The notes beneath the pieces are model-generated. The model ran no database searches. It was not told the DNA's origin and saw nothing but the letters and a program-made list of their open reading frames with translations. A stretch of DNA of 64,000 bases, taken from positions 186,001 through 250,000 of the forward strand of contig DATLUO010000193.1 in assembly GCA_035533075.1 (NCBI GenBank), written 5' to 3'. The translations under genes and the position numbers were made by a program. Below, piece by piece: positions 1-64,000 of the stretch. How positions within the stretch are numbered: position 1 is the stretch's first letter; each line of letters opens with the position of its first letter. The stretch is from Pirellulales bacterium. Its GTDB lineage: Bacteria; Planctomycetota; Planctomycetia; Pirellulales; JAICIG01.

Positions 1-41
1 GTGGTGCCCAAGTCGATGCCCACAACGTATTTCGCGGTCAT
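1..41 (-). CDS. Hsp70 family protein, N-terminal fragment at window edge
   Basis: Only the first 13 codons are inside the window; the gene continues beyond position 1. They read MTAKYVVGIDLGT, which is the phosphate-1 loop of the Hsp70/actin ATPase fold (GIDLGTT in DnaK). The ATG overlaps the stop codon of the upstream DUF2760 gene in an ATGA arrangement (38-41), so the two are probably translationally coupled. DUF2760 and Hsp70-family genes are known neighbours in other bacteria, which supports the call despite the short sequence. Whether it is DnaK itself or a divergent Hsp70 paralogue cannot be seen. Confidence 0.7.
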   Translation of the reverse strand, partial: MTAKYVVGIDLGT

Positions 42-577
42 GCCACCTCCAACACGGCCGGTGCGATCACCAAGGCGGCGTCTTGCGTGCCGGTCCATTC
101 GGCGAGCGCGCACCGCGTGGCTTGCCAGCCATGATGGGCCAGCGTACCGCGAAACGGCGGCTGCTCCGGCACGCGGCCCGCCAGGCGATAGCGCGCGGCG
201 TCGAAATCGCCCGACAGCTCGACGGGGGTTCCTTCAGCCTCCTCGCGGACCGGCTTGAGCGCGAACACCCGTTCGAGCAGGGCGGCGCAATCGCGGTGGA
301 CGTCGCGCACCGCGGCCCCGATCTGTTCGTCGCTGTATCCGGCGATCGGCTCCTGAAGGAAATCGACCAGGCGGGCTTCGCGTTGCAGCATGGCCAAGAG
401 GTTCAGCGCATCGCTGCGGGCGGGGGCAGGTTTGGGCTTCGCCGCGATCTTCGGCGCGGCGACCGCTGCCGCAGGGGCCGGCGCGGCCTGAGCGAGCAAC
501 GGCCGCAGGCGTTCGGCCAGCGCGGCGTCGAGCAGGACGCGGAAAAACAGACGGAAAGCCAGACCGATTCGTCCCAC
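38..577 (-). CDS. DUF2760 domain protein
   Basis: A 179-residue protein. The N-terminus (MGRIGLAFRLFFRVLLDAAL) is amphipathic to hydrophobic, followed by an Ala/Pro/Lys-rich linker at about residues 28-55, then a compact C-terminal domain rich in Leu, Glu and Asp. This matches the DUF2760 layout. No function is established for the family; it recurs upstream of Hsp70-like genes, as here, where its stop overlaps the start of the Hsp70 gene by four bases. A role as partner or membrane adaptor of that chaperone is inference from context only. Confidence 0.7.
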   Translation of the reverse strand: MGRIGLAFRLFFRVLLDAALAERLRPLLAQAAPAPAAAVAAPKIAAKPKPAPARSDALNLLAMLQREARLVDFLQEPIAGYSDEQIGAAVRDVHRDCAALLERVFALKPVREEAEGTPVELSGDFDAARYRLAGRVPEQPPFRGTLAHHGWQATRCALAEWTGTQDAALVIAPAVLEVA

Positions 578-671
578 AGTGTTACCTCGTGCCGGAAAGG
601 GGCAATCCCGTAATCGAACCCGTAGACCCCCGAATTGTCAATTGGCAAGGTTTGCTTGCACATTCGGGTTC

Positions 672-1442
672 TTACGCGGCCTCAAACATCCGCAGGGGCG
701 GCGCCAGGTCGTACGCTGCCTGCGCGTTGCCGCCGGGCCTGGGATGCTCGCGGCGGACGGGGCTGTCGTCAATTTTTCGGCTGCCCGACTCGGCCCAGGC
801 TTCGGCTTCCAGCGTCAGGCGGTTCAACAGCCGCTCGACCTGCAGGCGGTAATGCTCCAGGCCGTCGCGGTCGAGGTCGGGCGGCAACTGAATCTCGGGA
901 CTCACCACGCCGCGGGCACGCGAAAACGGACGCGGCACGGCAAACTTGTCCCAACTCCGCACGCGCCAAGGGCGGTCGTAGCCCAGGCCCAACAGCACCA
1001 GCGGCATTTGCAGCTTCGAGGCCAGATATACCGGTCCCGGTGCCAGCACCCGCCGCGGTCCTTTCGGACCGTCGGGCGTGATCGTCAGGTTCATGCGCTG
1101 GCTTTTGGCCAGCAACTCTCGCAGCGCGGCCGCGCCGCCCCGGCGGGTCGAACCGCGCACGCACTCGAAGCCGAAGTGGTACGCCACGCGGCTCAGGATC
1201 TCGGCGTCGCGGTGCCGGCTCAGCAGCATCGCCAAGTTGCAGTGCCCGCGCATCACCAGCGGAATCAGAATGTACTCGTGCCAGAAAATGTAAATCTTCC
1301 GGCCCGAGCAGTCCGGGTGTACGGGGTCGACCGCCGGATCGTAATAGGCGACGCGGTAATCCAGCGTCGACATCCAGCCGCGAATGGCCGAGGTCGCCAA
1401 CAGTCCGGCGAACTTAACGGCGAGCGGGTTGCGAATTTTCAT
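672..1442 (-). CDS. DUF374 lysophospholipid acyltransferase family protein
   Basis: A 256-residue protein of the DUF374 group within the acyltransferase fold. Visible marks are an IFWHEY segment near residue 52 that provides the catalytic-type His, and a [10 protein letters not shown] block near residue 122, typical of DUF374. Members are thought to transfer acyl groups to lipid A-like or phospholipid acceptors at the inner membrane; the substrate here is unknown. The N-terminus is hydrophobic (residues 9-20). The start overlaps the end of dapF by 29 bases, so the two are probably co-transcribed. The last about 40 residues are polar and less typical of the family. Confidence 0.8.
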
Positions 1443-2286
1443 GTGGCGTCCATTCCCCGGAAAACACTTCGACCGCCGGCCCGGTCAGATACACATGGTC
1501 GTTGTCGGCCCAGTCAAGCTCCAAATCGCCGCCGGGCAAGTGGGCCAGCAGCTTGCGGCCCGTGACGCCCGCCAACACGCCGGCCACACAGACCGCGCTG
1601 GCCCCCGTGCCGCAGGCCAACGTTTCGCCCGAACCACGCTCCCAGACGCGCATCCGCACCTCGCCGGGCGAAATCACCTCCACAAACTCGGCATTCACGC
1701 GCCGCGGAAAGTGCGGATCGACCTCGATCTTCGGCCCGATGCCCAGCACCCACTCGTCGGTAAGCCGATCGACGTAGGTGACGCAATGCGGATTGCCCAT
1801 CGACACGCAGGTAACTTGCATGTCGCGGCCGGCAACGTGCAGTGCCGCCCGCACAACCGGGTCGCCCGGCAAGCTGGTCGGTATCTCGGCCGCCTTGAGA
1901 ATCGGCCGCCCCATGTCGACGCGGACCCGTTCGACCAGCCCGTCGGCCAGTTCCAGGTCGAGTGTCAGCACGCCCCGCCCGGTTTCGATGGCCAGCGTCT
2001 TTTTTTTCGAGAGCCCGTGGTCGTAGACGTATTTCGCCACGCACCGCACCCCGTTGCCGCACATTTCCGATTCCGAGCCGTCGGCGTTGAACATGCGCAT
2101 CCGCGCATCGGCCTCGTTCGACGGGCAAATCAAGATCAGGCCATCGCCGCCCACGCCAAAATGGCGGGCGGAAATGGCCACGGCCAAGGCGGCCGGGTCG
2201 GGAGGCAGCGGCTCGACGAAGCAGTCAACATAGACATAGTCGTTGCCCGCCCCTTGCATCTTGGTGAAACGCATGCTGTGATTCAT
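1414..2286 (-). CDS. dapF: diaminopimelate epimerase
   Basis: About 290 residues, the usual DapF length. It interconverts LL- and meso-diaminopimelate in the cytoplasm for lysine and peptidoglycan synthesis. Both catalytic cysteines are present, in MCGNGVRC and in ACGTGAS, and the N-terminal [10 protein letters not shown] motif is intact. The chosen ATG (2284-2286) overlaps the stop of the upstream FHA-type reading frame as ATGA; a second ATG at 2274, giving [12 protein letters not shown], is an equally plausible start and fits the family N-terminus better. Neither has a strong ribosome-binding site. The 3' end overlaps the DUF374 gene. Confidence 0.93.
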
Positions 2287-2576
2287 CGGCTGGAACCGAC
2301 CGTCTTTCTGTAAACGCCCGATCTTAAAGGGTTTGGCGTCGCGGAGCAAATGCAGTAATGAAGGGCGTTCGACGATGGGCGACTCACTTCGAGGAGCATG
2401 AACGACACCTCGCCCAGCCGCAATCGCTGCGACGGGCGAAGTTCGGCCGATTCGATGCGCGTCTCGTCGATGAAGGTGCCGTTGCGGCTGTTGAGGTCGA
2501 CCACCTTCACCCGCGTGCCTGTTGACGGCACAAAGCGGAGATATTCTCCCTCGGAGAGAGCGAATCCCCGGTGACA
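2283..2576 (-). pseudogene. FHA domain remnant, N-terminal half replaced by a dispersed repeat
   Basis: The frame carries the second half of a forkhead-associated domain: a [13 protein letters not shown] motif (the SRNGT loop that contacts the backbone of phosphothreonine ligands) followed by [18 protein letters not shown], the last strands. The first half of the domain, with the glycine-arginine and serine-x-x-histidine positions, is missing. At 2577 the homology stops and the sequence becomes repeat A, also found twice near 55 kb. The frame stays open through the repeat but that translation is not FHA-like. The stop overlaps the dapF start by four bases, suggesting an original FHA-dapF operon. 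Confidence 0.65.
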
Positions 2577-2688
2577 AGTCGAAAAGATTCGGTCCCACGC
2601 CAACGGCGCGGTAGAACACAGGGAGCCACGCAGGCGGACGACTGCAACCGATCCAACCCAAGCCAATCGCGAGATAGAACAAAGGATG
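2577..2688. repeat. dispersed repeat A, copy 1
   Basis: About 112 bases, beginning AGTCGAAAAGATTCGGTCCC and ending near AACAAAGGATG. It is closely similar to 54867-54981 and, over its first about 80 bases, to 55083-55163. All three copies keep the core GCGGTAGAACAC and AGCCACGCAGGCGG. Copy 1 directly abuts the broken FHA domain. It is followed by two copies of TCTTGGTTCCGAGCC (about 2688-2702 and 2711-2726). Confidence 0.8.
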
Positions 2689-2748
2689 TCTTGGTTCCGA
2701 GCCTCTTAGCCTCTTGGTTCCGAGCCGGGGCCATGGCATCCGCCGTTC

Positions 2749-2768
2749 CATCACGGCGGAGCGTGACG
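2749..2768. repeat. short palindromic repeat D, copy 1
   Basis: CATCACGGCGGAGCGTGACG, an imperfect palindrome with CATCACG and CGTGAYG arms. Near-identical 20-mers occur at 52917-52936 and, in inverse orientation, at 53828-53847. Confidence 0.55.
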
Positions 2769-2811
2769 CCTACGTTACGCCGGGACGCGAAACACCCCAA
2801 GCGCTGTTCGA

Positions 2812-4494
2812 TCACAGTCCGGGAATCTCGATCTTTTCTTCCTGGGCCGCCTTGCGGAGCTTGCTCAAAGCTCGCGCCTCGATCTGACGCACGCGCTCTT
2901 TGGTGACGCCCATTTCCGCTCCCACTTCCTTGAGCGTCAACGGTTCTTGTCCGCGCACCAGCCCGAAACGGCTGATGATGATCTTCTGCTCGCGGTCGTC
3001 AAGCCGCTCCAGGATTTTGCCGATCTGCTGCTCGCGCTGCTCCTGGGCGTGCTCTTGCTCGTACTGGTCGGTACGCACGTCTTCCGTGGCCGAAAACATC
3101 TCTTCGTTGCTGGTGCGGAACCGGTCGCGCCGCCGCAGCTCGTCGGGAATGGTCCGGGCAAAATTCTTCATAATGGCCCAGCTTGCATAAGTGCTGAACT
3201 TGTTGCCGCGGCCGAAATCGAATTTTTCCACTGCCCGCATCAGCGACATATTGCCGTCGCTGACCAACTCGAAGAAGTTGTCGACCGGCCCCACGTGCCG
3301 TTTGGCGATCGAAACCACCAACCGCAAATTGGAGCGAATGAGCAGGTTCTTCACCGCCACGGCTTCTTCATAAAGCTGCTCGATCTGGTCCATCAGGCCG
3401 CTCTTGGGCCGCGTCGGGTCGAGCTCTTCACGCAGTTTGCTGGCCTTATGCTTCAGAAAGTTGAACTTGCGGAACAAGTAGACTTCTTGCTCGCGGGTCA
3501 ACAGGCTGACTTCGTACAGGCTGGCCAAATAGGGGGGCAAGCCGGTGGGCAGCCGGCCCTTTTTGGCCGGGCCGGGGGCTTCGGGCATCTCGCCCAGGCA
3601 GACCGCGTCGGCGTTGGCCTTGCGAAACAGGTCGTTGTCGATGTAATCCAGCGGCAGCTCCATGATCCGCGCCGCCCGCATCTCGTTCAGGATGCGATAG
3701 ATGCTCGTCTTCGTGCGGCCATATTCCTTGGCCAGGGCATCAACGGAAACGCCGCGGCGATACTGCTGGTCGATCCGCCGCTTGGTCTCGTCCGAGAGCG
3801 GGCCGCTGTTTTCCGGGAACACCGCCAATTCGGGATGCTCGGCATCGAACGCCTTGAGCGTGTAGCGGATCGTTTCGACGCTGCGACCCATCCGCTCCGC
3901 CAGGCGACGAGTGACTTCGGCGGGCTGACCGCCGGCACGGGCCAGACGTCGGGCACGCTCGACGATGTTCATCCGCTCATCTTCGCTAAGCTGGCTGAAT
4001 CGCGCACCGCGGCTGACCCGCTGCTCGTTCTTCTTCACGAAGCGGTCGACCGAGCTCTGCAAAAAGCCGAGACGCTTGCGGCCGTCGAACATGAATCGCC
4101 GGCTCACCAGGCCCTGCTGCCGCCAACGCGAGATCGTCTTGGTCGAGACTTTGAACTGCTGGCTCAACTCTTCAACGGTCAGTACCTTCTCTCCCACCGC
4201 GTCGGCGGGAAGATTGGCGGCGTCCGACACGTCCTCGACGAAGAGCCGCAGGTCGTGCTTGGCGTCGTCACCCGACATCTTCGCCGCAACCGGCGAGTCG
4301 GGGCGGAAGTCGGTGATGCGGAAGCAGAGATACTCGTAGGTGTAGGTCCGCTTGGGATCGAGTTCCGCCAGCAATCGCTCGGCGCGATTGGCCTGCTCGA
4401 CCTTCTTCTCGCGAGGCGCATAGCGCACCTGTTGGTCGCAAAGCTCGCGAATCGTGGAATTGATGTAATCTCGGTGCATGTTTTGAATCTCCAT
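2812..4494 (-). CDS. sigma-70 family RNA polymerase sigma factor with N-terminal helix-turn-helix extension
   Basis: A 560-residue sigma factor. Region 2 (about 380-455) contains RSNLRLVVSIAKRHV and KFSTYASWAI, the core-binding and -10 recognition parts. Region 4 (about 500-555) ends in EVGAEMGVTKERVRQIEARA, the -35 helix-turn-helix. No canonical region 3 is evident. The N-terminal half is unlike RpoD: it has a MerR-like helix-turn-helix at about 105-130 (LTVEELSQQFKVSTKTISRW) and a second resolvase-like one around 230-260 (GVSVDALAKEYGRTKTSIYR). Such extended factors occur in planctomycetes. The start may be the ATG at 4494 or the one at 4479 (MHRDYINST). Confidence 0.88.
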   Translation of the reverse strand: MEIQNMHRDYINSTIRELCDQQVRYAPREKKVEQANRAERLLAELDPKRTYTYEYLCFRITDFRPDSPVAAKMSGDDAKHDLRLFVEDVSDAANLPADAVGEKVLTVEELSQQFKVSTKTISRWRQQGLVSRRFMFDGRKRLGFLQSSVDRFVKKNEQRVSRGARFSQLSEDERMNIVERARRLARAGGQPAEVTRRLAERMGRSVETIRYTLKAFDAEHPELAVFPENSGPLSDETKRRIDQQYRRGVSVDALAKEYGRTKTSIYRILNEMRAARIMELPLDYIDNDLFRKANADAVCLGEMPEAPGPAKKGRLPTGLPPYLASLYEVSLLTREQEVYLFRKFNFLKHKASKLREELDPTRPKSGLMDQIEQLYEEAVAVKNLLIRSNLRLVVSIAKRHVGPVDNFFELVSDGNMSLMRAVEKFDFGRGNKFSTYASWAIMKNFARTIPDELRRRDRFRTSNEEMFSATEDVRTDQYEQEHAQEQREQQIGKILERLDDREQKIIISRFGLVRGQEPLTLKEVGAEMGVTKERVRQIEARALSKLRKAAQEEKIEIPGL

Positions 4495-5189
4495 CCAGTT
4501 TCGCGGCGTTCCCTGCGACGTGCGCTCGCCGTGGCCCTGACTCTGTTCCTTACCCGCTCTCGTTTCTCTCTTTTCCCCTCAAGTAATACCGGCCGACTTG
4601 CCGCAGTCTTACAGCTATCTTTTTCCCCGCTTGGGCCCGCCTGCCACTTTGCATTGGCTGCCACCCCTTGGGCATGTAGCGCAGCTAAAAGCGGACCAAT
4701 GAGAAGTCAAGGGCCAAAATTCCCGTTCGGGGCCTGAATTCTCGCCCTTGGCTAACCACAACTTCTACGCAAATAAGTGTCTCGTGGACTAAAGATGTTC
4801 GCTCAGACTGCCGAGATTCTTGCGCTTCGGGCACCGAAACGACCCGCTCTTTATATCACAACGCCTTGGTATTGAACAGTTTCCGCTCGCAAATCGAACT
4901 AGCGGCAAAAGGACGACCGTGTCGCGCGCCGTACAACCGCCATCGCCGGTTATGGCAGCCGGACGCTCAGCGGCGCCCGCTCGCGACAGCCCGCCCGTCA
5001 AAGCGAACCATCGAAGGCGGCGCGCGCCTGTTGTCGCGTTCTGGACATGACCTGTGTCTTATTCTGAGACACTCGCTCGTCTGGGGCGGTTCGGCAGCGA
5101 CACGGCCGCGTCGCAGCTTTCAATTCAATTCTACCCTTTTTGCGGCCGATGTAGCCGGAGATGCCAGGCAATCTGACCGGAGCCATCGC
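4495..5189. other. intergenic region between divergent genes
   Basis: About 700 bases between the sigma factor (minus) and the secreted protein gene (plus), so it must hold both promoters. I see pyrimidine-rich stretches near 4560-4640 and a short A/T-richer stretch near 4740-4800, but no convincing reading frame, RNA gene or clear promoter hexamers. Confidence 0.5.
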
Positions 5190-6611
5190 ATGCCCGAAAG
5201 CCGCGTCCCAATCGTTCATTCGCTGTTGACTTTGTTCGCCTTGTCGTCACATGGACTTGCCGCCGATGGCACGCACGACCTTCGACCCAGACCGGCCGAT
5301 GGCCAGATGGCTCGTGTGGAAGTGCAACTTGACGTGGGCGGTGATGTGAAGCTGGCCGACGAGGGCAAAACCCGCACGCTCAAGATGAGCGTATCCGCAC
5401 AGCTTGTTTACGACGAGAAGTGGCTGCCGGTTCGCGCGGGCCTCAAAAATGCCGGCCTTCGCGGCGTGCGCTACTATCGCCAGGCGAAAGCCGCTATAAA
5501 GATCGACGCCGGTGGCATCGAGCCGAGGTTGCGCGACGCCAGGCGGTTGATCGTGGCCGACGAGGCAAACGGCCAGGTCGCACTGTTCAGCCCGACCGGC
5601 GCATTGACCCGCGACGAGCTGGATCTGGTCGACCTGCCGGCCAATAGCCTGCTTTTGGACCGTTTGTTGCCCGATCGGCCGGCACGCGTTGGCGACCATT
5701 GGCGACATGGCGACGTGCTGGTCGGGGAACTGCTGGGCCTCGACGCGGTCAGCCAGAACAGCCTGGAGAGCGAGTTGAAGGAAGTGGCGGGCGGCCGTGC
5801 CCGGCTTGAACTGGTCGGCCGCGTGCTCGGCGCCGTGGCGGGCGTGGCCACGGAAATCGAAGTGAAGGCCAAATATCGCTTCGACATGAACGAGCGTCGC
5901 GTCACCGGACTTGGGTTGCTGATCAAAGAAAAGCGGGCCATTGGGCTGGTCAATACTGGCCTGGACGTGGTGGCCAAGCTGCAATTGGCTTTGGCGCCGG
6001 CCGACGACGACGGCGAGCTGAGCGAGGCCGCGCTGGCCAGGCTGCCGCTCGATCCCCGGCCGGAGTTATTGGCGCTGGCCTGCGAATCGCCCACGAAAAA
6101 GTTCCATATCTATCACAGTCGCGATTGGCATCTGATGACCGACGCGGGAGACCTCTTGGCCCTGCGCTATCTCGACCGCGGCGAGTTGGTGGCCCAGTGC
6201 AACATCTCGTCGTTGGCCGACGTTGAGCCGGGCAAAGGACCGACCCTGGCCACCTTTCAGCACGATCTGGAGCAGTCGCTGGGCGACAGCTTTGAGCGGT
6301 TCGCGGAGGCCAGCGATGCCACGAACTCTCTGGGCCATCGCATTTATCGCGTGGTGGCCGAGGGCCGCGTGTCGGATTTGCCGATTCAGTGGCACTATTA
6401 TCTGATCTCGGACCGCGAAGGGCATCAGGCCGTGTTCGCCTTCACGGTCGAGTCGGATTTGGTGGAGCGTTTAGGCGATGCCGACGAGGCGCTGGCGGGC
6501 ACGATCGAGTTCGCGCGCAGCCGCAAGTCGGCCGCGCCGACGCCCGCCGCTCGCCGCCCTCCCGCTCGCTCCGCGAGCCAGCCACGTGGTGGCCCAACGG
6601 CGACGCGATAG
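5190..6611 (+). CDS. secreted protein of unknown function
   Basis: A 473-residue protein starting at the ATG that gives MPESRVPIVHSLLTLFALSS, a short signal peptide ending in SHGLAADG. The reading frame is open further upstream but that part is not protein-like. The mature part mixes charged beta-like segments, including a stretch LPANSLLLDRLLPDRPARVG near residue 150 seen in planctomycete secreted proteins; the C-terminal tail (about 440-473) is Ala/Pro/Arg-rich and disordered. I recognise no enzymatic motif. It stands alone, divergent from the sigma factor and convergent with the next gene. Confidence 0.75.
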   Translation: MPESRVPIVHSLLTLFALSSHGLAADGTHDLRPRPADGQMARVEVQLDVGGDVKLADEGKTRTLKMSVSAQLVYDEKWLPVRAGLKNAGLRGVRYYRQAKAAIKIDAGGIEPRLRDARRLIVADEANGQVALFSPTGALTRDELDLVDLPANSLLLDRLLPDRPARVGDHWRHGDVLVGELLGLDAVSQNSLESELKEVAGGRARLELVGRVLGAVAGVATEIEVKAKYRFDMNERRVTGLGLLIKEKRAIGLVNTGLDVVAKLQLALAPADDDGELSEAALARLPLDPRPELLALACESPTKKFHIYHSRDWHLMTDAGDLLALRYLDRGELVAQCNISSLADVEPGKGPTLATFQHDLEQSLGDSFERFAEASDATNSLGHRIYRVVAEGRVSDLPIQWHYYLISDREGHQAVFAFTVESDLVERLGDADEALAGTIEFARSRKSAAPTPAARRPPARSASQPRGGPTATR

Positions 6612-6645
6612 ACAGCCGATTCTCCCCATTCGGCCGAGTCTCCGG

Positions 6646-6782
6646 GTAAAGCTTCGCCGAACCCGGTACGCAGGCGCCGTACACCAACCCGAAGCGCCAG
6701 CGAGGAGCGTGAAAAAGGCGGCAAAACCTCGCTTGCGCTTCGGGCTAGTGTGAAAATGGGAACGGGTTCGGCGAAGCTTTAC
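6646..6782. repeat. nested inverted repeat (family E) between convergent genes
   Basis: Outer arms GTAAAGCTTCGCCGAACCCG (6646-6665) and CGGGTTCGGCGAAGCTTTAC (6763-6782) are perfect 20-base reverse complements. Inside them are CCCGAAGCGCCAGCGAGG (6688-6705) and CCTCGCTTGCGCTTCGGG (6727-6744), matching at 17 of 18 positions. A single arm of the inner palindrome recurs at 52973-52990. Placed between two convergent genes, the structure could act as a bidirectional terminator, but there is no T-run and it looks like a repeat family. Confidence 0.75.
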
Positions 6783-6791
6783 GTCTCCGGT

Positions 6792-8708
6792 CTACTTCTT
6801 CGTCTTCGCCGCCCGTGCTTCGTTGGCAAGCTGGGCGCCCTCGCTCACCGTGAACCCGACCAGGAACCAACCCTCTTTCTCGCTGGTCGAAAAGCTGCCG
6901 CCGGGGCCAAGATAGTGCTGCACCAACTTGTAGTCAGGCAGCTTGCTGCCGTCCAAACGCGGCTTGCGAGTCACGCCCTCCTTCTCTTCGCCCATCAAGA
7001 AGTTGATGAAGTGGGCCATGAAGGTGTCGGCCTCGGGCAGCCTGCCCTGTTTGAACAACTCGTACATCACTCGATACTGCTCGTCGGTGCGGGCAAAGCC
7101 CTGAGCGCAATCGTTGCCGGACCCCAGCTTGATCGCTTCGGCCTGCACCTTCTGGTAGTCTCGATCGTCCACCAGCCGGTCGGCCTTGGCCACGCCGGCC
7201 AGCACTTCGCGCAACAGGTCGATGTGCGAAGCCACCATGAGATGTCCTTTGGCTACGGTGACGGCCGAGTTCGCCAGCTTGACCTGCCGCGGCCGCTCCT
7301 CTTCGTCTTCGTCGGTCGACCGGCGCTTGCTGCCGCCCGCGGCGTCGTCGATTTCCAACGCCGGCATGCTTTCGTCCTCCGGGATGATCTCCCAGACGTC
7401 GTGCCCTTCAATCTCGAGCTTTCGCACGCGGTCGTCGCCGCTCATCGACTTTTCGATCGCCACGGCCAACGCTTGTGCATTCGTGGTCTCGATGGCCAGC
7501 AGCTTGCGCTGGCTGGTGGGCGTGATCGGCAGCTCGTAGTCGGCGATGATCGTCGCTCGCTGGCCGAGGTGCTGGACGATGTCATTGCGCAGGTTGATTT
7601 GCGGCCCGTTGGGATCGTCTTCGATTCCTTCCAGCGTGTCCTTCCAAACGCCTTCTTCGCCGTAGACCTCGTCGAACAGCGTGTCGAATCGGTCGAAGGC
7701 GCTGACGATGTCGACCTCGAACGAGAAGTAGTTTGCCACGTCGCGGGCGACCCAGTCCTGTGGAGCGAAGGATCCGCCGTTGGGAAACACGGCCATCCGC
7801 ATGGCCAACTCATAGGGCGGCGGAGCGTAGACGAACGTGCGGTGCAACATGCCGTAGCGGCCCAGCCCCAAGTGTACGACGCCACCAACTCCTTTCACCG
7901 CCATAAAACCCTGGTTCTTGGCGACTTTCAGGTAATCGGTGCCTCCCTTGCGGCGGGCCGTCTCCCAGGTGCGCAAGGCCTCGGCCAGACCGATCGGGTC
8001 GATAAACCAACGTACATCGGGCGACAGTTCCTGGTCGGACTTGCCGCAGCGCTCGATGACGGTCCGGTAGGCTTCGACGCCGGCCAGCGTGTGCTTCTGC
8101 GGCTTGTCGAGCCTGCCGGCCACGTCGCCGGCAATGGCCAGGTTGTCGCTGGCCACGAACAGCCCGTCTTTGATGTAATGCACGGTGGTGAACCCGTGAT
8201 CGCGGTGATCTTTGGGGGCAGTCTCGAACACGCTCATGTCGACGCCGTGTTGCTTCTGCCGGGTGGCTCTGGCGCCTTGCGCTTTGAGGTTGGCGGCGAT
8301 CTTGGCCAACGTGGCTGCGGCTTCTTTCTCTTTGCCCGTAACGTCGGCAAGAATGACCAGCGTCGCCCGGCCCTCTTTGGGCGTGACGACGGCCAGCGCC
8401 ACTTCGCCGGTCGCCAGGCCCTGCAGGTCGGCGATCGAAATGCCCAGTCGGGCGTGCGACTTCGACCACTTCTCCTTAAGCTGCCGGCGGAGGTCGTCAG
8501 TGAACGGCTTCATCGCGGGGTCGTTCAGCAGCTTGCCCAGCGGCGTTTGGTCCCAGCGTTCGACAAGCGCATCCACGTCGGGGACCGAGAGGTAACCCTT
8601 GGTGGATTCGGGCAAAAGGGTGTCGGTGGGCGGCACGGCCAGGGCGGATGTACCCGCCAAACTGACTAAAACTGCCGCCAACAGTCGCCGGAATGAAGCG
8701 TTGAGCAC
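6792..8708 (-). CDS. secreted DUF3352-like planctomycete protein
   Basis: A 638-residue protein. The start is set by a good ribosome-binding site (AAGGAG, seven bases before a GTG at 8706-8708); this gives VLNASFRRLLAAVLVSLAGT and a clear signal peptide ending at SALA. The longer frame to 8759 lacks support. The mature N-terminus (LLPESTKGYLSVPDVDALVE) and the later pattern of alternating beta segments resemble planctomycete proteins with weak similarity to DUF3352. No catalytic motif is visible. It is probably a periplasmic or surface protein of unknown role. Confidence 0.8.
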   Translation of the reverse strand: MLNASFRRLLAAVLVSLAGTSALAVPPTDTLLPESTKGYLSVPDVDALVERWDQTPLGKLLNDPAMKPFTDDLRRQLKEKWSKSHARLGISIADLQGLATGEVALAVVTPKEGRATLVILADVTGKEKEAAATLAKIAANLKAQGARATRQKQHGVDMSVFETAPKDHRDHGFTTVHYIKDGLFVASDNLAIAGDVAGRLDKPQKHTLAGVEAYRTVIERCGKSDQELSPDVRWFIDPIGLAEALRTWETARRKGGTDYLKVAKNQGFMAVKGVGGVVHLGLGRYGMLHRTFVYAPPPYELAMRMAVFPNGGSFAPQDWVARDVANYFSFEVDIVSAFDRFDTLFDEVYGEEGVWKDTLEGIEDDPNGPQINLRNDIVQHLGQRATIIADYELPITPTSQRKLLAIETTNAQALAVAIEKSMSGDDRVRKLEIEGHDVWEIIPEDESMPALEIDDAAGGSKRRSTDEDEEERPRQVKLANSAVTVAKGHLMVASHIDLLREVLAGVAKADRLVDDRDYQKVQAEAIKLGSGNDCAQGFARTDEQYRVMYELFKQGRLPEADTFMAHFINFLMGEEKEGVTRKPRLDGSKLPDYKLVQHYLGPGGSFSTSEKEGWFLVGFTVSEGAQLANEARAAKTKK

Positions 8709-8713
8709 GTTTG

Positions 8714-8721
8714 CTCTCCTT
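8714..8721 (-). promoter_or_regulatory. ribosome-binding site deciding a GTG start
   Basis: On the minus strand AAGGAGAG lies seven bases before the GTG at 8706-8708. It fixes the start of the secreted protein gene 17 codons inside the longest frame. Confidence 0.7.
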
Positions 8722-8991
8722 GAAATGCCTGCACGGGCCGCTCGATTGGACAATCTCAAACGAGCGGAAGTTTAGCCGTGCAGGAAGTTTTGTGCCAGAC
8801 CGCTCGGGCCAAGAAACGAAGGACTTTTGCCATCCAGCGGGGAGACGCGCCTCTCCATTCGGGGTGCTTTGGCCGCTATGACGCGTGCAGCCGGCCGCTT
8901 CGCTCGCTGAAAGACCGGTTGCTCGCTGTTTGGAAGCTATATTGTTGGGGCGGAAGCGTTTCGGTCGTGGGCTTTCAATAGGCGGACCACC

Positions 8992-11043
8992 ATGAGCCAT
9001 GAAGAGCTCTATGACAATCGTCGAATCCTGATCGTCGACGACAATTGCGATATCCATGCTGATTATCGCCGCGTTCTCGGCGACGGCCCGGCCAGCGATC
9101 CCCTGGCTGCCGCCGAGGCCGAGCTGTTTGGCGATGCGGAGGTTGCGGCGCCCCGCCGGCTCGACTTCGAGCTGGCCCACGCTTCGCAGGGCGAAGAAGG
9201 CTATGAGCTGCTGCGGCGCGAAATGCGCGCTCGCCCGTTTGCCTTGGCGTTCGTCGATATGCGCATGCCGCCCGGCTGGGACGGCCTCGAAACGATCAAG
9301 CGGATGTGGGAGGCCGATCCGCGGTTGCAGGTCGTCCTGTGTACCGCCTACTCCGATTACTCCTGGTCGCAAATCTGCGACGCGCTCAGACCCTGCGACC
9401 GTCTGCTGATCCTGAAGAAGCCGTTCGATGCCATCGAGGTCCGCCAGCTTGCGGCCAGCCTGGTCGCCAAATGGAACCTCGGCCGCGCGGCCGACCGCTC
9501 ACAACGCGAGCTGCAGCAGGCCGTCGATCAGCGCACCCTGCAACTGCGGGCCGCCAAAGAGGCCGCCGATCGGGCCTCACGCAGCAAAAGCGAGTTCCTG
9601 GCCAACATCAGCCACGAGATTCGCACGCCGCTGACCGCCATTCTCGGCTTCACCAGGCTATTGATGAACGGCGGCGATTCTCCCGATGAGCGAAACGAAT
9701 ATCTCCAGATCATCCGGGCCAGCGCCGAGCACCAGCTTGTACTGATCAACGACCTGCTGGACATTTCGAAGGTCGAAGCGGGGCAAATGCAGATCCACCG
9801 CGTCTGGTGTTCCGCTCGCCGGATCATCGACGAAGTGCTGCAAACGTTGCACTACCGAGCAGACGAAAAAGGGCTCACGCTGGCCAGCGACTGGCCCGGC
9901 GCAACCGACGATCAGGCCTACACCGATCCCTCGCGTTTGCGACAGTTGCTCATCAACCTGGTACACAACGCCATCAAATTCACGGCGTCGGGTTCGGTGC
10001 GCGTCGTGGCGCGCGTCGAAACGCTCGACGGCCGCCGCACGCTGCGCATCGACGTGATCGACACCGGCATCGGCATCGACACGGCCAAACAACAGGCTAT
10101 TTTCGAGCCTTTTGTCCAGGCCGACAGCTCGATCGCCGCACAGTACGGCGGCACGGGCCTGGGCCTGGCCATCAGCCGCAGCATCGCCGGTCTGCTCGGC
10201 GGAACGCTGACGGTGACCAGCCGCGTCGGTGCGGGCAGCACTTTTACCCTGACGGTCGACGCCGACCCACACACCGGCGAGTCTACGCCACGGCTGGCAA
10301 CCGAAGAAGCGAACACGTCCGACGTGGAACGAGAATTATCCCTTCGCGGCCGCAGGATCCTGGTTGTCGAAGATAATCCCTTCAACCGCAAACTGCTGAG
10401 GCTGACCCTGTCGCGGGCCGGCGCAGAAGTCGAATTGGCGGAGAACGGTCAGGTGGCTCTCGACAAGGCACGCCAGCACGACTTCGAGCTGGTGTTGATG
10501 GACGTGCAGATGCCGCTCATGGACGGCTACGCGGCGACCGCCCGGTTCCGCCAATCGGGCTATCGCGGACCGATCGTGGTGTTGACCGCCCACGCCTTGT
10601 CTGCCGAGCGTGAAAAGTGTCTGGCCGCCGGTTGTGACGCCTTTCTGAGCAAACCGATCGATCTCGACCATCTCACCGAGGTCGTCACCCAGTTGCTCTT
10701 ATCGACCCCGCCCCCGGCGGGCCAACGTTTGCCGGCGTCCGGTTCGGGCGAGACGGAAACGGAGACGGACGATTCGCCGGAGTTCCAGGAAGTCTTGCGG
10801 CAGTACCTCGAATCGCTGCATCCGACCGTCGTCGAGCTGCGGGCCGCCTTGGCGGCGGGCAATTATGGCGAGTTGGCGTCGCTGGGCCACACGTTGAAGG
10901 GGACGGGCGGCACCATCGGCTTTCCGACCGTCAGCGAGATCGGCGAGCGGCTGGAGCGTGCCGTCCAGCAGCGGCTCGACGGCCCGATCGGCGACGCCAT
11001 TGCGCAGCTCGCGGATTTTATCGGGCGGCACCAGACAGCTTGA
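8992..11043 (+). CDS. hybrid sensor histidine kinase: REC-HisKA-HATPase-REC-HPt
   Basis: A 683-residue soluble kinase with no membrane segment. Domains in order: an N-terminal receiver (DD at 16-17, phosphoacceptor D89 in FVDMRMPP, K142-K143), a coiled linker (165-200), HisKA with H208 in ISHEIRTP, HATPase (N-box NLVHNAIKF at 322-330, G1 DTGIGID, G2 GGTGLGLAIS), a second receiver (D504 in LMDVQMP, K554) and an HPt domain with H633 in GHTLKGTGG. Input therefore comes from an unseen kinase or partner through the first receiver, and phosphate can pass along a full internal relay to an external response regulator. Insertions in the first receiver (residues 31-58) are unusual. No cognate regulator is adjacent. 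Confidence 0.92.
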   Translation: MSHEELYDNRRILIVDDNCDIHADYRRVLGDGPASDPLAAAEAELFGDAEVAAPRRLDFELAHASQGEEGYELLRREMRARPFALAFVDMRMPPGWDGLETIKRMWEADPRLQVVLCTAYSDYSWSQICDALRPCDRLLILKKPFDAIEVRQLAASLVAKWNLGRAADRSQRELQQAVDQRTLQLRAAKEAADRASRSKSEFLANISHEIRTPLTAILGFTRLLMNGGDSPDERNEYLQIIRASAEHQLVLINDLLDISKVEAGQMQIHRVWCSARRIIDEVLQTLHYRADEKGLTLASDWPGATDDQAYTDPSRLRQLLINLVHNAIKFTASGSVRVVARVETLDGRRTLRIDVIDTGIGIDTAKQQAIFEPFVQADSSIAAQYGGTGLGLAISRSIAGLLGGTLTVTSRVGAGSTFTLTVDADPHTGESTPRLATEEANTSDVERELSLRGRRILVVEDNPFNRKLLRLTLSRAGAEVELAENGQVALDKARQHDFELVLMDVQMPLMDGYAATARFRQSGYRGPIVVLTAHALSAEREKCLAAGCDAFLSKPIDLDHLTEVVTQLLLSTPPPAGQRLPASGSGETETETDDSPEFQEVLRQYLESLHPTVVELRAALAAGNYGELASLGHTLKGTGGTIGFPTVSEIGERLERAVQQRLDGPIGDAIAQLADFIGRHQTA

Positions 11044-11078
11044 ACGCACGCGGGGAGACTGTTATCGTAGACGTCGGT

Positions 11079-11393
11079 ATGAAAGTCAAAACTTTTTCAC
11101 TCATTCGGTATCTCGAATACTCCCTGCGGAAGGCGGAATATACGTCCGACGAAGGCGGGCTGATCGTGGCGCGCGTGGTGGGCGCCAGTGGTTTCTTTGC
11201 ACAAGGCGGCAATGTCGAAGAGGCACGTGAAAATCTACGTGATGTAATCGAAGGCAACGTCTTGTTGGCTTTACAACTCGGCCTGCCGATTCCCCAGGTC
11301 GAAGGCGTGGAAATCACCGAACGCAACGTCGCAGCGCCGCAACGAAAAGATGGCAAAGCCGACGCCGCTCAAACCACGCGAAGTCGTGCGTAA
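11079..11393 (+). CDS. hicB: HicB-like antitoxin
   Basis: A 104-residue protein from the ATG at 11079; a TTG at 11040 would add 13 residues but is less likely. The core GGLIVARVVGASGFFAQGG followed by NVEEARENLRDVIEGNV is the partial RNase-H-like fold of HicB (beta-hairpin, G-x-A-x-G-x-T/N-x-E-E-A motif, helix). HicB normally binds and inhibits the mRNA interferase HicA and represses the operon. The gene follows the kinase stop by 35 bases and its end overlaps the downstream hicA frame by 44 bases. With hicA deleted it would be an orphan antitoxin. Confidence 0.75.
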   Translation: MKVKTFSLIRYLEYSLRKAEYTSDEGGLIVARVVGASGFFAQGGNVEEARENLRDVIEGNVLLALQLGLPIPQVEGVEITERNVAAPQRKDGKADAAQTTRSRA

Positions 11394-11472
11394 GCTGCAA
11401 CCCCTCGGTCTGCTAATTCGCGAGATCATTCGAGAGCTGGGCATCGCACGAGAGGAATGGATGCGACTCTGA
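11350..11472 (+). pseudogene. hicA: HicA toxin with internal in-frame deletion
   Basis: A 40-codon frame. Its first part, MAKPTPLKPREVVRKLQPLG, is the N-terminus of HicA; its second part, LIREIIRELGIAREEW, is the C-terminal helix of HicA. The roughly 30 residues between them in intact family members, which carry the glycine-rich GSH segment with the catalytic histidine and the central beta-sheet, are absent. Reading frame and stop are preserved. The product cannot be an active mRNA interferase. It overlaps hicB by 44 bases, as expected for the operon. Confidence 0.75.
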
Positions 11473-11519
11473 CGCAAGGCGTCGGTGCGAGTCGCTAGGC
11501 TCGCTGGCCCCCCTTTCAA

Positions 11520-12512
11520 CTACTCGCCGTCCTCGCCCAGTTCTCCCAGCACCACGTCTTTCTCCAGCGGTTGATCGCCCCGCAGCAGGCTCACGCGAAT
11601 CCGGTCGCCGGGCTTCTGCTTGGCGATGATGGCAATCAAGGCGGGCAGATCGGCCACGGCCTGCCCGTTGACGCTGGTGATGACGTCGCCGCTCTCAATG
11701 CCGGCCCGTTCGGCGGCCGTGCCCGGCTTGACGCTGATGCGACAACCGGTTCCCGGCGTTCCCATCACGCCAAGCAGCGCGCCGTGGCGGCGATCGATCT
11801 GCGTGCCGGGCAGGGCCTCTTCGAGCCGCCGCTGGCCATCGTCGCTGATGTCGGTGGCATAGAGGACCAGCGTTTGCACGCCCGACAGCGCAGCGAGGTG
11901 TCCCAGCCCCTCGTCGGTGAACTGCGGGCCGTAGAGTTTCAGTTGCTCGATGCGGCCGAGCTTGGTCAGGTGCTGGAGTCCTTCGTCTCCGGCTTCCCAT
12001 CTGCGGCCCAAAAGAAGCGATCGCACGTGGAGTTCTCCGTCTTCAATACTGGCGGCGCCGATCGTGCCCCCTAAGCGTTGAATCTCGGTCAACGCCGCCC
12101 ACTGCCGCCGCAGCCGCTGGCCGCGCAGCACGACCGAGGCGCGGTGCGCCGCCAATCGGCGCGTCGAATCGGCCAGCTCTTCCAGGGCCTGGCGCGCGGC
12201 TTCGGCAACGCCGGCGTCGTCGGAATCGCAGAGCGCGTCGAGCACCTCGATCGCGCGGCGCGTCACCTCGCTGCGATTGCCGTCGGCCGCCGCGGCCAGC
12301 GGCCGCACGGCCTCCTTGCCCGCCTCGCGCAGCTTGCGACTGGCCGCTTGCCGCACGGCGAATTGGCCGTCGTCGAGCTCGGCGATCCATTGAGCGATGG
12401 CCGCCGCCTCCGTCTGCTGGTTTTGCTTCTGCGCCTGCTCGTCCGCCAACGCTTCGGGCAAATCGGCGGCAACGCACGCCAAAAGCCCGAACAGCACGAT
12501 TCTGTTAGACAT
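11520..12512 (-). CDS. secreted HEAT/LRR-like protein with C-terminal PDZ domain
   Basis: A 330-residue protein with a signal peptide (MSNRIVLFGLLACVAADLPE, cleavage near ALA-DE). Residues about 40-115 form HEAT-like helices (AVRQAASRKLREAGKEAVRP), 165-230 have leucine-rich-repeat character (GRIEQLKLYGPQFTDEGLGH), and about 240-330 is a PDZ domain with the carboxylate-binding GCRISVKPGTAAERAGI segment and the GDVITSVNG turn. No protease domain is attached. It is likely a periplasmic scaffold or regulator; ligand unknown. It lies downstream of the DUF1501 gene on the same strand but about 285 bases away. Confidence 0.82.
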   Translation of the reverse strand: MSNRIVLFGLLACVAADLPEALADEQAQKQNQQTEAAAIAQWIAELDDGQFAVRQAASRKLREAGKEAVRPLAAAADGNRSEVTRRAIEVLDALCDSDDAGVAEAARQALEELADSTRRLAAHRASVVLRGQRLRRQWAALTEIQRLGGTIGAASIEDGELHVRSLLLGRRWEAGDEGLQHLTKLGRIEQLKLYGPQFTDEGLGHLAALSGVQTLVLYATDISDDGQRRLEEALPGTQIDRRHGALLGVMGTPGTGCRISVKPGTAAERAGIESGDVITSVNGQAVADLPALIAIIAKQKPGDRIRVSLLRGDQPLEKDVVLGELGEDGE

Positions 12513-12564
12513 GGTTCTCCCTGTCGCTTGTCAAACCTGCGACCCAGTTGATTATACCCGGATC

Positions 12565-12683
12565 CTACTTGCCGATGCAGTCGAGATTTCGGTCGGTGCG
12601 GAGGAAGATTTGCCCGTCACTGACGGCGGGTGAGGCGTTGGTGCGGCTGTCGTCGTCGGCAAACACGTTGTGGGCCACCCGGA
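12565..12683 (-). pseudogene. C-terminal tail of a PQQ-like beta-propeller protein
   Basis: About 39 codons ending in TAG read LRVAHNVFADDDSRTNASPA then VSDGQIFLRTDRNLDCIGK. The segment SRTNASPAVSDGQIFLRTD is the last blade of quinoprotein-type WD-like propellers of planctomycetes. No start codon or remaining domain is present; upstream the homology ends at about 12684 in short A/T-rich repeats. It is a decayed 3' end only. Confidence 0.6.
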
Positions 12684-12760
12684 GATTGCCGATTTGCAAT
12701 TTGAAATTCGCAATTTGCAATCCCCCGTTTACCGTCTACTGTCTACCGCCTACCGAAACA
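12684..12760. repeat. short A/T-rich and CTACCG repeats
   Basis: Overlapping copies of ATTTGCAATTTGAAATT-type words, then TACCGTCTACTGTCTACCGC-like words. Similar runs (AATCCAAAATCC; GGTAGGCGGTAGACGG in inverse orientation) occur near 55318-55400. They look like low-complexity debris between genes. Confidence 0.5.
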
Positions 12761-12761
12761 A

Positions 12762-12800
12762 GGTGGGCCGGCGCTCGCAAGCTCGCTGGTTCCACCCTAC
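12762..12800. repeat. repeat B, single arm at the end of the DUF1501 gene
   Basis: GGTGGGCCGGCGCTCGCAAG followed by CTCGCTGGTTCCACCCTAC: one arm of the palindrome found complete at 21028-21123 and 60191-60281. The TAG stop of the DUF1501 gene (12797-12799, minus strand) lies inside it. Confidence 0.75.
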
Positions 12801-14239
12801 GTTTGCAAAATGCCGGTGACCACGTCCCCCGGCTGCCCGTCGAGCAGCGTTTCCTGGCGGCCGTTGCGGCGATAAACGAGTCGCGCCGGGTCGAGGCCAA
12901 ACAAGTGCAAAAGCGTCGCATGATAATCGTAATGATTCACGATGTCGGCGACGGCGCGGTGGCCGAACTCATCGGTTTCGCCGTAAGTGCCGCCGCGGCG
13001 AAAGCCGCCGCCGGCCAGCCATAGGCTGAAGCCATAGGTATTATGGTCGCGGCCGACCGATGCGGGGCCGGCGTCGTTCTGGATCACCGGCAGCCGGCCC
13101 ATCTCGCCGCCCCAATGCACGATGGTTGTGTCGAGCAACCCGCGTTGCTTGAGATCGGCCACTAACGCCGCCGCGGGCTTGTCGGTCTTCAGGCAAGCGG
13201 CGGGCAAGGCCGTGCGAATGCCGCCATGATGGTCCCAGAACTGGTTGCGCGTAAAGACCTGCACGAACCGCACGCCCCGCTCGATCAGCCGTCGGGCGAT
13301 CAGGCACCGGGCACCGTACTCTTGCGTGGCCGGATCGGTGAGGCCGTACATTTCTTGTGTGGCCTTGGTTTCCTGGTTGATGTCGAGCGCTTCGCCGGCC
13401 GCCGTCTGCATGCGGGCGGCAAGCTCGTAGTTGGCGATCCGCGCCGCCAGGTCGCTTTCGCCGGGCCGCTCATCGAGATGCTGGCGGTTGAGCTGCTCCA
13501 GATAGCTCAGATAATTCCGCTGCACCGCGCCCCGCAGCTCGGCGGTCGGCTCCAGATTCAAGATGCGCGGTTCGCGCGGGCGGACCACGGTGCCTTGGAA
13601 GAGCGACGGCAGCCAGCCGTTCGACCAGTTCAGCACGCCCTCGACCGGCAAGCCTTGCGGGTCGGTCATGGCCACGTAGGCCGGCAGATTCTGTGATTGT
13701 GAACCGAGAGCGTAGGTGAGCCAACTTCCCAAGGCCGGCCGGCCGCGCTGAATCCGGCCGCTGTTCAGGGCGTGAATCGCCTGGCCGTGGTTGTTGACGC
13801 CCGAGTGCATCGAGCGGACGACCACAATATCGTCCACGACTTTGGCCAGGTTCGGCAGCAGCTCCGAAACGTCGGTGCCGCACTCGCCGTGCTTGGCGAA
13901 CTTCCAGGGGCTGCCGAGGATTTTCGAGCTGGCCTGGGCGGCGTTGTCGTATTTGATGTCGCCGGGAAACTTTTGGCCGTCCAGTTGAGCCAGGATCGGC
14001 TTCGGATCCAATAGATCGACCTGGCTCGGCCCGCCCTGCATGAACAGCGAGATCATGGCCGTGGCCCGTGGCGGCGCGTGCGGCCGCTTCGGCAGCAGAT
14101 CGAACTTTTCGGGTTCCAGGCCCGGCTTGATCGGCTCGGCCAGCAGGCCGTCTTCGCCCAACAGCCAGGCCAGCGCAATCGGAGCGAGGCTCATGGAGCT
14201 CGTGGCGAGGAAGTGGCGGCGGGATGAAACTGAATTCAT
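12797..14239 (-). CDS. DUF1501 domain protein, Tat-exported
   Basis: A 480-residue DUF1501 protein (alkaline-phosphatase/sulfatase-like fold). The N-terminus has a twin-arginine signal (SRRHFLATS, residues 6-14) followed by a hydrophobic stretch. Characteristic blocks are FMQGGPSQVDLLDPKP, NNHGQAIHALNSG and FWDHHGGI. In planctomycetes these genes form pairs with PSD1/DUF1549-DUF1553 genes; the pair is thought to act outside the cytoplasm, with unproven substrate. Here the partner is present upstream on the same strand (15250-18204) but about 1 kb of foreign-looking genes lies between. The stop codon sits in a repeat B arm. Confidence 0.92.
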   Translation of the reverse strand: MNSVSSRRHFLATSSMSLAPIALAWLLGEDGLLAEPIKPGLEPEKFDLLPKRPHAPPRATAMISLFMQGGPSQVDLLDPKPILAQLDGQKFPGDIKYDNAAQASSKILGSPWKFAKHGECGTDVSELLPNLAKVVDDIVVVRSMHSGVNNHGQAIHALNSGRIQRGRPALGSWLTYALGSQSQNLPAYVAMTDPQGLPVEGVLNWSNGWLPSLFQGTVVRPREPRILNLEPTAELRGAVQRNYLSYLEQLNRQHLDERPGESDLAARIANYELAARMQTAAGEALDINQETKATQEMYGLTDPATQEYGARCLIARRLIERGVRFVQVFTRNQFWDHHGGIRTALPAACLKTDKPAAALVADLKQRGLLDTTIVHWGGEMGRLPVIQNDAGPASVGRDHNTYGFSLWLAGGGFRRGGTYGETDEFGHRAVADIVNHYDYHATLLHLFGLDPARLVYRRNGRQETLLDGQPGDVVTGILQT

Positions 14240-14247
14240 GGGGCGGT

Positions 14248-14670
14248 TTACGGCAGTACCAATGAACTAAGCAAGATGGTCTGGGCGGGCAACAAATTCA
14301 CGAGACGCTGGTCCGCAGTCACGAGCTTACACTGTTCGCGCTCGACAAGCGCGATATAGAGGCAATCGTATACGCCGATCCGCGCTTGTGAAGACAATTC
14401 GGCGGCACGCGGAAGCAATCGAAGGCCGGGGTGCAGCGTTGGAAGGAGCGTCAGTGATTCCCCGACAAGTTGCAGTGACTGTTGGGAGGGGATTCGTCCC
14501 TGTCGCTCGGCACGAGTTAAGGCGTGGGCGATTTCGAACGGAAAAACGTCGGGCGACATGAGCTCATAAACGCCCGCAAGAAAGTCGTCGCAGAGGCGAA
14601 GTGCTTTGTCGCTATCCGTCTCAGGAACGAACCACTTGAAAGCGACCGAAGAATCAAGGCCGTCTTTCAT
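14248..14670 (-). CDS. vapC: PIN-domain toxin, VapC family
   Basis: A 140-residue PIN-domain ribonuclease. The four acidic residues of the active site are visible: D6 (GLDSSV), E46 (PFEIAHA), D102 (VYDCLYIAL) and D120 (TADQRL). VapC toxins cleave tRNA or rRNA using Mg2+ and are neutralised by VapB. The start overlaps the stop of the upstream antitoxin by four bases (ATGA, 14667-14670), the usual coupling. It lies inside what would otherwise be a PSD1-DUF1501 operon. Confidence 0.88.
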   Translation of the reverse strand: MKDGLDSSVAFKWFVPETDSDKALRLCDDFLAGVYELMSPDVFPFEIAHALTRAERQGRIPSQQSLQLVGESLTLLPTLHPGLRLLPRAAELSSQARIGVYDCLYIALVEREQCKLVTADQRLVNLLPAQTILLSSLVLP

Positions 14671-14864
14671 GAGTCGCGGAGTTCGCGGATGGCAGGAAGT
14701 CCGATATCCAGAATTCCGTGTTTCGCGAAGATTTCTTCGCGAATGCGATCGATCCTCTCGCGCGCCCGCCGCATCGCTTCAGGGTCTCGAATGCCTTTGG
14801 CTGCGCGGTCAGCCGCTTCTTGCAACTCGGCCATAATCTCCGCCGGGATTGTTTCGATGCTCAT
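14667..14864 (-). CDS. vapB: VapB-like antitoxin
   Basis: A 65-residue, highly charged and helical protein (RRARERIDRIREEIFAKHGI). It precedes and overlaps the VapC gene, so by position and size it is the antitoxin. The C-terminal KHGILDIGLPAIRELRD segment recurs in antitoxins paired with PIN toxins and would wrap the toxin. I see no clear ribbon-helix-helix or AbrB DNA-binding motif at the N-terminus, so autoregulation is uncertain. Confidence 0.75.
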   Translation of the reverse strand: MSIETIPAEIMAELQEAADRAAKGIRDPEAMRRARERIDRIREEIFAKHGILDIGLPAIRELRDS

Positions 14865-14993
14865 AATTGAATTGTGGAAGGCGTCTCGGCATCGGTCAAT
14901 GGGGCGGTCGTGCGAGGCAACCGTTGCTGACGGCTCTGCGCACCGGTAGAATGACTTTGATCCTTACTCCCCTCGCGAGGTTCGACCGCACCG

Positions 14994-15239
14994 ATGACTA
15001 TCGACGAAGTTCGAAGGTTTTTCAACGCTCAGCCTTTCACGCCGTTCACGTTTTTCTTGGCCGACGGCCGGCAGTTCCCTGTCGTCAGCCGCGAGTTCAT
15101 GGCGTTATCGCCGGTGGGCCGGACCGTGGCCGTGTACCAGCCCGACGGCTTGGTCGACGTCATCGACCTGCTCTTGGTCACCAGTTTGCAAGTGAGCGTC
15201 CCAGGCAATGGGTCGCCCAAACGTCGCGGAAAGCGATGA
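14994..15239 (+). CDS. small conserved planctomycete protein
   Basis: An 81-residue protein starting MTIDEVRRFFNAQPFTPFTF. This family (MTIDELRRxxxAQPFxPF...LADGR) recurs as a small stand-alone gene in planctomycetes. Residues 20-65 alternate as beta strands, with a basic tail (PKRRGKR). Function unknown. It is divergent from vapB and ends 10 bases before the end of the opposing PSD1 gene, and so is part of the cassette splitting the PSD1-DUF1501 pair. Confidence 0.7.
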   Translation: MTIDEVRRFFNAQPFTPFTFFLADGRQFPVVSREFMALSPVGRTVAVYQPDGLVDVIDLLLVTSLQVSVPGNGSPKRRGKR

Positions 15240-15249
15240 CCATTCAGCT

Positions 15250-18204
15250 TCAGTCCACATACAAGAACGCATTGGCACTCAACAACGCCTGGCAAAAGGT
15301 CGCCAACGCTTGATGATTCCTTGCCGTGGGATCATTCTCCGCCGATTGGCCCTTCACCGTCTCAAGCTGACGATTCAAAAAGGTCTCGGCCCCGTTCAGC
15401 TCGTCATCCGTCGCTCGGCGTCCCAAGGCCAACATCCAGCCGCGGGCAAGCTGGTGGCGCCGGTCGGCGCCGGCTTCCCGCTCCAGCCGTGCCGCGAATT
15501 GCTTCGCCGATTCGATCACGAACGCGCTGTTCATGAACACCAGCGACTGCGAGGCCACGGTCGAAATGTTGCGGCATTCGCAGTTGGGCGACATGATCGG
15601 CGCATCGAACGTTTCCAGCATGCCCAACGGCCGGCTGCGGCGCATTTGCACGTACAGGCTGCGTCGGTATTCGTCGCCGCCCAGCGACACCGGACCCGTC
15701 GGCTTGCGCTCGCCGTCGAGGTTCTCGCGGCCGATGACGATTTGCCCGACTTCGTCTTCCATTACCGGCACCGGCGGGCCGAACATCTTGTCGTGCCGTT
15801 GGCCGCCGATCGAGAGAATCGCGTCGCGCACGGTTTCTGATTCCAGCCGGCGGACCGACATACGGGCATAAAGCCGGTTTTCAGGATCAACCGCATCCGC
15901 CTTTTCGTTGCGGCGCGACGACTGTCGATAGGCCGCCGACGTCATGATCAGGCGGTGCAGGTGTTTCACGCTCCAGCCGTGGTCCATGAACCCGGCCGCC
16001 AGCCAATCGAGCAGTTCGGGGTGCGTCGGCCGCTCGCCCAACACGCCGAAATCGCCGGGCGTGCCGACCAGCCCGCGGCCAAAATGGTGCAGCCATACGC
16101 GGTTCACAATCACGCGGGCCACGAGCGGATGCCGGCCGTCGGTCAAGTGCCGGGCAAACGCCAATCGGCGGCCCGTCGTCGGCAGATTCGCATCGTCGGC
16201 CGGAATGTCGGTGGCGGTCGCTGCAGCCAGGATCGTCAAATCGCCGGGCGAAACCTGCTCTTTGGGCTGCTGGAAGTCGCCGCGATGAAAGACGAACGTC
16301 GGCGACGCCTGGCCGGGAACTTCCGTCAGTGCCCGGACGAATTCTTCCGGCGGAATCTTGGCCCGGATTTCGGCGGCCTTTTCGCTGTAGCGTTTGAGGT
16401 TGTCGGCGGCTTTGGTGGCCCGCAGCTCGGCAGCCGTCTCCGCGTCTTTCGCCAGTTCCGCCGCAGCGTCAGCGTTGAATTGACCGAGCGTCGCGGCCGT
16501 GACCAGCACGCCCGGATACTTCTCGATCATTGCCGTTTGTTCCGCAGTGCGCTTTTCGACCGGCGCGGCCGCCGCGGTTTCGACAGCCGCGCGCTCGGCT
16601 TCAGGCACTTTGGCCAGCTCACGGGCCCTCGTTTCCGTGACGAACTGCTGCTCATCCTGCTTGCGTTTCGTCTCAATCTGGCGGGCCTTGACGTCGCGCC
16701 GCTGATCGTACAAATAGAGCGAACCGACGCTGATGTTGGCCACACTGGGGTATTCTTTGAGCACCGCTTTTTGCTCGGGCGTGCGGTCCTTGTCGGCCGT
16801 TTTGTAAGCGATCCTCAGACCTTCGCGCAGCTTCTCCGGCACCAGCAGCAGTTCTTCTTCCAACGTGCGATCGATGAACTCCTGGGCCTTGCGTGCCCGC
16901 TCGGCATCGACCTCGGCCGCCTGGGCCTGAATCTTCTGTGCCAGCGCCCGATCGTCGTCGGTATAAAGCGAGACCTCACGGGCGGGCGGCGATCGCCAAT
17001 TCTTCCAGTCGAGCGCCGGCTCGAAGATCGCCCGCAGCCGGTAATAGTCGGCTTGCGGAATGGGATCGTAACGATGGTCGTGGCACTGCGCACAATGCAG
17101 CGTCATGCCGAACAGCGACGTGCCGACGATCTGCAGCGTGTCGGCCACGACCTGATTTCGGGCAACGTTCTGGTCGACGCCGCCCGACGCCGTGCCATCC
17201 GGCGACATCCGCAAAAAGCCCGTCGCGGTCAGCTTGTCGATCGCCTCGGCCGACAGGTTTTTGTAAGGCGGCGGCACCAACTCGTCGCCCGCAAGTTGCT
17301 CTTGAATGAACTGGTCGAACGGCTTGTCGGCGTTGAACGAGCGGATGACGTAATCGCGATAGCGAAAGGCCGATGCGCGGGGCGTGTCTTCGTCGGTATA
17401 GCCTTCCGAATCGGCGTAGCCGGCCACATCGAGCCAATGCCGGCCCCAACGCTCGCCATAGTGCGGCGAAGCGAGCAGGCGGTCGACGACACGCTCCCAG
17501 GCATCGGGCGAAGTGTCGGCAACGAAGGCTTCGACTTCTTCCGGCGTAGGCGGCAGGCCGACGAGATCGAAATATGCCCGGCGGATGAGCGTGGGCCTGT
17601 CGGCTTCCGGAGAGAACGTCAGCCCCTCACGTTCGAGCCGGGCCAGCAGAAAGGCGTCGATCGTCGTCCGCACCTGTTCGTTGTGGTGTAGGCGTCCCGC
17701 CTGCCCGATGTTCGGCGGCGTTGCGGCAGGCGAGACGCCCGCACCACAAATCGGCACGGCCGGTCGGCGGACCGGCTGGAACGCCCAATAGTCGCGTTCT
17801 TCCAGGCTGAAAATAGGGCCTTCGCCAACTTGTTCCGGCTCAGGCCGCGCGGTCTTGGCTCCCGCGGCGATCCAATGCACGATGGTCTCGACCTGCGCGG
17901 CCGAGAGCTTCTTTTCGACCGGCGGCATCTCTTCGGAGCGAATCTTTTCGGCGAGCAGGCTTTCGTCCGGATTGCCCGGCACGATGGCCGGGCCGGATTC
18001 ACCGCCTTTTTCGATGAACCGCTTTAACCGCAGGTCGAGTCCACCCTTGCGCTGGCCCTCTTCTCCGTGGCACTGAAAGCAATGGGCCTTCAAGATCGGG
18101 CGGACATGCTGCTCGTAGGTCAGCTCGGCGCTGCCGCCCTCGGCAAGGGCAGCGCGGCCTGCGAACAGTAGTGCGGCGAGAACAAGGCAGTTTGCAGGTC
18201 TCAT
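15250..18204 (-). CDS. PSD1/DUF1549/DUF1553 c-type cytochrome domain protein
   Basis: 984 residues from the ATG at 18204, which gives a signal peptide (MRPANCLVLAALLFAGRAAL); the longer frame to 18426 reads into the opposing gene. Domains: planctomycete cytochrome C with heme-binding CFQCH at 42-46, DUF1549 at about 155-360 (RRAYFDLVGLPPTPEEV; HYGERWGRHWLDVAGYADS), a long Lys/Glu/Ala helical insert at about 420-640, and DUF1553 at about 650-960 (NRVWLHHFGRGLVGTPGDFG). Such proteins pair with DUF1501 and are proposed to act on complex substrates outside the cytoplasm. Between the cytochrome domain and DUF1549 a palindromic repeat is translated in frame (17683-17747). Confidence 0.92.
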   Translation of the reverse strand: MRPANCLVLAALLFAGRAALAEGGSAELTYEQHVRPILKAHCFQCHGEEGQRKGGLDLRLKRFIEKGGESGPAIVPGNPDESLLAEKIRSEEMPPVEKKLSAAQVETIVHWIAAGAKTARPEPEQVGEGPIFSLEERDYWAFQPVRRPAVPICGAGVSPAATPPNIGQAGRLHHNEQVRTTIDAFLLARLEREGLTFSPEADRPTLIRRAYFDLVGLPPTPEEVEAFVADTSPDAWERVVDRLLASPHYGERWGRHWLDVAGYADSEGYTDEDTPRASAFRYRDYVIRSFNADKPFDQFIQEQLAGDELVPPPYKNLSAEAIDKLTATGFLRMSPDGTASGGVDQNVARNQVVADTLQIVGTSLFGMTLHCAQCHDHRYDPIPQADYYRLRAIFEPALDWKNWRSPPAREVSLYTDDDRALAQKIQAQAAEVDAERARKAQEFIDRTLEEELLLVPEKLREGLRIAYKTADKDRTPEQKAVLKEYPSVANISVGSLYLYDQRRDVKARQIETKRKQDEQQFVTETRARELAKVPEAERAAVETAAAAPVEKRTAEQTAMIEKYPGVLVTAATLGQFNADAAAELAKDAETAAELRATKAADNLKRYSEKAAEIRAKIPPEEFVRALTEVPGQASPTFVFHRGDFQQPKEQVSPGDLTILAAATATDIPADDANLPTTGRRLAFARHLTDGRHPLVARVIVNRVWLHHFGRGLVGTPGDFGVLGERPTHPELLDWLAAGFMDHGWSVKHLHRLIMTSAAYRQSSRRNEKADAVDPENRLYARMSVRRLESETVRDAILSIGGQRHDKMFGPPVPVMEDEVGQIVIGRENLDGERKPTGPVSLGGDEYRRSLYVQMRRSRPLGMLETFDAPIMSPNCECRNISTVASQSLVFMNSAFVIESAKQFAARLEREAGADRRHQLARGWMLALGRRATDDELNGAETFLNRQLETVKGQSAENDPTARNHQALATFCQALLSANAFLYVD
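17683..17747. repeat. palindromic repeat inserted in frame in the PSD1 gene
   Basis: Arms GTGGTGTAGGCGTCCCGCCT... (17683-17705) and ...GAGACGCCCGCACCAC (17725-17747) pair at 20 of 23 positions around a loop of about 19 bases. On the minus strand it encodes CGAGVSPAATPPNIGQAGRL, a peptide recognisable from similar repeats in other planctomycete genomes. It sits in the linker before DUF1549, where relatives have only a short spacer. Confidence 0.75.
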
Positions 18205-18254
18205 CGGCGTCCAAGGCGGGGTAAAACGGGAGACCACCGGGGGGTGAATCGATG

Positions 18255-18887
18255 CTACTTCAAATCCACCGACCAATAGGCATTGTCCAAGAACGTCTTC
18301 CAGCTTTCGTACTTGGGGTTGCCGAGCTTGATCGACAAAAGCGGGCTGCGCTTCGGTCGCACGGGCGCTTTGACGAGCTGCATGTTGGCCTCGTGCGGCG
18401 TGCGGCCGCCCTTCTTCACGTTGCACTTCACGCAGCTACAAACGATGTTCTCCCAGCTTGTTTCGCCACCGCGGCTGCGAGGGATGACGTGATCGAGACT
18501 CAGCTCGCTGGTCGGAAATCGCCGGCCGCAATACTGGCAGCGGTTGGCGTCACGGGCAAAGATGTTCCGCCGGTTGAAGCGAATGGTCTGCTTCGGCAGC
18601 CGGTCGTAGAACAACAGCCGAATGACCCGCGGCACCTGGATCTCGAAGTTCACGGAGCGAATCCAATCGTCGTGCTCGGTCTTGAAGCTGGCCTTCAGCT
18701 CGCTGATCTCGCGCCACGACTCGAAGTTGTAGTTGGCGTATTGGCCCTCCTCGATGTGAACCACCTCGGCCAGCTCGCGACACAACAGCGCGAACGCCCG
18801 GCGCACGCTCACCACATGCACCGCCATGTAGAAGCGGTTCAAGACCAATACGCTGGCGGAGAGGGCCTCCGTCGACGCTGCCGACAT
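18255..18887 (-). CDS. HNH endonuclease family protein
   Basis: A 210-residue protein with a central HNH module: zinc ligands C117-C120 (CQYC) and C152-C155 (CVKC), the catalytic LDHVIPRSRGG (D132-H133) and ENIVCSCVKCN. The N-terminal 110 residues (VLNRFYMAVHVVSVRRAF; VPRVIRLLFYDRLP) match a widespread HNH family of cyanobacteria and planctomycetes that occurs singly in genomes. Its role is not established; the conserved isolated context suggests DNA metabolism rather than an intron or restriction system. It is 51 bases upstream of the PSD1 start on the same strand. Confidence 0.85.
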   Translation of the reverse strand: MSAASTEALSASVLVLNRFYMAVHVVSVRRAFALLCRELAEVVHIEEGQYANYNFESWREISELKASFKTEHDDWIRSVNFEIQVPRVIRLLFYDRLPKQTIRFNRRNIFARDANRCQYCGRRFPTSELSLDHVIPRSRGGETSWENIVCSCVKCNVKKGGRTPHEANMQLVKAPVRPKRSPLLSIKLGNPKYESWKTFLDNAYWSVDLK

Positions 18888-19216
18888 ATCTTGTTCTCCA
18901 GGAGCTGTTCACCGGACCGACACCTCGACCGCCGCAAAACCGACGTGCGAAGCGGCAATCCGTTGCCGTCACGCCCCGCGAAACGTTCGCTTGATTCTAA
19001 CCTCGCCGCGTCGCAACGACCAGATGCGGCCGCATTTGTCAACCGTGGCTGCGCTATTTTGCGGCGCAGGCAAGCTCTACGGTGGTCGACTCGAAAGAAA
19101 TTTCAAAACATGGCTTGCTACCGTTTGCGAATCGGCATTAGGATGAAACGTAGTCATCGCGCGCTCATCTGGAGTGGAGACGCGACCTGTTTCCTGTACA
19201 CCGGGAAGACGAAACC
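18888..19216. other. intergenic region between divergent genes
   Basis: About 330 bases separating the HNH gene (minus) and the small zinc protein (plus). Apart from a short A/T-richer stretch around 19090-19150 that could hold the plus-strand promoter, I see no gene or repeat. Confidence 0.45.
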
Positions 19217-19516
19217 ATGATTCAGTATTCGTGTGATTTGTGTAAACGGCCTCTCGATTCCGAGGACGACCTGCGTTATGTGGTGAAAATGGAGGTCTAT
19301 GCCGCCTTCGATCCTGTGGAGATCGACGATGACACCGACAACCTGCACGAGATTCACGAGATACTCGAACGCATCGACGACATCGGCAGCGAGCAGGTGG
19401 GCGACGACGTCTATCAGCAGCTCCGCTTCGACCTTTGCCCCGAGTGCCGCAAAAAGTTCCTTCGCAACCCGCTCGGCCGCAAGCTGATCGAGCAGTTCGA
19501 TTTCAGCCAGAACTGA
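19217..19516 (+). CDS. small acidic protein with paired CxxC motifs
   Basis: A 99-residue protein starting MIQYSCDLCKRPLD. Two CxxC pairs, C6-x2-C9 near the N-terminus and CPEC near residue 75, flank a very acidic middle (EIDDDTDNLHEIHEILERID) and probably bind one zinc ion. The family is conserved in planctomycetes and has no assigned function. It stands alone, divergent from the HNH gene and convergent with the DUF1570-like lipoprotein gene. Confidence 0.75.
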   Translation: MIQYSCDLCKRPLDSEDDLRYVVKMEVYAAFDPVEIDDDTDNLHEIHEILERIDDIGSEQVGDDVYQQLRFDLCPECRKKFLRNPLGRKLIEQFDFSQN

Positions 19517-19551
19517 CGGTACGGGAGGATGGCCTTCCCAGGCCGTCCGCC

Positions 19552-21156
19552 TCACCGCGACCGCGCGTGTACTTCCAGCGAGCCCGCGTTGTCGGCCAGC
19601 TCGGCTGGTGAATCGTTGATTCGCAGATAAAGCGTGCCGGACTTTTCGGGCGAAAGCTTGCCGCCCAGGCCAATTGCCACTGGCGCGGGCCAGTTTGGTT
19701 CGTCGTCGGCCAGCACGGTGGCCAGCAGCATTCCCAAGGGCCGGCCCCGATAATACCGGAGCGTGACCCCGCCCGGCTCGCACCACCAGGGATGCGGCTG
19801 GTCGGCAACTTCGTATCGGCCGCGGCCCGCAATCTCATACTCGCTGCCCGCGGACAGCCGAATGCCGCTCGACTGCCAACCGCGGTCGGCGGCGATGGCG
19901 ATCGTCTGGCCTTTTTCGGCCAGCGGCTTCGCCGGGCGGAATTCGATCGCGGCGCGCGCAAGGTCGTACCCATAGTCCAGTTCGTGGGTGAACGCCTGCC
20001 ATTCCAGGTCCAAATCCTGGCGGTCGTCGGCAAACCGCGAGCGAAAACGGCCGTTGAAATCCTCGGCCCGCAGCTCCGCGACGAGCGACCGAAAGCGGTC
20101 GTGATACCGGGGGTGGCCATCGAGAAATGCGGCAATCGCCCAGCACCAGCCGTAGACCTCGTTGTTCAGGTTGGCATCGGGAGGATACGCCAGGATCTCA
20201 TCGATCGTCAGCCCGCGACCCTCGCCGACGGCGTCGAGCACGATCTTGATACGGCCCCAGCCGGGCAGCTCGTCGCGGTGGGCGGGAAAGTAGGCCAGCC
20301 GGAGTCGGTCGCCTTCCATGCGATGGGTCGCCAGCAGCTCGGCGGTGGCTTCCATATACCAAGGCGGCCCGCAAGTGCCGAACCGGCAGTTGAGGAAAGC
20401 GTGGGTTCCCTCATGGATCATCAAGTGGCTGCGGTAATAGGTCCAGCTCGGCTCATACCACCAGATTTCGTTTCCGCGCGTGAAACCATGGGCGAAGGGC
20501 GGCAGCTCGTTCGGCAACAGTCCCGCGGTTTTGAACCGCTCGGCGTCGTTCATCAAGCAGCCCCGCACCTGCCACTTCGCCGCGTCGCTCTCGTCAACCG
20601 CGAAGTAGGCGCACCACAGCGGCACCGCCCGATCAAACAGTTGAGGCAGCGCGTCGATCGCATCGTCGGCCGGAAGGTCGGTGAAGAGCGTGAGATGATT
20701 TCCGACAATCGTGCGGATGCCCGCCGCTGCAATGCGTTTTTCATCGACCGCCGGTTGGACGTCCGGCGGCTTGGTGCCCGTGTCTGGTCTCGGGGCTTTG
20801 TCGAGGCCAGATACGACAGGTGCCGGTGTCGATCGTTCGTCGTTCTCGGTTTGCTCGACCGCGGGACGCTCGATCTCGCGCGAGCGATCGACGGTTGCTT
20901 CCTTGGTTGACGGAGAGGGCTTCGCGGCGACTTGACGAAGCGGAGGTTGTTCGCGGCCGCACGCGCCGCAGGTCGCAATGACGAGCCAGGCGATGGCGGA
21001 CCATTTCTTTGCCCCAACGACATGATGGTAGGGTGGGACCAGCGAGCTTGCGAGCGCCGGCCCACCGATAGCGACGTCGTTTACGGTGGGCCGGCGCTCG
21101 CAAGCTCGCTGGTCCCACCCTACGCTCAATGGGCGAGTCGGCGCGTTGTTCCGCAT
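19552..21156 (-). CDS. DUF1570-like secreted metalloprotease-type protein with a palindrome in its N-terminus
   Basis: The start at 21156 has GGAGGG six bases upstream; 534 residues follow. A zinc-protease HExxH motif is visible (HEGTH, about residue 248) with a likely third ligand in WYMEATAELLATH, as in DUF1570-like gluzincins. The C-terminal about 150 residues are beta-rich. A hydrophobic segment (WSAIAWLVIATCGAC) looks like an export or lipoprotein signal, but it begins about 47 residues in: between MRNNAPTRPLS and this signal, 32 codons of repeat B (21028-21123) are read in frame. No start codon lies after the repeat, so export of the product is uncertain. Confidence 0.7.
   Translation of the reverse strand: MRNNAPTRPLSVGWDQRACERRPTVNDVAIGGPALASSLVPPYHHVVGAKKWSAIAWLVIATCGACGREQPPLRQVAAKPSPSTKEATVDRSREIERPAVEQTENDERSTPAPVVSGLDKAPRPDTGTKPPDVQPAVDEKRIAAAGIRTIVGNHLTLFTDLPADDAIDALPQLFDRAVPLWCAYFAVDESDAAKWQVRGCLMNDAERFKTAGLLPNELPPFAHGFTRGNEIWWYEPSWTYYRSHLMIHEGTHAFLNCRFGTCGPPWYMEATAELLATHRMEGDRLRLAYFPAHRDELPGWGRIKIVLDAVGEGRGLTIDEILAYPPDANLNNEVYGWCWAIAAFLDGHPRYHDRFRSLVAELRAEDFNGRFRSRFADDRQDLDLEWQAFTHELDYGYDLARAAIEFRPAKPLAEKGQTIAIAADRGWQSSGIRLSAGSEYEIAGRGRYEVADQPHPWWCEPGGVTLRYYRGRPLGMLLATVLADDEPNWPAPVAIGLGGKLSPEKSGTLYLRINDSPAELADNAGSLEVHARSR
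21028..21123. repeat. repeat B, complete perfect palindrome inside a coding region
   Basis: Two 40-base arms, 21028-21067 and 21084-21123, are exact reverse complements (left arm begins GTAGGGTGGGACCAGCGAGC) around a 16-base loop. Total 96 bases, a multiple of three, with no stop codon on the minus strand. Related elements: 60191-60281 (36-base perfect arms) and the single arm 12762-12800. Confidence 0.92.
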
Positions 21157-21269
21157 TATGCTCCCTCCGCATTTGCCCGGATTATTCATGGCCGCGGGAA
21201 TAAATATGCCTCCGGGAGGCTCTAAGGCATTGAGTACCGTCACCTTAAGGCCGCGCACGGAGGCATGTA

Positions 21270-21560
21270 GTGGATCAGCAGTCTGTCTTCCAGGTTACCC
21301 TCGATTTTTTCGGTGCCAAGCCCATCGTGGTTGAGCCCACAGCCGGGCAGTTGACGTCGGACGCGGGACTTCTGCCGTTTCGTCAGCTCGATGAGCAAAT
21401 CGGGCTCACTCGCGGGTTCGCCGACGCGCTCACGGATGTCCGCGCCGCGGTTCAGGTGGACCACACGTTTCTGGAGATGGTCCGGATGCGGGTCTACGGC
21501 ATCTTGGCGGATTACCCGGACCAAAACGATCACGACCGATTGCGGAGCGATCCGCGACTG
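21270..21560 (+). pseudogene. IS1380-type transposase, N-terminal fragment
   Basis: The first about 95 codons match the start of IS1380-group transposases: KPIVVEPTAGQLTSDAGLLP, FRQLDEQIGLTRGFADAL, then FLEMVRMRVYGILADYPDQN and DHDRLRSDP. After DHDRLRSDP the homology ends abruptly; the DDE catalytic core is absent and no terminal inverted repeats are evident. It is a dead insertion-sequence remnant on the plus strand. Confidence 0.75.
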
Positions 21561-21568
21561 CATCGCTC

Positions 21569-21661
21569 GCCGGCTGCGCGTGCCTGCTCACCAACGACGT
21601 CGCCTTCCGGCAGATTATCGTGCTGTCGGTTCTCCTGCTCGACGATGCATTGGTGCCATGA
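21569..21661 (+). pseudogene. possible PIN-domain C-terminal remnant
   Basis: Directly after the transposase fragment, another frame reads AGCACLLTNDVAFRQI then IVLSVLLLDDALVP and stops at TGA. LLTNDxxFRxxxxLxVLLLDD resembles the last strand-helix-strand of PIN-domain toxins, where TND supplies the final acidic residue. Only about 30 codons remain. The match is short, so the call is tentative. Confidence 0.4.
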
Positions 21662-21712
21662 TTGCCGGCTGCCGCGGCCGCTTGACTTCGGCTAGACTTG
21701 TGGCCGCCGCGT

Positions 21713-22735
21713 CTACCGCATCCAAGCGGTGTATTGATCGCGCTCGTAGGTGCGGTCGGGCTTGAACGGAGGGCGGTAACGAGCGATGGTCGAGAGCCGT
21801 ACGCGGCAGAATCGCCCTTGGCCCTGCGAGTTGTTCCATGGCCGGTGGACGCCGAGTATCCAGGGCGACTGTGAACGAAACAACTCCAGCCCTTCGCCGC
21901 TGCCCGCCAGACGCCCATCGACCATCAGCCAGAGCGACTTGCCACGCTTGACGGCCGCCACGTGGTGCCAACGACCGTCGTCGATCGGCGCCGACGAGGC
22001 GTCGCGAATATCGAACCGTTGATACGGCCCATCGCTGATAAGGCTAACTTGGCCGCCGGACATATAGAAGGTGAGCGACTGGTCGTCCTCTCGTTGCCGC
22101 TTGGTCAATAGTGGCACGTCGCGTGCTTGCGTGTACGCCCAAAACTCAATCGTGGCTTCCGGCCCGATGTTGGCCTCGGCGCCGCCGAGTTCGATGCCCG
22201 ATCCGGCCGTGTCCAGCTCGTGGATGGCCGTATTGCCGAAGCTTCGTTCTATCTTTTTCAGTACGGCCTGCCGGTCGGCCGGCGGAAGTTCGCCCGCCGC
22301 TCGCTCGTACCACCGGCAGGCGTGTTCCTCAATGCTGCGTTGACGCTGGCCCTTCTCGCCCTGCGCGGTTTCCGACCAATCGTCGGCTAATGGAACCTGT
22401 GCGTCGGGTGTCTTTGGCCCAGCCAATTCACGAGCGGCGATCGCGGCCACGTCGTCACCGCCCTTGGCAAGCAGCGGCAGCCCTTCGTCCCAATTGTCCT
22501 TGACCCATGCGACGTATCGCCCCCAAGCGGCGTTTGCTGGGGCGTTTGCGGCATCCGCCTCCAACTTGGCTAAGGCAGGCTTGGCCGCATTGAAGGCCGA
22601 TCGCATCTCCTGGGCCTGCTTCGCACGGGCTTGCACGTCGGCTTGAAGTCCGCGGTCGCGCGTTTTGCGCGAGGTCTGCACCATCGTTGCTGCCAACCGG
22701 TTGGCGCGGTCGTAATCGTCCAGTTCAACCGCCAT
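21713..22735 (-). pseudogene. LamG-type protein lacking its N-terminal domains
   Basis: The frame, openable from an ATG at 22735, reads AWGRYVAWVKDNWDEGLPLL, a conserved block of planctomycete helical-repeat proteins, and then from about residue 190 a LamG/concanavalin-like domain (ATIEFWAYTQARDVP; DGRWHHVAAVKRGKSLWLMV). In relatives these segments follow signal, kinase or other N-terminal domains, which are missing here. The homology begins mid-domain at about 22765, out of frame with and directly after the truncated SUMF1-type gene, so this is a deletion or recombination junction. A product from 22735 could still be made. Confidence 0.6.
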
Positions 22736-22737
22736 GT

Positions 22738-23670
22738 TTACCAACGACGCATATTCCAGGTCTGGCCGAGATAGAAGGGCTTGATCTTGCCATCGTCGCT
22801 TGCAGGGATCTTGACCAGCCTCATCTTGACGCCCGGCGCCAAGACAAGGTCCCAATGCTCACCATTATCGCGATGGTGTGAGTCAGCGACGTCGATCGCC
22901 GTACTTATGCCTCCGCCAGGCGCGCCGTTGTCAGCGAGGGCGGAATCACTCGATGCAGGCGGGGTCGGCGCAACGCTCGGAGGCGCAGGCGCCGGCTCGT
23001 TTACCGCAGTGCTGGCGGATCGTTTGGGGGTCGAATCGGCAACGGTAGTCTTCCGGTTATTTGTCGCGGCGGTTTTGAGTTGGCGATTTTTCAGGTCCGA
23101 TGGACCAGAGGGTCGCAACGCGATCCACATCACCACCGCAATAGCGATCGCGCCGCCCACGCCGGCCGTAGCAATCAGCCACGCCGGCTTCTTCTTCCGT
23201 CGATGTGTGGAGAACCGACCGACGGGCGACGAGGCGCCGACATCGATCAGTGGGGCGGGTGTCGCCGCCTGCGATGGTTGTGGCTGCGGCAATGCCCTTG
23301 CGCGGGGCAAAGAGCGGGGCGAAACGCCGTCAGCCGCCGGAACGCCACCGAGGGCGTTCCCTACAGATGGCGGAGACGTTCGCCCAATCGCCATTTTCTC
23401 GCGCAACTGGCGGTCGTACTCGGCTTTTTTCTGCGGGTTGAGCAGCGTGACACGCGCGGCGGCGCATTCGTTGAGCAGCTTCTGCGATTCGGCCGAATGC
23501 TTGCCGGTCTGGTAGCTGCGCAGGTGCGACATCTGCCGGTCGGCCGCCGCTTCAATCACGTCGGGGTCGCTCTCGAACAGGTTGATCGCCAGCAGCCGAT
23601 AGTGGTTCGGCGGTTGCTCCTTGGGCGGAATGCCCAGCCATTTGTAATAGGGATCGAATGTTTCGCTCAT
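22738..23670 (-). pseudogene. formylglycine-enzyme-like (SUMF1) protein truncated at the domain start
   Basis: The start MSETFDPYYKWLGIPPKEQP opens a planctomycete J-like N-terminal domain (about 1-95, DRQMSHLRSYQTGKHSAESQ). A Pro-rich linker, a membrane helix (about 165-190, WLIATAGVGGAIAIAVVMWI) and an Ala/Pro linker follow. The frame then enters a SUMF1-type domain (LAPGVKMRLVKIPAS; KPFYLGQT) and breaks after eight residues of the usual PFYLGQTEVT motif. Everything catalytic is lost. Two bases after its TAA an ATG opens the LamG-type remnant. A small palindrome (23339-23360) is translated in the first linker. Confidence 0.65.
23339..23360. repeat. short palindrome read in frame
   Basis: GGAACGCCACCGAGGGCGTTCC: 8-base perfect arms (GGAACGCC / GGCGTTCC) and a 6-base loop, preceded on the minus strand by CTGTAG. 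It encodes part of VGNALGGVPA in the linker of the SUMF1-type protein. Repeats of this type are common between genes in related genomes. Confidence 0.6.
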
Positions 23671-23736
23671 TGCATTCCCAAACCATGCGCCAACAGGCCG
23701 TATCGATGAGACCAACGGCGAAGGCACCGAAACTTT

Positions 23737-24165
23737 TCATCGCGAGCCCAGGTGCCGGCGCACATCATCCGCTGTCTTGGCTGTCTTTATGACCTTAGCC
23801 AAGCGGTGCAGCTCGGCAACGTCGCTGATCCTGCGCACTCGGGTCATCAGTTTGCGGCCTGGCTGGCCGAACTTCGCTTCCAGAGCCAAGGCAATTCCCT
23901 CGCGCAGCCCTTCTTCGCGTCCCTCCGCGCGCCCCTCTTCACGCCCTTGCTCCCGTCCTTGCTCCCGTCCTTGCTCCCGTCCTTGCTTGAGTCCCTCTTC
24001 CAATCCTCTTCGCTCCAGGCTCGACAGATACGGCATCCTTTTCTCCCTCTCGTATTGATAGATTTCTTCGTGAAACTCTTCTTCCAAATCGTCGGGCAAT
24101 TCCAAGATCCAATCCTTGGGCGAAATGCCCAGCCATTTGCAATAGGGACCAAATGATTCGGCCAT
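23737..24165 (-). pseudogene. chimera: J-like protein start fused to Rpn-type nuclease tail
   Basis: The first 18 codons ([18 protein letters not shown]) are the beginning of the same J-like family as the next gene. From about residue 22 the sequence is instead the C-terminus of Rpn/PD-(D/E)XK transposase-like proteins: [34 protein letters not shown], a tandem run of QGRE units (encoded by 12-base CCTTGCTCCCGT repeats at 23945-23986), and [20 protein letters not shown]. The nuclease catalytic domain is absent. The fusion is in frame and could be translated, but it looks like the scar of a deletion. Confidence 0.65.
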
Positions 24166-24714
24166 GATCTCCCAGACCGTGCGTCAGCAGGCAATAAGCG
24201 ATCTTCGCCGATTTGAGCCAGCATCTCAAGGGCTCGTTATTGGCCCGGTGATAGTCTATTGGGGGTATTCCGCGCTGCGCCGCGGAGCGACTGCCCGGCC
24301 GCGCCGGGCGATCAAAAACCACGGATCGCCGCTCTCGGAGGCGCAGCGCGCCGCGCCTCGCGGATCGGCGATCCAGAGGCACCATCGCGCCATGCTGGCC
24401 GGCAAAAGGCGAGCCTGACAGAACGCGCAGCGCGCTGCGCATTTGGACAGCCAGTCAGCGCGCCATACGAGAAGATTCACGGCTCGCTTGGCGAAGGGCG
24501 ATTGAGCGGGCGAGGACCCGTACTTCAAAATCTGGTGGACGTGTAGCTACTCGAATGATTCCGTGTGCGATGGCAGCGGCAGCCGAGAATTGCACCCAGT
24601 TGTTGCGTGGCTTGAAGAAAGAATTCGCCCGATCAGGGAAGAGATTGGGTTGGATCAATAACGATTGCACGGCGAATCTCCCTTATTCTGAAGAAGAACC
24701 TGAGCCAGACAAAC
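24166..24714. other. region without recognisable gene
   Basis: About 550 bases. It contains GC-rich short palindromes, for example the perfect 16-mer GCGCAGCGCGCTGCGC (24425-24440), and a minus-strand frame at 24455-24670 whose product has no family I recognise. Base composition shifts to lower G+C after about 24540. I see no promoter that can be assigned. Confidence 0.45.
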
Positions 24715-26109
24715 TCACCTGCCCGCCGCCATCGCCAGCGCTTGCAAATACGGCACGGGGTTGCTCCCCAGGGCGTTCAGCACCGTGCCGCCGGCGGTGA
24801 AACAGTGCGTGACCCAGTCGGGCCGGCCGTAGCGCTCCAGCGCCGTGCCGCCTTCGCCGCCGCCCACGTAGACTTCGATGCCCGACTCCTTCATCCGCTT
24901 CAACTGGCCGACGAAGTGACGCGTCCCCTCTTCGAACCGCGGATCCTCGAACATGCCGAACACGCCGTTGTGAAAGGCCACGGCCGGCTTGCCCGACGCT
25001 TTCGCCTCGGCGATGAAGGCGCCCACCTGCTCGTCGAACAGCTTGTTGGTCAGGAGACCGACGTCGAACTGCTGGTCGCCGGGGCCGATCGTCTCGCTGG
25101 CCCGCCCGTCTTGCAGCACGAAATCGACGGGCAACACGAACCGAATCCCCTTGCGGCGGCCCTCGTCGAGCATCTTCTTGGCCTGCTCGATCCGCGAACG
25201 CTCGATGTAATATGGCTTGTCTTGATGGCCCGCGTCCTCGGCCACGCCCAACGAAAAGCTCTTGCCGTCCAATTCGGCGGCGGCCTTCTTCAAGGCCATC
25301 GCCAGCGAACCGGCCGTGAACACCCAACGGATCGTGCCGCGGTCGATCATGGCCTGCAGGTCGTCGAGCTTGTCGGTCTTCAGCCCGCTGAACACGACCA
25401 ACTGGGCCGACAAGCAGCGCCGCATCGGGCCGTCGAACTCGCCTGCCACATAGCGGCCCAAGGCCACGCGGTCCATCGCCAGCGGCACCACCGTGGTCGA
25501 TGCGTCGAGACTGCCGGCCGAGAGAGCTTCGTTGACATAGACACGGGCGATTTTTTCAGCCAGCGAATTGGCGAACCGGCTCAGCCGTTCGGCCACCTTA
25601 GTGGCTTCTTCGGGTTTGGCTTTCCAAAGCATACGCTCGATCTCATAGCGGCGCGTGTTTTCCAGCACCAGCACGCTGCCGGGCGCGGCGTCGGCCACGG
25701 CTTTCGCGGCCAGGGCGGCGATGGTCGGCGATGCCTCGTCGAGCCAATCGCTCACCAGCGGCACGTCGGTCTTCAACAGATCGCCGATGCGTTTGGCGAC
25801 GGCTTTCAGGCTCCCTTCGGGCTTGCGGCCGATGTGGCCGAAGACGACCTGTTTCCAGCCATGTTGCCGGCCGAATTCGAGCGTTTCGACCATCGACCGC
25901 AGGCGGATATCGCCCTCGCCGATGATGGCTCCCGGCTTGGCATCGACATCGCCCCGCACAAGCACCGCCGTGCCGCGCGGCAAATCCACCAGCGAATCGA
26001 GACGCGGAATGGCATGCAGATAGTCTTCCAGGCTTCGCCGGGGCGATTCGCCGGCCGGGTCGAGCAACGCACGACAGAGCCGAGCGACCTTGTCGGATGT
26101 GACGGGCAT
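24715..26109 (-). CDS. divergent phosphoglycerate kinase
   Basis: 464 residues, longer than the usual about 400. The PGK scaffold is clear: VLVRGDVDAKPG (cf. RVDFNVP), GDIRLRSM, VVFGHIGRKPEG (cf. SHLGRPKG), VLVLENTRR, YVNEAL, and the C-terminal GGGEGGTALERYG and FTAGGTVLNALGS. Several sites differ from catalytic PGKs: the segment normally reading AHRAHAS is GSLDAST, losing an arginine that binds 3-phosphoglycerate, and GGGDT is GGGEG. The first about 40 residues are an extra extension. It may be a slow or repurposed paralogue rather than the main glycolytic enzyme; a canonical copy elsewhere would support that. No glycolytic neighbours. Confidence 0.8.
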   Translation of the reverse strand: MPVTSDKVARLCRALLDPAGESPRRSLEDYLHAIPRLDSLVDLPRGTAVLVRGDVDAKPGAIIGEGDIRLRSMVETLEFGRQHGWKQVVFGHIGRKPEGSLKAVAKRIGDLLKTDVPLVSDWLDEASPTIAALAAKAVADAAPGSVLVLENTRRYEIERMLWKAKPEEATKVAERLSRFANSLAEKIARVYVNEALSAGSLDASTTVVPLAMDRVALGRYVAGEFDGPMRRCLSAQLVVFSGLKTDKLDDLQAMIDRGTIRWVFTAGSLAMALKKAAAELDGKSFSLGVAEDAGHQDKPYYIERSRIEQAKKMLDEGRRKGIRFVLPVDFVLQDGRASETIGPGDQQFDVGLLTNKLFDEQVGAFIAEAKASGKPAVAFHNGVFGMFEDPRFEEGTRHFVGQLKRMKESGIEVYVGGGEGGTALERYGRPDWVTHCFTAGGTVLNALGSNPVPYLQALAMAAGR

Positions 26110-26232
26110 TTCAACAACTCCTCGGGTTCAGGATTCCGCCGGCTTGCAGTTTACCGGGCGAGTGCCGGATTGGCTATGCAGCTATGCAGCCGCCCTATCT
26201 CAGGGCCGGCGATTACCGGGTATACTTAAGCC

Positions 26233-26676
26233 ATGACCGCCAGCGACCTTGTAACGCATCTCGCCCCCTTGCCGACGCCCGAAGAGCGGCCCGAGGCCGA
26301 CGTGGTGATCTACGACGGCCACTGCCGCATCTGCACCGGGCAAGTCCGGCGGCTCGCCTGGTGGGACGGGGGCCGCCGGCTGGCGTACCTTTCGCTGCAC
26401 GACCCGCTGGTGGGCCGGCGCTGGCCCGATCTGACGCACGACGCACTGATGCAGGAGATGTATATCGTCGATCGTGTCGGGAAGCGCCATGCCGGGGCGG
26501 CGGCGGTGCGTTATCTTTCGCGGCGTTTGCCAGCCTTGTGGTGGCTGGCGCCGCTGCTGCACGTCCCAGGCACGTTGCCGCTTTGGAACTGGCTCTATCA
26601 GCAGGTCGCCAAGCGGCGCTATCGCTTCGGCACGCTGGCCACCTGCGACGACGAAGCCTGCCGGCTGCACCGATAG
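26233..26676 (+). CDS. DCC family thiol-disulfide oxidoreductase (DUF393)
   Basis: A 147-residue protein with the family-defining YDGHCRIC (C31 and C34, preceded by the conserved aspartate) and the later WWLAPLLHVPGTLPLWNWLY block. DCC proteins are thioredoxin-like, and their substrates are mostly unknown. It is divergent from the PGK-like gene and 44 bases upstream of an APC transporter on the same strand, so a two-gene unit is possible. A tandem TATGCAGC pair lies in the upstream region. Confidence 0.85.
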   Translation: MTASDLVTHLAPLPTPEERPEADVVIYDGHCRICTGQVRRLAWWDGGRRLAYLSLHDPLVGRRWPDLTHDALMQEMYIVDRVGKRHAGAAAVRYLSRRLPALWWLAPLLHVPGTLPLWNWLYQQVAKRRYRFGTLATCDDEACRLHR

Positions 26677-26720
26677 CCCCCGTGATTGACGCCCAAGCGT
26701 CGGACGCTTACCGTGTGGCG

Positions 26721-28133
26721 ATGCCTGGCGACTTGCCTTCGACCGGTTCCGCAGCTCCCGTCGCACCGTCGGCCGGCGGCACGCTGCCGCGCGTGCTCGG
26801 TCCCTTCGACGCCGTCACGGTGGTCGTGGGCGGCATCATCGGGTCGGGCATCTTTCTCAAGCCGGGCGTCGTGGCACAGTATCTCGACCATTTCGGGCTG
26901 GGGCTGATTATCGGCGTATGGGTTGTCGTGGGGCTGATCACGCTGTGCGGCGCCCTGACGTTGGCGGAACTGGCCGCCATGCTGCCGCACGCGGGCGGCC
27001 CTTACGTTTATCTGCGCGAGGCCTACGGCCGGTTGCCCGCCTTTCTTTGGGGCTGGACCGAAATGACCATCATCCGGCCCGGTTCGCTGGGAGCGCTGAC
27101 GGCCGCCACGGTGATCTATCTCAGTAAAATCGTGTACCTCGACCGCCATTGGCAAGAAGGCGTGGCCCTGGGCATCGTGCTGTTTCTTTCGGTCGTGAAT
27201 GTCGTCGGCGCGCGGTGGGGCGCCGCGCTGCAGAACGTGACGGTCGTCGCCAAGCTGGGTTTTCTGGCGTTCATCATCGTGTTGCCGTTGGCGGTGTCGC
27301 GCGTTCCGCAACCGCCTGCGGAGTGGTGGCCCGGCCGCTGGACCCCGGACTTGTGGAAGGCCCTCGGCCTGGCGATGATCGCCGTGATGTGGCCCTACGA
27401 CGGCTGGATCAATATCGCTCCGGTGGCGGAAGAGGTCCGCGAGCCGCAGCGCAATGTGCCCTTGGGACTGGCGCTGGGCATGGTCATCGTGATCGTGGTT
27501 TATGTGCTGGCCAACGTGGCTTATCATGTGGTGCTGCCGATCTCGACCGTGGCCAGCTCGGAAGCGGTGGCCCACGACATGTGTACCGCGTTGCTGGGCG
27601 AGGGCGCCGGCAAGTTGGTGTCGCTGGGCGTGCTTTGCTCGACGTTTGGCGCCGCCAATTCCAACCTGCTGACGGGCCCGCGGATTTATTTCGCCATGGC
27701 CCGCGACGGCCTGTTGCCCGCGTCGATCCGCCGCATCCACGGCCGCTGGCGGACGCCCGCCAACGCCATCTGGCTGCAAGCCGTTTGGACCGTGGTGTTG
27801 ATCGTGGCCGCTTATGCCTGGAAATCGGATCCGCGCGACGCCTTCGACATGTTGACCGACTTTGTCATTTTTGGCGGCTCGCTGTTTTATGCTTTGGCGG
27901 TGGCCTCGGTGTTTGTCTTTCGCCGCGCTCATCCCGATTGGAGCCGGCCCTATCGCACGCTGGGCTATCCGCTGACGCCTTGCGTCTACCTGCTCGGTAT
28001 AGGGGCGGCGCTGGCCAGCATGGTGTGGGACACCGACAAGCACGCACAGACGCTGGCCGGCACGGCGCTCATCGCCAGCGGCGTGGTGTTCTATTATTGG
28101 GCCCGCAGCCGGCGAGCCTGGCAGGTGCGATGA
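26721..28133 (+). CDS. APC superfamily amino acid permease
   Basis: 470 residues from the ATG giving MPGDLPSTGSAAPVAPSAGG. About 12 membrane segments are evident. The first carries the substrate-binding glycine motif VVVGGIIGSGIFLKPG of the LAT/APC group; WPYDGWINIAPVAEEVREPQ in segment 6 and GVLCSTFGAANSNLLTGPRI further on are also typical. It probably transports amino acids by exchange or proton symport across the inner membrane; the substrate cannot be read. The open frame upstream of 26721 overlaps the DCC gene and is not used. Confidence 0.88.
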   Translation: MPGDLPSTGSAAPVAPSAGGTLPRVLGPFDAVTVVVGGIIGSGIFLKPGVVAQYLDHFGLGLIIGVWVVVGLITLCGALTLAELAAMLPHAGGPYVYLREAYGRLPAFLWGWTEMTIIRPGSLGALTAATVIYLSKIVYLDRHWQEGVALGIVLFLSVVNVVGARWGAALQNVTVVAKLGFLAFIIVLPLAVSRVPQPPAEWWPGRWTPDLWKALGLAMIAVMWPYDGWINIAPVAEEVREPQRNVPLGLALGMVIVIVVYVLANVAYHVVLPISTVASSEAVAHDMCTALLGEGAGKLVSLGVLCSTFGAANSNLLTGPRIYFAMARDGLLPASIRRIHGRWRTPANAIWLQAVWTVVLIVAAYAWKSDPRDAFDMLTDFVIFGGSLFYALAVASVFVFRRAHPDWSRPYRTLGYPLTPCVYLLGIGAALASMVWDTDKHAQTLAGTALIASGVVFYYWARSRRAWQVR

Positions 28134-28142
28134 GCCGGCGGG

Positions 28143-28446
28143 CTACGGGCCAGAGTGGCTGCTCCAATGAGCGATGCCCCACAGGCTCGTATAGTCGTCG
28201 GTCCACAGCGGCAGTCCGGCGACGGGCGTCAGCATCTGCCAACGCAAATCCTCGATCAGCGGGCCGAAATCGGCTTCGTCCCTGGCCAGAATCACCCAGT
28301 GCGAGCTGGCTTTGCCCGCCGCCTTTTCCTCCGCGCTGACCGTTGTCTCGATCTCGTTCCATGCCACCAGCGAGGAGGCCGCGGCCAGGTTGCCGAGCAC
28401 CGGCCCGAGGTCGAGAAACTGGTTGGAAATAGATATCCGATCCACC
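28143..28446 (-). pseudogene. C-terminal fragment of a spermidine synthase-like protein
   Basis: The frame reads ISISNQFLDLGPVLGNLAAA, then HWVILARDEADFGPL and LPLWTDDYTSLWGI. This is the end of spermidine-synthase-like domains of fused MFS/spermidine synthase proteins (VHVSNRYLDLxPV... and PLWTDDxSxL). The methyltransferase-fold core is missing; upstream of about 28446 the sequence is unrelated. The open frame to 28520 adds only non-homologous residues. It lies between two convergent genes and is presumably dead. Confidence 0.6.
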
Positions 28447-28526
28447 CCGCTTCTTCTTCTCAGCGAACAAACTTGATCGTTTCCATGTTCGGACCCTCTG
28501 ACTTTCGAGCGGTTCCACAAGACAAC

Positions 28527-29921
28527 TCACTTCTTCGCGCGTTGCCAGGTTTCGCCGCGCTTGTAACGCTGCGCGCGGTCGACAACCACGGGGTCCGCGC
28601 TGACCTTGATCACCCGGTCCAGCGCCTTGTCGAACTCGGCTTTGTGAGGATCGCGGATTTCGCGATGGTGGGCCAGTTCCACGATCGTTTCGCAGGCGAT
28701 CTGCGCGAAGGGCGCCTCGTCGACGTAGGGCAGCACGAACCGCAGCGCGTCCACGCTGTAAGCGGTGCGGCAGCGGTTGATCACCAGCGACCGCTCCTCT
28801 GGCGTGCGCGCGGCTTTCATGGCCTGCTTCATCCGGTCGAGACGTTGCGTGTCCGACCGGCGGTCGCGCATGGCCGCCAGCTTGACGTAGCCCTGAAAAG
28901 CCCGCTCGCGCTGGGCCGCGTCGCTCGTCTTCTCGGCGATTTCCAGCAACTTGTCGGCCGGGCTGGCGTCGGGCCATTTGCTCAGCGCGTCGATGGCCAA
29001 CGACCTGCGGCCCGCATCCGGGCCGGTGGCGATGTCGCCCACGAAGGCGATCAGCCGTTTGCCTCCCACCCGTCCGATCAGCGACAGGAGCTGATCGCGC
29101 TGGGCCGCGTCGACGCTGTTGATGGCGGCGATCAAGGCGTTGGCCCGTTGCTCTTCGTTTCCGATGCGCGCGCACACGGCGGCGACGTTTTTTTCGGCGG
29201 CGTCGCGCTCTCCGCCTTTCCGCGCCTTCAGCACGGCGGGGATCATGGCGGCGAGCTGATCGGGGCCGCCGAACCGGCCCAGCGCGGTCATGGCCGCCCC
29301 GCGGACGCGGGCGTCGTCGTCGACGCTGGCCGCCAGGAACAGCGGCAGCTCGCTGGTAGCGCGTCGCGCGGCGAGCACTTCGAGCAGCGCGGCCCGCGTT
29401 GGTGGCTCGGCCGTCTTCGCGTCGGCGGCCAACGTTTTGCTGATGGAGTCGCCGCGCATCCGGACCAGCGCCGTCCGGGCGGCCTGCTGCTCCGCGCCGG
29501 AAGAGGCGGACAACGCCTTCACCAGCGTCGGCAGATCGTCCGCCGTGCCGAGCTCGCCCAGCGCGGCCAGCGCCGCCGATCGGACTTCTTCGTTCTTGCC
29601 GTCCGCGAGCACGTTGACCACGGCAGGCCGGGCCGCAACGTCGCCGCGGTCGCCCAGCGCTCGGATCAACTCCGCCTGTGCCGATGGATCGAGTTTCGGC
29701 AATTGGGCGGCGAACGCCCGAGTGGCCGCCGCTCCGCGCGCGGATTTTCGCACCTGATTGAAGGCCGCCGCGCGGAACTCTCGATCGGGGTGGGCCATCA
29801 GCTTGACGATCTGCTCCACCAATTCGTCGCCGGCGTCAGCGGCCAGGGCGGGCGACGGCAACGTCGCCATCGCCGCCAGAAGACTGAGAGCCAACGAAGC
29901 CGGAATCGAACGTTGCCACAT
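28527..29921 (-). CDS. secreted HEAT-repeat protein
   Basis: 464 residues with a signal peptide (MWQRSIPASLALSLLAAMAT, cleavage near ALAAD). Most of the mature protein is HEAT-repeat helices such as EVRSAALAALGELGTADDLP and ARVRGAAMTALGRFGGPDQL, giving an alpha-solenoid. It starts 16 bases after the end of the next HEAT gene on the same strand and belongs to a cluster headed by a Gfo/Idh/MocA gene. The role is unknown; solenoids usually scaffold protein complexes. Confidence 0.82.
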   Translation of the reverse strand: MWQRSIPASLALSLLAAMATLPSPALAADAGDELVEQIVKLMAHPDREFRAAAFNQVRKSARGAAATRAFAAQLPKLDPSAQAELIRALGDRGDVAARPAVVNVLADGKNEEVRSAALAALGELGTADDLPTLVKALSASSGAEQQAARTALVRMRGDSISKTLAADAKTAEPPTRAALLEVLAARRATSELPLFLAASVDDDARVRGAAMTALGRFGGPDQLAAMIPAVLKARKGGERDAAEKNVAAVCARIGNEEQRANALIAAINSVDAAQRDQLLSLIGRVGGKRLIAFVGDIATGPDAGRRSLAIDALSKWPDASPADKLLEIAEKTSDAAQRERAFQGYVKLAAMRDRRSDTQRLDRMKQAMKAARTPEERSLVINRCRTAYSVDALRFVLPYVDEAPFAQIACETIVELAHHREIRDPHKAEFDKALDRVIKVSADPVVVDRAQRYKRGETWQRAKK

Positions 29922-29937
29922 GGTTTCGTCTCTTCAA

Positions 29938-30642
29938 TCAAGTCTGCTTGCTGAGGCACGCCAACAACCCGCGGTCGGCGGCCAGCCGCACCAGCCGCGG
30001 GTGCTGATCGCCCGCCAGCGACTTGTAAATGGCCGTGGCCTCGGCGACCTTGCGGCCGGACAACAGCGATTCGGCGCAGCACAACAGCGCGTCGAGCAGC
30101 GTCATGTTGTCGCCGGTCTGGGCCGGGACCGCGTCTTGGAGCACGCGGGCCGCCTCGCCACCGCCGATGACTCCCAGAGCTAGCGCGGCCGAACGGGCGA
30201 CCGCCGGGTCGGTGTCGCCCAGCAGTCCCGCCAGCACCGGCACCGCGCCGGCTTCTCGCCGAGCGCCAAGCGAGCCGATCGCGCCGATCTTCAATTTGCC
30301 GCTCGTTTTGGCAAGTGCGTCCGTCAAGGCCGCGGCAGCCTCTGGGCCGGGAATCCGTTCCAGGGCGTGTCGCGCCAGGTGCGCGTTGGCTTCCTGCGTC
30401 AGCAAAGCGGCGACTGCCGGCACGGCCGCCGGCGAGCCGACCAACGCCAGCTTGCGACAGACGTAACCTTTGGCGTCCGCCGAGATATCCGTCGACAACG
30501 CGGCAATCAAGCGTTGTTCGAGATCCTGGCGGAGGGCCGAGTCGCTGTGCGACGCGACCACCGCGTCCTCGATCCCCGAAACCTCGCTCAGCGGGGTTCC
30601 CCAATCAAATTTCTTCAGTGCTTCGAAAGCTTGGGCGAGCAT
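29938..30642 (-). CDS. HEAT-repeat protein
   Basis: 234 residues, starting MLAQAFEALKKFDWGTPLSE, without a signal peptide. Regular HEAT repeats run through it (PAVARSAALALGVIGGGEAA; AKGYVCRKLALVGSPAAVPA). It lies between the Gfo/Idh/MocA gene (28 bases upstream) and the secreted HEAT protein (16 bases downstream), so the three are probably one operon. This type of short HEAT protein recurs next to Gfo/Idh/MocA genes in planctomycetes; its function is not known. Confidence 0.8.
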   Translation of the reverse strand: MLAQAFEALKKFDWGTPLSEVSGIEDAVVASHSDSALRQDLEQRLIAALSTDISADAKGYVCRKLALVGSPAAVPAVAALLTQEANAHLARHALERIPGPEAAAALTDALAKTSGKLKIGAIGSLGARREAGAVPVLAGLLGDTDPAVARSAALALGVIGGGEAARVLQDAVPAQTGDNMTLLDALLCCAESLLSGRKVAEATAIYKSLAGDQHPRLVRLAADRGLLACLSKQT

Positions 30643-30670
30643 CGTGAAAGTCCTTGTGATGAATGTTCGG

Positions 30671-31918
30671 TTAGAGTTGCCACGGTTCGCGCCGGGCGCG
30701 GTCGACCATGCGGTTGGCTTCGGCGTCGTCGACGAACTGCTGCGCCGCGGCGTCCCACTTCAACGACCGCTTCAATTGATAGGCGATGTTGCCCAGGTGC
30801 GCCAGCACGCAGGTGTTCACGGCCCGTTCGATGTCGCGGAACGGCGTCTCGCGGGTCTTCACGCAGTGGATGAAGTCGCCGTAGATGCCCCCGCTTCCCT
30901 GATATTGCGGCACCGGCTTCGGCGGCAGCTTTTCGTCGGGCGTCCCCTCGATGTGCAAATTCTGGGTGTTGGGCCGATTGTGGTAGATCGTCAGACCGCT
31001 CTCGTAGTTGTATGCCAGGTACTTGCCCTCCGGCGTTTCGTGGTAGACGACTTCCTTGGGCTGCTGGTCGCGAACGTCGCAGATGAACGTCGCGCCGCCG
31101 AAGTGATGGGCGCCCCAGTCGGTCATGCCGCCGCCCGAATAATCGCTGAACGACCGCCAGCTCGAACCGTTGATCGAAAAACTGCCGCTGCAGCGTTTGG
31201 AGTTATATGGTCCCCAGGCCGCCGGTCCCAGCCACATGTCCCAGTCGATTTTCTCCGCCATTTCTTCGGCGGGCAGATTGCACAACTGCGGCAGCGGCCC
31301 GACGCTGACGTTGATCGACTTGATCGTGCCGAGCTCGCCGGCCCAGGCTGGATCGACGAATTTGCGATAGTCTTCCAGCACGCGCTGGCTGCCGCCGGAG
31401 ACCACGCGGCCGTAGCGTCGCGCCGCCGCGATCATCAGCGGGCCTTCGCGAAGCGTCAGCGTTTCGGGCTTCTGGCAATAGACGTCTTTGCCGTTGCGGC
31501 AGGCCTCGATGACCATGATGGCGTGCCAATGGTCGGGCGTGGCGATATGCACCGCGTCGATGTCGGGCCGGGCCAACACTTCGCGAAAATCGTTGTAAAT
31601 CTGGCAGTCCTTGTTGGCGTAGTGTTCGTCGATCTTGGCCTTGGACTGCTCGCGGTTGGCTTCGCGAACGTCGCACATGGCGATGTATTGCACATCCTTG
31701 CGGCCGAGGAACGCGCCCTGGTCGCCGCGCCCCATATTGCCGATACCGATGCCGGCCATGACAATGCGGTCGCTGGCCGCCGGCGTTTCGCTGTTGCCCA
31801 GCGCCGACGAGGGGACGAAATAGGGCACCGCCATCGCGGCGCCGGCGACTTTCAAGAAATCGCGGCGGGACCGGTTGCTTTTGCCGCCGGTCACACTGGG
31901 CCGTTCGTGCTGATTCAT
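30671..31918 (-). CDS. Gfo/Idh/MocA family oxidoreductase with Tat signal
   Basis: 415 residues. The N-terminus has a twin-arginine signal (RSRRDFLKVAGAAMAVP, R18-R19). A Rossmann motif follows (VMAGIGIGNMGRGD), then the family motif KDVYCQKPETLTLREG with the EKP-type lysine (here QKP) and HATPDHWH-like IATPDHWHAIM. Members reduce or oxidise sugars and related compounds with NAD(P); the Tat signal implies folding in the cytoplasm and export with bound cofactor. It heads the HEAT-gene cluster and is divergent from mutS across about 210 bases. Confidence 0.9.
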   Translation of the reverse strand: MNQHERPSVTGGKSNRSRRDFLKVAGAAMAVPYFVPSSALGNSETPAASDRIVMAGIGIGNMGRGDQGAFLGRKDVQYIAMCDVREANREQSKAKIDEHYANKDCQIYNDFREVLARPDIDAVHIATPDHWHAIMVIEACRNGKDVYCQKPETLTLREGPLMIAAARRYGRVVSGGSQRVLEDYRKFVDPAWAGELGTIKSINVSVGPLPQLCNLPAEEMAEKIDWDMWLGPAAWGPYNSKRCSGSFSINGSSWRSFSDYSGGGMTDWGAHHFGGATFICDVRDQQPKEVVYHETPEGKYLAYNYESGLTIYHNRPNTQNLHIEGTPDEKLPPKPVPQYQGSGGIYGDFIHCVKTRETPFRDIERAVNTCVLAHLGNIAYQLKRSLKWDAAAQQFVDDAEANRMVDRARREPWQL

Positions 31919-32130
31919 AGGACGCTACCTTGTGACGATCGTGGATTTGGGCATGACGATTCGAACCGGGCCTTGCCGCGGTCGTCATTCATTCGGCCGC
32001 GGCAATCTCGGCACAGCGTATTGTACTTTCAAGTCGCGGCACAATCTACCGGCGGTCGGTTCTCGCCGGCCGCTTTTCGCTCCCGCCGCGATCTGCTAGC
32101 ATGCGCGGTCGCGCGACATGAAATCAAGCT

Positions 32131-34797
32131 ATGGCGACCGTCAGCAACAAACCGTCCTCGACCGGCCCGGCGGCCCATGGCCCCGGCACGCGCGGCGTGA
32201 CGCCGATGATGCAGCAGTATCTGGACGCCAAGGCGGCCTGCCCGGACTGCATCTTGCTGTTCCGCATGGGCGATTTTTACGAGCTGTTTCACGACGACGC
32301 CAAGCTCGCCGCCCGTGTGCTGGGCCTGGCGCTCACCAGCCGCGACAAGGGCGAAAACCCCGTGCCGATGGCCGGCTTCCCGCACCATCAGCTCGAAAGC
32401 TACCTCGGCAAGTTGATCGCCGCGGGCATGCGGGCCGCCATCTGCGAGCAGGTCGAAGACCCGCGGCTGGCCAAGGGGCTGGTCAAACGCGAAGTGACCC
32501 GCGTCGTGTCGCCGGGCACCGTCACCGACGACGCCCTGCTCGATCCGCAGGAGAGCAACTACCTGGCGGCGCTCGTGCCGGGCGAAACCGTGGGCCTGTC
32601 CTGGATCGATCTCTCCACCGGCCGCTTTCTGGCCGCCGAAGTGCCGCAAGCGCGTCTGGCGGATGAACTGGCCCGCATCAGTCCGGTGGAAATCTTGGTG
32701 GCCGAGGAAGCCGGTCCGCCGGCCGCCGCTTTCGACGAACGGCTGGTCGTGACGCGTCGCCCGGCCTGGGCCTTCGGCCACAAAGCGGCGGCCGACGCCC
32801 TGGCGCGACACTTCGGCACGCAGACGCTGGAAGGCTTCGGCTTCGACGGTGGCGAAGTGCCGGCCATTCGCGCGGCGGGGGCGGTTCTTGACTATCTCAC
32901 TGAGACGCAAAAGTCGTCGCTCGCGCACATCGACCGGCTCATGCCTTATCGCCTGGGCCAGTCGCTGGAGATCGACGAAGCCACGCGCCGCAGCCTGGAG
33001 ATCACGCGCACGCTGCGCGAAGGCCGCCGCGAGGGTTCGCTGTTGGAAGTGCTCGACCGTAGCGTGACCGCGATGGGCTCGCGCATGCTGGCCGACTGGC
33101 TGGCCAACCCGCTGACCTCGATCGAGGCCATCGACGAGCGGCTCGACGCCGTGGCCGAAATGGTGGCCCACCCCAAGCTTACCGAAGAGATCCGCGGCCA
33201 GCTCAAAGACATTTACGACGTCGAGCGGCTACTGGCCCGCGTGACCACCGGCCGGGCAAGTCCGCGCGACCTCAGTTTTCTCGGCCGCACGCTGCGCGCC
33301 CTGCCGACGCTCAAAGCCAAGCTGACCGCCCGCGCGTCGGTGCTTTTGACCCGCTTGGAAGGCGAGCTCGATCTTTGCCCGGAGATTCGCGGCCAGCTCG
33401 ATGCGGCGCTGGAAGAAGAGTGCCCGCTGGTGAGCCGCGAGGGCGGCTTCATCCGCAGCGGCTTCAGTGCCGAGTTGGATAACTTGCGCGAGTTGGCGGC
33501 GGGCGGCAAGCAGTGGATCGCCCGTTACCAGGCCGAGGAGAGCCAGCGGACGGGCATACCAAACCTCAAGGTCGGCTTCAACCAGGTGTTCGGCTATTAC
33601 CTGGAAATCACGCACACGCACCGCGAAAAGGTGCCAGACACCTATATTCGCAAGCAGACGGTCAAGAACGCCGAACGCTACATCACGCCCGAACTGAAAG
33701 AGTACGAAGAAAAGGTCCTGGCCGCCGACGAAAAGGCCAAGGAGCTGGAACACGAGTTGTTTCTGGAACTGCGCGACTTGGTGGCGGCGGGGGCGCGGCG
33801 GTTGCGGGGCACGGCGACGGCCCTGGCCCAAATCGACGTGCTTGCCGCGCTGGCCGAGTTGGCCCGCGACCGCGGCTATTGCCGGCCGACGATGGTGGCC
33901 GAGCCGGTGCTGCGGATCGCCGATGGCCGCCACCCGGTGCTCGACGTGCGGTTGGCGGCGGGGACGTTCGTGCCCAACGACGTGACGGCCTCGCCCGACG
34001 AGGGCCTGATGCTGTTGATTACCGGGCCGAACATGGCCGGCAAGAGCACCTACATCCGGCAAGTGGCGCTCGTCACGCTGATGGCCCAGATGGGCAGCTT
34101 CGTGCCGGCCCGCGCGGCGACGCTGGGCGTGGCCGATCGCATCTTTGCCCGTGTCGGCGCCAGCGACGAGCTGGCCCGCGGGCAAAGCACCTTCATGGTC
34201 GAGATGACCGAGACGGCCCGCATCCTGAACACGGCCACCGAGCGGAGCCTGGTGATTCTGGACGAAATTGGCCGCGGCACGAGCACCTACGACGGCGTGT
34301 CGCTGGCCTGGGCGATTGTGGAGTACCTGCACGACCGCGTGGGCTGCCGCACGCTGTTCGCCACGCACTACCACGAGCTGACCGACCTGGCCACGTCGCT
34401 TTCGCGCGTCAAGAACCTGAACGTGGCGGTGCGCGAGTGGCAAGAGGACGTCGTCTTTCTGCACAAGATCGTGGAGGGCGCGGCCGACAAGAGCTACGGC
34501 ATTCACGTCGCCCGCTTGGCCGGAGTGCCGCGCGACGTGCTGGAGCGGGCCAAGCAAATCCTGGCGCGGCTGGAGCAAGAGCACGTCGATGCCGACGGCC
34601 GTCCCAAGCTGGCCCGCAAGCGTCTGCGGGTGGGCGGCGACTTGCAGCTCACGCTCTTCGCGGCACCGGAGAATCCGCTGCTCGGCAAGATTCGCCAGAC
34701 CGACGTCAACAGCCTCACGCCGCTGGCGGCATTGGCGTTGGTCAAGCAGTGGCAGGATGAGCTTTCGGCCGAAAAAGGCAACGCGCCGGCCATGTGA
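32131..34797 (+). CDS. mutS: DNA mismatch repair protein MutS
   Basis: 888 residues, the usual MutS1 length. The mismatch-reading Phe-x-Glu is present (F49 and E51 in RMGDFYELF). The clamp and lever region is intact. The ATPase has Walker A GPNMAGKST at about 632-640, Walker B LVILDEIGRGTSTYDG and the ATHYHEL switch. It recognises mismatches and recruits MutL in the cytoplasm. It stands alone and ends in front of a strong terminator. The Pro/Gly-rich first 20 residues are an extension. Confidence 0.97.
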   Translation: MATVSNKPSSTGPAAHGPGTRGVTPMMQQYLDAKAACPDCILLFRMGDFYELFHDDAKLAARVLGLALTSRDKGENPVPMAGFPHHQLESYLGKLIAAGMRAAICEQVEDPRLAKGLVKREVTRVVSPGTVTDDALLDPQESNYLAALVPGETVGLSWIDLSTGRFLAAEVPQARLADELARISPVEILVAEEAGPPAAAFDERLVVTRRPAWAFGHKAAADALARHFGTQTLEGFGFDGGEVPAIRAAGAVLDYLTETQKSSLAHIDRLMPYRLGQSLEIDEATRRSLEITRTLREGRREGSLLEVLDRSVTAMGSRMLADWLANPLTSIEAIDERLDAVAEMVAHPKLTEEIRGQLKDIYDVERLLARVTTGRASPRDLSFLGRTLRALPTLKAKLTARASVLLTRLEGELDLCPEIRGQLDAALEEECPLVSREGGFIRSGFSAELDNLRELAAGGKQWIARYQAEESQRTGIPNLKVGFNQVFGYYLEITHTHREKVPDTYIRKQTVKNAERYITPELKEYEEKVLAADEKAKELEHELFLELRDLVAAGARRLRGTATALAQIDVLAALAELARDRGYCRPTMVAEPVLRIADGRHPVLDVRLAAGTFVPNDVTASPDEGLMLLITGPNMAGKSTYIRQVALVTLMAQMGSFVPARAATLGVADRIFARVGASDELARGQSTFMVEMTETARILNTATERSLVILDEIGRGTSTYDGVSLAWAIVEYLHDRVGCRTLFATHYHELTDLATSLSRVKNLNVAVREWQEDVVFLHKIVEGAADKSYGIHVARLAGVPRDVLERAKQILARLEQEHVDADGRPKLARKRLRVGGDLQLTLFAAPENPLLGKIRQTDVNSLTPLAALALVKQWQDELSAEKGNAPAM

Positions 34798-34831
34798 CTC
34801 CAGTCGCCTTTCAGGCCGGCATGCCGAGAAT

Positions 34832-34876
34832 AAACACGCATTCCGCGTTTCCGAAACACGGAATCCGTGTTTTTAC
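34832..34876 (+). terminator. rho-independent terminator after mutS
   Basis: AAACACGCATTCCGCGTTTC (34832-34851) pairs with GAAACACGGAATCCGTGTTT (34853-34872) at 18 of 20 positions, followed by a T-run. With A residues before it, it could also terminate the opposite strand, where the AlbA_2 remnant ends at 34881. Confidence 0.8.
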
Positions 34877-34880
34877 GTGT

Positions 34881-35749
34881 TTACGGCACGCGGTAATACG
34901 CTCCGCGGCCTCTGCCCACGAGCTTTAACTTCTTCTCTTGACTCAATTTACGGAGCAGGTAACTCGCCTGGTCTTCGTTCGTCCCGCACAAATCCAGTAC
35001 GTCTTTCCGGGCACCTGGAAGGCGACCTCGTGGGTCGGCAGGTGCCGTCGCAAGGCCGCCTCGCGACCGATGAGCAGCAATCCCGCCACAGTCGGCTGAC
35101 CGGCGTCGCCGTCGAACGAGACCAGTCCCAACGCACCGTCAAGCTCTTCGTCGGGCAAGCCCATCAGCGACCGATCGCCGCCGTAGCGCTCGACGAACTG
35201 TCGCAGCCGCTCGCGCTCCAAGGGATCGAAGTCGCGCGGACCGGCGCCGGCGACGGGCAAGGCCGAGTAATCGAGCCGCCCCAGGTCCGACTGCCGTTGG
35301 GCGATCTCATGCGGGTAAAGCGGCACGCACTCCGGCAGCCCGTCGGCCTTCAGGCGGCGGCGTTGCAGCAACCCCTCGGCGGTGGCGACGAGCTGCCGCG
35401 ATTTCGGCACCGCGATTTTGACGATCCGAGTGCCCTCAATGTCGAGCGCTTCCACGCGGACGCTCAATGGCGGGCTGGTCTGGTTGGCAATCAAGGCGCT
35501 CAGACGCGCTGGATTTTGATGCGACGCGTGCAGTCCCGTGACGGTGCCATCGTCTTCGACGCCGACGAAAAGGTCGCCACCCTCGGTGTTGGCCACGCAG
35601 ACGACGGCCGCCACCAACTCACGATCGGGCAGCCGGCCCCGGTCGCTTTCGAATTCGACCGTCAGGCTTTCGTGTTGGGGAATAAGGCGTGTCATGTTAG
35701 CGGCCGAGGCCGATATTTGTCGCCGTGCTCGCTTGATCCTCATGCTCAA
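34881..35749 (-). pseudogene. AlbA_2/Schlafen-type DNA-binding protein with internal deletion and frameshift
   Basis: The first part (MTRLIPQHESLTVEFESDRG at residues 19-38; VAAVVCVANTEGGDLFVGVE) is an AlbA_2 divergent AAA-4 domain, and the frame continues to HEVAFQVPGK at about 34999. From there another frame reads VLDLCGTNEDQASYLLRKLS and GRGRGAYYRVP, the C-terminal winged helix of the same family, ending at 34881. The ATPase-like half between them (150 or more residues in relatives) is missing and the two parts are out of frame. The start overlaps the stop of the DUF499 gene by four bases (ATGA), so the gene was part of that operon. Confidence 0.7.
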
Positions 35750-38580
35750 GTTGAGTCGCCATTCTCGACAACTTCCAGGCCCAACTGCTGCGCGGCTTCA
35801 CGCATCGCCTTGAGCGTGGCGTCGTTCGCGTCGAGCGGCTGATCGTCGCGGGCAATGAGGTTGATGTCGATGCCGAGTTGCAGGGTTTTCAAATTCAGCC
35901 GGGACGCGGCCGGGCTGATGAGGCAGCGGAATAGGTCTGTCCAGGATTCCAGCGGCACTTGCCCGGCAATGCGTAACGATCGTACCAAGCTGCCGGCCTC
36001 CGCCTGCGCAAGGACGCTACCGCCGGACGGCATCGCCGCCGGCGCCATTCCCGCTGTCGTGCCCACTGGCACGGTCGGACCGACAGAGCTTGCACCGACG
36101 GGCGACGCGCCGCCTGCGGCGGGCTGCGCCATCGGCTGCTCAACGATCGGCGGAATGATCCAAACTCCATCCTCAGCGCGGTCGAGGGCGACAAACTCGC
36201 CGCAACGCTTGGTTTGCAGGTTCTGCGGCGAAGTGCCGCGGCCGATGCCAATCAGGCGGTCGCGGCAGGCTTGCGATAAGCCCTGCGTGACCGCGTCGGC
36301 CGTGGCGACGAGAGGCTTGTCGGTATAACGCAAAAACGCCTCCACGGCGTCGCGCACGCGAATGCCGGCCTCCGTCGGCACCATGCCGGCCTTTTGGAGC
36401 GTGACCGTGCCGACCTTGCGTAACACCCATTCCTCGTCGTCGGTCACTTGCCGCCACACGGCCTGCAAGTGGTTGGCCGGACTGTTGCCGATTTCCATCA
36501 TGTTCGATACGGCGACCGTCTTGCCCTCGACACGGGCGACGTGCGGATATGCCCCGCCCAACACTTCCGACACCGTTTCTTTTTGCCGGGCCAGCTTCGT
36601 CTTCAGCTCGTCAAGCTGCTCCGGATCGAGCTGGCTGCCGTAGTCGCGTTTGATTGCCTCCAGCGCCGCCGCCTCGCGCAGCTCTTTTCGCAGCCGATTC
36701 AGCCCCCGCTGGTTCGGCAGCAGATAGAGCAGCGTGTTGCCATAGATGCGGTCCTTGCTGCCGCACTTTTCGCTCAGCAGTTTGACGCGCTCCGCCGCGC
36801 CGTCCCAAAGCTGGCCCTCGTCGCTCCACGCGCAATCCGGCGGCATGATCAACAGCGACAGCACCTTTTGCTCCGGCAAGTCGGGCTGCGGATTGACGAT
36901 CACCCGCCACGTGGCCGGCTCCATGCGCAGGTTCTTTGTTTCGGCCTGCCACGTTTCGACGATCTCGTTGTCGAAATCGAGCGCGGCGAATTGTCCGCGA
37001 TACTGAACGAGCAGTTTGGTGAGCGTGGGCTTGGTGCCGAACCAGTAGCGTTTGCCCTGATTGCCCGCGGCCGCATTGTGCAGATAAAACGCCCGATCTT
37101 CGAGCGCCAACAGCGCGCCGTCGGTGTAGCCCCAATTCAATTCGGGCCGGCCAACGCACCAGCGGACTTCCTTGCTCGAAAACCCCGCGCGTTCGCCCTG
37201 GCCGCCAAACGACCCGAGCAGTACCGTCGCCGCGACGCCCTCGGCCACGCGCTCGTCGGCGTACTCGCCGGCCCGTTCTTCGTCGAGGGCGGCGGCGTTC
37301 GCTTTTTCGCCCACCACGTCGGCCGCGACCACGGAATCGTAGGCCGCTCCCCACAGCCGCGTTAGCGCCGCCCGAAGTGCGTCGATCGTCCAGCGCACGT
37401 GGCAGGGCTGGATCAACGGCTGGGTCTGGCGGCTCGTTTCGCGGTCGCGCCACAAATCGCCGACGATGTTGGCCAGCATCCGCAGCACCCCGCGCGTGCG
37501 TTGAAAATCGTCGTGGCTCCCCCAGCGCAAATAAAAGGCGTCGATCAGCGAGGGATGAAATGGATAGGCCGCGATCATCCGCTCGCGATAGGTCTCTCTC
37601 GCCGCTTCGGGCGGCACCTCGTTCTTGTGCGCGCGATAGAGCGTCAGGTACTCGTCCGCCACGCGCGCGTGTACCGCTTCGTCGCCGAGTTTCTCGAACA
37701 GCCGCCGCCGCACGACCTGGTTGATCTCGTCGTCGGCCACCGGCTTCATGTCGGCCGACATCCGCCCAAACCGCAGTTCGAGTCGCGGCAAGATCTCTTG
37801 TCCTTTTTCGCTGCCCGCGACCTGCATCTGGCTCGCCGGGAGTGTGGCGACGACGGCGGCGCCGGGCACCAGCGCGGTCGCCTCGGTAAGCTGCTGCACG
37901 AAGCTGATGGTCTGATCTGCGAGCGTGCCGGCCCCCGCGGCCACGGTCATGGCCCCGACGCAATAGTCGGCCAGCTCGTCGAGCAGTATCAAGCACGGCG
38001 CCGCCTTGCGGAGCACCTCGGCAAAGAGGCCCTGTGGCACGGCGCGGGCCTGATCGTTAGGCTCGATCAGCTTATAAAGCTCGACGCCGCCCAACTGCAC
38101 GGCCAACTCGCCCCACAGCGTACGCGTGTGAACGCCTTCCGGCGTCTGGCGGCCCTGCGTGGCGTCGCACGAATGGTTGGTGAACACCGCCACGTTGCAC
38201 GGCTTGCCGGGAATGACATTTCCCAGCGCCTGACGCAGCTCGGCGCAGTCAGCCGAGCGAAGCAGCACGTCGGGATGCCTGGCAAGGTGCCAGAGAGCGA
38301 CCTGCGCGTGGGTTTTGCCACCGCCGAAGGCGGTTTGCAGGCTGATGATGCGGTCGCCCGCATCGCTGGCGCCCGATAGCGCCCTCCCGACCTTGGTCAG
38401 AACTCGCTTCAGCCCCGCGGTCAAAAACGTCTTGGCGAAGAACTGTTCGGGGTCGAGATAGGTGCTGGGCGCGTCGTTTTGTCGGACGGCCCAGATATTG
38501 GCGGCGAACACCGCTTCATCGAGCCGCCCCTCGCGAATATCGCTATGCGGCAAGGCGATCGTGTGCCAGGGTGGAAGCAT
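35746..38580 (-). CDS. DUF499 AAA+ ATPase, predicted anti-phage component
   Basis: 944 residues. Walker A is TAFGGGKTHAQ (83-93), an unusual loop typical of DUF499 (COG1483); Walker B is CLILLDELADYC (196-207). A long winged-helix and helical region follows, then a Gln/Pro/Ala/Gly-rich linker at about 825-870 and a C-terminal domain. DUF499 ATPases are known from genome surveys to travel with DUF1156 methylases and large helicases in defence islands. Both are present here (44733-51384), but separated by two other gene pairs. It is coupled to the AlbA_2 remnant downstream and divergent from the Eco57I-type methylase across 199 bases. Confidence 0.88.
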   Translation of the reverse strand: MLPPWHTIALPHSDIREGRLDEAVFAANIWAVRQNDAPSTYLDPEQFFAKTFLTAGLKRVLTKVGRALSGASDAGDRIISLQTAFGGGKTHAQVALWHLARHPDVLLRSADCAELRQALGNVIPGKPCNVAVFTNHSCDATQGRQTPEGVHTRTLWGELAVQLGGVELYKLIEPNDQARAVPQGLFAEVLRKAAPCLILLDELADYCVGAMTVAAGAGTLADQTISFVQQLTEATALVPGAAVVATLPASQMQVAGSEKGQEILPRLELRFGRMSADMKPVADDEINQVVRRRLFEKLGDEAVHARVADEYLTLYRAHKNEVPPEAARETYRERMIAAYPFHPSLIDAFYLRWGSHDDFQRTRGVLRMLANIVGDLWRDRETSRQTQPLIQPCHVRWTIDALRAALTRLWGAAYDSVVAADVVGEKANAAALDEERAGEYADERVAEGVAATVLLGSFGGQGERAGFSSKEVRWCVGRPELNWGYTDGALLALEDRAFYLHNAAAGNQGKRYWFGTKPTLTKLLVQYRGQFAALDFDNEIVETWQAETKNLRMEPATWRVIVNPQPDLPEQKVLSLLIMPPDCAWSDEGQLWDGAAERVKLLSEKCGSKDRIYGNTLLYLLPNQRGLNRLRKELREAAALEAIKRDYGSQLDPEQLDELKTKLARQKETVSEVLGGAYPHVARVEGKTVAVSNMMEIGNSPANHLQAVWRQVTDDEEWVLRKVGTVTLQKAGMVPTEAGIRVRDAVEAFLRYTDKPLVATADAVTQGLSQACRDRLIGIGRGTSPQNLQTKRCGEFVALDRAEDGVWIIPPIVEQPMAQPAAGGASPVGASSVGPTVPVGTTAGMAPAAMPSGGSVLAQAEAGSLVRSLRIAGQVPLESWTDLFRCLISPAASRLNLKTLQLGIDINLIARDDQPLDANDATLKAMREAAQQLGLEVVENGDST

Positions 38581-38779
38581 GGGCGAAACTCGCGCGAAGG
38601 GGACTTGTCCAAGGGGCTGCGTCAGGCAGCCATAGGTGGAAGCTCATTGTAGAAGGCGAACGGCGAAACGCCAGCCGTTATACGGGCCACGCGTTACGCA
38701 ACTGCGGCAGTCGGCTGGCGTCGCAACACGGACTGCTGCCTGTTATACTCGCCGCAAACGCAGGTGGCGGGTGTCATCA

Positions 38780-41700
38780 ATGGACGAGGCAAAGTCCGAA
38801 TATATCGAGCAGCTAGAAGCGCTGGGCTTCTATGCCGACGGGCACCCCACGGAGGGCGTCCTTGGCGGCGAACTGCTGCGCAACGCGCGGAAGGCGGCGA
38901 GCGACGCCGGGCATATCGACCGCTCCTTCAAGTACAGCGCCGTCCTCAATCCTGACAAGCTTGGCGTCACCGACGTCTACGAACTCGACGACTCACCTTG
39001 CATCTACTTCAAATCGTTCGGGAGCGATCCATCGCCCGACCAACTGGCCGGCTGGCATAAGGCTGCCTGGAACCACGGCCTGGGCCGAATGCTCTGGATC
39101 TGCACGCCGACCGAGATCCGGGTTTTCAACGCCTTCGCTCCGCCGCCCGAAAGCCCCGAAGGCCTCAGTTCGCCTGAGCTGCTGCTCTTTAAGGGGCTGG
39201 CGAAACGGCTCGATACAATCAAGGCGAAGCGACTGACTCGCCAGCAGATCGAATCGGGCGAATTCTGGTTTGGCCCGCTGGGCAGAAGGATCGACCGCAA
39301 GAACCGCGTCGATGAGCAACTTGTCGCCGATTTGTCGAACGCGGCGGTCAAGCTGGGCGAGCGAGGGCTGAAGGGCGTCGAGGCCCACCGCCTGCTGCTG
39401 CGGACGATCTTCATTGCCTATCTCGAGGCGAAAGGAATCCTGCCCAAAGAGCTGTTCGATGGTTTGAACGCCGAAACATTTGAGCGAGTCCTATCGAGTG
39501 TGGCCAAGACCCGGAAGTTCTTCGCTCGGATGGCCGACACGTTCAATGGTGATCTGTTTCCGCCGCCTCCGCGCGACGCCGCACTCGTCGATCAGTTGAC
39601 GGAAGAGCGGCTGGAAATCGCGCAGTGCATCCTGGCCGGCACGGAAGTGGCATCGGGTCAAACAAGCCTCCCCTTCTGGCGATACGATTTCAGCGTTATC
39701 CCGATTGAGGTCATCAGCTCGATCTATGAGCGGTTCATTCACACGGCAAAGCAGGATGAAGCGATCAAGGCGGGCACGCACTACACGCCGGTCAATCTAG
39801 TCGACTTCGTTCTGACGCAGGTTTTCGACGACGGCCTGTTCGACGACAAGTTGCGCGCCGACGCCAAGGTCTTGGACTTGGCTTGCGGTTCCGGCGTTTT
39901 CCTGGTCGAGGCACTGCGCAGGCTGATCGCCAGGAGGCTCGCGGGGGGCGAGAAGTTCACTCGCGACCTTGTCCGCGATGCCCTGTACAACCAGGTCTAT
40001 GGAATCGACATCGAGCCGACGGCAATCGAAATCGCTGCCTTTAGCCTCTGCCTTACCGCATTCGAGCTCGACCCGACACCGAATTCCCGTTACCAGCTTA
40101 AGTTCAAAGAACAGCTCAGCGGCCGTAATCTCTTCGCGGCTGACGCCTTCGACGTTGAGGCGCCGTTCAACAGCGCGCCCGCCTTCCGCGACAAGCGGTT
40201 CGATGTTGTCGTGGGCAACCCGCCCTGGACGCGCCCTAAAGGCAGCTTGTCCATAAGCCCGAGTGGTCAACAGCGCTACTTAGAATACTGCCGATCGAAG
40301 GAGCCGGAACCGATTCCACTGCCTTTCCGCGATCCTCCCGAGCAGGCGTTTGTATGGCGGTCACGAGATTTCGCACGGCCGACGGCTCGCATCGGCGTGG
40401 TCCTCGAAGGCAAGCGTTTTTTCAGCCAAGAGACGCAGTCGCTTGTCGCCAAGAAAGCGCTTCTGAGCCAATTCGAGCCCAAGCTCTTCGTTAATTTCGC
40501 CGGCCTTCATGACCAAAAACTGTTCCCCGCAACGAAGCAACCGGCAATTGTTCTTATTGCCGCAAATCGAGTCGCCGCAGAAGGCGCCGCTTTTCCGTTC
40601 GCGTCCGTCGAATTTTCTCGCACCTTCCGCAAGCACGGCATCCTGCAAATCGGCACCGAGCACGTCCACAGGATGTCCGTTTCGATTGCCGCGTCAAGTC
40701 CCTACGCATTGAAGGTCGCCACGTGGGGATCGGCGCGCGACAGGGCGCTCATTGAGCGCCTGATGAAGGAGCACAATTCGCTTGAGAAGCTGCTGGCGGA
40801 GCGCGGCATTGAGATGCACCAGGGCTACATTGAGGGAAATCGCGAACTTCCCGTCCCGCCCGAACTGCATGGCCTTCCGTGCCTTACCGGCGGTGGAATG
40901 CCACCATTCGAACTCGCCCTTGACGGACTCCCGCCCTTCACGGAGAAGTTTCTCGAAAGGCCGCGCGATGCAGCGACGTATCGCGGGCCGCTGCTCCTTT
41001 GCGCAAGCGGCCTCCGAGGCAACAGGATCATCGCAGCTTACTGCGATGACGACGTTGTTTACTCGCGTTCGCAGCACGGTGCGTCTTTTGCCAAAGGCGA
41101 TCGCTCCCTCGCCTTTTATCTTAATGCCATAATCAACTCCGCACTTGGCACCTATATGACGTTTCTTACCTCTACGCATTGGGGGGTCGAGAAGCAGGAA
41201 CTTCTTCCGAATGACGCGCTCCGGCTGCCGGTCCCCAGCCCTGAGACCGCCGACCGTGAGATTATTGAGCAGCTACTGAGCGTCGAGCGCGTCCTTCGCA
41301 AGGCGGCTCGAGCAGGGCGTTATGACGAGGCGCACTTGGTCCAACTGGACCAACTGGTCTTCGCCCTTTACGACCTCGATCCCCACGAGCGCGTGATCGT
41401 CGAGGATATGGTTGACACCACGATCGATTTCCAGCGCAATCACGAAAAATCGCACACCATGCAGCCTGCATCGCTTGCCGATCGCGAAGCATACGCAGAG
41501 CACTTCATGGCGGTCATCCAACCGTTTTTCGAAACGCTGAAAAAACGGCGCATCATCGCTGATGTGATTGATGTAGATGCGCCGCTGAGGGTTGTTCGCT
41601 TCCAGATTGTGCCCTGGTCGCGAAATGAACGACCAGCCCTACTCGTGCGAAGCGCGCCAGAGTTCCAAAGCGTGCTTGACGAAATCGCGAACAGCCTCGA

Positions 41701-41866
41701 CGAGCCTCTGACTTTCGACATCAGCACTCGTCGTTATCTCCGCGTTTACGCCGACGACATCGTCTACGTCATCAAGCCCTCGCAACGGCGGTTTTGGACG
41801 CGGTCGGCCGGATTGGCCGATGGAGACAGGGTCATGAAGGATTTTCTGGAACAAGGGGCCAGATGA
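38780..41866 (+). CDS. Eco57I-type N6-adenine DNA methyltransferase
   Basis: 1028 residues from the ATG at 38780 (the open frame upstream is not protein-like). An N-terminal helical domain is followed by a methylase: motif X region HYTP (334-337), SAM-binding motif I VLDLACGSGVFLVEAL (364-379), YGIDIEPTAIEIAAFSL and catalytic NPPW (480-483). A target-recognition-like C-terminal region follows (LPNDALRLPVP). It resembles type IIG and BREX PglX methylases in layout, but the N-terminus has no clear nuclease motif (DVYELDDSPCIYFKSF lacks the E-x-K pair). The next gene, overlapping by four bases, encodes a PD-(D/E)XK nuclease that could supply cleavage. Confidence 0.9.
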   Translation: MDEAKSEYIEQLEALGFYADGHPTEGVLGGELLRNARKAASDAGHIDRSFKYSAVLNPDKLGVTDVYELDDSPCIYFKSFGSDPSPDQLAGWHKAAWNHGLGRMLWICTPTEIRVFNAFAPPPESPEGLSSPELLLFKGLAKRLDTIKAKRLTRQQIESGEFWFGPLGRRIDRKNRVDEQLVADLSNAAVKLGERGLKGVEAHRLLLRTIFIAYLEAKGILPKELFDGLNAETFERVLSSVAKTRKFFARMADTFNGDLFPPPPRDAALVDQLTEERLEIAQCILAGTEVASGQTSLPFWRYDFSVIPIEVISSIYERFIHTAKQDEAIKAGTHYTPVNLVDFVLTQVFDDGLFDDKLRADAKVLDLACGSGVFLVEALRRLIARRLAGGEKFTRDLVRDALYNQVYGIDIEPTAIEIAAFSLCLTAFELDPTPNSRYQLKFKEQLSGRNLFAADAFDVEAPFNSAPAFRDKRFDVVVGNPPWTRPKGSLSISPSGQQRYLEYCRSKEPEPIPLPFRDPPEQAFVWRSRDFARPTARIGVVLEGKRFFSQETQSLVAKKALLSQFEPKLFVNFAGLHDQKLFPATKQPAIVLIAANRVAAEGAAFPFASVEFSRTFRKHGILQIGTEHVHRMSVSIAASSPYALKVATWGSARDRALIERLMKEHNSLEKLLAERGIEMHQGYIEGNRELPVPPELHGLPCLTGGGMPPFELALDGLPPFTEKFLERPRDAATYRGPLLLCASGLRGNRIIAAYCDDDVVYSRSQHGASFAKGDRSLAFYLNAIINSALGTYMTFLTSTHWGVEKQELLPNDALRLPVPSPETADREIIEQLLSVERVLRKAARAGRYDEAHLVQLDQLVFALYDLDPHERVIVEDMVDTTIDFQRNHEKSHTMQPASLADREAYAEHFMAVIQPFFETLKKRRIIADVIDVDAPLRVVRFQIVPWSRNERPALLVRSAPEFQSVLDEIANSLDEPLTFDISTRRYLRVYADDIVYVIKPSQRRFWTRSAGLADGDRVMKDFLEQGAR

Positions 41867-42570
41867 ACGACTTTAGAACACACTCTCGGGCCGGCCGAAT
41901 CCGGCCCTCGAAAGCGCCGCCGGTTACCGAAGATGTCGTTGCGACGGTGTTGGATATCATCGTCGCCGCGTGGCCGCGAGTTTGCGCCACGGGCATCTCG
42001 CGAATGACTTCGGAGGACGCAATCACTGACAAGCTTCGGTGGGCAATGGTTGCTGAGAAGCGCCGGCGGAAACCGCCGCCACCGGTGCGGTTCGAGCGAG
42101 AAACGCAACGCGACGACCCAGAGGGCGCGTTCGCGACCGGACTAGTCGACATCTTCGTTACCTACAGCAACGACGAGACCGTCTATCTCGCCATCGAGTG
42201 CAAGAAGGTCAACGACCGTCATGAGACGCCCGCAAGAAAATACATCGAAGAGGGCGTCTGCCGCTTCAGCACCGAAAAGTACTCGCCGAACCATCCGTTT
42301 GGCGCGATGGTCGGCTACGTGACCGACGGAACTCCCGAATCAACGGCCAAATTCCTGGGCGATAAGATCATTGCCTTCGACAGCTCCGCAACCGGGCTCG
42401 TCGCCAAGTGGGGCTGGCGGGCAGAGACGCGGTTCGGCGCGATCCCCAATCTTCACTCGACCCAGCACAGGCAGCACAAGACGAAAAACACCATCCTGTT
42501 GGTCCACTTGTATTTGGCGTTTTCGGGTAACAAGGCTTCCTCGGCTGGCACGCCAGCGCATTCCGGTTAA
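41863..42570 (+). CDS. PD-(D/E)XK restriction-type endonuclease
   Basis: A 235-residue protein whose ATG overlaps the methylase stop (ATGA, 41863-41866). A PD-(D/E)XK active site is readable: a glutamate near E80, D96 in GLVDIFV, then E112-C-K114 in AIECKKV, with the usual strand spacing. Helix-rich flanks would bind DNA. The coupling suggests a two-gene restriction-modification unit with the upstream methylase. The C-terminal about 25 residues (GNKASSAGTPAHSG) look non-homologous and may have been acquired at the convergent junction with the DUF4276 gene. The recognition site is unknown. Confidence 0.78.
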   Translation: MNDFRTHSRAGRIRPSKAPPVTEDVVATVLDIIVAAWPRVCATGISRMTSEDAITDKLRWAMVAEKRRRKPPPPVRFERETQRDDPEGAFATGLVDIFVTYSNDETVYLAIECKKVNDRHETPARKYIEEGVCRFSTEKYSPNHPFGAMVGYVTDGTPESTAKFLGDKIIAFDSSATGLVAKWGWRAETRFGAIPNLHSTQHRQHKTKNTILLVHLYLAFSGNKASSAGTPAHSG

Positions 42571-42664
42571 ACTACTTTCGGCGTGACCGAACCGTGCCTT
42601 ACGCGCGGGCCAGGGAAACCTGGCATCGGCCACGCTTTTGCAACTATGGACGTTGCTGGCGGTG

Positions 42665-43450
42665 CTACTGGTGCCTTGTCAACTCTGCTTGGATTCCGCC
42701 GCCGAGGGCAAATGCCTCTGAAACCGCCGCGTCCCAGATCGGGCATGAGGCCAGAAGGTGCTTAACGCACCAGGCGAACAGAGACCGAAGGAACGCACAG
42801 CAATCGTGCCTTGACAAAACATAGGCGACATCGAGCTTCTGCACAATTGACGCCCCATCTTGACGCTCTTTGAATATCGTGCCGGCCGCACGCGCCGCTC
42901 TCTCCAATTCGTGTTTTGGATGCGGGATGTCCTCCACGTCGCCGGCATGGTCTGACGGCAAAACCGCTGTCCCAAGGGCGGCATTAACCGCCTCGTAGTT
43001 CGCAAAATAATATGCCTCCAGCATATTCGCGAAGAAGTGGACCGACGCGCGAGACCGCTCTTCCGGTCGCAGCATCGTGTCAATTGCCGTCCGGTAACGC
43101 TCCCAGATGGCCTGGAGCTCGCCGCGCCGGTCGCGCTCAACATCGTCGAGCACGATGAGAAAACGGCACGGCTGGTTTTTCAAAAAACCGCGAGCTGTCA
43201 AGCCCAACTCGACCGCGTCCTTGTCGGGGATCAGGGAACCGCGGCCAACCATTCTGAGACGCTTTTTTTCGCCAATCACGCCGCGCTGGTCGATCTTGCG
43301 CAGCACTTCGAAGCTGCAGCCGGCACACGCCGCCAGGGCCGAGAAGAGCGACGGCAAAAACTCCCGCTCGCCCTTGCCGGTCACGATCAGCCCGAAGCAA
43401 CAGTGGTTGCACGGCGGGGCGTCGAAAGCACCCCTGGGTACCTCGCTCAT
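42665..43450 (-). CDS. DUF4276 Toprim-like protein
   Basis: A 261-residue protein of the DUF4276 group. Toprim-type acidic residues are visible: E28 in VTGKGEREFLP, then FLIVLDDVERDRRG (D102, D103, D107); the family signature MLEAYYFAN follows at 143-151. The start overlaps the stop of the ATPase gene (ATGA, 43447-43450). Two-gene AAA ATPase plus Toprim arrangements are known in anti-phage systems (OLD-like, PARIS-like); this one uses DUF4276. By analogy it would be the effector nuclease licensed by the ATPase; that is inference. Confidence 0.8.
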   Translation of the reverse strand: MSEVPRGAFDAPPCNHCCFGLIVTGKGEREFLPSLFSALAACAGCSFEVLRKIDQRGVIGEKKRLRMVGRGSLIPDKDAVELGLTARGFLKNQPCRFLIVLDDVERDRRGELQAIWERYRTAIDTMLRPEERSRASVHFFANMLEAYYFANYEAVNAALGTAVLPSDHAGDVEDIPHPKHELERAARAAGTIFKERQDGASIVQKLDVAYVLSRHDCCAFLRSLFAWCVKHLLASCPIWDAAVSEAFALGGGIQAELTRHQ

Positions 43451-44637
43451 GATGTCTGGGCCACCTCAGCCTGAGGAGCGACAGCCTCTGCCATGTAGAG
43501 CGAGCCCAGAGCATATTGATCGAGCAGGTCGCGCAGCTCGGCCTTGTGGGCTAGACGAACAACCTGGGTCTCGCGGGCGTCGCCCATTTCGAAAACCAGC
43601 GCGGATTCCACCGGAAACTGGCTCATGAGCACCGGGGAATGTGTCGCCATGAACACCTGTCGGTTCCAGTTCGTCGCCGCTTCCTGAACCGCCTCGCCGA
43701 ATACGGCGAGCGCATGAGGGTGCAACGACGCCTCGGGCTCGTCAAAAATAATCACCGAGCCGCGGTTTTGCTGGTCGCCAAACAGAGCCGTCAGCAAACC
43801 AAGCAACTGAATATGGCCATCGGATACGCCGGATGCCTGAATCGGATTTCGCCGTCCTTCCTCAATAAAGCTCGCATAAACGCGGTCCGGCCCGAGTGGC
43901 TCAATCACGAGGTCGCGGAACGCTCTCGGAAACGCCTTCCGCATGAAGGCGATGATTTGATCGTACCGCTGGTCAAGTGCTCGTCTCCCCTGAAGATTGC
44001 GCAAGGCCGACCAAAGGTTCTGCCAACGGTCCCAAAGAAATGTGTGCTGGCTCGATTCGGCGCCGAACTTCCGAAGCTGGTAAAAATTCGGGGCCCGCGA
44101 GTGATAATAATGAATCGCGTGTAAAAGGTCGTCGAGGTCGCTGGTTTCGGGTCCGGGTTGGCAAAACAGCAGATAGTTCGAAAGTGCCAGTTTTTGCGGG
44201 TCGCGGAGTTTACCGATCGACATCGTTTGCCCAAGCTGCTCATGATAAAAAACAGCTTCCGCACTCCCTACCTTGCGATCCACGAGATCCAAACCGCGCA
44301 CCGTAGAGACCAATTTCTCGCCGACGAATGGCTCGATTCGGCCCGCGGAGAAGCCAAAAGAGACGGTGTACCGGACTGCCGCGGTTTCCAGCGTGATTTC
44401 CATGCGGTCGTCCTCGCCGCAACCGTCCCAGAGCACACCGATTCCGTGGTGCCGGTCTGATGCCGCCTGCTCGGTGCCGCGGATGGCACAGTCGCGCAAG
44501 AACCAGAGCGCATCGAGAAACGTCGTCTTGCCGACCCCGTTCGGGCCGAACAGCACATTAATCGGGACGCACGCCACGGAAACGTCGCGGATGCACCGAT
44601 AGTTCTTGGCCCTGATGGTTTTGAGTGTTGCTTTCAT
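43447..44637 (-). CDS. AAA_21/AAA_15-type ABC-like ATPase, partner of DUF4276
   Basis: 396 residues. Walker A GPNGVGKTT (31-39), a signature-like QASGVSDGHIQLLGLL (267-282), Walker B SVIIFDEPEASLHPHAL (294-310) and switch ATHSPVLM (331-338) define an SMC/ABC-like ATPase of the OLD/RloA type. The insert between the motifs (about 90-260) is helical. It immediately precedes and overlaps the Toprim-like gene, and lies 95 bases downstream of the DUF1156 gene on the same strand. Such ATPases sense phage products or DNA structures in characterised systems; the trigger here is unknown. Confidence 0.85.
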   Translation of the reverse strand: MKATLKTIRAKNYRCIRDVSVACVPINVLFGPNGVGKTTFLDALWFLRDCAIRGTEQAASDRHHGIGVLWDGCGEDDRMEITLETAAVRYTVSFGFSAGRIEPFVGEKLVSTVRGLDLVDRKVGSAEAVFYHEQLGQTMSIGKLRDPQKLALSNYLLFCQPGPETSDLDDLLHAIHYYHSRAPNFYQLRKFGAESSQHTFLWDRWQNLWSALRNLQGRRALDQRYDQIIAFMRKAFPRAFRDLVIEPLGPDRVYASFIEEGRRNPIQASGVSDGHIQLLGLLTALFGDQQNRGSVIIFDEPEASLHPHALAVFGEAVQEAATNWNRQVFMATHSPVLMSQFPVESALVFEMGDARETQVVRLAHKAELRDLLDQYALGSLYMAEAVAPQAEVAQTS

Positions 44638-44732
44638 GACTCTTATTCTAGCGGTTCGACAACCTGCCGTCTTTTACTCTCCCCGCCAACCGCGCTCAAG
44701 CGGGCCGCTCGAGCTGGTCGTTTGGGCTGTCG

Positions 44733-47699
44733 CTACGGCTCGTCAAACAAGGTTCGCTCGGCCTTCGGAGCCAGCGCCGCTTCGCGGAGTTTGATTTCGG
44801 TGCGCAGGGTGGGACGCTCGGCGAGCAGCGCGCTGGCGAGACGCCAGTCGTCGGTGTCGCGAGGCAGGACTTCGAATAGCGCCTGGGCCAGCCGCCAAAA
44901 GCCGGCGTGCTCGGCGAGGTCGTGAGTGTGGAGATATTGGACGAGGGCGGCGCGGTCGCCACGCTGCCAGTAGAGCATGGCGCGATGGAGTTGGTCGATG
45001 AGGGGCGATTCTTCGTCTTCGCCCAGGTGCGGGCGGTCGAGACGGTCGGCGAGGAGGGCCAAGCGGCAGGTGGGGCCGTCGACCATGAACAGGCCGCGGC
45101 CGCGGGCCACCTCGAGCGCCTCTTCGGCGTCGCCGCCGACTTGCACGACCAATCGCATGTCGTCGAACGCCTGCTCGGTCACGCCGTAGAGGTTGGCCCA
45201 GACGAAATAGAGCCGCGACAGGCGGTCGCCCGTGAATTCGCCCGCGATCCCCTTGAGGGCCGCCTCGCGGACAAGCTGCAACAGTTCGGGCACGGTCACG
45301 GGCGTCCCGTCGGCGCGTTCGACGCGCTGGTGCTTGCCGAACTCGCCCACGGCCGGGCCATAGCAGGCCACAATCAGGTCGGCGCCCCGGAAGCCGTAGT
45401 CCCAGAACCGCTTGACGCTCTCCTTTACCACCCGCTCGATCTGGCGCCGCACGTCCTGAAACGACGCCGGCGGCGCCGCCACCCGCGGCCGGCAGACCAC
45501 CGTGATCGACGATTCCAACGCCGAGCTGTCCAAACCCCGAGCGCGGTTCTTCAATTCCATATCGAGCGCGAGTGTCGCGGTGATGTTCAGGCCAGCTTCA
45601 AATAATGCGTTGACGAGCGCCGTCCATGCTTTCGTCGTTTGGTGCGCGAAGATCACCGTGACCACGCCATTGTCTTTGCAGACCCGCCGTGCTTGGGTGA
45701 AGCACCCAGCCAATTTTCGCGTAAAGTGCTCGTCCGCTTTTTCGGCATCGCCCCCGTGCCGGTGGTTCATTGCCGTCGCTTCTTCGTCCTTTGGCGTTTG
45801 GGGCGTTGCAAAAGCTTCGGGAACAATGTCGTGCAGGGCGCGCTTGAGCCAGACATAGAACATGTCCGACAAATCCGCGTAGGCATACATGTTGAAGTAG
45901 GGCGGATCGGTGACCACATTGTCGATGCTCGCACTTGGAAGCGCCAATCCGGCGCTATCTCCCAAGGTCACGCGACATCCAGCGTCTGAGAATCCGACCG
46001 CCAATTGCTCGTGGAATATGACGCGCCGGATCCAATCAAGCTGCGATAAGCCGCCGCCGCTAGCGTCATTAAACGGATTCACTTCAGCATAATCCCAAAG
46101 CATGGAGAGCTTTGCCATATCAAAGGGCTGCTCAAACTTCTCTCCCGAGTAGTGCCAGCGAGTGAATGAAGTCATGCGGACAATCATTCTGTCGACCCAC
46201 ATCGCCAGGTAGCACGCGACCGCTTGCCAATAAGAGTCAACACCGTCACCGAGGGATTGAGAGAAAATCTCGTGAAGAGAGTCGTTCAGCGTCTGGATCG
46301 CGACAACTTGTCGCGGGTTGAACAAATCGCCCCATCGCATAAAGCCGTACAAATGTACGCGAATTCCGGTTGAGTTTGAGACGTCATCTTCGTCGACACC
46401 TCGCTGCGTGATCTCAGGCAAGATCGGCTCCGCGGGTCGTTCAACGCTCGCTGCGAGCTCGGCCGCTTGTTTGGCCGCAGCGAAATCAACGGCTTCCGGG
46501 GCGCGGTAGTCTTTGCCGTTGGGCGCATCGGTAATCACGGCTACCAGCCGCTCGCCGAGCTTCTTGTCTTTGCCGGCCTGGCGCAAATCGGCCACGGGCG
46601 TCGGCTGTTCGCAGATCGGACAGCGGCAGTTGCCCCGAGTCAGCATTGTGCCTTGCGTGCGTGTAATCGCCTCCCCTTTGGCGATGCCGAACTTCACTTC
46701 TTTGCCGTTGACCTTAATGGTCAGGGCGACCTTCTTTGCATCCTTGTTGCAAATCAGCAGGCTGCTCAAGAGCGGAATCTCCGCGCGGCACGAAGTATTC
46801 GAGCAGGGCGCGGTGCGCGCCCAGAGATAGCCGACCACCGGCAGGTTGTCGGAGCCGACCGGGTAAAGGTGGCCGATCTTTTCTTTGGCGCGTCGCAGAA
46901 TCTCCTGCGCGTAATGCTCGACGTCGTAAGCCAGCACGTTGGGCACTTCGACCTCGGCCAGCGAACCGGCCGGCTGGCGCATGCCCGGCTTGCCGTACTT
47001 TTGCGGAAACTCGCAGGTGGCCCGCAGAATCAGATAGGCCACCGGGTTATAGTCGTTGGCGATCGGCTGGGCGCCGATGCGGCCCGCTTCGAGCGGTATC
47101 GCGCCCCCGCCGGCGAACGGATCGAGCACCGTCGGCACTGCGCCGCCGTTGGCGACGCGCACCAGCTCACGGGCGATCCAGAGCACTTTGCGGCCGACCT
47201 CGTTGGGCATTTCACGGCTGCCGACCTTGATCGTGGGGCCGCTCGTTTCCCATTTCACCAGCGAACGGTCGTCGAGCAGGCGCTCGGGCTTCGGCTCGCT
47301 GGTGCTTTGCCCGGCGTCGAACGCCAGCCATTCGGGCGACCACTTGGCGACGAACATCATCAGCCGGTTGCGCAAGGTATCGGGCTGGCCGGCGTAGGGG
47401 CGATAAGGGTCGGGGTCGAGGTGCGTCTGCCGCCCGCGGCGATACGATTTGAGCACGTCCGCTACGTCGCTCTTCAAGTGTCGCTCGACCGCCGCGCGGA
47501 AGTCGGCCGGGCAATCGGGATGATCGGGGTCGAACACCAGCGAGCCGAACACGACCGCCCGCGACGCGGCCAGCGGCCGCCGCGCGAACCACAGGTGCAA
47601 GGTGGAGATATGCCCGTGGCGCAGCGACTTGTCGCGCACGCTTTCGGCCGAGATTTCACGGATGGGCAGGGCGACTTCAATCAGGCGGGGGGCAGTCAT
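44733..47699 (-). CDS. DUF1156 zinc-ribbon adenine-specific DNA methylase
   Basis: 988 residues from the ATG at 47699. DUF1156 is N-terminal (RLIEVALPIREISAESVRDK; STLHLWFARRPLAASRAVVF). The methylase motifs are split: VLDPFAGGGAIPLEAGR at 191-207 and catalytic NVVTDPPYFNMYAYADLSD at 594-612. Between them lie cysteine pairs (C299, C304; CRCPIC at 358-363), the zinc ribbon described for COG1743. The start overlaps the helicase stop by 23 bases. DUF1156, DUF499 and large helicases co-occur in predicted defence loci. It would modify host adenines as self-marking; the sequence target is unknown. Confidence 0.9.
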   Translation of the reverse strand: MTAPRLIEVALPIREISAESVRDKSLRHGHISTLHLWFARRPLAASRAVVFGSLVFDPDHPDCPADFRAAVERHLKSDVADVLKSYRRGRQTHLDPDPYRPYAGQPDTLRNRLMMFVAKWSPEWLAFDAGQSTSEPKPERLLDDRSLVKWETSGPTIKVGSREMPNEVGRKVLWIARELVRVANGGAVPTVLDPFAGGGAIPLEAGRIGAQPIANDYNPVAYLILRATCEFPQKYGKPGMRQPAGSLAEVEVPNVLAYDVEHYAQEILRRAKEKIGHLYPVGSDNLPVVGYLWARTAPCSNTSCRAEIPLLSSLLICNKDAKKVALTIKVNGKEVKFGIAKGEAITRTQGTMLTRGNCRCPICEQPTPVADLRQAGKDKKLGERLVAVITDAPNGKDYRAPEAVDFAAAKQAAELAASVERPAEPILPEITQRGVDEDDVSNSTGIRVHLYGFMRWGDLFNPRQVVAIQTLNDSLHEIFSQSLGDGVDSYWQAVACYLAMWVDRMIVRMTSFTRWHYSGEKFEQPFDMAKLSMLWDYAEVNPFNDASGGGLSQLDWIRRVIFHEQLAVGFSDAGCRVTLGDSAGLALPSASIDNVVTDPPYFNMYAYADLSDMFYVWLKRALHDIVPEAFATPQTPKDEEATAMNHRHGGDAEKADEHFTRKLAGCFTQARRVCKDNGVVTVIFAHQTTKAWTALVNALFEAGLNITATLALDMELKNRARGLDSSALESSITVVCRPRVAAPPASFQDVRRQIERVVKESVKRFWDYGFRGADLIVACYGPAVGEFGKHQRVERADGTPVTVPELLQLVREAALKGIAGEFTGDRLSRLYFVWANLYGVTEQAFDDMRLVVQVGGDAEEALEVARGRGLFMVDGPTCRLALLADRLDRPHLGEDEESPLIDQLHRAMLYWQRGDRAALVQYLHTHDLAEHAGFWRLAQALFEVLPRDTDDWRLASALLAERPTLRTEIKLREAALAPKAERTLFDEP

Positions 47700-50600
47700 G
47701 CTCGTCTCCGTGCTGCCGCCAGTCCGCCTCGGTGACGAAGTATTGGACCTGCCGGTAAAGCATAGCCGGGTGAAGCCGCGACATGGGATCGCGGATGATC
47801 CGCAGCCGCGGCCGTAACGTAGCAGGCACCGCGCACCCGCGCGCGGGTGGCGTGCCGTCGCCTTGAGCCGATTCTCGTTCACTGCCGCAGAACGTCACAA
47901 TGTAGAGATAGGCCCGGTCGCCGAGCTGCTCGAGCTTGTCGCGTTCGGGGGCGGTGAGCACGACGCCGCCCGAAGCGGCCCGGCCCTTGACCTCGATGAA
48001 CCGCCGCTCGCCGTCGGGGCCTTCGCTGCGAATGTCGTAATGCTCGCCGTCGGCAGAGATGTCGATTGGATTCCAGCCGCGTGAGCGCTCGTAACGCATC
48101 ACCACCTGCATCGCGATCCGCTCGATCTCGTCGTCGCGGCGCATCGGCAAACCGCCGCCGGCCGCCGGTTCTTCGGGCGGCGCCCCTTCGCCCAATGCGT
48201 CATCGAGCACGGCCACCGGCGCGGGCAGCACCAGGGCCGAGGTGATGACTTCCGGCAGGTTGGCGGTCAGCCGCAGCATCAGCTCCAGCTCTTCCAAGCG
48301 GCGCGTCTTGCGGGCCTTGAGGTCGTTGAGCCGGCGTTCGAGCTTTTCGCGTTCGTCGGCGTCGTCGTTGCCGAAGAGCGAGGCCCGCTGTAATTCTTCG
48401 AGCTTGAGCGACTGCTCGGTGATCAGCTCAGTGAAGGTGGTTTCCAGATAATGTCTGCGCAGCTCGCATTCGGCACGGCGATGCTCGCTGACGCGCCGCA
48501 TCTGGTGTTCGGTGAGATTGGTGTACGACCAGAGCTGCACTTCGTCGGTGGGAAAATCGGGAACGGCGAGCGTGGGGGCGAGGGAGGATGCGTCGGAGTT
48601 GGGTTGAGTGACGTCTTGCGCGGAGGAGGGCCCCTCGGTGGTAGGCGACGGCACACTGAGTGTGCTTGCTACTTTGGGGGCTGCGACTATTTCAGTGAAG
48701 TTCAACACCGTGGCGGGCGAGACCGCACGCAGGCCGTGATGGTCGGCCAGCACGACGCTGAATTGCTGATGTGCCAGCCGTTTGCGCGCTTCCTGCCGTC
48801 CGTCTTCAACCGCGGAGCGCACCAGCCAGAGCCGCTGCGGCACGGCGATGTTCGGATCGCAAAGCGTGGCCCCTTTGGCAAAACTCTCGCGCGCCTCGTG
48901 GATGGCCCACTCGGTCACGGCGTCGAACAGCGGATGTCCGGAACCGAGCAGCCGCGTGTATTCGGGCACGCGCTGCGGGCTGGCGACCGAGACGAGCTGC
49001 TTGTCGAACACAAAGGGATTCTCGTACTTATCTGCGATGTGCAGTCGGAGGCGGCGAGCAACCTCCATCACTTTCGACGGCAGCGGGCCGACGTGATAGA
49101 CGGGATAATGGTCGTCGGGCCGGACCGTGCCGCCGGCCGCGCGCCAGGCGTTGATGAAAAAGTTCCGCATAAACAGCGGCTGCAAGCGGCGCTCATCGGA
49201 AGCGTCGCGCAACTGCCGGGCGTCGGCCAAATCCAACCTGGAGGCGAGCGACTGTTTCTTCTGCAAGGCCACGAGCTCGTCGGCCTTTTGCTCCAGCTTG
49301 GGATCGGCGATCATGCGGCCGGCTTCCTTGGCGACTTCCTTCGCCTGGTCGGCATCCTCCGCGTCGATGGAGCGCTCGATCATGGTGACGAGCGGCACGT
49401 CTTCCAGCAGGTCGTCGACCACGTCGTAGACGCGGTCGTCGCCGAGCTGCTCGCGCATCACGTCGAGCTTTTTCAATATCTTTTCGAGGACAGCGCCCTC
49501 GCGCGTATTCGAGGCGACGAGATTGAACACCCAGACGTCGTCGGCCTGGCCGTAGCGGTGGATGCGGCCCATCCGCTGTTCCAGCCGGTTAGGGTTCCAG
49601 GGAATGTCCCAATTGATCAGGTAGTGGCAGAATTGCAGGTTGATGCCTTCGCCGGCCGCGTCGGTGGCCAGCATGATCTTTTTCGAGGTGCGGAACTCTC
49701 GCTGGGCCTCCTTGCGCGCGTCGGCGTCCATCTTGCCGTGGATTGTGGCCACCGTATAGCCGCGATGCGTGAGCCGCTGACACAGGTTATCCATCGTGTC
49801 TTTGTGCTCGGTGAAGATCACCAACTTTTCGTCTTCGCGCCGGATGACGTCGGACGAATCGAGCACCTTGCGCAGCTCGGTGAACTTTGCCTCGTTGAAC
49901 TGCGCCTTGTTCAACCCTTCGGCGACGCGCAGCAGATCCGAGACCTCGTTCCGCTCGTCTTCGACCGCTTCAGGGTCGTCGCTCAGTACCTGGCGAAAAA
50001 TCTTCTTGTCGACCGCTTCGCGTTCAGCTTCATCGAGCTCTTCATAGTCGGCATAGGCGCGGGGGACGTCTTCGGTGTCGCCCTTCAAAAGACGTTTGAC
50101 CTCGGCGGGACTGCGGCGCGGGTCGCGCAACAGCCGCAATACCTCGTCGAGAGCGGCCAGGCGAGTGCGGAGCGTGCAGGTGATGGCGTAGATCGACGAG
50201 GCCAGGCGGCGCTGCATGACCATCACCGTCAATTCGACGTTGCGGTTCTTCTTGGCGCGGGCCTCCTTGCGCCGCGAGCGAACGTATTTCGTCACGGCGT
50301 TGTACAGATCGAGCTCTTCGGGCGTCAGCTCATAGCCGAGCGTCTTCGTGTACCGCGGCTTGAACAGCGGCTGCTCCGACCAATCGAGCATTTCCTCTTT
50401 CAAGCGGCGAAGGAAGAAGCGGTTGCGGGCCTTGGCGATGGCCGCCTCGCCCTCGAAGGCCTCGCCCTTTTCGTTGAACAGCCGTTTGCCGATCCGCTCG
50501 TTGACCAACTCGTCGGCCTGGAACAGGTCTTCGTCGAGCAGCATCAGCAGTCGGCGGAAGGTGTCTTTGCGGCCGCGATGCGGCGTGGCCGTGAGAAACA

Positions 50601-51384
50601 GCAAATGATCGGTCCGCGGGGCGAGCTGCTCGATCGCCTGGTAGCGGTCGCTTCGCTCGACCTTCGCACCGTATTCATAAGCCGAAAGCTTGTGGGCCTC
50701 ATCGACGATGATCATGTCCCATTGCGCTTCGCGCGCCGCGTTGAGGCAGCCTTCATGACGGGCAATGAAATCAATCGACGTGATGAACAATCCTTCGTCG
50801 GAGCGCGCGAACTGGGCCGGCTCGGCCTCGAAGCTGTGGCGGTTAATGCGTCGGAAGTTGAGACCGAATTTTTCGGCCATTTCGTCGTACCACTGCCGCG
50901 TCAAACCGCCGGGCACGACGATCAGCACCTTATTGACCGTGCCGCGGAAGAGCAGCTCTTTGAGCAACAGCCCCGCCATGATCGTCTTGCCGGCCCCCGT
51001 GTCGTCCGCGAGCAAAAAGCGGATTCGCGGCAGCGGCAGCAGGTAGCGATAAACGGCTTCGACCTGGTGCGGCAGCACATCGACGGCCGACGAGTTGACG
51101 GCGAAAAGCGGATCGAACTGATAGGCGGTCTGGATGCGGTTGGCTTCGACGCCCAGCAGAAATGTTTTTGCGTCGCCGTCGTAGGTGAACGACGCACCGC
51201 GAATGCGCGTCAGGCGAGAGATCTCTTCGGACGAAAGCGGCCGGCGGATCAGGCGGCGGGAGGTGACGCCGATACCCTCGACGAGCATCTTGGGGCCGAA
51301 GCTGGTGATATTGCGCAATTCAACATGCTCGTCGGGTTCCAATCCGGCGACGACATCACCCGGCGCGAACGATACGGTAGACAT
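47677..51384 (-). CDS. SNF2-type helicase with C-terminal DUF3883 domain
   Basis: 1235 residues from the ATG at 51384. Helicase motifs: I LADDTGAGKTIMAGLL (125-140), II IIVDEAHKL (226-234), III FLTATPHRG, V MLATDAAGEGINLQFCHYL and VI EQRMGRIHRYGQ. The C-terminus (about 1115-1180) is DUF3883 with GEHYDIRSEG and RFIEVKGR, an E-x-K pattern like degenerate or active PD-(D/E)XK nucleases. It probably translocates on DNA in the predicted DUF1156/DUF499 system. Two short palindromic repeats are translated in frame: in a linker near residue 910 (48644-48675) and near the C-terminus (47819-47864). Confidence 0.88.
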   Translation of the reverse strand: MSTVSFAPGDVVAGLEPDEHVELRNITSFGPKMLVEGIGVTSRRLIRRPLSSEEISRLTRIRGASFTYDGDAKTFLLGVEANRIQTAYQFDPLFAVNSSAVDVLPHQVEAVYRYLLPLPRIRFLLADDTGAGKTIMAGLLLKELLFRGTVNKVLIVVPGGLTRQWYDEMAEKFGLNFRRINRHSFEAEPAQFARSDEGLFITSIDFIARHEGCLNAAREAQWDMIIVDEAHKLSAYEYGAKVERSDRYQAIEQLAPRTDHLLFLTATPHRGRKDTFRRLLMLLDEDLFQADELVNERIGKRLFNEKGEAFEGEAAIAKARNRFFLRRLKEEMLDWSEQPLFKPRYTKTLGYELTPEELDLYNAVTKYVRSRRKEARAKKNRNVELTVMVMQRRLASSIYAITCTLRTRLAALDEVLRLLRDPRRSPAEVKRLLKGDTEDVPRAYADYEELDEAEREAVDKKIFRQVLSDDPEAVEDERNEVSDLLRVAEGLNKAQFNEAKFTELRKVLDSSDVIRREDEKLVIFTEHKDTMDNLCQRLTHRGYTVATIHGKMDADARKEAQREFRTSKKIMLATDAAGEGINLQFCHYLINWDIPWNPNRLEQRMGRIHRYGQADDVWVFNLVASNTREGAVLEKILKKLDVMREQLGDDRVYDVVDDLLEDVPLVTMIERSIDAEDADQAKEVAKEAGRMIADPKLEQKADELVALQKKQSLASRLDLADARQLRDASDERRLQPLFMRNFFINAWRAAGGTVRPDDHYPVYHVGPLPSKVMEVARRLRLHIADKYENPFVFDKQLVSVASPQRVPEYTRLLGSGHPLFDAVTEWAIHEARESFAKGATLCDPNIAVPQRLWLVRSAVEDGRQEARKRLAHQQFSVVLADHHGLRAVSPATVLNFTEIVAAPKVASTLSVPSPTTEGPSSAQDVTQPNSDASSLAPTLAVPDFPTDEVQLWSYTNLTEHQMRRVSEHRRAECELRRHYLETTFTELITEQSLKLEELQRASLFGNDDADEREKLERRLNDLKARKTRRLEELELMLRLTANLPEVITSALVLPAPVAVLDDALGEGAPPEEPAAGGGLPMRRDDEIERIAMQVVMRYERSRGWNPIDISADGEHYDIRSEGPDGERRFIEVKGRAASGGVVLTAPERDKLEQLGDRAYLYIVTFCGSERESAQGDGTPPARGCAVPATLRPRLRIIRDPMSRLHPAMLYRQVQYFVTEADWRQHGDEHDCPPPD
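47819..47864. repeat. repeat C, in-frame copy near the helicase C-terminus
   Basis: On the plus strand it runs GTAGCAGGCACCGCGCACCC to GGCGTGCCGTCGCCTT. It shares its ends (GTAGCAGGCAC; GTGCCGTCGCC) with the copies at 52503-52532 and 52621-52719, while the middle differs. It is translated as GDGTPPARGCAVPAT between AYLYIVTFCGSE and LRIIRDPMSRL, where related helicases have only a short turn. Confidence 0.65.
48644..48675. repeat. repeat C, in-frame copy in a helicase linker
   Basis: GGCGACGGCACACTGAGTGT then GCTTGCTACTTT, 32 bases, similar to the 33-base units at 52621-52719. It is translated on the minus strand as KVASTLSVPSPT inside a low-complexity linker of the helicase. Confidence 0.65.
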
Positions 51385-51665
51385 GGCCCTCACTGCCGCT
51401 GACAGCCCTGGTGTACTGGCCCTCGGCTGCTGGCCGGCTGGAACGATCAACCGGCGACGTTCCCGAACGTAGCCACGGTGCCGCCATTAGGGTATCGGGT
51501 GGGCAGGCGAATGTACAGCCGCCGCGGCAGGCGCACGGCCGGCACAGGGAAGAATTGCGGTTCGTGGTCCGTTGCCTGTGGCTGCGTCGGGATCCGGCCC
51601 GTCGGGAACTTTCCGGCGGTTGGCGGCGTCTAAAGGTTGGCGGCACGGCACAGCGGCTGGGCGTG

Positions 51666-51962
51666 ATGGCCCGCGCGGCGCGCATCTTCCTCGTGTTTGC
51701 CGCGCAGCGGCCCGAAGACCGCGCCATGCCCGTGCAGTTAAGAGACAACCTCGGCAACCGCCTGGTGATGCGCGTCGAAAGTCCCGGCACGTCGATGATC
51801 GCTTTGGGCGAAGAAGGCGCCGAGCGGCTCCTCGGCCGCGGCCACCTCGCCGCGCGGCTGCAAGGCGAAGATCGAATCATTTATGCCCAGGTGCCGATCC
51901 TGTCGCCCGATCAAATGGCGCTCACTGTGGCCGCGATCCGGCAGTCGACGCGCCGCACGTGA
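51666..51962 (+). pseudogene. C-terminal fragment of an FtsK/HerA-like DNA translocase
   Basis: 98 codons from an ATG: ARAARIFLVFAAQRPEDRAM, PVQLRDNLGNRLVMRVES, then TSMIALGEEGAERLLGRGHL. This is the last part of the FtsK-type RecA fold (the LVxATQRP motif and the GxxGAERLLGRGxL block). Walker A and B are missing. Homology may begin slightly before the ATG; further upstream is a 29-base motif repeated near 54.4 kb. It is the plus-strand neighbour of the helicase and probably the stub of a larger translocase gene. Confidence 0.65.
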
Positions 51963-52075
51963 CGCGGTGCTAGTGCCTTGACCGGCAGCCCCGCATCTCA
52001 TTCGCTCCCGGCGCGCCGGGACACAAGGCGGATGCAATCCGCGCAATCGTCCGGGCCAGGATCGGCTTGCGAGAA

Positions 52076-52405
52076 ATGGCGTTTTCCGGCCGGTGCGAAT
52101 ACTACACCTGGCAAAGCCCGCGGGGCGACCTCTACGTCGTGTCGCTGGCGCTGAAGAACCGCACGGGCAAGGCGGCGCCGAGCTACGAATGGTGGAAGAC
52201 CTTGGCGCAGGTGGTGGCCGGCCGCGCGTCGAGCGAAGATGTCGCGCTCGATATCCTTTGCAGCGAGTTGTCGAGCGTCGAAGGTATGCGGCGCACTTGC
52301 CTGGCGTGCGGCGCCGTCGATTTTGTCGACGGCCTCCCGCGTGCCGCGCTCGACAACTCAGAGTCCTGGTTCATGTGCGAATGCTCCGCGATCGTCGGCT
52401 CCTGA
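52076..52405 (+). CDS. hypothetical protein
   Basis: 109 residues from an ATG (a TTG nine bases earlier is possible): MAFSGRCEYYTWQSPRGDLY, VVSLALKNRTGKAAPSYEWW, then CLACGAVDFVDG and MCECS. The cysteine spacing could hold a zinc ion. Codon use is like its neighbours, and I recognise no family. It follows the FtsK-like stub by about 110 bases and could itself be a remnant. Confidence 0.4.
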   Translation: MAFSGRCEYYTWQSPRGDLYVVSLALKNRTGKAAPSYEWWKTLAQVVAGRASSEDVALDILCSELSSVEGMRRTCLACGAVDFVDGLPRAALDNSESWFMCECSAIVGS

Positions 52406-52502
52406 AACCGGTTGCTCGTAGAAGACCAGCCCTAGCAACTGGCCGGGGTTGGTCAAATCGACGGTGACGCGGAGCGGTTCGGGAGGGAGAGGGTTGTCAA
52501 TC

Positions 52503-52532
52503 GTAGCAGGCACACTCCGTTGTGCCGTTGCC
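52503..52532. repeat. repeat C, inverted copy
   Basis: GTAGCAGGCACACTCCGTTG then TGCCGTTGCC, the reverse complement of the tandem unit found 90 bases to the right. It can pair with those units to form a long stem. Confidence 0.7.
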
Positions 52533-52620
52533 TTCGAGCGCAAGACGTTAATCCACGAGCCGGTCGTTGCTGCTGCTCGGTGTGCCGCCAAAACCGCGAG
52601 AGCGAAGTCGACGAGCACGC

Positions 52621-52719
52621 GGCAACGGCACGGCGGAGCGTGCCTGCTACTTTGGCAACGGCACGGCGGAGTGTGCCTGCTACTTTGGCGACGGCACAGC
52701 GGAGTGTGCCTGCTACTTT
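52621..52719. repeat. 33-base tandem repeat, three units (repeat C)
   Basis: Three units at 52621-52653, 52654-52686 and 52687-52719, each GGCRACGGCACRGCGGAGYG followed by TGCCTGCTACTTT. Units differ at one to three positions. Each contains a GGCAC/GTGCC hairpin. There are no spacers between units, so this is not a CRISPR array. Confidence 0.9.
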
Positions 52720-52849
52720 CTACGCGAGGCATCGCTGCCTCCTTTTGATGTGGCCGCACCGCCCGCTCGGCGGCGCTTGCCGTGTATTTAACCGATCGCC
52801 CGGCGATTGCAAGCAAGTTGCGGTCAGGTTTTTTCATGGGGACGTTCAA

Positions 52850-52907
52850 GGGTTCAGGGTTCAGGGTTCAGGGTTCAGGGTTCAGGGTTCAGGGTTCAGG
52901 GTTCAGG
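52850..52907. repeat. GGGTTCA microsatellite
   Basis: About eight perfect copies of the 7-mer GGGTTCA in a row. The length is not a multiple of three per unit and no gene reads through it. Confidence 0.92.
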
Positions 52908-52916
52908 ACGGGCTGA

Positions 52917-52936
52917 CATCACGACGGAGCGTGATG
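52917..52936. repeat. short palindromic repeat D, copy 2
   Basis: CATCACGACGGAGCGTGATG, differing from copy 1 (2749-2768) at two positions. Confidence 0.6.
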
Positions 52937-52972
52937 GCGACTGACCACGGACCACGGACAACGGACCACCTT

Positions 52973-52990
52973 CCTCGCTCACGCTTCGGG
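52973..52990. repeat. repeat E, single arm
   Basis: CCTCGCTCACGCTTCGGG, matching the inner arm at 6727-6744 except for two bases. No partner arm is adjacent. Confidence 0.55.
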
Positions 52991-53105
52991 TTATTGTCGC
53001 CCTCACGTCATTGCCGGCCTTGCTTTCCGGCGGCCAGCGGCGGAAAATCATGTTGTCGCGATTCAATGCGGCCCCTGAGTTGAGGCATTTGCGGAGGTTC
53101 CATCT

Positions 53106-53342
53106 ATGACCGCCATTGTTGAAGGCGTTTACAAGCAGGGGAAAGTCGAGCTCCTGCAGGCCCCGGCTGGTTTGCCGGAAGGCCGGGTGCGGGTCATCCT
53201 GATTGCCGAGGCGGACCGGCCCAAGCCCCCGCCGCGGATGATGACCTTCGGCATGTTCCCCGGCGATACCTCCACGCTGGAAGACTTCACGGAAGCCGAA
53301 TGGCAGGGCGAGGAGAAGTGGGGCGACGCCGATGGGCAATGA
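53106..53342 (+). CDS. vapB: AF2212/DUF104-like antitoxin
   Basis: A 78-residue protein. The N-terminal half, MTAIVEGVYKQGKVELLQAP then GLPEGRVRVILI, is the small beta-barrel fold of AF2212/DUF104 antitoxins (V-Y-x-x-G-x-L/V-x-L). The acidic C-terminal tail (DFTEAEWQGEEKWGDA) would engage the toxin. It overlaps the following PIN gene by 11 bases, giving a standard coupled pair. Confidence 0.82.
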   Translation: MTAIVEGVYKQGKVELLQAPAGLPEGRVRVILIAEADRPKPPPRMMTFGMFPGDTSTLEDFTEAEWQGEEKWGDADGQ

Positions 53343-53736
53343 GTATGCCCTCGATGCGCACACGTTGATCTGGTTTATCGGCGGCAATGCCCGACTGGGC
53401 AGTAACGCCCGCGCGGCCCTGCAGGATCCCGGCAGTCGATTGTATCTGCCGGTGATTGCCCTGGCGGAGGCTTGCTGGGCGGTGGCTCGCGGCAAGACCA
53501 GTATTCCATCGCTGGCCGCGCTATTGGCCGCCGTTGATGCCGACTCGCGGACCGTGGTCGTGCCGCTGGATCGTGCCATTCTGGACCGGTCGCTCACGTT
53601 GTCAGCGATCGGCGAGATGCATGACCGGCTGATCGCTGCCGCTACCTTGCACCTGGCAGGCGTGTCGTCAATCGTGCCTCTTTTGACTTGCGACCCCGAC
53701 ATCGCATCCTCCGGACTCGTCACCGTTGTTTGGTGA
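53332..53736 (+). CDS. vapC: PIN-domain toxin, VapC family
   Basis: A 134-residue PIN-domain ribonuclease with a complete acidic set: D8 (ALDAHTLIW), E46 (ALAEACW), D98 (MHDRLIAA) and D121 (LTCDPDI). It starts inside the antitoxin gene. This pair, unlike most of its surroundings, looks intact and could stabilise the adjacent island. It is a different subfamily from the VapC at 14248-14670. Confidence 0.87.
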   Translation: MGNEYALDAHTLIWFIGGNARLGSNARAALQDPGSRLYLPVIALAEACWAVARGKTSIPSLAALLAAVDADSRTVVVPLDRAILDRSLTLSAIGEMHDRLIAAATLHLAGVSSIVPLLTCDPDIASSGLVTVVW

Positions 53737-53827
53737 CCCCTCATCCCTGAGCCCTTCGGCGTTCGTTGAGCAACCGACAAGCGTTCAGAACGACGAGCGG
53801 TTGCGGTGTATCTGTGCGTACCGTAGC

Positions 53828-53847
53828 CATCACGCTCCGCCGTGATG
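53828..53847. repeat. short palindromic repeat D, inverted copy 3
   Basis: CATCACGCTCCGCCGTGATG, the exact reverse complement of a CATCACGGCGGAGCGTGATG consensus. Confidence 0.6.
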
Positions 53848-53872
53848 AAAGCCGGCAATCGGAACCCAACCC

Positions 53873-54370
53873 TCAGGCCTTCCTCGACACCCGACGTCGC
53901 TTGCCGTCGGCGGCGCTATACTTCTCGGCCAGCGCGGCCACCTCGGCGGCGATCTCGGCGCGGAGCTCGGCCGGCTCCAATACTTCGGCCGACGAGCCGA
54001 AGCTGAGGATGAACGAACGGGCTTCCACCGTGCTGGAAAGCGTCCACTCCGCGATCGCGCCGCCGTCGCGCTGGCGGCTCACACGCTGGCTGGCGTGCAT
54101 CCGCTTTTCCTGGATGTACCGCGCGGCCGAGGGGGCAAAGCGCACCCGCACCCGCACCGCCTGCTGGCCGTGATAAACGCCCAGCGAGCCGGCCAGGTGC
54201 CGCTCGAGGTCGAAGGCGGCGGGACGCTGAAAAGGAAACTTCGTCCGCTCGACCGTTTCGATGCGGTCGACTTTCCGGTGCCGCACCTCGTCGTGCTGCA
54301 AAATCAGCCACTGCCGCAAGAGCGGCGAGTGGTCGGCCGGCGTTCGACCCGCTTGTGGACCTTGAGTCAT
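53873..54370 (-). pseudogene. WYL-domain regulator, C-terminal part only
   Basis: 165 codons. It starts inside a WYL domain (QWLILQHDEVRHRKVDRIET), then shows the family's WCX extension: FDLERHLAGSLGVYHGQQAV, VRVRVRFAPSAARYIQEKRM and ILSFGSSAEVLEPAELRAEI. Intact YafY-type regulators have about 150 further residues, including the DNA-binding helix-turn-helix, at the N-terminus; these are missing. WYL regulators often control defence loci, so this may once have regulated the island. Confidence 0.7.
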
Positions 54371-54866
54371 ATCAAGCCCATTCTAGCGTCGTTCCGCTGA
54401 ACCCTCTACCGAATGCCGCTTGGTCGCTTGGTCTGCGGCGGATCCGACTTTCCGGCGGTTCGTGGGGTCTAACGGTCAGTGGGTGGTGGCTGGCGACCCT
54501 GCCGGAATTTTTCCGCGGTGCGTGGATTCTTTGGCGTTCGCCAAGCGTATTGCTGGTAGCCGGGGAGAAAAGAGAGAGTGGTTAGCAGTTAGCGGTTGGT
54601 GGTTGGTGGTTGGCGGCTGGCAGAGTGTCAGCCGTGCCTAAGAATTGAGCAGTGGCGCCACGCGGCCGCCGGTGCCGATCGGCTTGCGCAAATTTGCGCC
54701 AGCCGATGAAACACGGCGTTTTTGCCTAATTGTTCAACCTGACAGAGGTTTTTTGGCGGCTGCTCAAATGATGTGCATAGTGGTCATCCGACTGCCTGTT
54801 CTTTGAGCAATTCTTTTGTCCGTGCGGCGGAACAGTGTCGCCGGCGTTCGTCGAGTTGCAGCGAGA

Positions 54867-54981
54867 AGTCGAAAGAATTCGGTCCCAAGCCAACAGCGCG
54901 GTAGAACACAGGGAGCCACGCAGGCGGGGACGCCTGCAACGGATCCAACCCAAGCCAAACGCGAGATAGAACACAGGAATG
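54867..54981. repeat. dispersed repeat A, copy 2
   Basis: AGTCGAAAGAATTCGGTCCC to ACACAGGAATG, about 115 bases, collinear with copy 1 (2577-2688) over its whole length with scattered differences. Confidence 0.85.
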
Positions 54982-55020
54982 TTTGAGTGACGCCGGCTGT
55001 TCGGCCGAACCCCCCGCGCA

Positions 55021-55046
55021 CGGTGTGTATAAATTTACACACACCG
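55021..55046. promoter_or_regulatory. 26-base palindrome, possible operator
   Basis: CGGTGTGTATAAATTT followed by ACACACACCG: 8-base outer arms are perfect and the A/T centre is nearly symmetric. Its symmetry suits a dimeric regulator, but no gene start is close, so it may be another repeat. Confidence 0.35.
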
Positions 55047-55082
55047 GCGAAACACGAGGTTTTTTGCCTGTCATGCGGTGTG

Positions 55083-55163
55083 AGTCGAAAAAAATTCGGT
55101 CCCAAGCCAACGGCGCGGTAGAACACCGGGAGCCACGCAGGCGGACGAATGCAACCGATCCGA
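55083..55163. repeat. dispersed repeat A, copy 3 (shorter)
   Basis: AGTCGAAAAAAATTCGGTCC to GCAACCGATC, matching the first about 80 bases of copies 1 and 2, in the same orientation as copy 2 and about 100 bases after it. Confidence 0.8.
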
Positions 55164-55520
55164 CAATACGACGCGCCCAACAACCGCTTCCGGCAGCGGG
55201 CCGCCACTGCCAGACCCGCTTGCGGAGCAAGCGGGCTACGTCGCCCGCTCGCTCCGCGAGCGGATCGGCGGTCGCGAAGCGGCGGCCCGCTACGACTGAG
55301 GATCCGCAAAGTGCCCGACGGTAGGCGGTAGACGGGGATTGAAGAGCGGCGAACGCCGCCAGAATGCCCAATCCAAAATCCAAAATCGGCAATCCAAAAT
55401 TGACCACCCCCCCCAGATTTACCGTTGCGGCGCCAAAATGGGCCGCGGCCGACCCTCGGCGCAAGATCCAACGGGCCAACGGCTTGCAGCCAGGGCAAAC
55501 CGAACGCCTGTTTTGTTTTT

Positions 55521-55553
55521 GACAACGGTAATTATTCTATGACAAGGGTAATT
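55521..55553 (+). promoter_or_regulatory. direct repeats upstream of ilvE
   Basis: GACAACGGTAATT (55521-55533) and GACAAGGGTAATT (55541-55553) are spaced by 20 bases, about two helix turns, ending some 45 bases before the ilvE start. A TTGACA (55519-55524) overlaps the first copy. This is a plausible binding site for a regulator or part of the promoter. Confidence 0.45.
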
Positions 55554-55598
55554 CGGTTACAATGAACGGCCACACAAATCGCCCAAACGGAGATGCGA

Positions 55599-56471
55599 AT
55601 GACGACTGCCGAACGGCCGCTCAAGGTCTACATCAGCGGAAAGCTCTACGACAAGGCCGACGCCAAAATCAGCGTCTACGATCACGGCCTGCTCTACGGC
55701 GACGGCGTGTTCGAGGGCATCCGCAGCTACGGCGGCAAAGTTTTCCGCCTGGAAGAACACCTCAAGCGGCTGTGGGACTCGGCCAAGGCCATCTGGCTCA
55801 CCATTCCCATCTCGCGCGACGACCTGGCGAAAGCGGTCTACGACACGCTCCGGGCCAACAACATCGCCGACGGCTACATCCGGCTGGTGGTCACGCGCGG
55901 GGCGGGCACGCTCGGCCTCGATCCCAACCGCACCAGCGACCCGCAGGTGATCATCATCACCGACCATATCTCGCTCTACCCCCGCGAGCTGTACGAGAAG
56001 GGCCTGGAGATCATCACGGTCAGCGTCGTCCGCAACCACCCGGCGGCCCTCAGCCCGCGGATCAAGTCGCTCAATTACTTGAACAACATCCTGGCCAAGA
56101 TCGAGGGCCTGCAGGCCGGCTGCATCGAGGCCCTGATGCTCAACCCCAAAGGCGAGGTGGCCGAGTGTACCGGCGACAACGTGTTTTTGGCGCGCGACGG
56201 CGTGCTGCTCACGCCGCCGATCGAGGCCGGCATTTTGGAGGGCGTCACGCGGCAGGCCGTGATCGAGCTGGCCCGCGGGCAAAAGCTCGACGTGCGAGAG
56301 ATCCCGCTCACCAAGCACGACGTTTACATCGCCGACGAAATGTTCTTGACCGGCACGGCCGCCGAGGTCATTCCGGTGGTGAAAGTCGACAGCCGCGTCA
56401 TCGGCGGCGGCAAGCCGGGACCGATCACCCGCGACCTGATGGAGCGGTTCCACAAGCTGGCGCGAAGTTAG
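55599..56471 (+). CDS. ilvE: branched-chain amino acid aminotransferase
   Basis: 290 residues. The ATG at 55599 has GGAG six bases upstream and is preferred over the ATG at 55593. It is a class IV PLP aminotransferase: YDHGLLYGDGVFEGIRSYGG, the PLP lysine in SPRIKSLNYLNNILAK, NVFLARDG and FLTGTAAEVIPV are typical of the archaeal/planctomycete-type IlvE. It transfers amino groups between glutamate and the branched-chain 2-oxo acids in the cytoplasm. It stands alone, followed 80 bases later by a kinase gene on the same strand. Confidence 0.93.
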   Translation: MTTAERPLKVYISGKLYDKADAKISVYDHGLLYGDGVFEGIRSYGGKVFRLEEHLKRLWDSAKAIWLTIPISRDDLAKAVYDTLRANNIADGYIRLVVTRGAGTLGLDPNRTSDPQVIIITDHISLYPRELYEKGLEIITVSVVRNHPAALSPRIKSLNYLNNILAKIEGLQAGCIEALMLNPKGEVAECTGDNVFLARDGVLLTPPIEAGILEGVTRQAVIELARGQKLDVREIPLTKHDVYIADEMFLTGTAAEVIPVVKVDSRVIGGGKPGPITRDLMERFHKLARS

Positions 56472-56551
56472 CGGGGCTGCCCGCGGAAGCCGCGTCAGAA
56501 GACGACGGCCGGCAACGTCGAAGCCGGCCGCCGCTTGCTATAATCAGGCGT

Positions 56552-58231
56552 ATGTCTTCTCCGCTTTCCGCCCCTGCCTCGGCGACCGCCGATCGCGACG
56601 AGCAGCTTGGACGCCTGTTGGCAAGCATGACCGACGAGCTGCGCGCCGGCCGCTGGGTCGATGTCGACGCGCTGGGCCGCGAGCATCCCGAACTGTCGGC
56701 CGAGCTGCGAGAGCTATGGGCCGCCGTGCGGGTGGCCGAAGGCGTGGCGATTGGCCTGAGTGAATCGAGCGGCCCGACGGCCGACTGGCTGCCGGAAGCC
56801 ACGCTCGTGCCCGGCGATTTGCCGCGCCGCTTCGGCGATTTCGAGCTGCTCGAAGAGCTGGGGCGCGGGGGCATGGGTGTGGTCTACAAGGCGCGGCAGG
56901 TCAGCCTGGGCCGAACGGTGGCGGTGAAGATGATCCTGCGGGGCGAGCTGGCGTCGCCGGCCGAGGTGGCCCGCTTTCGCTCGGAGGCCGCCGCCGCGGC
57001 CAGGCTGGAGCACCCGCACATCGTGCCCGTCTATGAAGTGGGCGACTGCGACGGCCAGCCCTACTTTGTGATGAAATACATCGAAGGCACGACGCTGGCG
57101 CGGCGGTTGGCCGAAGGTCCCACGACCGCGCGCGAGGCCGCCGCCCTGCTGCTCACCGTTTGCCAGGCCATCGAGTTCGCCCATCAGAACGGCGTGCTGC
57201 ACCGCGATCTGAAGCCCTCGAACATCTTGATCGACGGCGAGGGCCGCTCGCACGTGAGCGATTTTGGACTGGCAAAACAGGTGACGGGCAACCACGAGCT
57301 GACGCGCTCCGGCGCGGTCCTCGGCACGCCCAGCTACATGGCGCCCGAACAGGCCGCCGGCAACCGCGGGCAACTCGGCCCCGCCAGCGACGTCTACAGC
57401 CTGGGCACGGTCCTCTACCAGATGCTCACGGGCCGGCCTCCCTTTCAGGCGGCCACGCCGGTCGACACCGTGTTGCTGGTGCTCGAACAAGATCCGCTGC
57501 CGCCGCGGCTGTTGAACCCCAAGGCCGACCGCGACCTGGAGATGATCGCCCTGAAGTGCTTGCAGAAGCCGCCGCTGTTGCGCTACCCCACCGCCCAGGC
57601 ATTGGCCGACGACCTGGCCGCCTATCTGCACGACGAACCGATCTCGGCACGCACCGGCCGCTTCACGCAGGTGGTGGCACGTTGGTTCCGCGAGACGCAC
57701 CACGCCACCGTGCTGGAGAATTGGGGCCTGCTCTGGATGTGGCACAGCCTGGCCCTGTTCGTGATTTGCCTTGTCACCAACGCCTTCCAATGGCAAGGCA
57801 TCACCTCGACCGGTCCCTACCTGGCGCTCTGGACCGCCGGACTGGGCACCTGGGCGGGCATCTTCTGGGCCCTGCGGCGACGCACCGGTCCCGTGACGTT
57901 TGTGGAACGCCAGATCGCTCATATCTGGGCCGGCAGCGTGATCAGCATCTCGGTGCTGTTTCTGGTCGAGAACTTGCTGCGGCTGCCCGTGCTCACGCTC
58001 TCGCCGCTGCTGGCCGTGGTGAGTGGAGTGGTCTTCATCTCGAAGGCGGGCATTCTCACCGGGGCGTTTTATCTGCAAGCCGCGGCCTTGTTCGCGACCG
58101 CCCTGGTGATGGCCTGGATGGACCGGACCGACATTCCGGGCAGCATCACGCTGTTCGGCGTCGTGTCGGGCCTGTCGTTTTTCTTTCCGGGGCTGAAATA
58201 CTATCGTCAGCGGATGCGGGGCGAAGGTTGA
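56552..58231 (+). CDS. membrane serine/threonine protein kinase
   Basis: 559 residues. An acidic N-terminal segment (about 1-90) precedes a Hanks-type kinase: glycine loop GRGGMGVVYKA (104-114), K126 in VAVKMIL, catalytic HRDLKPSN (217-224), DFG (237-239) and APEQ. From about residue 385 there are six or so membrane helices (LWMWHSLALFVICLVTNAF onwards) in place of the usual sensor domain, with little outside the membrane. Stop and next start overlap (TGATG at 58229-58233). The partner is therefore likely the next membrane protein. Confidence 0.92.
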   Translation: MSSPLSAPASATADRDEQLGRLLASMTDELRAGRWVDVDALGREHPELSAELRELWAAVRVAEGVAIGLSESSGPTADWLPEATLVPGDLPRRFGDFELLEELGRGGMGVVYKARQVSLGRTVAVKMILRGELASPAEVARFRSEAAAAARLEHPHIVPVYEVGDCDGQPYFVMKYIEGTTLARRLAEGPTTAREAAALLLTVCQAIEFAHQNGVLHRDLKPSNILIDGEGRSHVSDFGLAKQVTGNHELTRSGAVLGTPSYMAPEQAAGNRGQLGPASDVYSLGTVLYQMLTGRPPFQAATPVDTVLLVLEQDPLPPRLLNPKADRDLEMIALKCLQKPPLLRYPTAQALADDLAAYLHDEPISARTGRFTQVVARWFRETHHATVLENWGLLWMWHSLALFVICLVTNAFQWQGITSTGPYLALWTAGLGTWAGIFWALRRRTGPVTFVERQIAHIWAGSVISISVLFLVENLLRLPVLTLSPLLAVVSGVVFISKAGILTGAFYLQAAALFATALVMAWMDRTDIPGSITLFGVVSGLSFFFPGLKYYRQRMRGEG

Positions 58232-59151
58232 TGTTCGTGGCTTTGACGGTCGTCGTGACGGTACACTTGCTGGCCGTCTATCTGGCCTTGATGGGGCCGG
58301 CCATCGGACTTTGGCTGCAATGGCGGGCCGCTGCCGACGAGTTGGCGGCCCGTCTCGACCGGTACTATTTGCGTCTGGCCGTGGGCGGCCTGCTTGTGGC
58401 CACGGCGGCGGGCGGCCTGGCCGTGGTTTTGATCGGGCGGCTTTTTCCCGACGCCTACCTGGCCGCGGCACGCGAGCTTCCCACCTCGCGCTACTGGCCC
58501 TACGGCGCGATCGAGCTGGTCTTTTCGCTCGGCTGCTTCGTGCTGGCGCTGGCGCTGGCGGGGCACGTGTCTGGCCCGCGCAGCCGGTTTTGGATCCGCT
58601 GGCTTGCGACGCTGCTGGGCACGACCAACCTTGTTTACCACTTTCCGCCGCTGTTCGTCATGCTGGGGGTCTTGTGTACCCGGCCAGATACCTGGGGGCA
58701 TCCCGCGAAGTTCACCACGCTGCTGGCCGACGCTGAAGTGCTGGCCCGCGTGTCGCACCATCTCTTGGCGGCGCTGGCCGTGGCCGGTCTGGCGGCCGTT
58801 TGGTATGGAATGCGTCGGGGCGGCGAGTGTCTGCAGGCGGTGGTCTGGGGCGCTCGCATCGGCGTCGCGGCCGTCGTTCTCCAACTTCTGTCGGGCTTGT
58901 GGCTGGTGATGGCGATGCCGGTTGAAACGCGGCAAATGTTGCTCGGCGACGACGCTGTTTCGTCCGCGTTGTTTTGCGCGGCGTTCGTCGGCAGTTTGTT
59001 TGTCGTGCCGCGACTGGCCGCGATGGCACTGGGCAACGTGGAACGCCGGCACGCGCTGGTTACAATATCGCTGGTTCTGGCCGTGGTTGTGCTGATGACC
59101 GCCACCCGGCACCGCACGCGGGAACTTGCCGTTCCCGCCGCCCGCGAATAG
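58231..59151 (+). CDS. polytopic membrane protein of unknown function
   Basis: A 306-residue protein with about eight hydrophobic helices (FVALTVVVTVHLLAVYLALM at the start; LRLAVGGLLVATAAGGLAVV; LVFSLGCFVLALALAGHV). Conserved histidines within or near helices (TVHLL, VYHFPP, VSHHLL) resemble heme or metal ligands of oxidase-like membrane proteins, but no family can be named. Its start overlaps the kinase stop, so the two are made together. Confidence 0.75.
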   Translation: MFVALTVVVTVHLLAVYLALMGPAIGLWLQWRAAADELAARLDRYYLRLAVGGLLVATAAGGLAVVLIGRLFPDAYLAAARELPTSRYWPYGAIELVFSLGCFVLALALAGHVSGPRSRFWIRWLATLLGTTNLVYHFPPLFVMLGVLCTRPDTWGHPAKFTTLLADAEVLARVSHHLLAALAVAGLAAVWYGMRRGGECLQAVVWGARIGVAAVVLQLLSGLWLVMAMPVETRQMLLGDDAVSSALFCAAFVGSLFVVPRLAAMALGNVERRHALVTISLVLAVVVLMTATRHRTRELAVPAARE

Positions 59152-59185
59152 GTTAAGATAGGGATTATCCGAGGAGAGAACGACT

Positions 59186-60181
59186 ATGCCACCCTATACC
59201 CCACCGCTCGACGAGCACGGATTTCCGATTCCGCCGACGTTTGACGGCCCGGTTTCGCCGCGCCGGTCTTCGCACCTATTGCGCCGCGTGTTCCGCGTGG
59301 GCCTGATGCTGGCGTTTATCGCACTGCTGGCCGGCTCTCTGTATGAATTGCCGCTGAATGACTTGCCGCTGATCGGCGGCATCAAGGGCTGGCTGGCCCG
59401 CCGATCGCTGACGGTGGCCCAACAGAAACATGCGCGCGGCGACGTGCAGGGGGCGCTGGCCGACGCGGACCGTGCGGCGATGCTAGCGCCAAACGACCCG
59501 CTGGTCTACAATTGCCGCGCGAGGCTCCGACTGGAAGCCAACGACGTCACGGGAAGCTTGGAGGACTTCGATCAGCTTGTGCGGCTTGCTCCGCGCTACG
59601 CGGGCGGCTATCTCGGACGCAGCATCGCCTATCAGCGGCTCGAGCGGCATCGCGAGGCCATCGACGATTTGACGAAGGCCATCAGCCTCAGCCCCGGCGG
59701 AGACGCCATGCCGCGCAACAACCGGGCCTACGCGCGGGCACTGGCCGGCATTGAATTGGATGACGCGATGAGCGACGTGCGGCAGGCCCTCAGCATGACG
59801 GAGCAGGACATCCAGGAGTTGGAGCAATTTGGCCAGGGCCGGTCGGCCGCCGTCAAGGTGCTGGTGGCGGAACGCAAGGCGCAGAAGGCCGCCTACCTCG
59901 ATACGCGCGGCTACATTTTTTTCCTGCAACAGAACTTCGAGTCGGCGCTGGCCGATCTTGACGAGGCGATTCAACTGGCTCTCGACTGGCAAAGAATCGC
60001 GTTGCCGCAGAAACCGGCGGAGGAACGGGCGGCCTACGCTCAGCAACTCGACCATGAGTTGTCGGTGATGTACCATCATCGCGGCCAGGTGCTGGAAAAG
60101 CTCGGCCGCGAAGAAGAAGCCCAGTCCGACCTGGACCAGGCCGAGAAATTGGGCTACAACCCTGCCCTCGGCGTGTTTTAG
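59186..60181 (+). CDS. TPR protein with N-terminal membrane anchor
   Basis: 331 residues with AGGAG just upstream of the ATG. A Pro-rich N-terminus (PPYTPPLDEHGFPIPPTFDG) is followed by one membrane helix (about 34-52, VGLMLAFIALLAGSLYELP). Tetratricopeptide repeats then run through the rest (GDVQGALADADRAAMLAPND; LGRSIAYQRLERHREAIDDL; EKLGREEEAQSDLDQAEKLG). It is likely a scaffold on the membrane face. It follows the kinase and membrane protein genes by 34 bases and may belong to that operon. Confidence 0.85.
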   Translation: MPPYTPPLDEHGFPIPPTFDGPVSPRRSSHLLRRVFRVGLMLAFIALLAGSLYELPLNDLPLIGGIKGWLARRSLTVAQQKHARGDVQGALADADRAAMLAPNDPLVYNCRARLRLEANDVTGSLEDFDQLVRLAPRYAGGYLGRSIAYQRLERHREAIDDLTKAISLSPGGDAMPRNNRAYARALAGIELDDAMSDVRQALSMTEQDIQELEQFGQGRSAAVKVLVAERKAQKAAYLDTRGYIFFLQQNFESALADLDEAIQLALDWQRIALPQKPAEERAAYAQQLDHELSVMYHHRGQVLEKLGREEEAQSDLDQAEKLGYNPALGVF

Positions 60182-60190
60182 TGCGGCCGT

Positions 60191-60281
60191 AGGTGGGGCC
60201 AGCGAGCTTGCCAGCGCCGGCCCACCGTGATGGACGCTCCTAAATGGTGGGCCGGCGCTGGCAAGCTCGCTGGCCCCACCT
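60191..60281. repeat. repeat B, complete palindrome between genes
   Basis: Arms 60191-60226 (AGGTGGGGCCAGCGAGCTTG...) and 60246-60281 are perfect 36-base reverse complements with a 19-base loop. Same family as 21028-21123 and 12762-12800. Located 10 bases after the TPR gene, it could stop or stabilise transcripts, but it lacks a T-run. Confidence 0.92.
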
Positions 60282-60329
60282 TACGCTCGTCAGGCCGGCA
60301 TTGCCCACCCCAGGAAGGATCCTCGATCG

Positions 60330-62072
60330 TTGGACGGACCCGATTTGCCCACCCCGGTTTCGTTGTCTCGTGGCGCCGACCGCGCCGTTGAGGGCGAGGT
60401 CTTGCCTTCGTGGCGGCCGGTGTTGTTCGGTCCCGACGGGTTGCGGCTTGAGCAATGGCTGCGCGACGGTCAGGCGCGGCTGGTAAAGCACGGGCCACAA
60501 CGGTCGGTGTACCGCGTCGATGCCGCCCAGACGAGCTTCTTCGTCAAGCACTATCGTTGCCGCCGGTGGTGGCAGGCCTTGGCGCATTGGTTTCGGGCGA
60601 GTCCTTCGCGCCGCGAGTTTCGCCGTGCCCGTGAAACGCTTCGCCGGCAGGTTCCCACGGCCGAGCCGCTGGCCTGGATCGACTCGCGCCGCGGTGCTCT
60701 GGTCTACGACAACTTTCTTGTCACACGTGCCATCGGCGGCTCCTGTACGCTGGAGGAGTGCATCCAGGCCTGCTTGCCGCGATTGCCGTCCGCCGACGCC
60801 GCCCGACTGCGTCGCAAGCTCACGCTCAGCCTGGCGCGGCTCTGTGCCGCGGCCCATCGCCAAGGCATCGACCACAATGATCTGCACTTGGGCAACGCGC
60901 TGGTGTGCCTGGATACCTGCCACACCGCGGCGGACGACGACCGCCTGCCCGAACTTTCCCTGATCGACTTGCCCGGCGTGCGGCTCGCGCGTCCGCTGAA
61001 TCGGCGGCGGACGGTTGCCGCTTTGACCATGCTCGGCTCGGCTTGCGCCGACCTGGCCACGCAGAGCGACCAGTGGCGGTTTTGGCGGGCGTATGTTGCC
61101 GAGCGGCCGGAGTTACGCGAGGAACGCAAGCTTGCCCGGCGGATCGCGGCGTCCATCCCGCACCGCCGCCGCCGCGTGGCCCGCAGCCGCGACCGCCGGG
61201 CATTGAAGACGAACCGCGATTTCTACTTCTGCCGCAGCGGCCGCTCGCGCGCGTGGGCCGTGAGCGATCTTGCTCGCGAGCGGCTCACGCGGCTGCTCGA
61301 AGACCCTGGGCAACTGCTGACCGGCAACCTGCACCGAGTCTTCAAGCTTTCGCACCGCAGCGTGGTGGTGCAGGCCGAGCTGCCGCTGGCGACGGCGGAA
61401 GTAAGCGTGGCCTATAAGCGGGTCCGGCCGCGCAACTGGTGGAAGACCGTGCTGCACTACTTTCGCCGCAATCCGGCTCTGGAGGCCTGGCATTACGGCC
61501 ATGCTCTGCTGCTGCGCGGCATCGCCACGGCGCGGCCCTTGGCGGTGGTCGAACGGCCCCGCCGGGGACTGCCCGCCGAGGGCTATCTGGCGACGCAATG
61601 GATCGCAGGGGCGAACAACCTGCACGTCTACGCCTGGCAGTTGACGCGGCGAAGCGAGGCCGAACGACGACGACGCACCCGCCAGGTGGCCGAGTCGCTC
61701 GGCCGTTTGTTGGGCCGCATGCACGCTTGGCACGTTTCGCACCGCGACCTGAAAGGCTGCAACATTCTATTGGTCGAGCGCGACGACTCGGTCGAGTGCC
61801 ACCTGATCGACGCCGACAGCGTCCGGCTGCCGCGCCGCCTGTCGCCCTTTTTCCGGGCGTTCAATCTGGCCCGCCTGGCCACCAGCCTCGAAGCCCACTG
61901 CTGGGTGACGCGGGCCGACCGGCTGCGTTTCTTGCGCGCCTATCTCGGCGAGTTGCACCGCCGCGACCCCGGAGCGTGGCCCGCCGATTGGAAGCGGGCC
62001 TGGCGGGCCGTGGCCAAAGCCACCCGGCGGATCATCGGCCGGCTGAACCGGGCAGACCGCGAGATTGTCTAA
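60330..62072 (+). CDS. tandem lipopolysaccharide-kinase (WaaP/KdkA-like) protein
   Basis: 580 residues made of two kinase domains of the LPS-kinase/InaA type. Domain 1 (about 45-230) has KHYR as ATP lysine region, catalytic DHNDLHLGNAL (H182-N183-D184) and LIDLPG as DFG equivalent. Domain 2 (about 330-530) has VAYKRVRPRNWW, HVSHRDLKGCNILL (H471-R472-D473) and HLIDADSVRLP. Family members phosphorylate heptose or Kdo of lipopolysaccharide in the cytoplasm. The HND in place of HRD in domain 1 is normal for some members. The double arrangement implies two substrates or a fused dimer. It is preceded by repeat B. Confidence 0.85.
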   Translation: MDGPDLPTPVSLSRGADRAVEGEVLPSWRPVLFGPDGLRLEQWLRDGQARLVKHGPQRSVYRVDAAQTSFFVKHYRCRRWWQALAHWFRASPSRREFRRARETLRRQVPTAEPLAWIDSRRGALVYDNFLVTRAIGGSCTLEECIQACLPRLPSADAARLRRKLTLSLARLCAAAHRQGIDHNDLHLGNALVCLDTCHTAADDDRLPELSLIDLPGVRLARPLNRRRTVAALTMLGSACADLATQSDQWRFWRAYVAERPELREERKLARRIAASIPHRRRRVARSRDRRALKTNRDFYFCRSGRSRAWAVSDLARERLTRLLEDPGQLLTGNLHRVFKLSHRSVVVQAELPLATAEVSVAYKRVRPRNWWKTVLHYFRRNPALEAWHYGHALLLRGIATARPLAVVERPRRGLPAEGYLATQWIAGANNLHVYAWQLTRRSEAERRRRTRQVAESLGRLLGRMHAWHVSHRDLKGCNILLVERDDSVECHLIDADSVRLPRRLSPFFRAFNLARLATSLEAHCWVTRADRLRFLRAYLGELHRRDPGAWPADWKRAWRAVAKATRRIIGRLNRADREIV

Positions 62073-62086
62073 CGCGGCCAATAAGG

Positions 62087-62230
62087 TCAATAATTCGACC
62101 GCGAGCCGAATCCGCGCAGGCAGACCACGCCCACCGCTAAGGTCAGCAGAAAGCACCCCAGCCACCCGAAAGGGCCGAAGTGCGTGACATAATGGGTGGC
62201 CGCCCTGAGGAGGGTCCAGATCGTGTTCAT
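62087..62230 (-). CDS. small membrane protein
   Basis: A 47-codon frame: MNTIWTLLRAATHYVTHFGP, then a hydrophobic helix FGWLGCFLLTLAVGVVCLRG and a short basic tail. The single membrane span preceded by an amphipathic stretch is protein-like, and small proteins of this kind occur in related genomes. No strong ribosome-binding site is visible. It is convergent with the kinase gene. Confidence 0.45.
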   Translation of the reverse strand: MNTIWTLLRAATHYVTHFGPFGWLGCFLLTLAVGVVCLRGFGSRSNY

Positions 62231-62403
62231 AGGCTGTCTTGGTCGGTCCGAACGGCGTCTCTGAAATCATAGCTTGCCGATCGCGGGTTGATTCCGGTTT
62301 GCCGCCGAAGCGGGCTGGAATATTGGCTCGTGGCTTGTGAGCCGCCACCCCTTGCGGAATCGGGCACAGGCCGAAATAATACAGCGGCTCCAGGGAACAA
62401 CTT

Positions 62404-64000
<1,597 letters not shown>

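Follow-up and report, generated by a model that had tools for sequence, protein, structure and literature searches.

The window analysed here is a 64,000-nt stretch of planctomycete DNA (positions 186001-250000 of contig C193) from a genome of 8,541,942 bases in 296 contigs. On its minus strand (19552-21156) lies a gene for a conserved planctomycete protein of 534 aa, which carries an HEGTH motif and has a hydrophobic segment at its N-terminus. The start codon, an ATG at 21156-21154, is preceded by a Shine-Dalgarno-like sequence, GGAGGGAG (21161-21168, minus strand), which ends 4 nt upstream of it. The predicted protein begins with MRNNAPTRPLS, continues with 32 residues encoded by a 96-nt palindromic element (21028-21123; codons 12-43) and then enters HHVVGAKKWSAIAWLVIATCGACGREQ; the element is in frame and free of stop codons. 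A first-pass annotation had noted that the element parts the ribosome-binding site and the first 11 codons from the hydrophobic segment, and the layout of the reading frame is in accord with this. Its description of a perfect 40-base inverted repeat also holds, with arms at 21028-21067 and 21084-21123 and 16 nt between them.

Among the other genes of the window, a planctomycete-type cytochrome gene and those with DUF1549/DUF1553 point to a planctomycete as the source. Just upstream of the host gene, on the plus strand (21270-21692), is a divergent and truncated transposase gene (Pfam DDE_Tnp_1_4, PF13701) that retains only the first ~85 aa. This part of the window, upstream of the host gene, has probably undergone rearrangement.

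A dispersed family of GTAG-tagged repeats

The 96-nt element is a REPIN, a head-to-head dimer of a 39-nt REP unit composed of GTAG followed by GGTGGGACCAGCGAGCTTGCGAGCGCCGGCCCACC. Unit 1 (21028-21066, plus strand) consists of the GTAG tag (21028-21031) and a bulged hairpin (21032-21066), and the inverted unit 2 (21085-21123, minus strand) has its arm at 21085-21119 and its tag, read as CTAC, at 21120-21123. Between them is an 18-nt spacer, GATAGCGACGTCGTTTAC (21067-21084), which contains the palindrome GACGTC and has the commonest spacer length of the family. When a single unit was folded as single-stranded DNA, the GTAG was unpaired and the stem was bulged. An intrinsic terminator was also considered for the hairpin and rejected, as the sequence 3' of it on the coding (minus) strand, CATCATGTCGTTGG, contains no T-run.

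Searching the whole genome with the REP arm gave 741 matches (365 forward, 376 reverse) and the reversed-pattern control gave 0, so a chance origin is excluded. Gene-context and arm statistics were drawn from 1.53 Mb of the genome, on contigs partly picked for known REPs or Y1 transposases. This sample holds 137 arms at 101 loci; one recognisable unit is seen at 66 of them, a simple doublet at 34 and a triplet at 1. The simple doublets are always head-to-head (+-), never -+, with a spacer mode of 18 nt. Identity to the consensus is seen in 107/137 arms, and exact arms are slightly commoner in doublets than in singles (83% vs 74%). The tag before the arm is GTAG in 109/137 cases and GTAA in 13. 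The 5' GTAG is conserved and the 3' side of the copies varies. Traces of a partial second arm are kept in at least 17 of the 60 single REPs checked.

The family is predominantly extragenic: 18/101 loci fall inside genes predicted by a simple home-made codon-based gene finder, as against 81.6% of random positions in the same 1.53 Mb. In 15 cases in this sample the GTAG of a REP supplies the TAG stop of a neighbouring gene. The same is seen in the window, where a single REP (12762-12800, minus strand) ends the minus-strand gene 12797-14194. The window also carries a second, slightly diverged REPIN of the family at 60191-60281, with inverted arms at 60191-60226 and 60246-60281. Taken by its unpaired 5' GTAG on an imperfect stem-loop, its dispersed high copy number and its extragenic bias, the repeat is a GTAG REP, and as an inverted doublet with the preferred spacer the element is a REPIN.

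What the first-pass annotation overlooked is that the element is one among hundreds of RAYT-associated REPIN copies. It had correctly remarked that the insert is stop-free and a multiple of three in length; these are traits of the family, in which the unit is 39 nt and the commonest dimer 96 nt, and not an adaptation of the host gene. The element thus owes its length, its perfection and its open frame to the family it belongs to.

Additional repeats of other kinds are scattered through the genome. At least two more GTAG-tagged palindromic repeats (GTAGCAGGCACACTCCG... and GTAGCCATCACGCTCCGC...) occur in the window, at positions 52503-52532, 52621-52719, 53823-53853 and 2746-2780; they have 8 and 12 matches in the 1.53 Mb. 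Another dispersed repeat (CCAAGCCAACGGCGCGGTAGAACAC...) occurs at window 2582-2657, 54872-54947 and 55089-55164, and similar sequence is present upstream of a Y1 transposase on contig C209. There are also heptamer arrays, (AGGGTTC)n, for example at window 52849-52904. In the 1.53 Mb, 10/56 of these arrays lie within 60 bp of a family REP, mostly on its 3' side, a proximity due in part to the tendency of both toward intergenic DNA.

The REP pattern did not occur in any of 396 other genomes that sample the order, including the nearest one, which belongs to the same family and another genus. Likewise, an exact-pattern scan of GTDB contigs, from which the genome itself was possibly left out, found no copy of the family. 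The REP family therefore looks lineage-specific, and the uniformity of its copies suggests a recent spread.

The cognate RAYT

A RAYT gene on contig C135 (27105-27557) scores 170 bits against the NCBIfam model NF047646, for which the cut-off is 80. It is directly flanked by the REP of the element, with one copy upstream and, after the stop codon, a REP followed by an inverted REP (REP-RAYT-REP-inverted REP). This matches the REPtron organisation known for GTAG REPs (PMC3733652) and for REPINs (PMC3116915). On contig C138 a decayed relative of the gene has the same REP downstream of it. Furthermore, related RAYTs in five genomes of other genera have beside them GTAG hairpins of their own, different in sequence. 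The cognate gene was found only by the NCBIfam RAYT model and not by Pfam PF01797. The 12 PF01797 matches (Y1 transposases) were considered as movers and set aside; several have other repeats alongside, and none adjoins the REP of the element. On four further contigs (C26, C190, C67 and C218), other Y1/RAYT-like genes have repeat families of their own at their flanks (e.g. GTAGGGAACGCC..., GTAGCCCGCTCGCTCCG...); several REP systems thus coexist in this genome.

E. coli TnpAREP requires the GTAG and the stem bulge (PMC8266576). By analogy with the published TnpAREP biochemistry, the C135 RAYT is probably the transposase of these REPs; it would bind the GTAG and bulged hairpin as single-stranded DNA and would move REPINs in trans.

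The small size and perfect inverted ends of the element would also suit a MITE mobilised by a DDE transposase, its terminal inverted repeats being 39 nt long. This reading is highly improbable in view of the prevalence of loci with a single recognisable unit, even allowing for those that keep part of a second arm, and of the asymmetry between the conserved 5' GTAG and the variable 3' side. Also, no target duplication (direct repeat) was found at this site, where the flanks read ...GACATGATG before the element and GCTCAATGG... after it, and the transposase associated with the REP is a RAYT.

Probable insertion into the host gene and predicted translation through the element

Homologues of the host gene are present in 55/58 genomes searched, its own included. 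In those relatives whose N-termini were aligned, few residues precede the hydrophobic segment and nothing occupies the place of the element. The comparison with orthologues that the first-pass annotation had called for thus shows that the element is not common to them all, and the insertion into an existing gene that it had proposed is well supported. We infer the exact boundaries of the insertion. When GTDB contigs were scanned with the host protein for a close relative that might show an empty site, no relative turned up. Similarly, a search for empty sites among the genome's own repeats, with joined flanks compared against the 1.53 Mb, returned mostly those flanks themselves and no convincing site.

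The host protein is probably exported. In the lipoprotein signal claimed for it in the first-pass annotation, the cleavage motif is imperfect (IATC or CGAC), as against SGC, PGC or VGC in several relatives, and export is for this reason not certain.

No in-frame ATG, GTG or TTG was found between the element and codon 178 of the host gene. Consequently, either translation crosses the REPIN, as the first-pass annotation had supposed, or the signal segment is missing from the protein; export would require translation through the element. The peptide predicted if translation enters the element is VGWDQRACERRPTVNDVAIGGPALASSLVPPY. By its sequence the host-gene copy is an intragenic one that is read through, being in frame, stop-free and missing from the relatives.

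According to the main text of Di Nocera et al. 2013 (PMC3733652), REP-bearing ORF N-termini are often annotation artefacts, a known pitfall. By that token the element could lie in the 5' leader, with a non-canonical codon further downstream as the start of the protein and the upstream ATG being there by chance. Two other copies near ORF starts, on contigs C40 and C18 and each upstream of a plausible later ATG, do look like 5' leaders and were not counted as support for read-through. At the host gene, however, such an artefact would need a non-canonical start (CTG at codon 39, or ATC/ATT at codons 55/60) or a protein that has lost its signal segment. Moreover, the upstream ATG has a good Shine-Dalgarno sequence before it, and the gene finder picked this ATG at 21156 although the element itself received no coding score. 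We consider a leader position unlikely.

The RNA helix of the element is predicted to be very stable (z = -9.7), which bears out the expectation of a very stable mRNA hairpin just after the start codon. This helix begins 33 nt downstream of the A of the ATG. An initiating ribosome does not usually reach that far, and so the helix need not block initiation. A 40-bp RNA helix is a plausible substrate of RNase III, and a gene for this enzyme is present in the genome. The element may lower expression of the host gene. A stronger version of this, that the REPIN silenced the gene or strongly lowered its output, is possible, though doubtful. It could act through RNase III cleavage or ribosome stalling at the helix, or through a region of ~50 residues before the hydrophobic segment, far longer than that of the relatives, that spoils export. 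Against it stand the position of the helix and the state of the gene, which is otherwise intact over 534 aa, with ~50% identity to its relatives and no frameshift; also, the genome encodes just one other homologue, a distant one (29% identity). A location just 3' of the start codon and a high stability would equally befit an evolved regulatory hairpin, such as an attenuator or thermosensor, specific to the host gene. This is scarcely credible, given that hundreds of unrelated loci carry this very sequence, that the relatives of the host gene lack it and that no T-run follows it on the coding strand.

Very probably, then, the element is a lineage-specific GTAG REPIN, likely moved by the C135 RAYT, that inserted in frame after codon 11 and persists as a passenger. 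One REPIN would have landed at this point in the gene of a conserved, probably exported protein, and the gene stayed intact because the insert is exactly 96 nt long with an open frame. The host gene would since have encoded 32 additional residues before the hydrophobic segment, a place in which the REPIN is probably tolerated. Any effect on expression, by slowing of ribosomes or by RNase III cutting of the 40-bp helix, would be a side effect rather than an evolved switch.

Other in-frame copies and relation to known repeats

The host gene is not alone in carrying the family. Several copies lie well inside genes and in frame, among them a DnaE2-type polymerase gene, a glycosyltransferase gene and others. 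The DnaE2-type polymerase gene (contig C116, 1102-4554) has two in-frame REPINs, at places where its relatives differ in length. A second probable lipoprotein gene (contig C54, 18376-19065) resembles the host gene in having a family REP between its predicted start and the signal segment. The main frame of the family is open on both strands, the unit is 13 codons long and the commonest dimer 32 codons (96 nt). From these features it could be proposed that the family was shaped for protein compatibility, which we regard as a long shot. Dimer lengths are multiples of three in 7/7 intragenic copies vs 21/30 elsewhere, a difference that is suggestive but not significant and is drawn from a partly circular comparison, in that an unbroken ORF was required for calling a copy intragenic. 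If the proposal were true, copies could survive inside genes, and recurring peptides (VGWDQRACERRPT, GGPALASSLVPPY) would have been added to several proteins, including the DnaE2-type polymerase and the probable lipoprotein.

GTAG REPs, REPINs, their pairing with RAYTs and in-frame intragenic copies are already known; new are this family and this locus. As in the REPINs described by Bertels and Rainey 2011 (PMC3116915), a hairpin is formed by two inverted REPs around a short spacer, most copies are extragenic, the RAYT gene is flanked by the same REP and some of the single REPs are what is left of doublets. The present element differs in that the sequence of its family was not found elsewhere and that this copy is intragenic. 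The 741 arms may be set beside the 91-323 REPINs per genome given in PMC8049555, a rough comparison only, since the units differ. For the GTAG REP superfamily, the main text of Di Nocera et al. reports members in Planctomycetes, head-to-head dimers and intragenic copies in other bacteria, including in dnaE2. With that superfamily our family shares the GTAG tail, the stem-loop, dimers with a conserved spacer, the use of GTAG as the TAG stop of neighbours and the in-frame intragenic copies, dnaE2 included. It differs in its 39-nt unit with a long, complex loop, and its exact consensus does not appear in the main text of that study. Rickettsia palindromic elements (RPE), as cited there, are likewise palindromic repeats read in frame within protein genes, and RPE-4 and RPE-6 are CGTC-type repeats without a dedicated RAYT; the sequence and organism of our element are unrelated to them.

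These findings show, in a planctomycete, a clear pairing of a REPIN with a RAYT. The copies are very uniform, some of them lying in frame within genes, and the pair is a usable case for how proteins tolerate small mobile hairpins inside them.

Follow-up and report, generated by a model that had tools for sequence, protein, structure and literature searches.

Several described systems are close to the repeat considered here. RybB and MicA are small RNAs of enterobacteria whose synthesis depends on SigmaE (RpoE). Integron attC sites are oriented, adjoin variable genes and keep their structure more than their sequence. ECF promoters are described as having an AAC-type -35 and a CGT-type -10 box, and most ECFs as autoregulated (PMC8103513).

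The locus described below, from a Pirellulales bacterium, is an oriented, repeated non-coding unit with sigma-type boxes that match the promoter of a sigma gene, a covarying hairpin and the same order of parts in a second genus. Our preferred reading, to which we give a probability of about one half, is that the repeat noted originally, Repeat A, forms the unit-hairpin-unit part within a lineage-specific, multi-copy non-coding transcription unit that would be driven by an ECF sigma factor and that often lies at the edges of defence islands, with anti-phage genes on one side of it and ordinary genes on the other. A limited search of titles and abstract beginnings of open-licence papers returned no description of such an element.

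Repeat A in the window

The window is the whole stretch of DNA analyzed, 64,000 nucleotides, and it belongs to a genome (G000) of 8.54 Mb in 296 contigs. The earlier note had reported an element of about 112 bases in three collinear copies on one strand, the last two in the same orientation and about 100 bases apart. The coordinates agree with this description, and the copies are 88-93% identical in pairs (89.5, 92.7 and 88.1% over 124, 82 and 84 columns). Their local scores of 94, 68.5 and 61.5 exceed the highest values among 200 shuffles (19.5, 18.5 and 18) three- to fivefold, and the ungapped repeat families D1 and D3 in the window also recover the copies. The copies and the gene fragment beside the first one are as follows.

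2283-2666, - strand: FHA-domain gene fragment, covering profile positions 30-67 of 67 only
2577-2686, + strand: Repeat A copy 1, unit-spacer-unit, solitary, abutting the FHA gene fragment
54867-54981, + strand: Repeat A copy 2, with a unit at 54882-54916, a hairpin spacer and a unit at 54940-54979
55083-55164, + strand: Repeat A copy 3, truncated, with a single unit at 55099-55133 and stopping before the second unit

The upstream half of the FHA fragment has been replaced by the sequence of copy 1. Repeat A is built as unit, small hairpin, unit, where the unit is about 40 bases long with the core CCAAGCCA-N9-TAGAAC. By our own reading, about 18 of the 25 spacers listed fold with an inner stem and about seven do not; the stems change yet still pair, for example, GCAGGC/GCCTGC and GCGGGC/GCCCGC. 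Repeat A does not fold better than its shuffles (z -0.9 and +1.1). Within the window, the + strand has four occurrences of CCAAGCCA, all of them in Repeat A. The idea that the units are antisense seeds was set aside: the complement of CCAAGCCA occurs 0 times in the window, and the units are not clearly unpaired (0.48 vs 0.37 overall). A 53-base direct repeat elsewhere in the window (23618-23670 and 24113-24165, 87% identical) is unrelated to Repeat A.

The composite in the window

The interval of about 100 bases between copies 2 and 3 is another repeat, a palindrome module. The 112-base sequence is a real repeat, but not an element complete in itself: it is a sub-module of a longer directional composite, and is itself made of two smaller units around a hairpin. 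The composite in the window spans approximately 54440 to 55555; in it HP occurs twice, Repeat A once in full and once truncated, and blocks E and E2 are both present. Its parts other than Repeat A and its neighbours are listed in order.

44733-47699, - strand: HmaB-like gene, promoter-side neighbour (defence profile match)
47677-51393, - strand: HmaA/DrmD/BrxH-like gene, promoter-side neighbour (defence profile match)
51605-51633, + strand: intact sigma boxes GGAACTTTCCGGCGGTTGGCGGCGTCTAA that have a 14-mer in common with the composite's degenerate promoter
53873-54370, - strand: WCX/WYL regulator fragment, promoter-side neighbour (profile match)
54444-54472, + strand: degenerate sigma boxes at the composite 5' end, CCGAC for GGAAC and GGTCTAA for CGTCTAA
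54524-54551, + strand: second promoter type, GGATT-N17-CGTATT, 166 bases 5' of the AAATTT of HP
54618-54655, + strand: module N (GCCTAAGAATTGAGCAG), by module mapping
54680-54726, + strand: module HP copy 1, a 26-base palindrome with constant AAATTT centre, then GAAACACG-N2-GTTTTTGCC
54736-54866, + strand: module M2 (TGCTCAAA ... TTTGAGCA), by module mapping
55013-55068, + strand: module HP copy 2, by module mapping and covariance model
55163-55202, + strand: end of module D, then palindromic module P (GCTTGCGGAGCAAGCGGGCTACG...), by module mapping
55409-55468, + strand: block E (CCCCCCAGATTTACCGTTGCGG...), by module mapping and E block matching
55498-55555, + strand: block E2 (GTTTTTGACAACGGTAATT ... 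GACAAGGGTAATTCG), lacking the TCTTTGACAAYTT end found in other copies
55593-56471, + strand: class IV aminotransferase, E-side neighbour (profile match)

The 700-900 bases downstream of the boxes at 51605 hold no unit and no palindrome. This intact pair lies inside a weak ORF (51411-51962, + strand), which resembles the final part of an FtsK-type protein. At 55217-55270 and elsewhere there are GCTTGCGGAGCAAGCGGGCTACGTAGCCCGC palindromes together with simple repeats of AGTGGTT and of CAAAATCC; the CAAAATCC repeats also occur in other genomes of the order.

The composite across the genome

Three copies is the correct number for the window, but not for the genome. A two-copy Repeat A query gave at least 40 scored matches in G000, partial pieces included (55 candidates), and the unit core CCAAGCCA-N-TAGAAC is found 59 times there (reversed pattern, 0), with a 9-base gap in 57 of the 59. 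When 52 stretches of G000 were written as strings of modules, a single order and strand appeared wherever Repeat A or block E occurs: an ECF-type promoter, palindrome HP, Repeat A, E-E2 and often a TCTTTGACAAYTT end. In full, the modules are G, N, HP, M2, A, D and P, frequently in tandem, followed by a unit, E, E2 and mostly TCTTTGACAAYTT. The alignments used were of 18 copies of HP-M2-A (A1), of 33 of the 50 unit references (A4) and of the E block, for which five opposite-strand sequences were dropped from 27 references and L038 was added.

Among the 20 E blocks matched in G000, a unit lies within 500 bases upstream in 15 and downstream in none, and the nearest unit is 110-126 bases upstream in 11. 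TTGACAA is located at +102 to +104 of E in 18 of the 20, and a TCTTTG / TCTTTGACAAYTT end at +253 to +282 in 16; we take the TCTTTGACAAYTT end to resemble boxA of rRNA leaders. The end motif TCTTTGACAATTTGGTAGA also occurs at 4349 (+) of L035 (contig C230), far from any E2. The conservation of E-E2 is at the level of sequence, and E-E2 was dropped as a structured RNA because it displays no covariation.

Only one of 33 composite spans (L023) contains a predicted gene, and the genes that flank the composites point both ways relative to them; all of these genes were predicted with a home-made codon score rather than a standard gene finder. These two observations speak against both a protein product and a leader sequence that serves a single gene. 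No clear terminator was identified in the composites. In a second composite type (L168 and L169, on C60 and C98), a unit lies about 150 bases downstream of the sigma boxes, and GGATCTTTGGAAATYTGG and then GAGTTGCGCATCTTCG repeats follow it.

Promoter boxes and the ECF sigma gene

Two types of composite promoter, GGAACTTT-N12/13-GCGTCTAA and GGAWT-N17-CGTATT, precede HP on its own strand. The spacers between the boxes differ while the boxes themselves stay conserved. The GGAACTTT-N-CGTCTAA boxes agree with those in the promoter of the RpoE/SigW-like ECF sigma gene that this genome carries. The strict form of this pattern has 15 matches in G000, compared with 0 for the reversed control and about 0.09 expected from base composition. 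Twelve of the 15 are in composites, 10 in those of the HP/A type and two in the other unit-bearing type (C60 and C98); one is at C226 before another gene, one is the site at 51605 in the window and the last is directly before the start of the ECF sigma gene (C293). The C293 protein is RpoE/SigW-like, with scores that fall short of the curated cut-offs for the two models, and its gene is followed by an anti-sigma-like gene.

Orthologues of the sigma gene were found in 29 of 30 genomes, and one of the 29 loci had no upstream DNA. GGAAC-N16/17-CGTC is present within 150 bases upstream of 21 of the remaining 28 and missing from seven, as compared with two of 1198 control windows and 0 of 28 for the reversed pattern. 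In 388,016 bases of G000, an HP or unit lies downstream on the same strand at nine of 12 GGAAC-N16/17-CGTCTAA sites and at 12 of 13 GGAWT-N16/17-CGTATT sites, and at none of six GGAAC sites with other endings. These loci were selected for carrying repeats, and so the genome-wide strict count is the unbiased test.

Judged by sequence, the composite boxes follow the ECF promoter pattern, with 16-17 bases between GGAAC and CGTC, which is also found before the presumed cognate sigma gene. The copy in the window is degenerate in its GGAAC-type boxes, and of its two promoter types the second alone comes close to the consensus.

The HP palindrome

The repeat loci of G000 contain 38 HP palindromes on 26 contigs, and the 33 distinct ones have a fixed spacing and align without gaps. 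The AAATTT centre is invariant, and seven of the 10 stem pairs change on both sides. Paired cells amount to 91.8% of the stem vs 74.5% in shuffles, double-change cells to 72 vs 28.8 and covariation to 0.514 vs 0.203, and the covariation is destroyed when the partner is slid by one to three columns. Two measures are weaker. Double-changed pairs number seven vs 5.6 in shuffles (reached by 18 of 500), and further pair types, 13 vs 14.1 (reached by 438 of 500), are not above chance.

The centre is self-complementary, and so the element could act as RNA, as single-stranded DNA or as a DNA cruciform. Since the palindrome is symmetric, a DNA role could explain the covariation equally well.

Neighbouring genes

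The main rival to our reading takes the composite as primarily a DNA element that would serve mobile defence islands as their end, as an attachment site or as a recombination anchor. The E-E2 block contains one inverted and two direct CAACGGTAATT motifs, which would then be recombinase or transposase binding sites facing the ordinary gene; recombination would act on Repeat A and the palindromes, and the promoter would be incidental. Support for this reading comes from the genes within 8 kb of the composites, predicted with the same codon score: 77 proteins at 20 composites on the promoter side (C174 had none) and 78 at 15 composites on the other. Unrelated defence systems (Hma, BREX, DISARM, Druantia or restriction-modification) match at E <= 1e-30 on the promoter side of 10 of the 20 composites. 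This count is from singly scanned proteins, which are part of the 77, and leaves out a kinase-like match at C64. The promoter-side matches are listed by composite.

the window: HmaA/HmaB
C29: HmaA-or-BrxH helicase and an HmaB-like protein
C135: BrxA/BrxC
C70: DrmA/DrmB
C75: type IIG and AbiLi
C194, start: type I-like
C194, 98.8 kb: type IIG
C47: DruA
C56 and C256: type II methyltransferases

When each side was scanned as a whole set at 1e-10, the promoter side matched 384 families and the opposite side 107; of 25 families listed for the opposite side, 21 are models of PD-T4-6, a protein kinase. At E <= 1e-95, PADLOC models match at least eight of the 77 promoter-side proteins, at seven composites, and one of the 78 on the other side, which matches SNF2-helicase models. 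The contrast between sides has a Fisher p of 0.018 by protein, but by composite it is only 7/20 vs 1/15 (p 0.10), and the one-sided association with defence genes is therefore suggestive, not firm. The genes scanned on the other side match Pfam families such as DUF1501, amidohydrolase, PRC-barrel, phospholipase-D-like, HlyD and aminotransferase, and two have no match.

The composites at C47 and C194 also favour a DNA element; they have a common gene end (84% identical over 322 residues) and the composite, and the genes beyond differ. In addition, many copies are located at contig ends. Against this reading, no transposase or integrase is among the flanking proteins scanned, and there is no second or inverted E2 in the flanks of 20 stretches and the window, so that an inverted E2 partner was abandoned as a marker of the other island end. 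The search for an empty site at copy 1 also yielded none: beside dapF in G001, G002, G004, G010 and G011 there is no FHA fragment and no sigma gene, and gene order around dapF is not conserved across five stretches from five genomes. On balance, we think it unlikely that the composite works primarily as DNA. An RNA role could, however, coexist with a role of the DNA as island end or recombination anchor.

Distribution and the second genus

G001 represents a second genus and is the only other genome examined from the family. The HP covariance model has 58 matches in G000 and 25 in G001, some being opposite-strand readings of the palindrome, and one weak match in each of two of the other 95 genomes of the order. 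The unit sequence model has at least 66 matches in G000 and at least 63 in G001, which are floors because 64 candidates were scored per genome, and 18 weak matches (E 0.004-0.09) in 15 other genomes. In the genome collection the exact unit pattern has two matches, both to unrelated organisms, and viral contigs have none. This distribution of HP and unit indicates a family-level repeat within the genomes searched, and the unit is, as far as tested, confined to one bacterial family.

In 118,735 bases of G001, there are 12 GGAAC-N16/17-CGTC sites. Five of them end in TAA or GAA; these are the sigma gene and four other loci, at which a unit follows on the strand of the site after 126-247 bases, and the remaining seven have no downstream unit. 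The G001 loci were picked for units or palindromes, which biases presence and, to a lesser degree, spacing and strand. At one locus, L218, the boxes are followed by a unit (+139), by E (about +233) and by E2, which is the same order as in G000; at L208, E and E2 are present, and promoter boxes were not found. The strict box pattern has 0 matches in G001, whose sites either carry GAA as their ending or differ in the extension of the -35 box. A tandem array of five units at a constant 123-base spacing occurs in G001 at L145 (2240-2780, - strand).

The second genus bears on another alternative, namely that the composite is a mosaic of ordinary BIME-like intergenic repeats, copied by local recombination with no role of their own and with the boxes simply carried along. 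The variable module content, the tandem copies and the mixture of simple heptamer repeats with short palindromes would fit such a mosaic, as would the exceptions to the order, which are diverged solo palindromes or units (L044, L045 and L051) and an inverted module D in L013. Boxes kept despite differing spacers, stem covariation and two genera with the same order and similar spacings speak against it, and we find it doubtful.

A non-autonomous, MITE-like transposon is very improbable: the sequence is dispersed and multi-copy, one copy adjoins the truncated FHA gene and some palindromes of G001 (L141, also L113, L140 and L144) lie between transposon-like inverted flanks CAATCGCCGTAAGTC ... GACTTAAGGCGATTG, but these flanks are unseen in G000, where we saw by eye no terminal inverted repeats, as the earlier note had said, and the scanned flanks lack a transposase. 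The same lack, with the two unrelated and 0 viral matches of the exact unit pattern, led us to reject an insertion-sequence fragment and agrees with the earlier claim that the copies belong to no recognised insertion sequence; a CRISPR-like array was rejected because the spacers between units fall into types common to several copies rather than being unique, and a known RNA family because Rfam 15 gave one tRNA only in the window and, at E up to 1 in six loci, three sub-threshold microRNA matches, none at gathering score.

A proposed role

We return to the reading of the composite as an ECF-driven non-coding transcription unit. In this scheme, stress would set the RpoE/SigW-like sigma factor free from its anti-sigma, and the freed sigma would read the GGAAC-N16/17-CGTCTAA boxes at the composite 5' end. 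The resulting RNA would be non-coding, would carry the covarying hairpin, at least one CCAAGCCA unit and the E-E2 block and would act as a stress-induced regulator. The proposal in the earlier note to check for a small RNA goes in the direction of this reading. The genome has multiplied the unit in tandem and spread it over intergenic positions of some 26 contigs, where anti-phage defence genes frequently lie on the promoter side; recombination between copies may shape the neighbouring islands.

If transcription does occur, the strict-consensus promoters of a conserved ECF sigma in G000 serve, for the most part, a repeated non-coding unit and not protein genes; an ECF regulon of this kind would be unusual. 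The one-sided defence association, if it holds, would provide a sequence handle on the placement and shuffling of defence islands in this lineage. A speculative extension, which we consider unlikely, is that a previously undescribed class of multi-copy, stress-sigma-controlled non-coding element marks these islands and helps to assemble them; since 12 of the 15 strict ECF sites in G000 belong to this element, its induced transcription would then link envelope stress to the expression or recombination of the neighbouring anti-phage systems.

Comparison with known systems

Like integron attC sites, the composite keeps structure over sequence, is oriented and lies beside variable genes. Unlike them, it has a 10-bp stem with a fixed AAATTT centre; we found no integrase among the flanking proteins scanned and saw no alternation of cassette and site. 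REP/BIME sequences (PMC3733652) are short palindromes in many intergenic copies with stems more variable than the loop, and in these respects HP is similar. However, the 33 aligned palindromes (alignment A3) have no GTAG or CGTC tetranucleotide at their edge, and HP sits in a long, ordered composite with sigma boxes. The BOX and RUP repeats of Streptococcus pneumoniae (PMC3049150) are likewise modular or small intergenic repeats; the composite differs in its ECF-type promoter and in a fixed 3' block common to two genera. With its dozens of copies, tandem modules, predicted transcript and no known target, the composite is unlike RybB and MicA, but it would share with them a GGAAC-type ECF promoter that drives a non-coding RNA.
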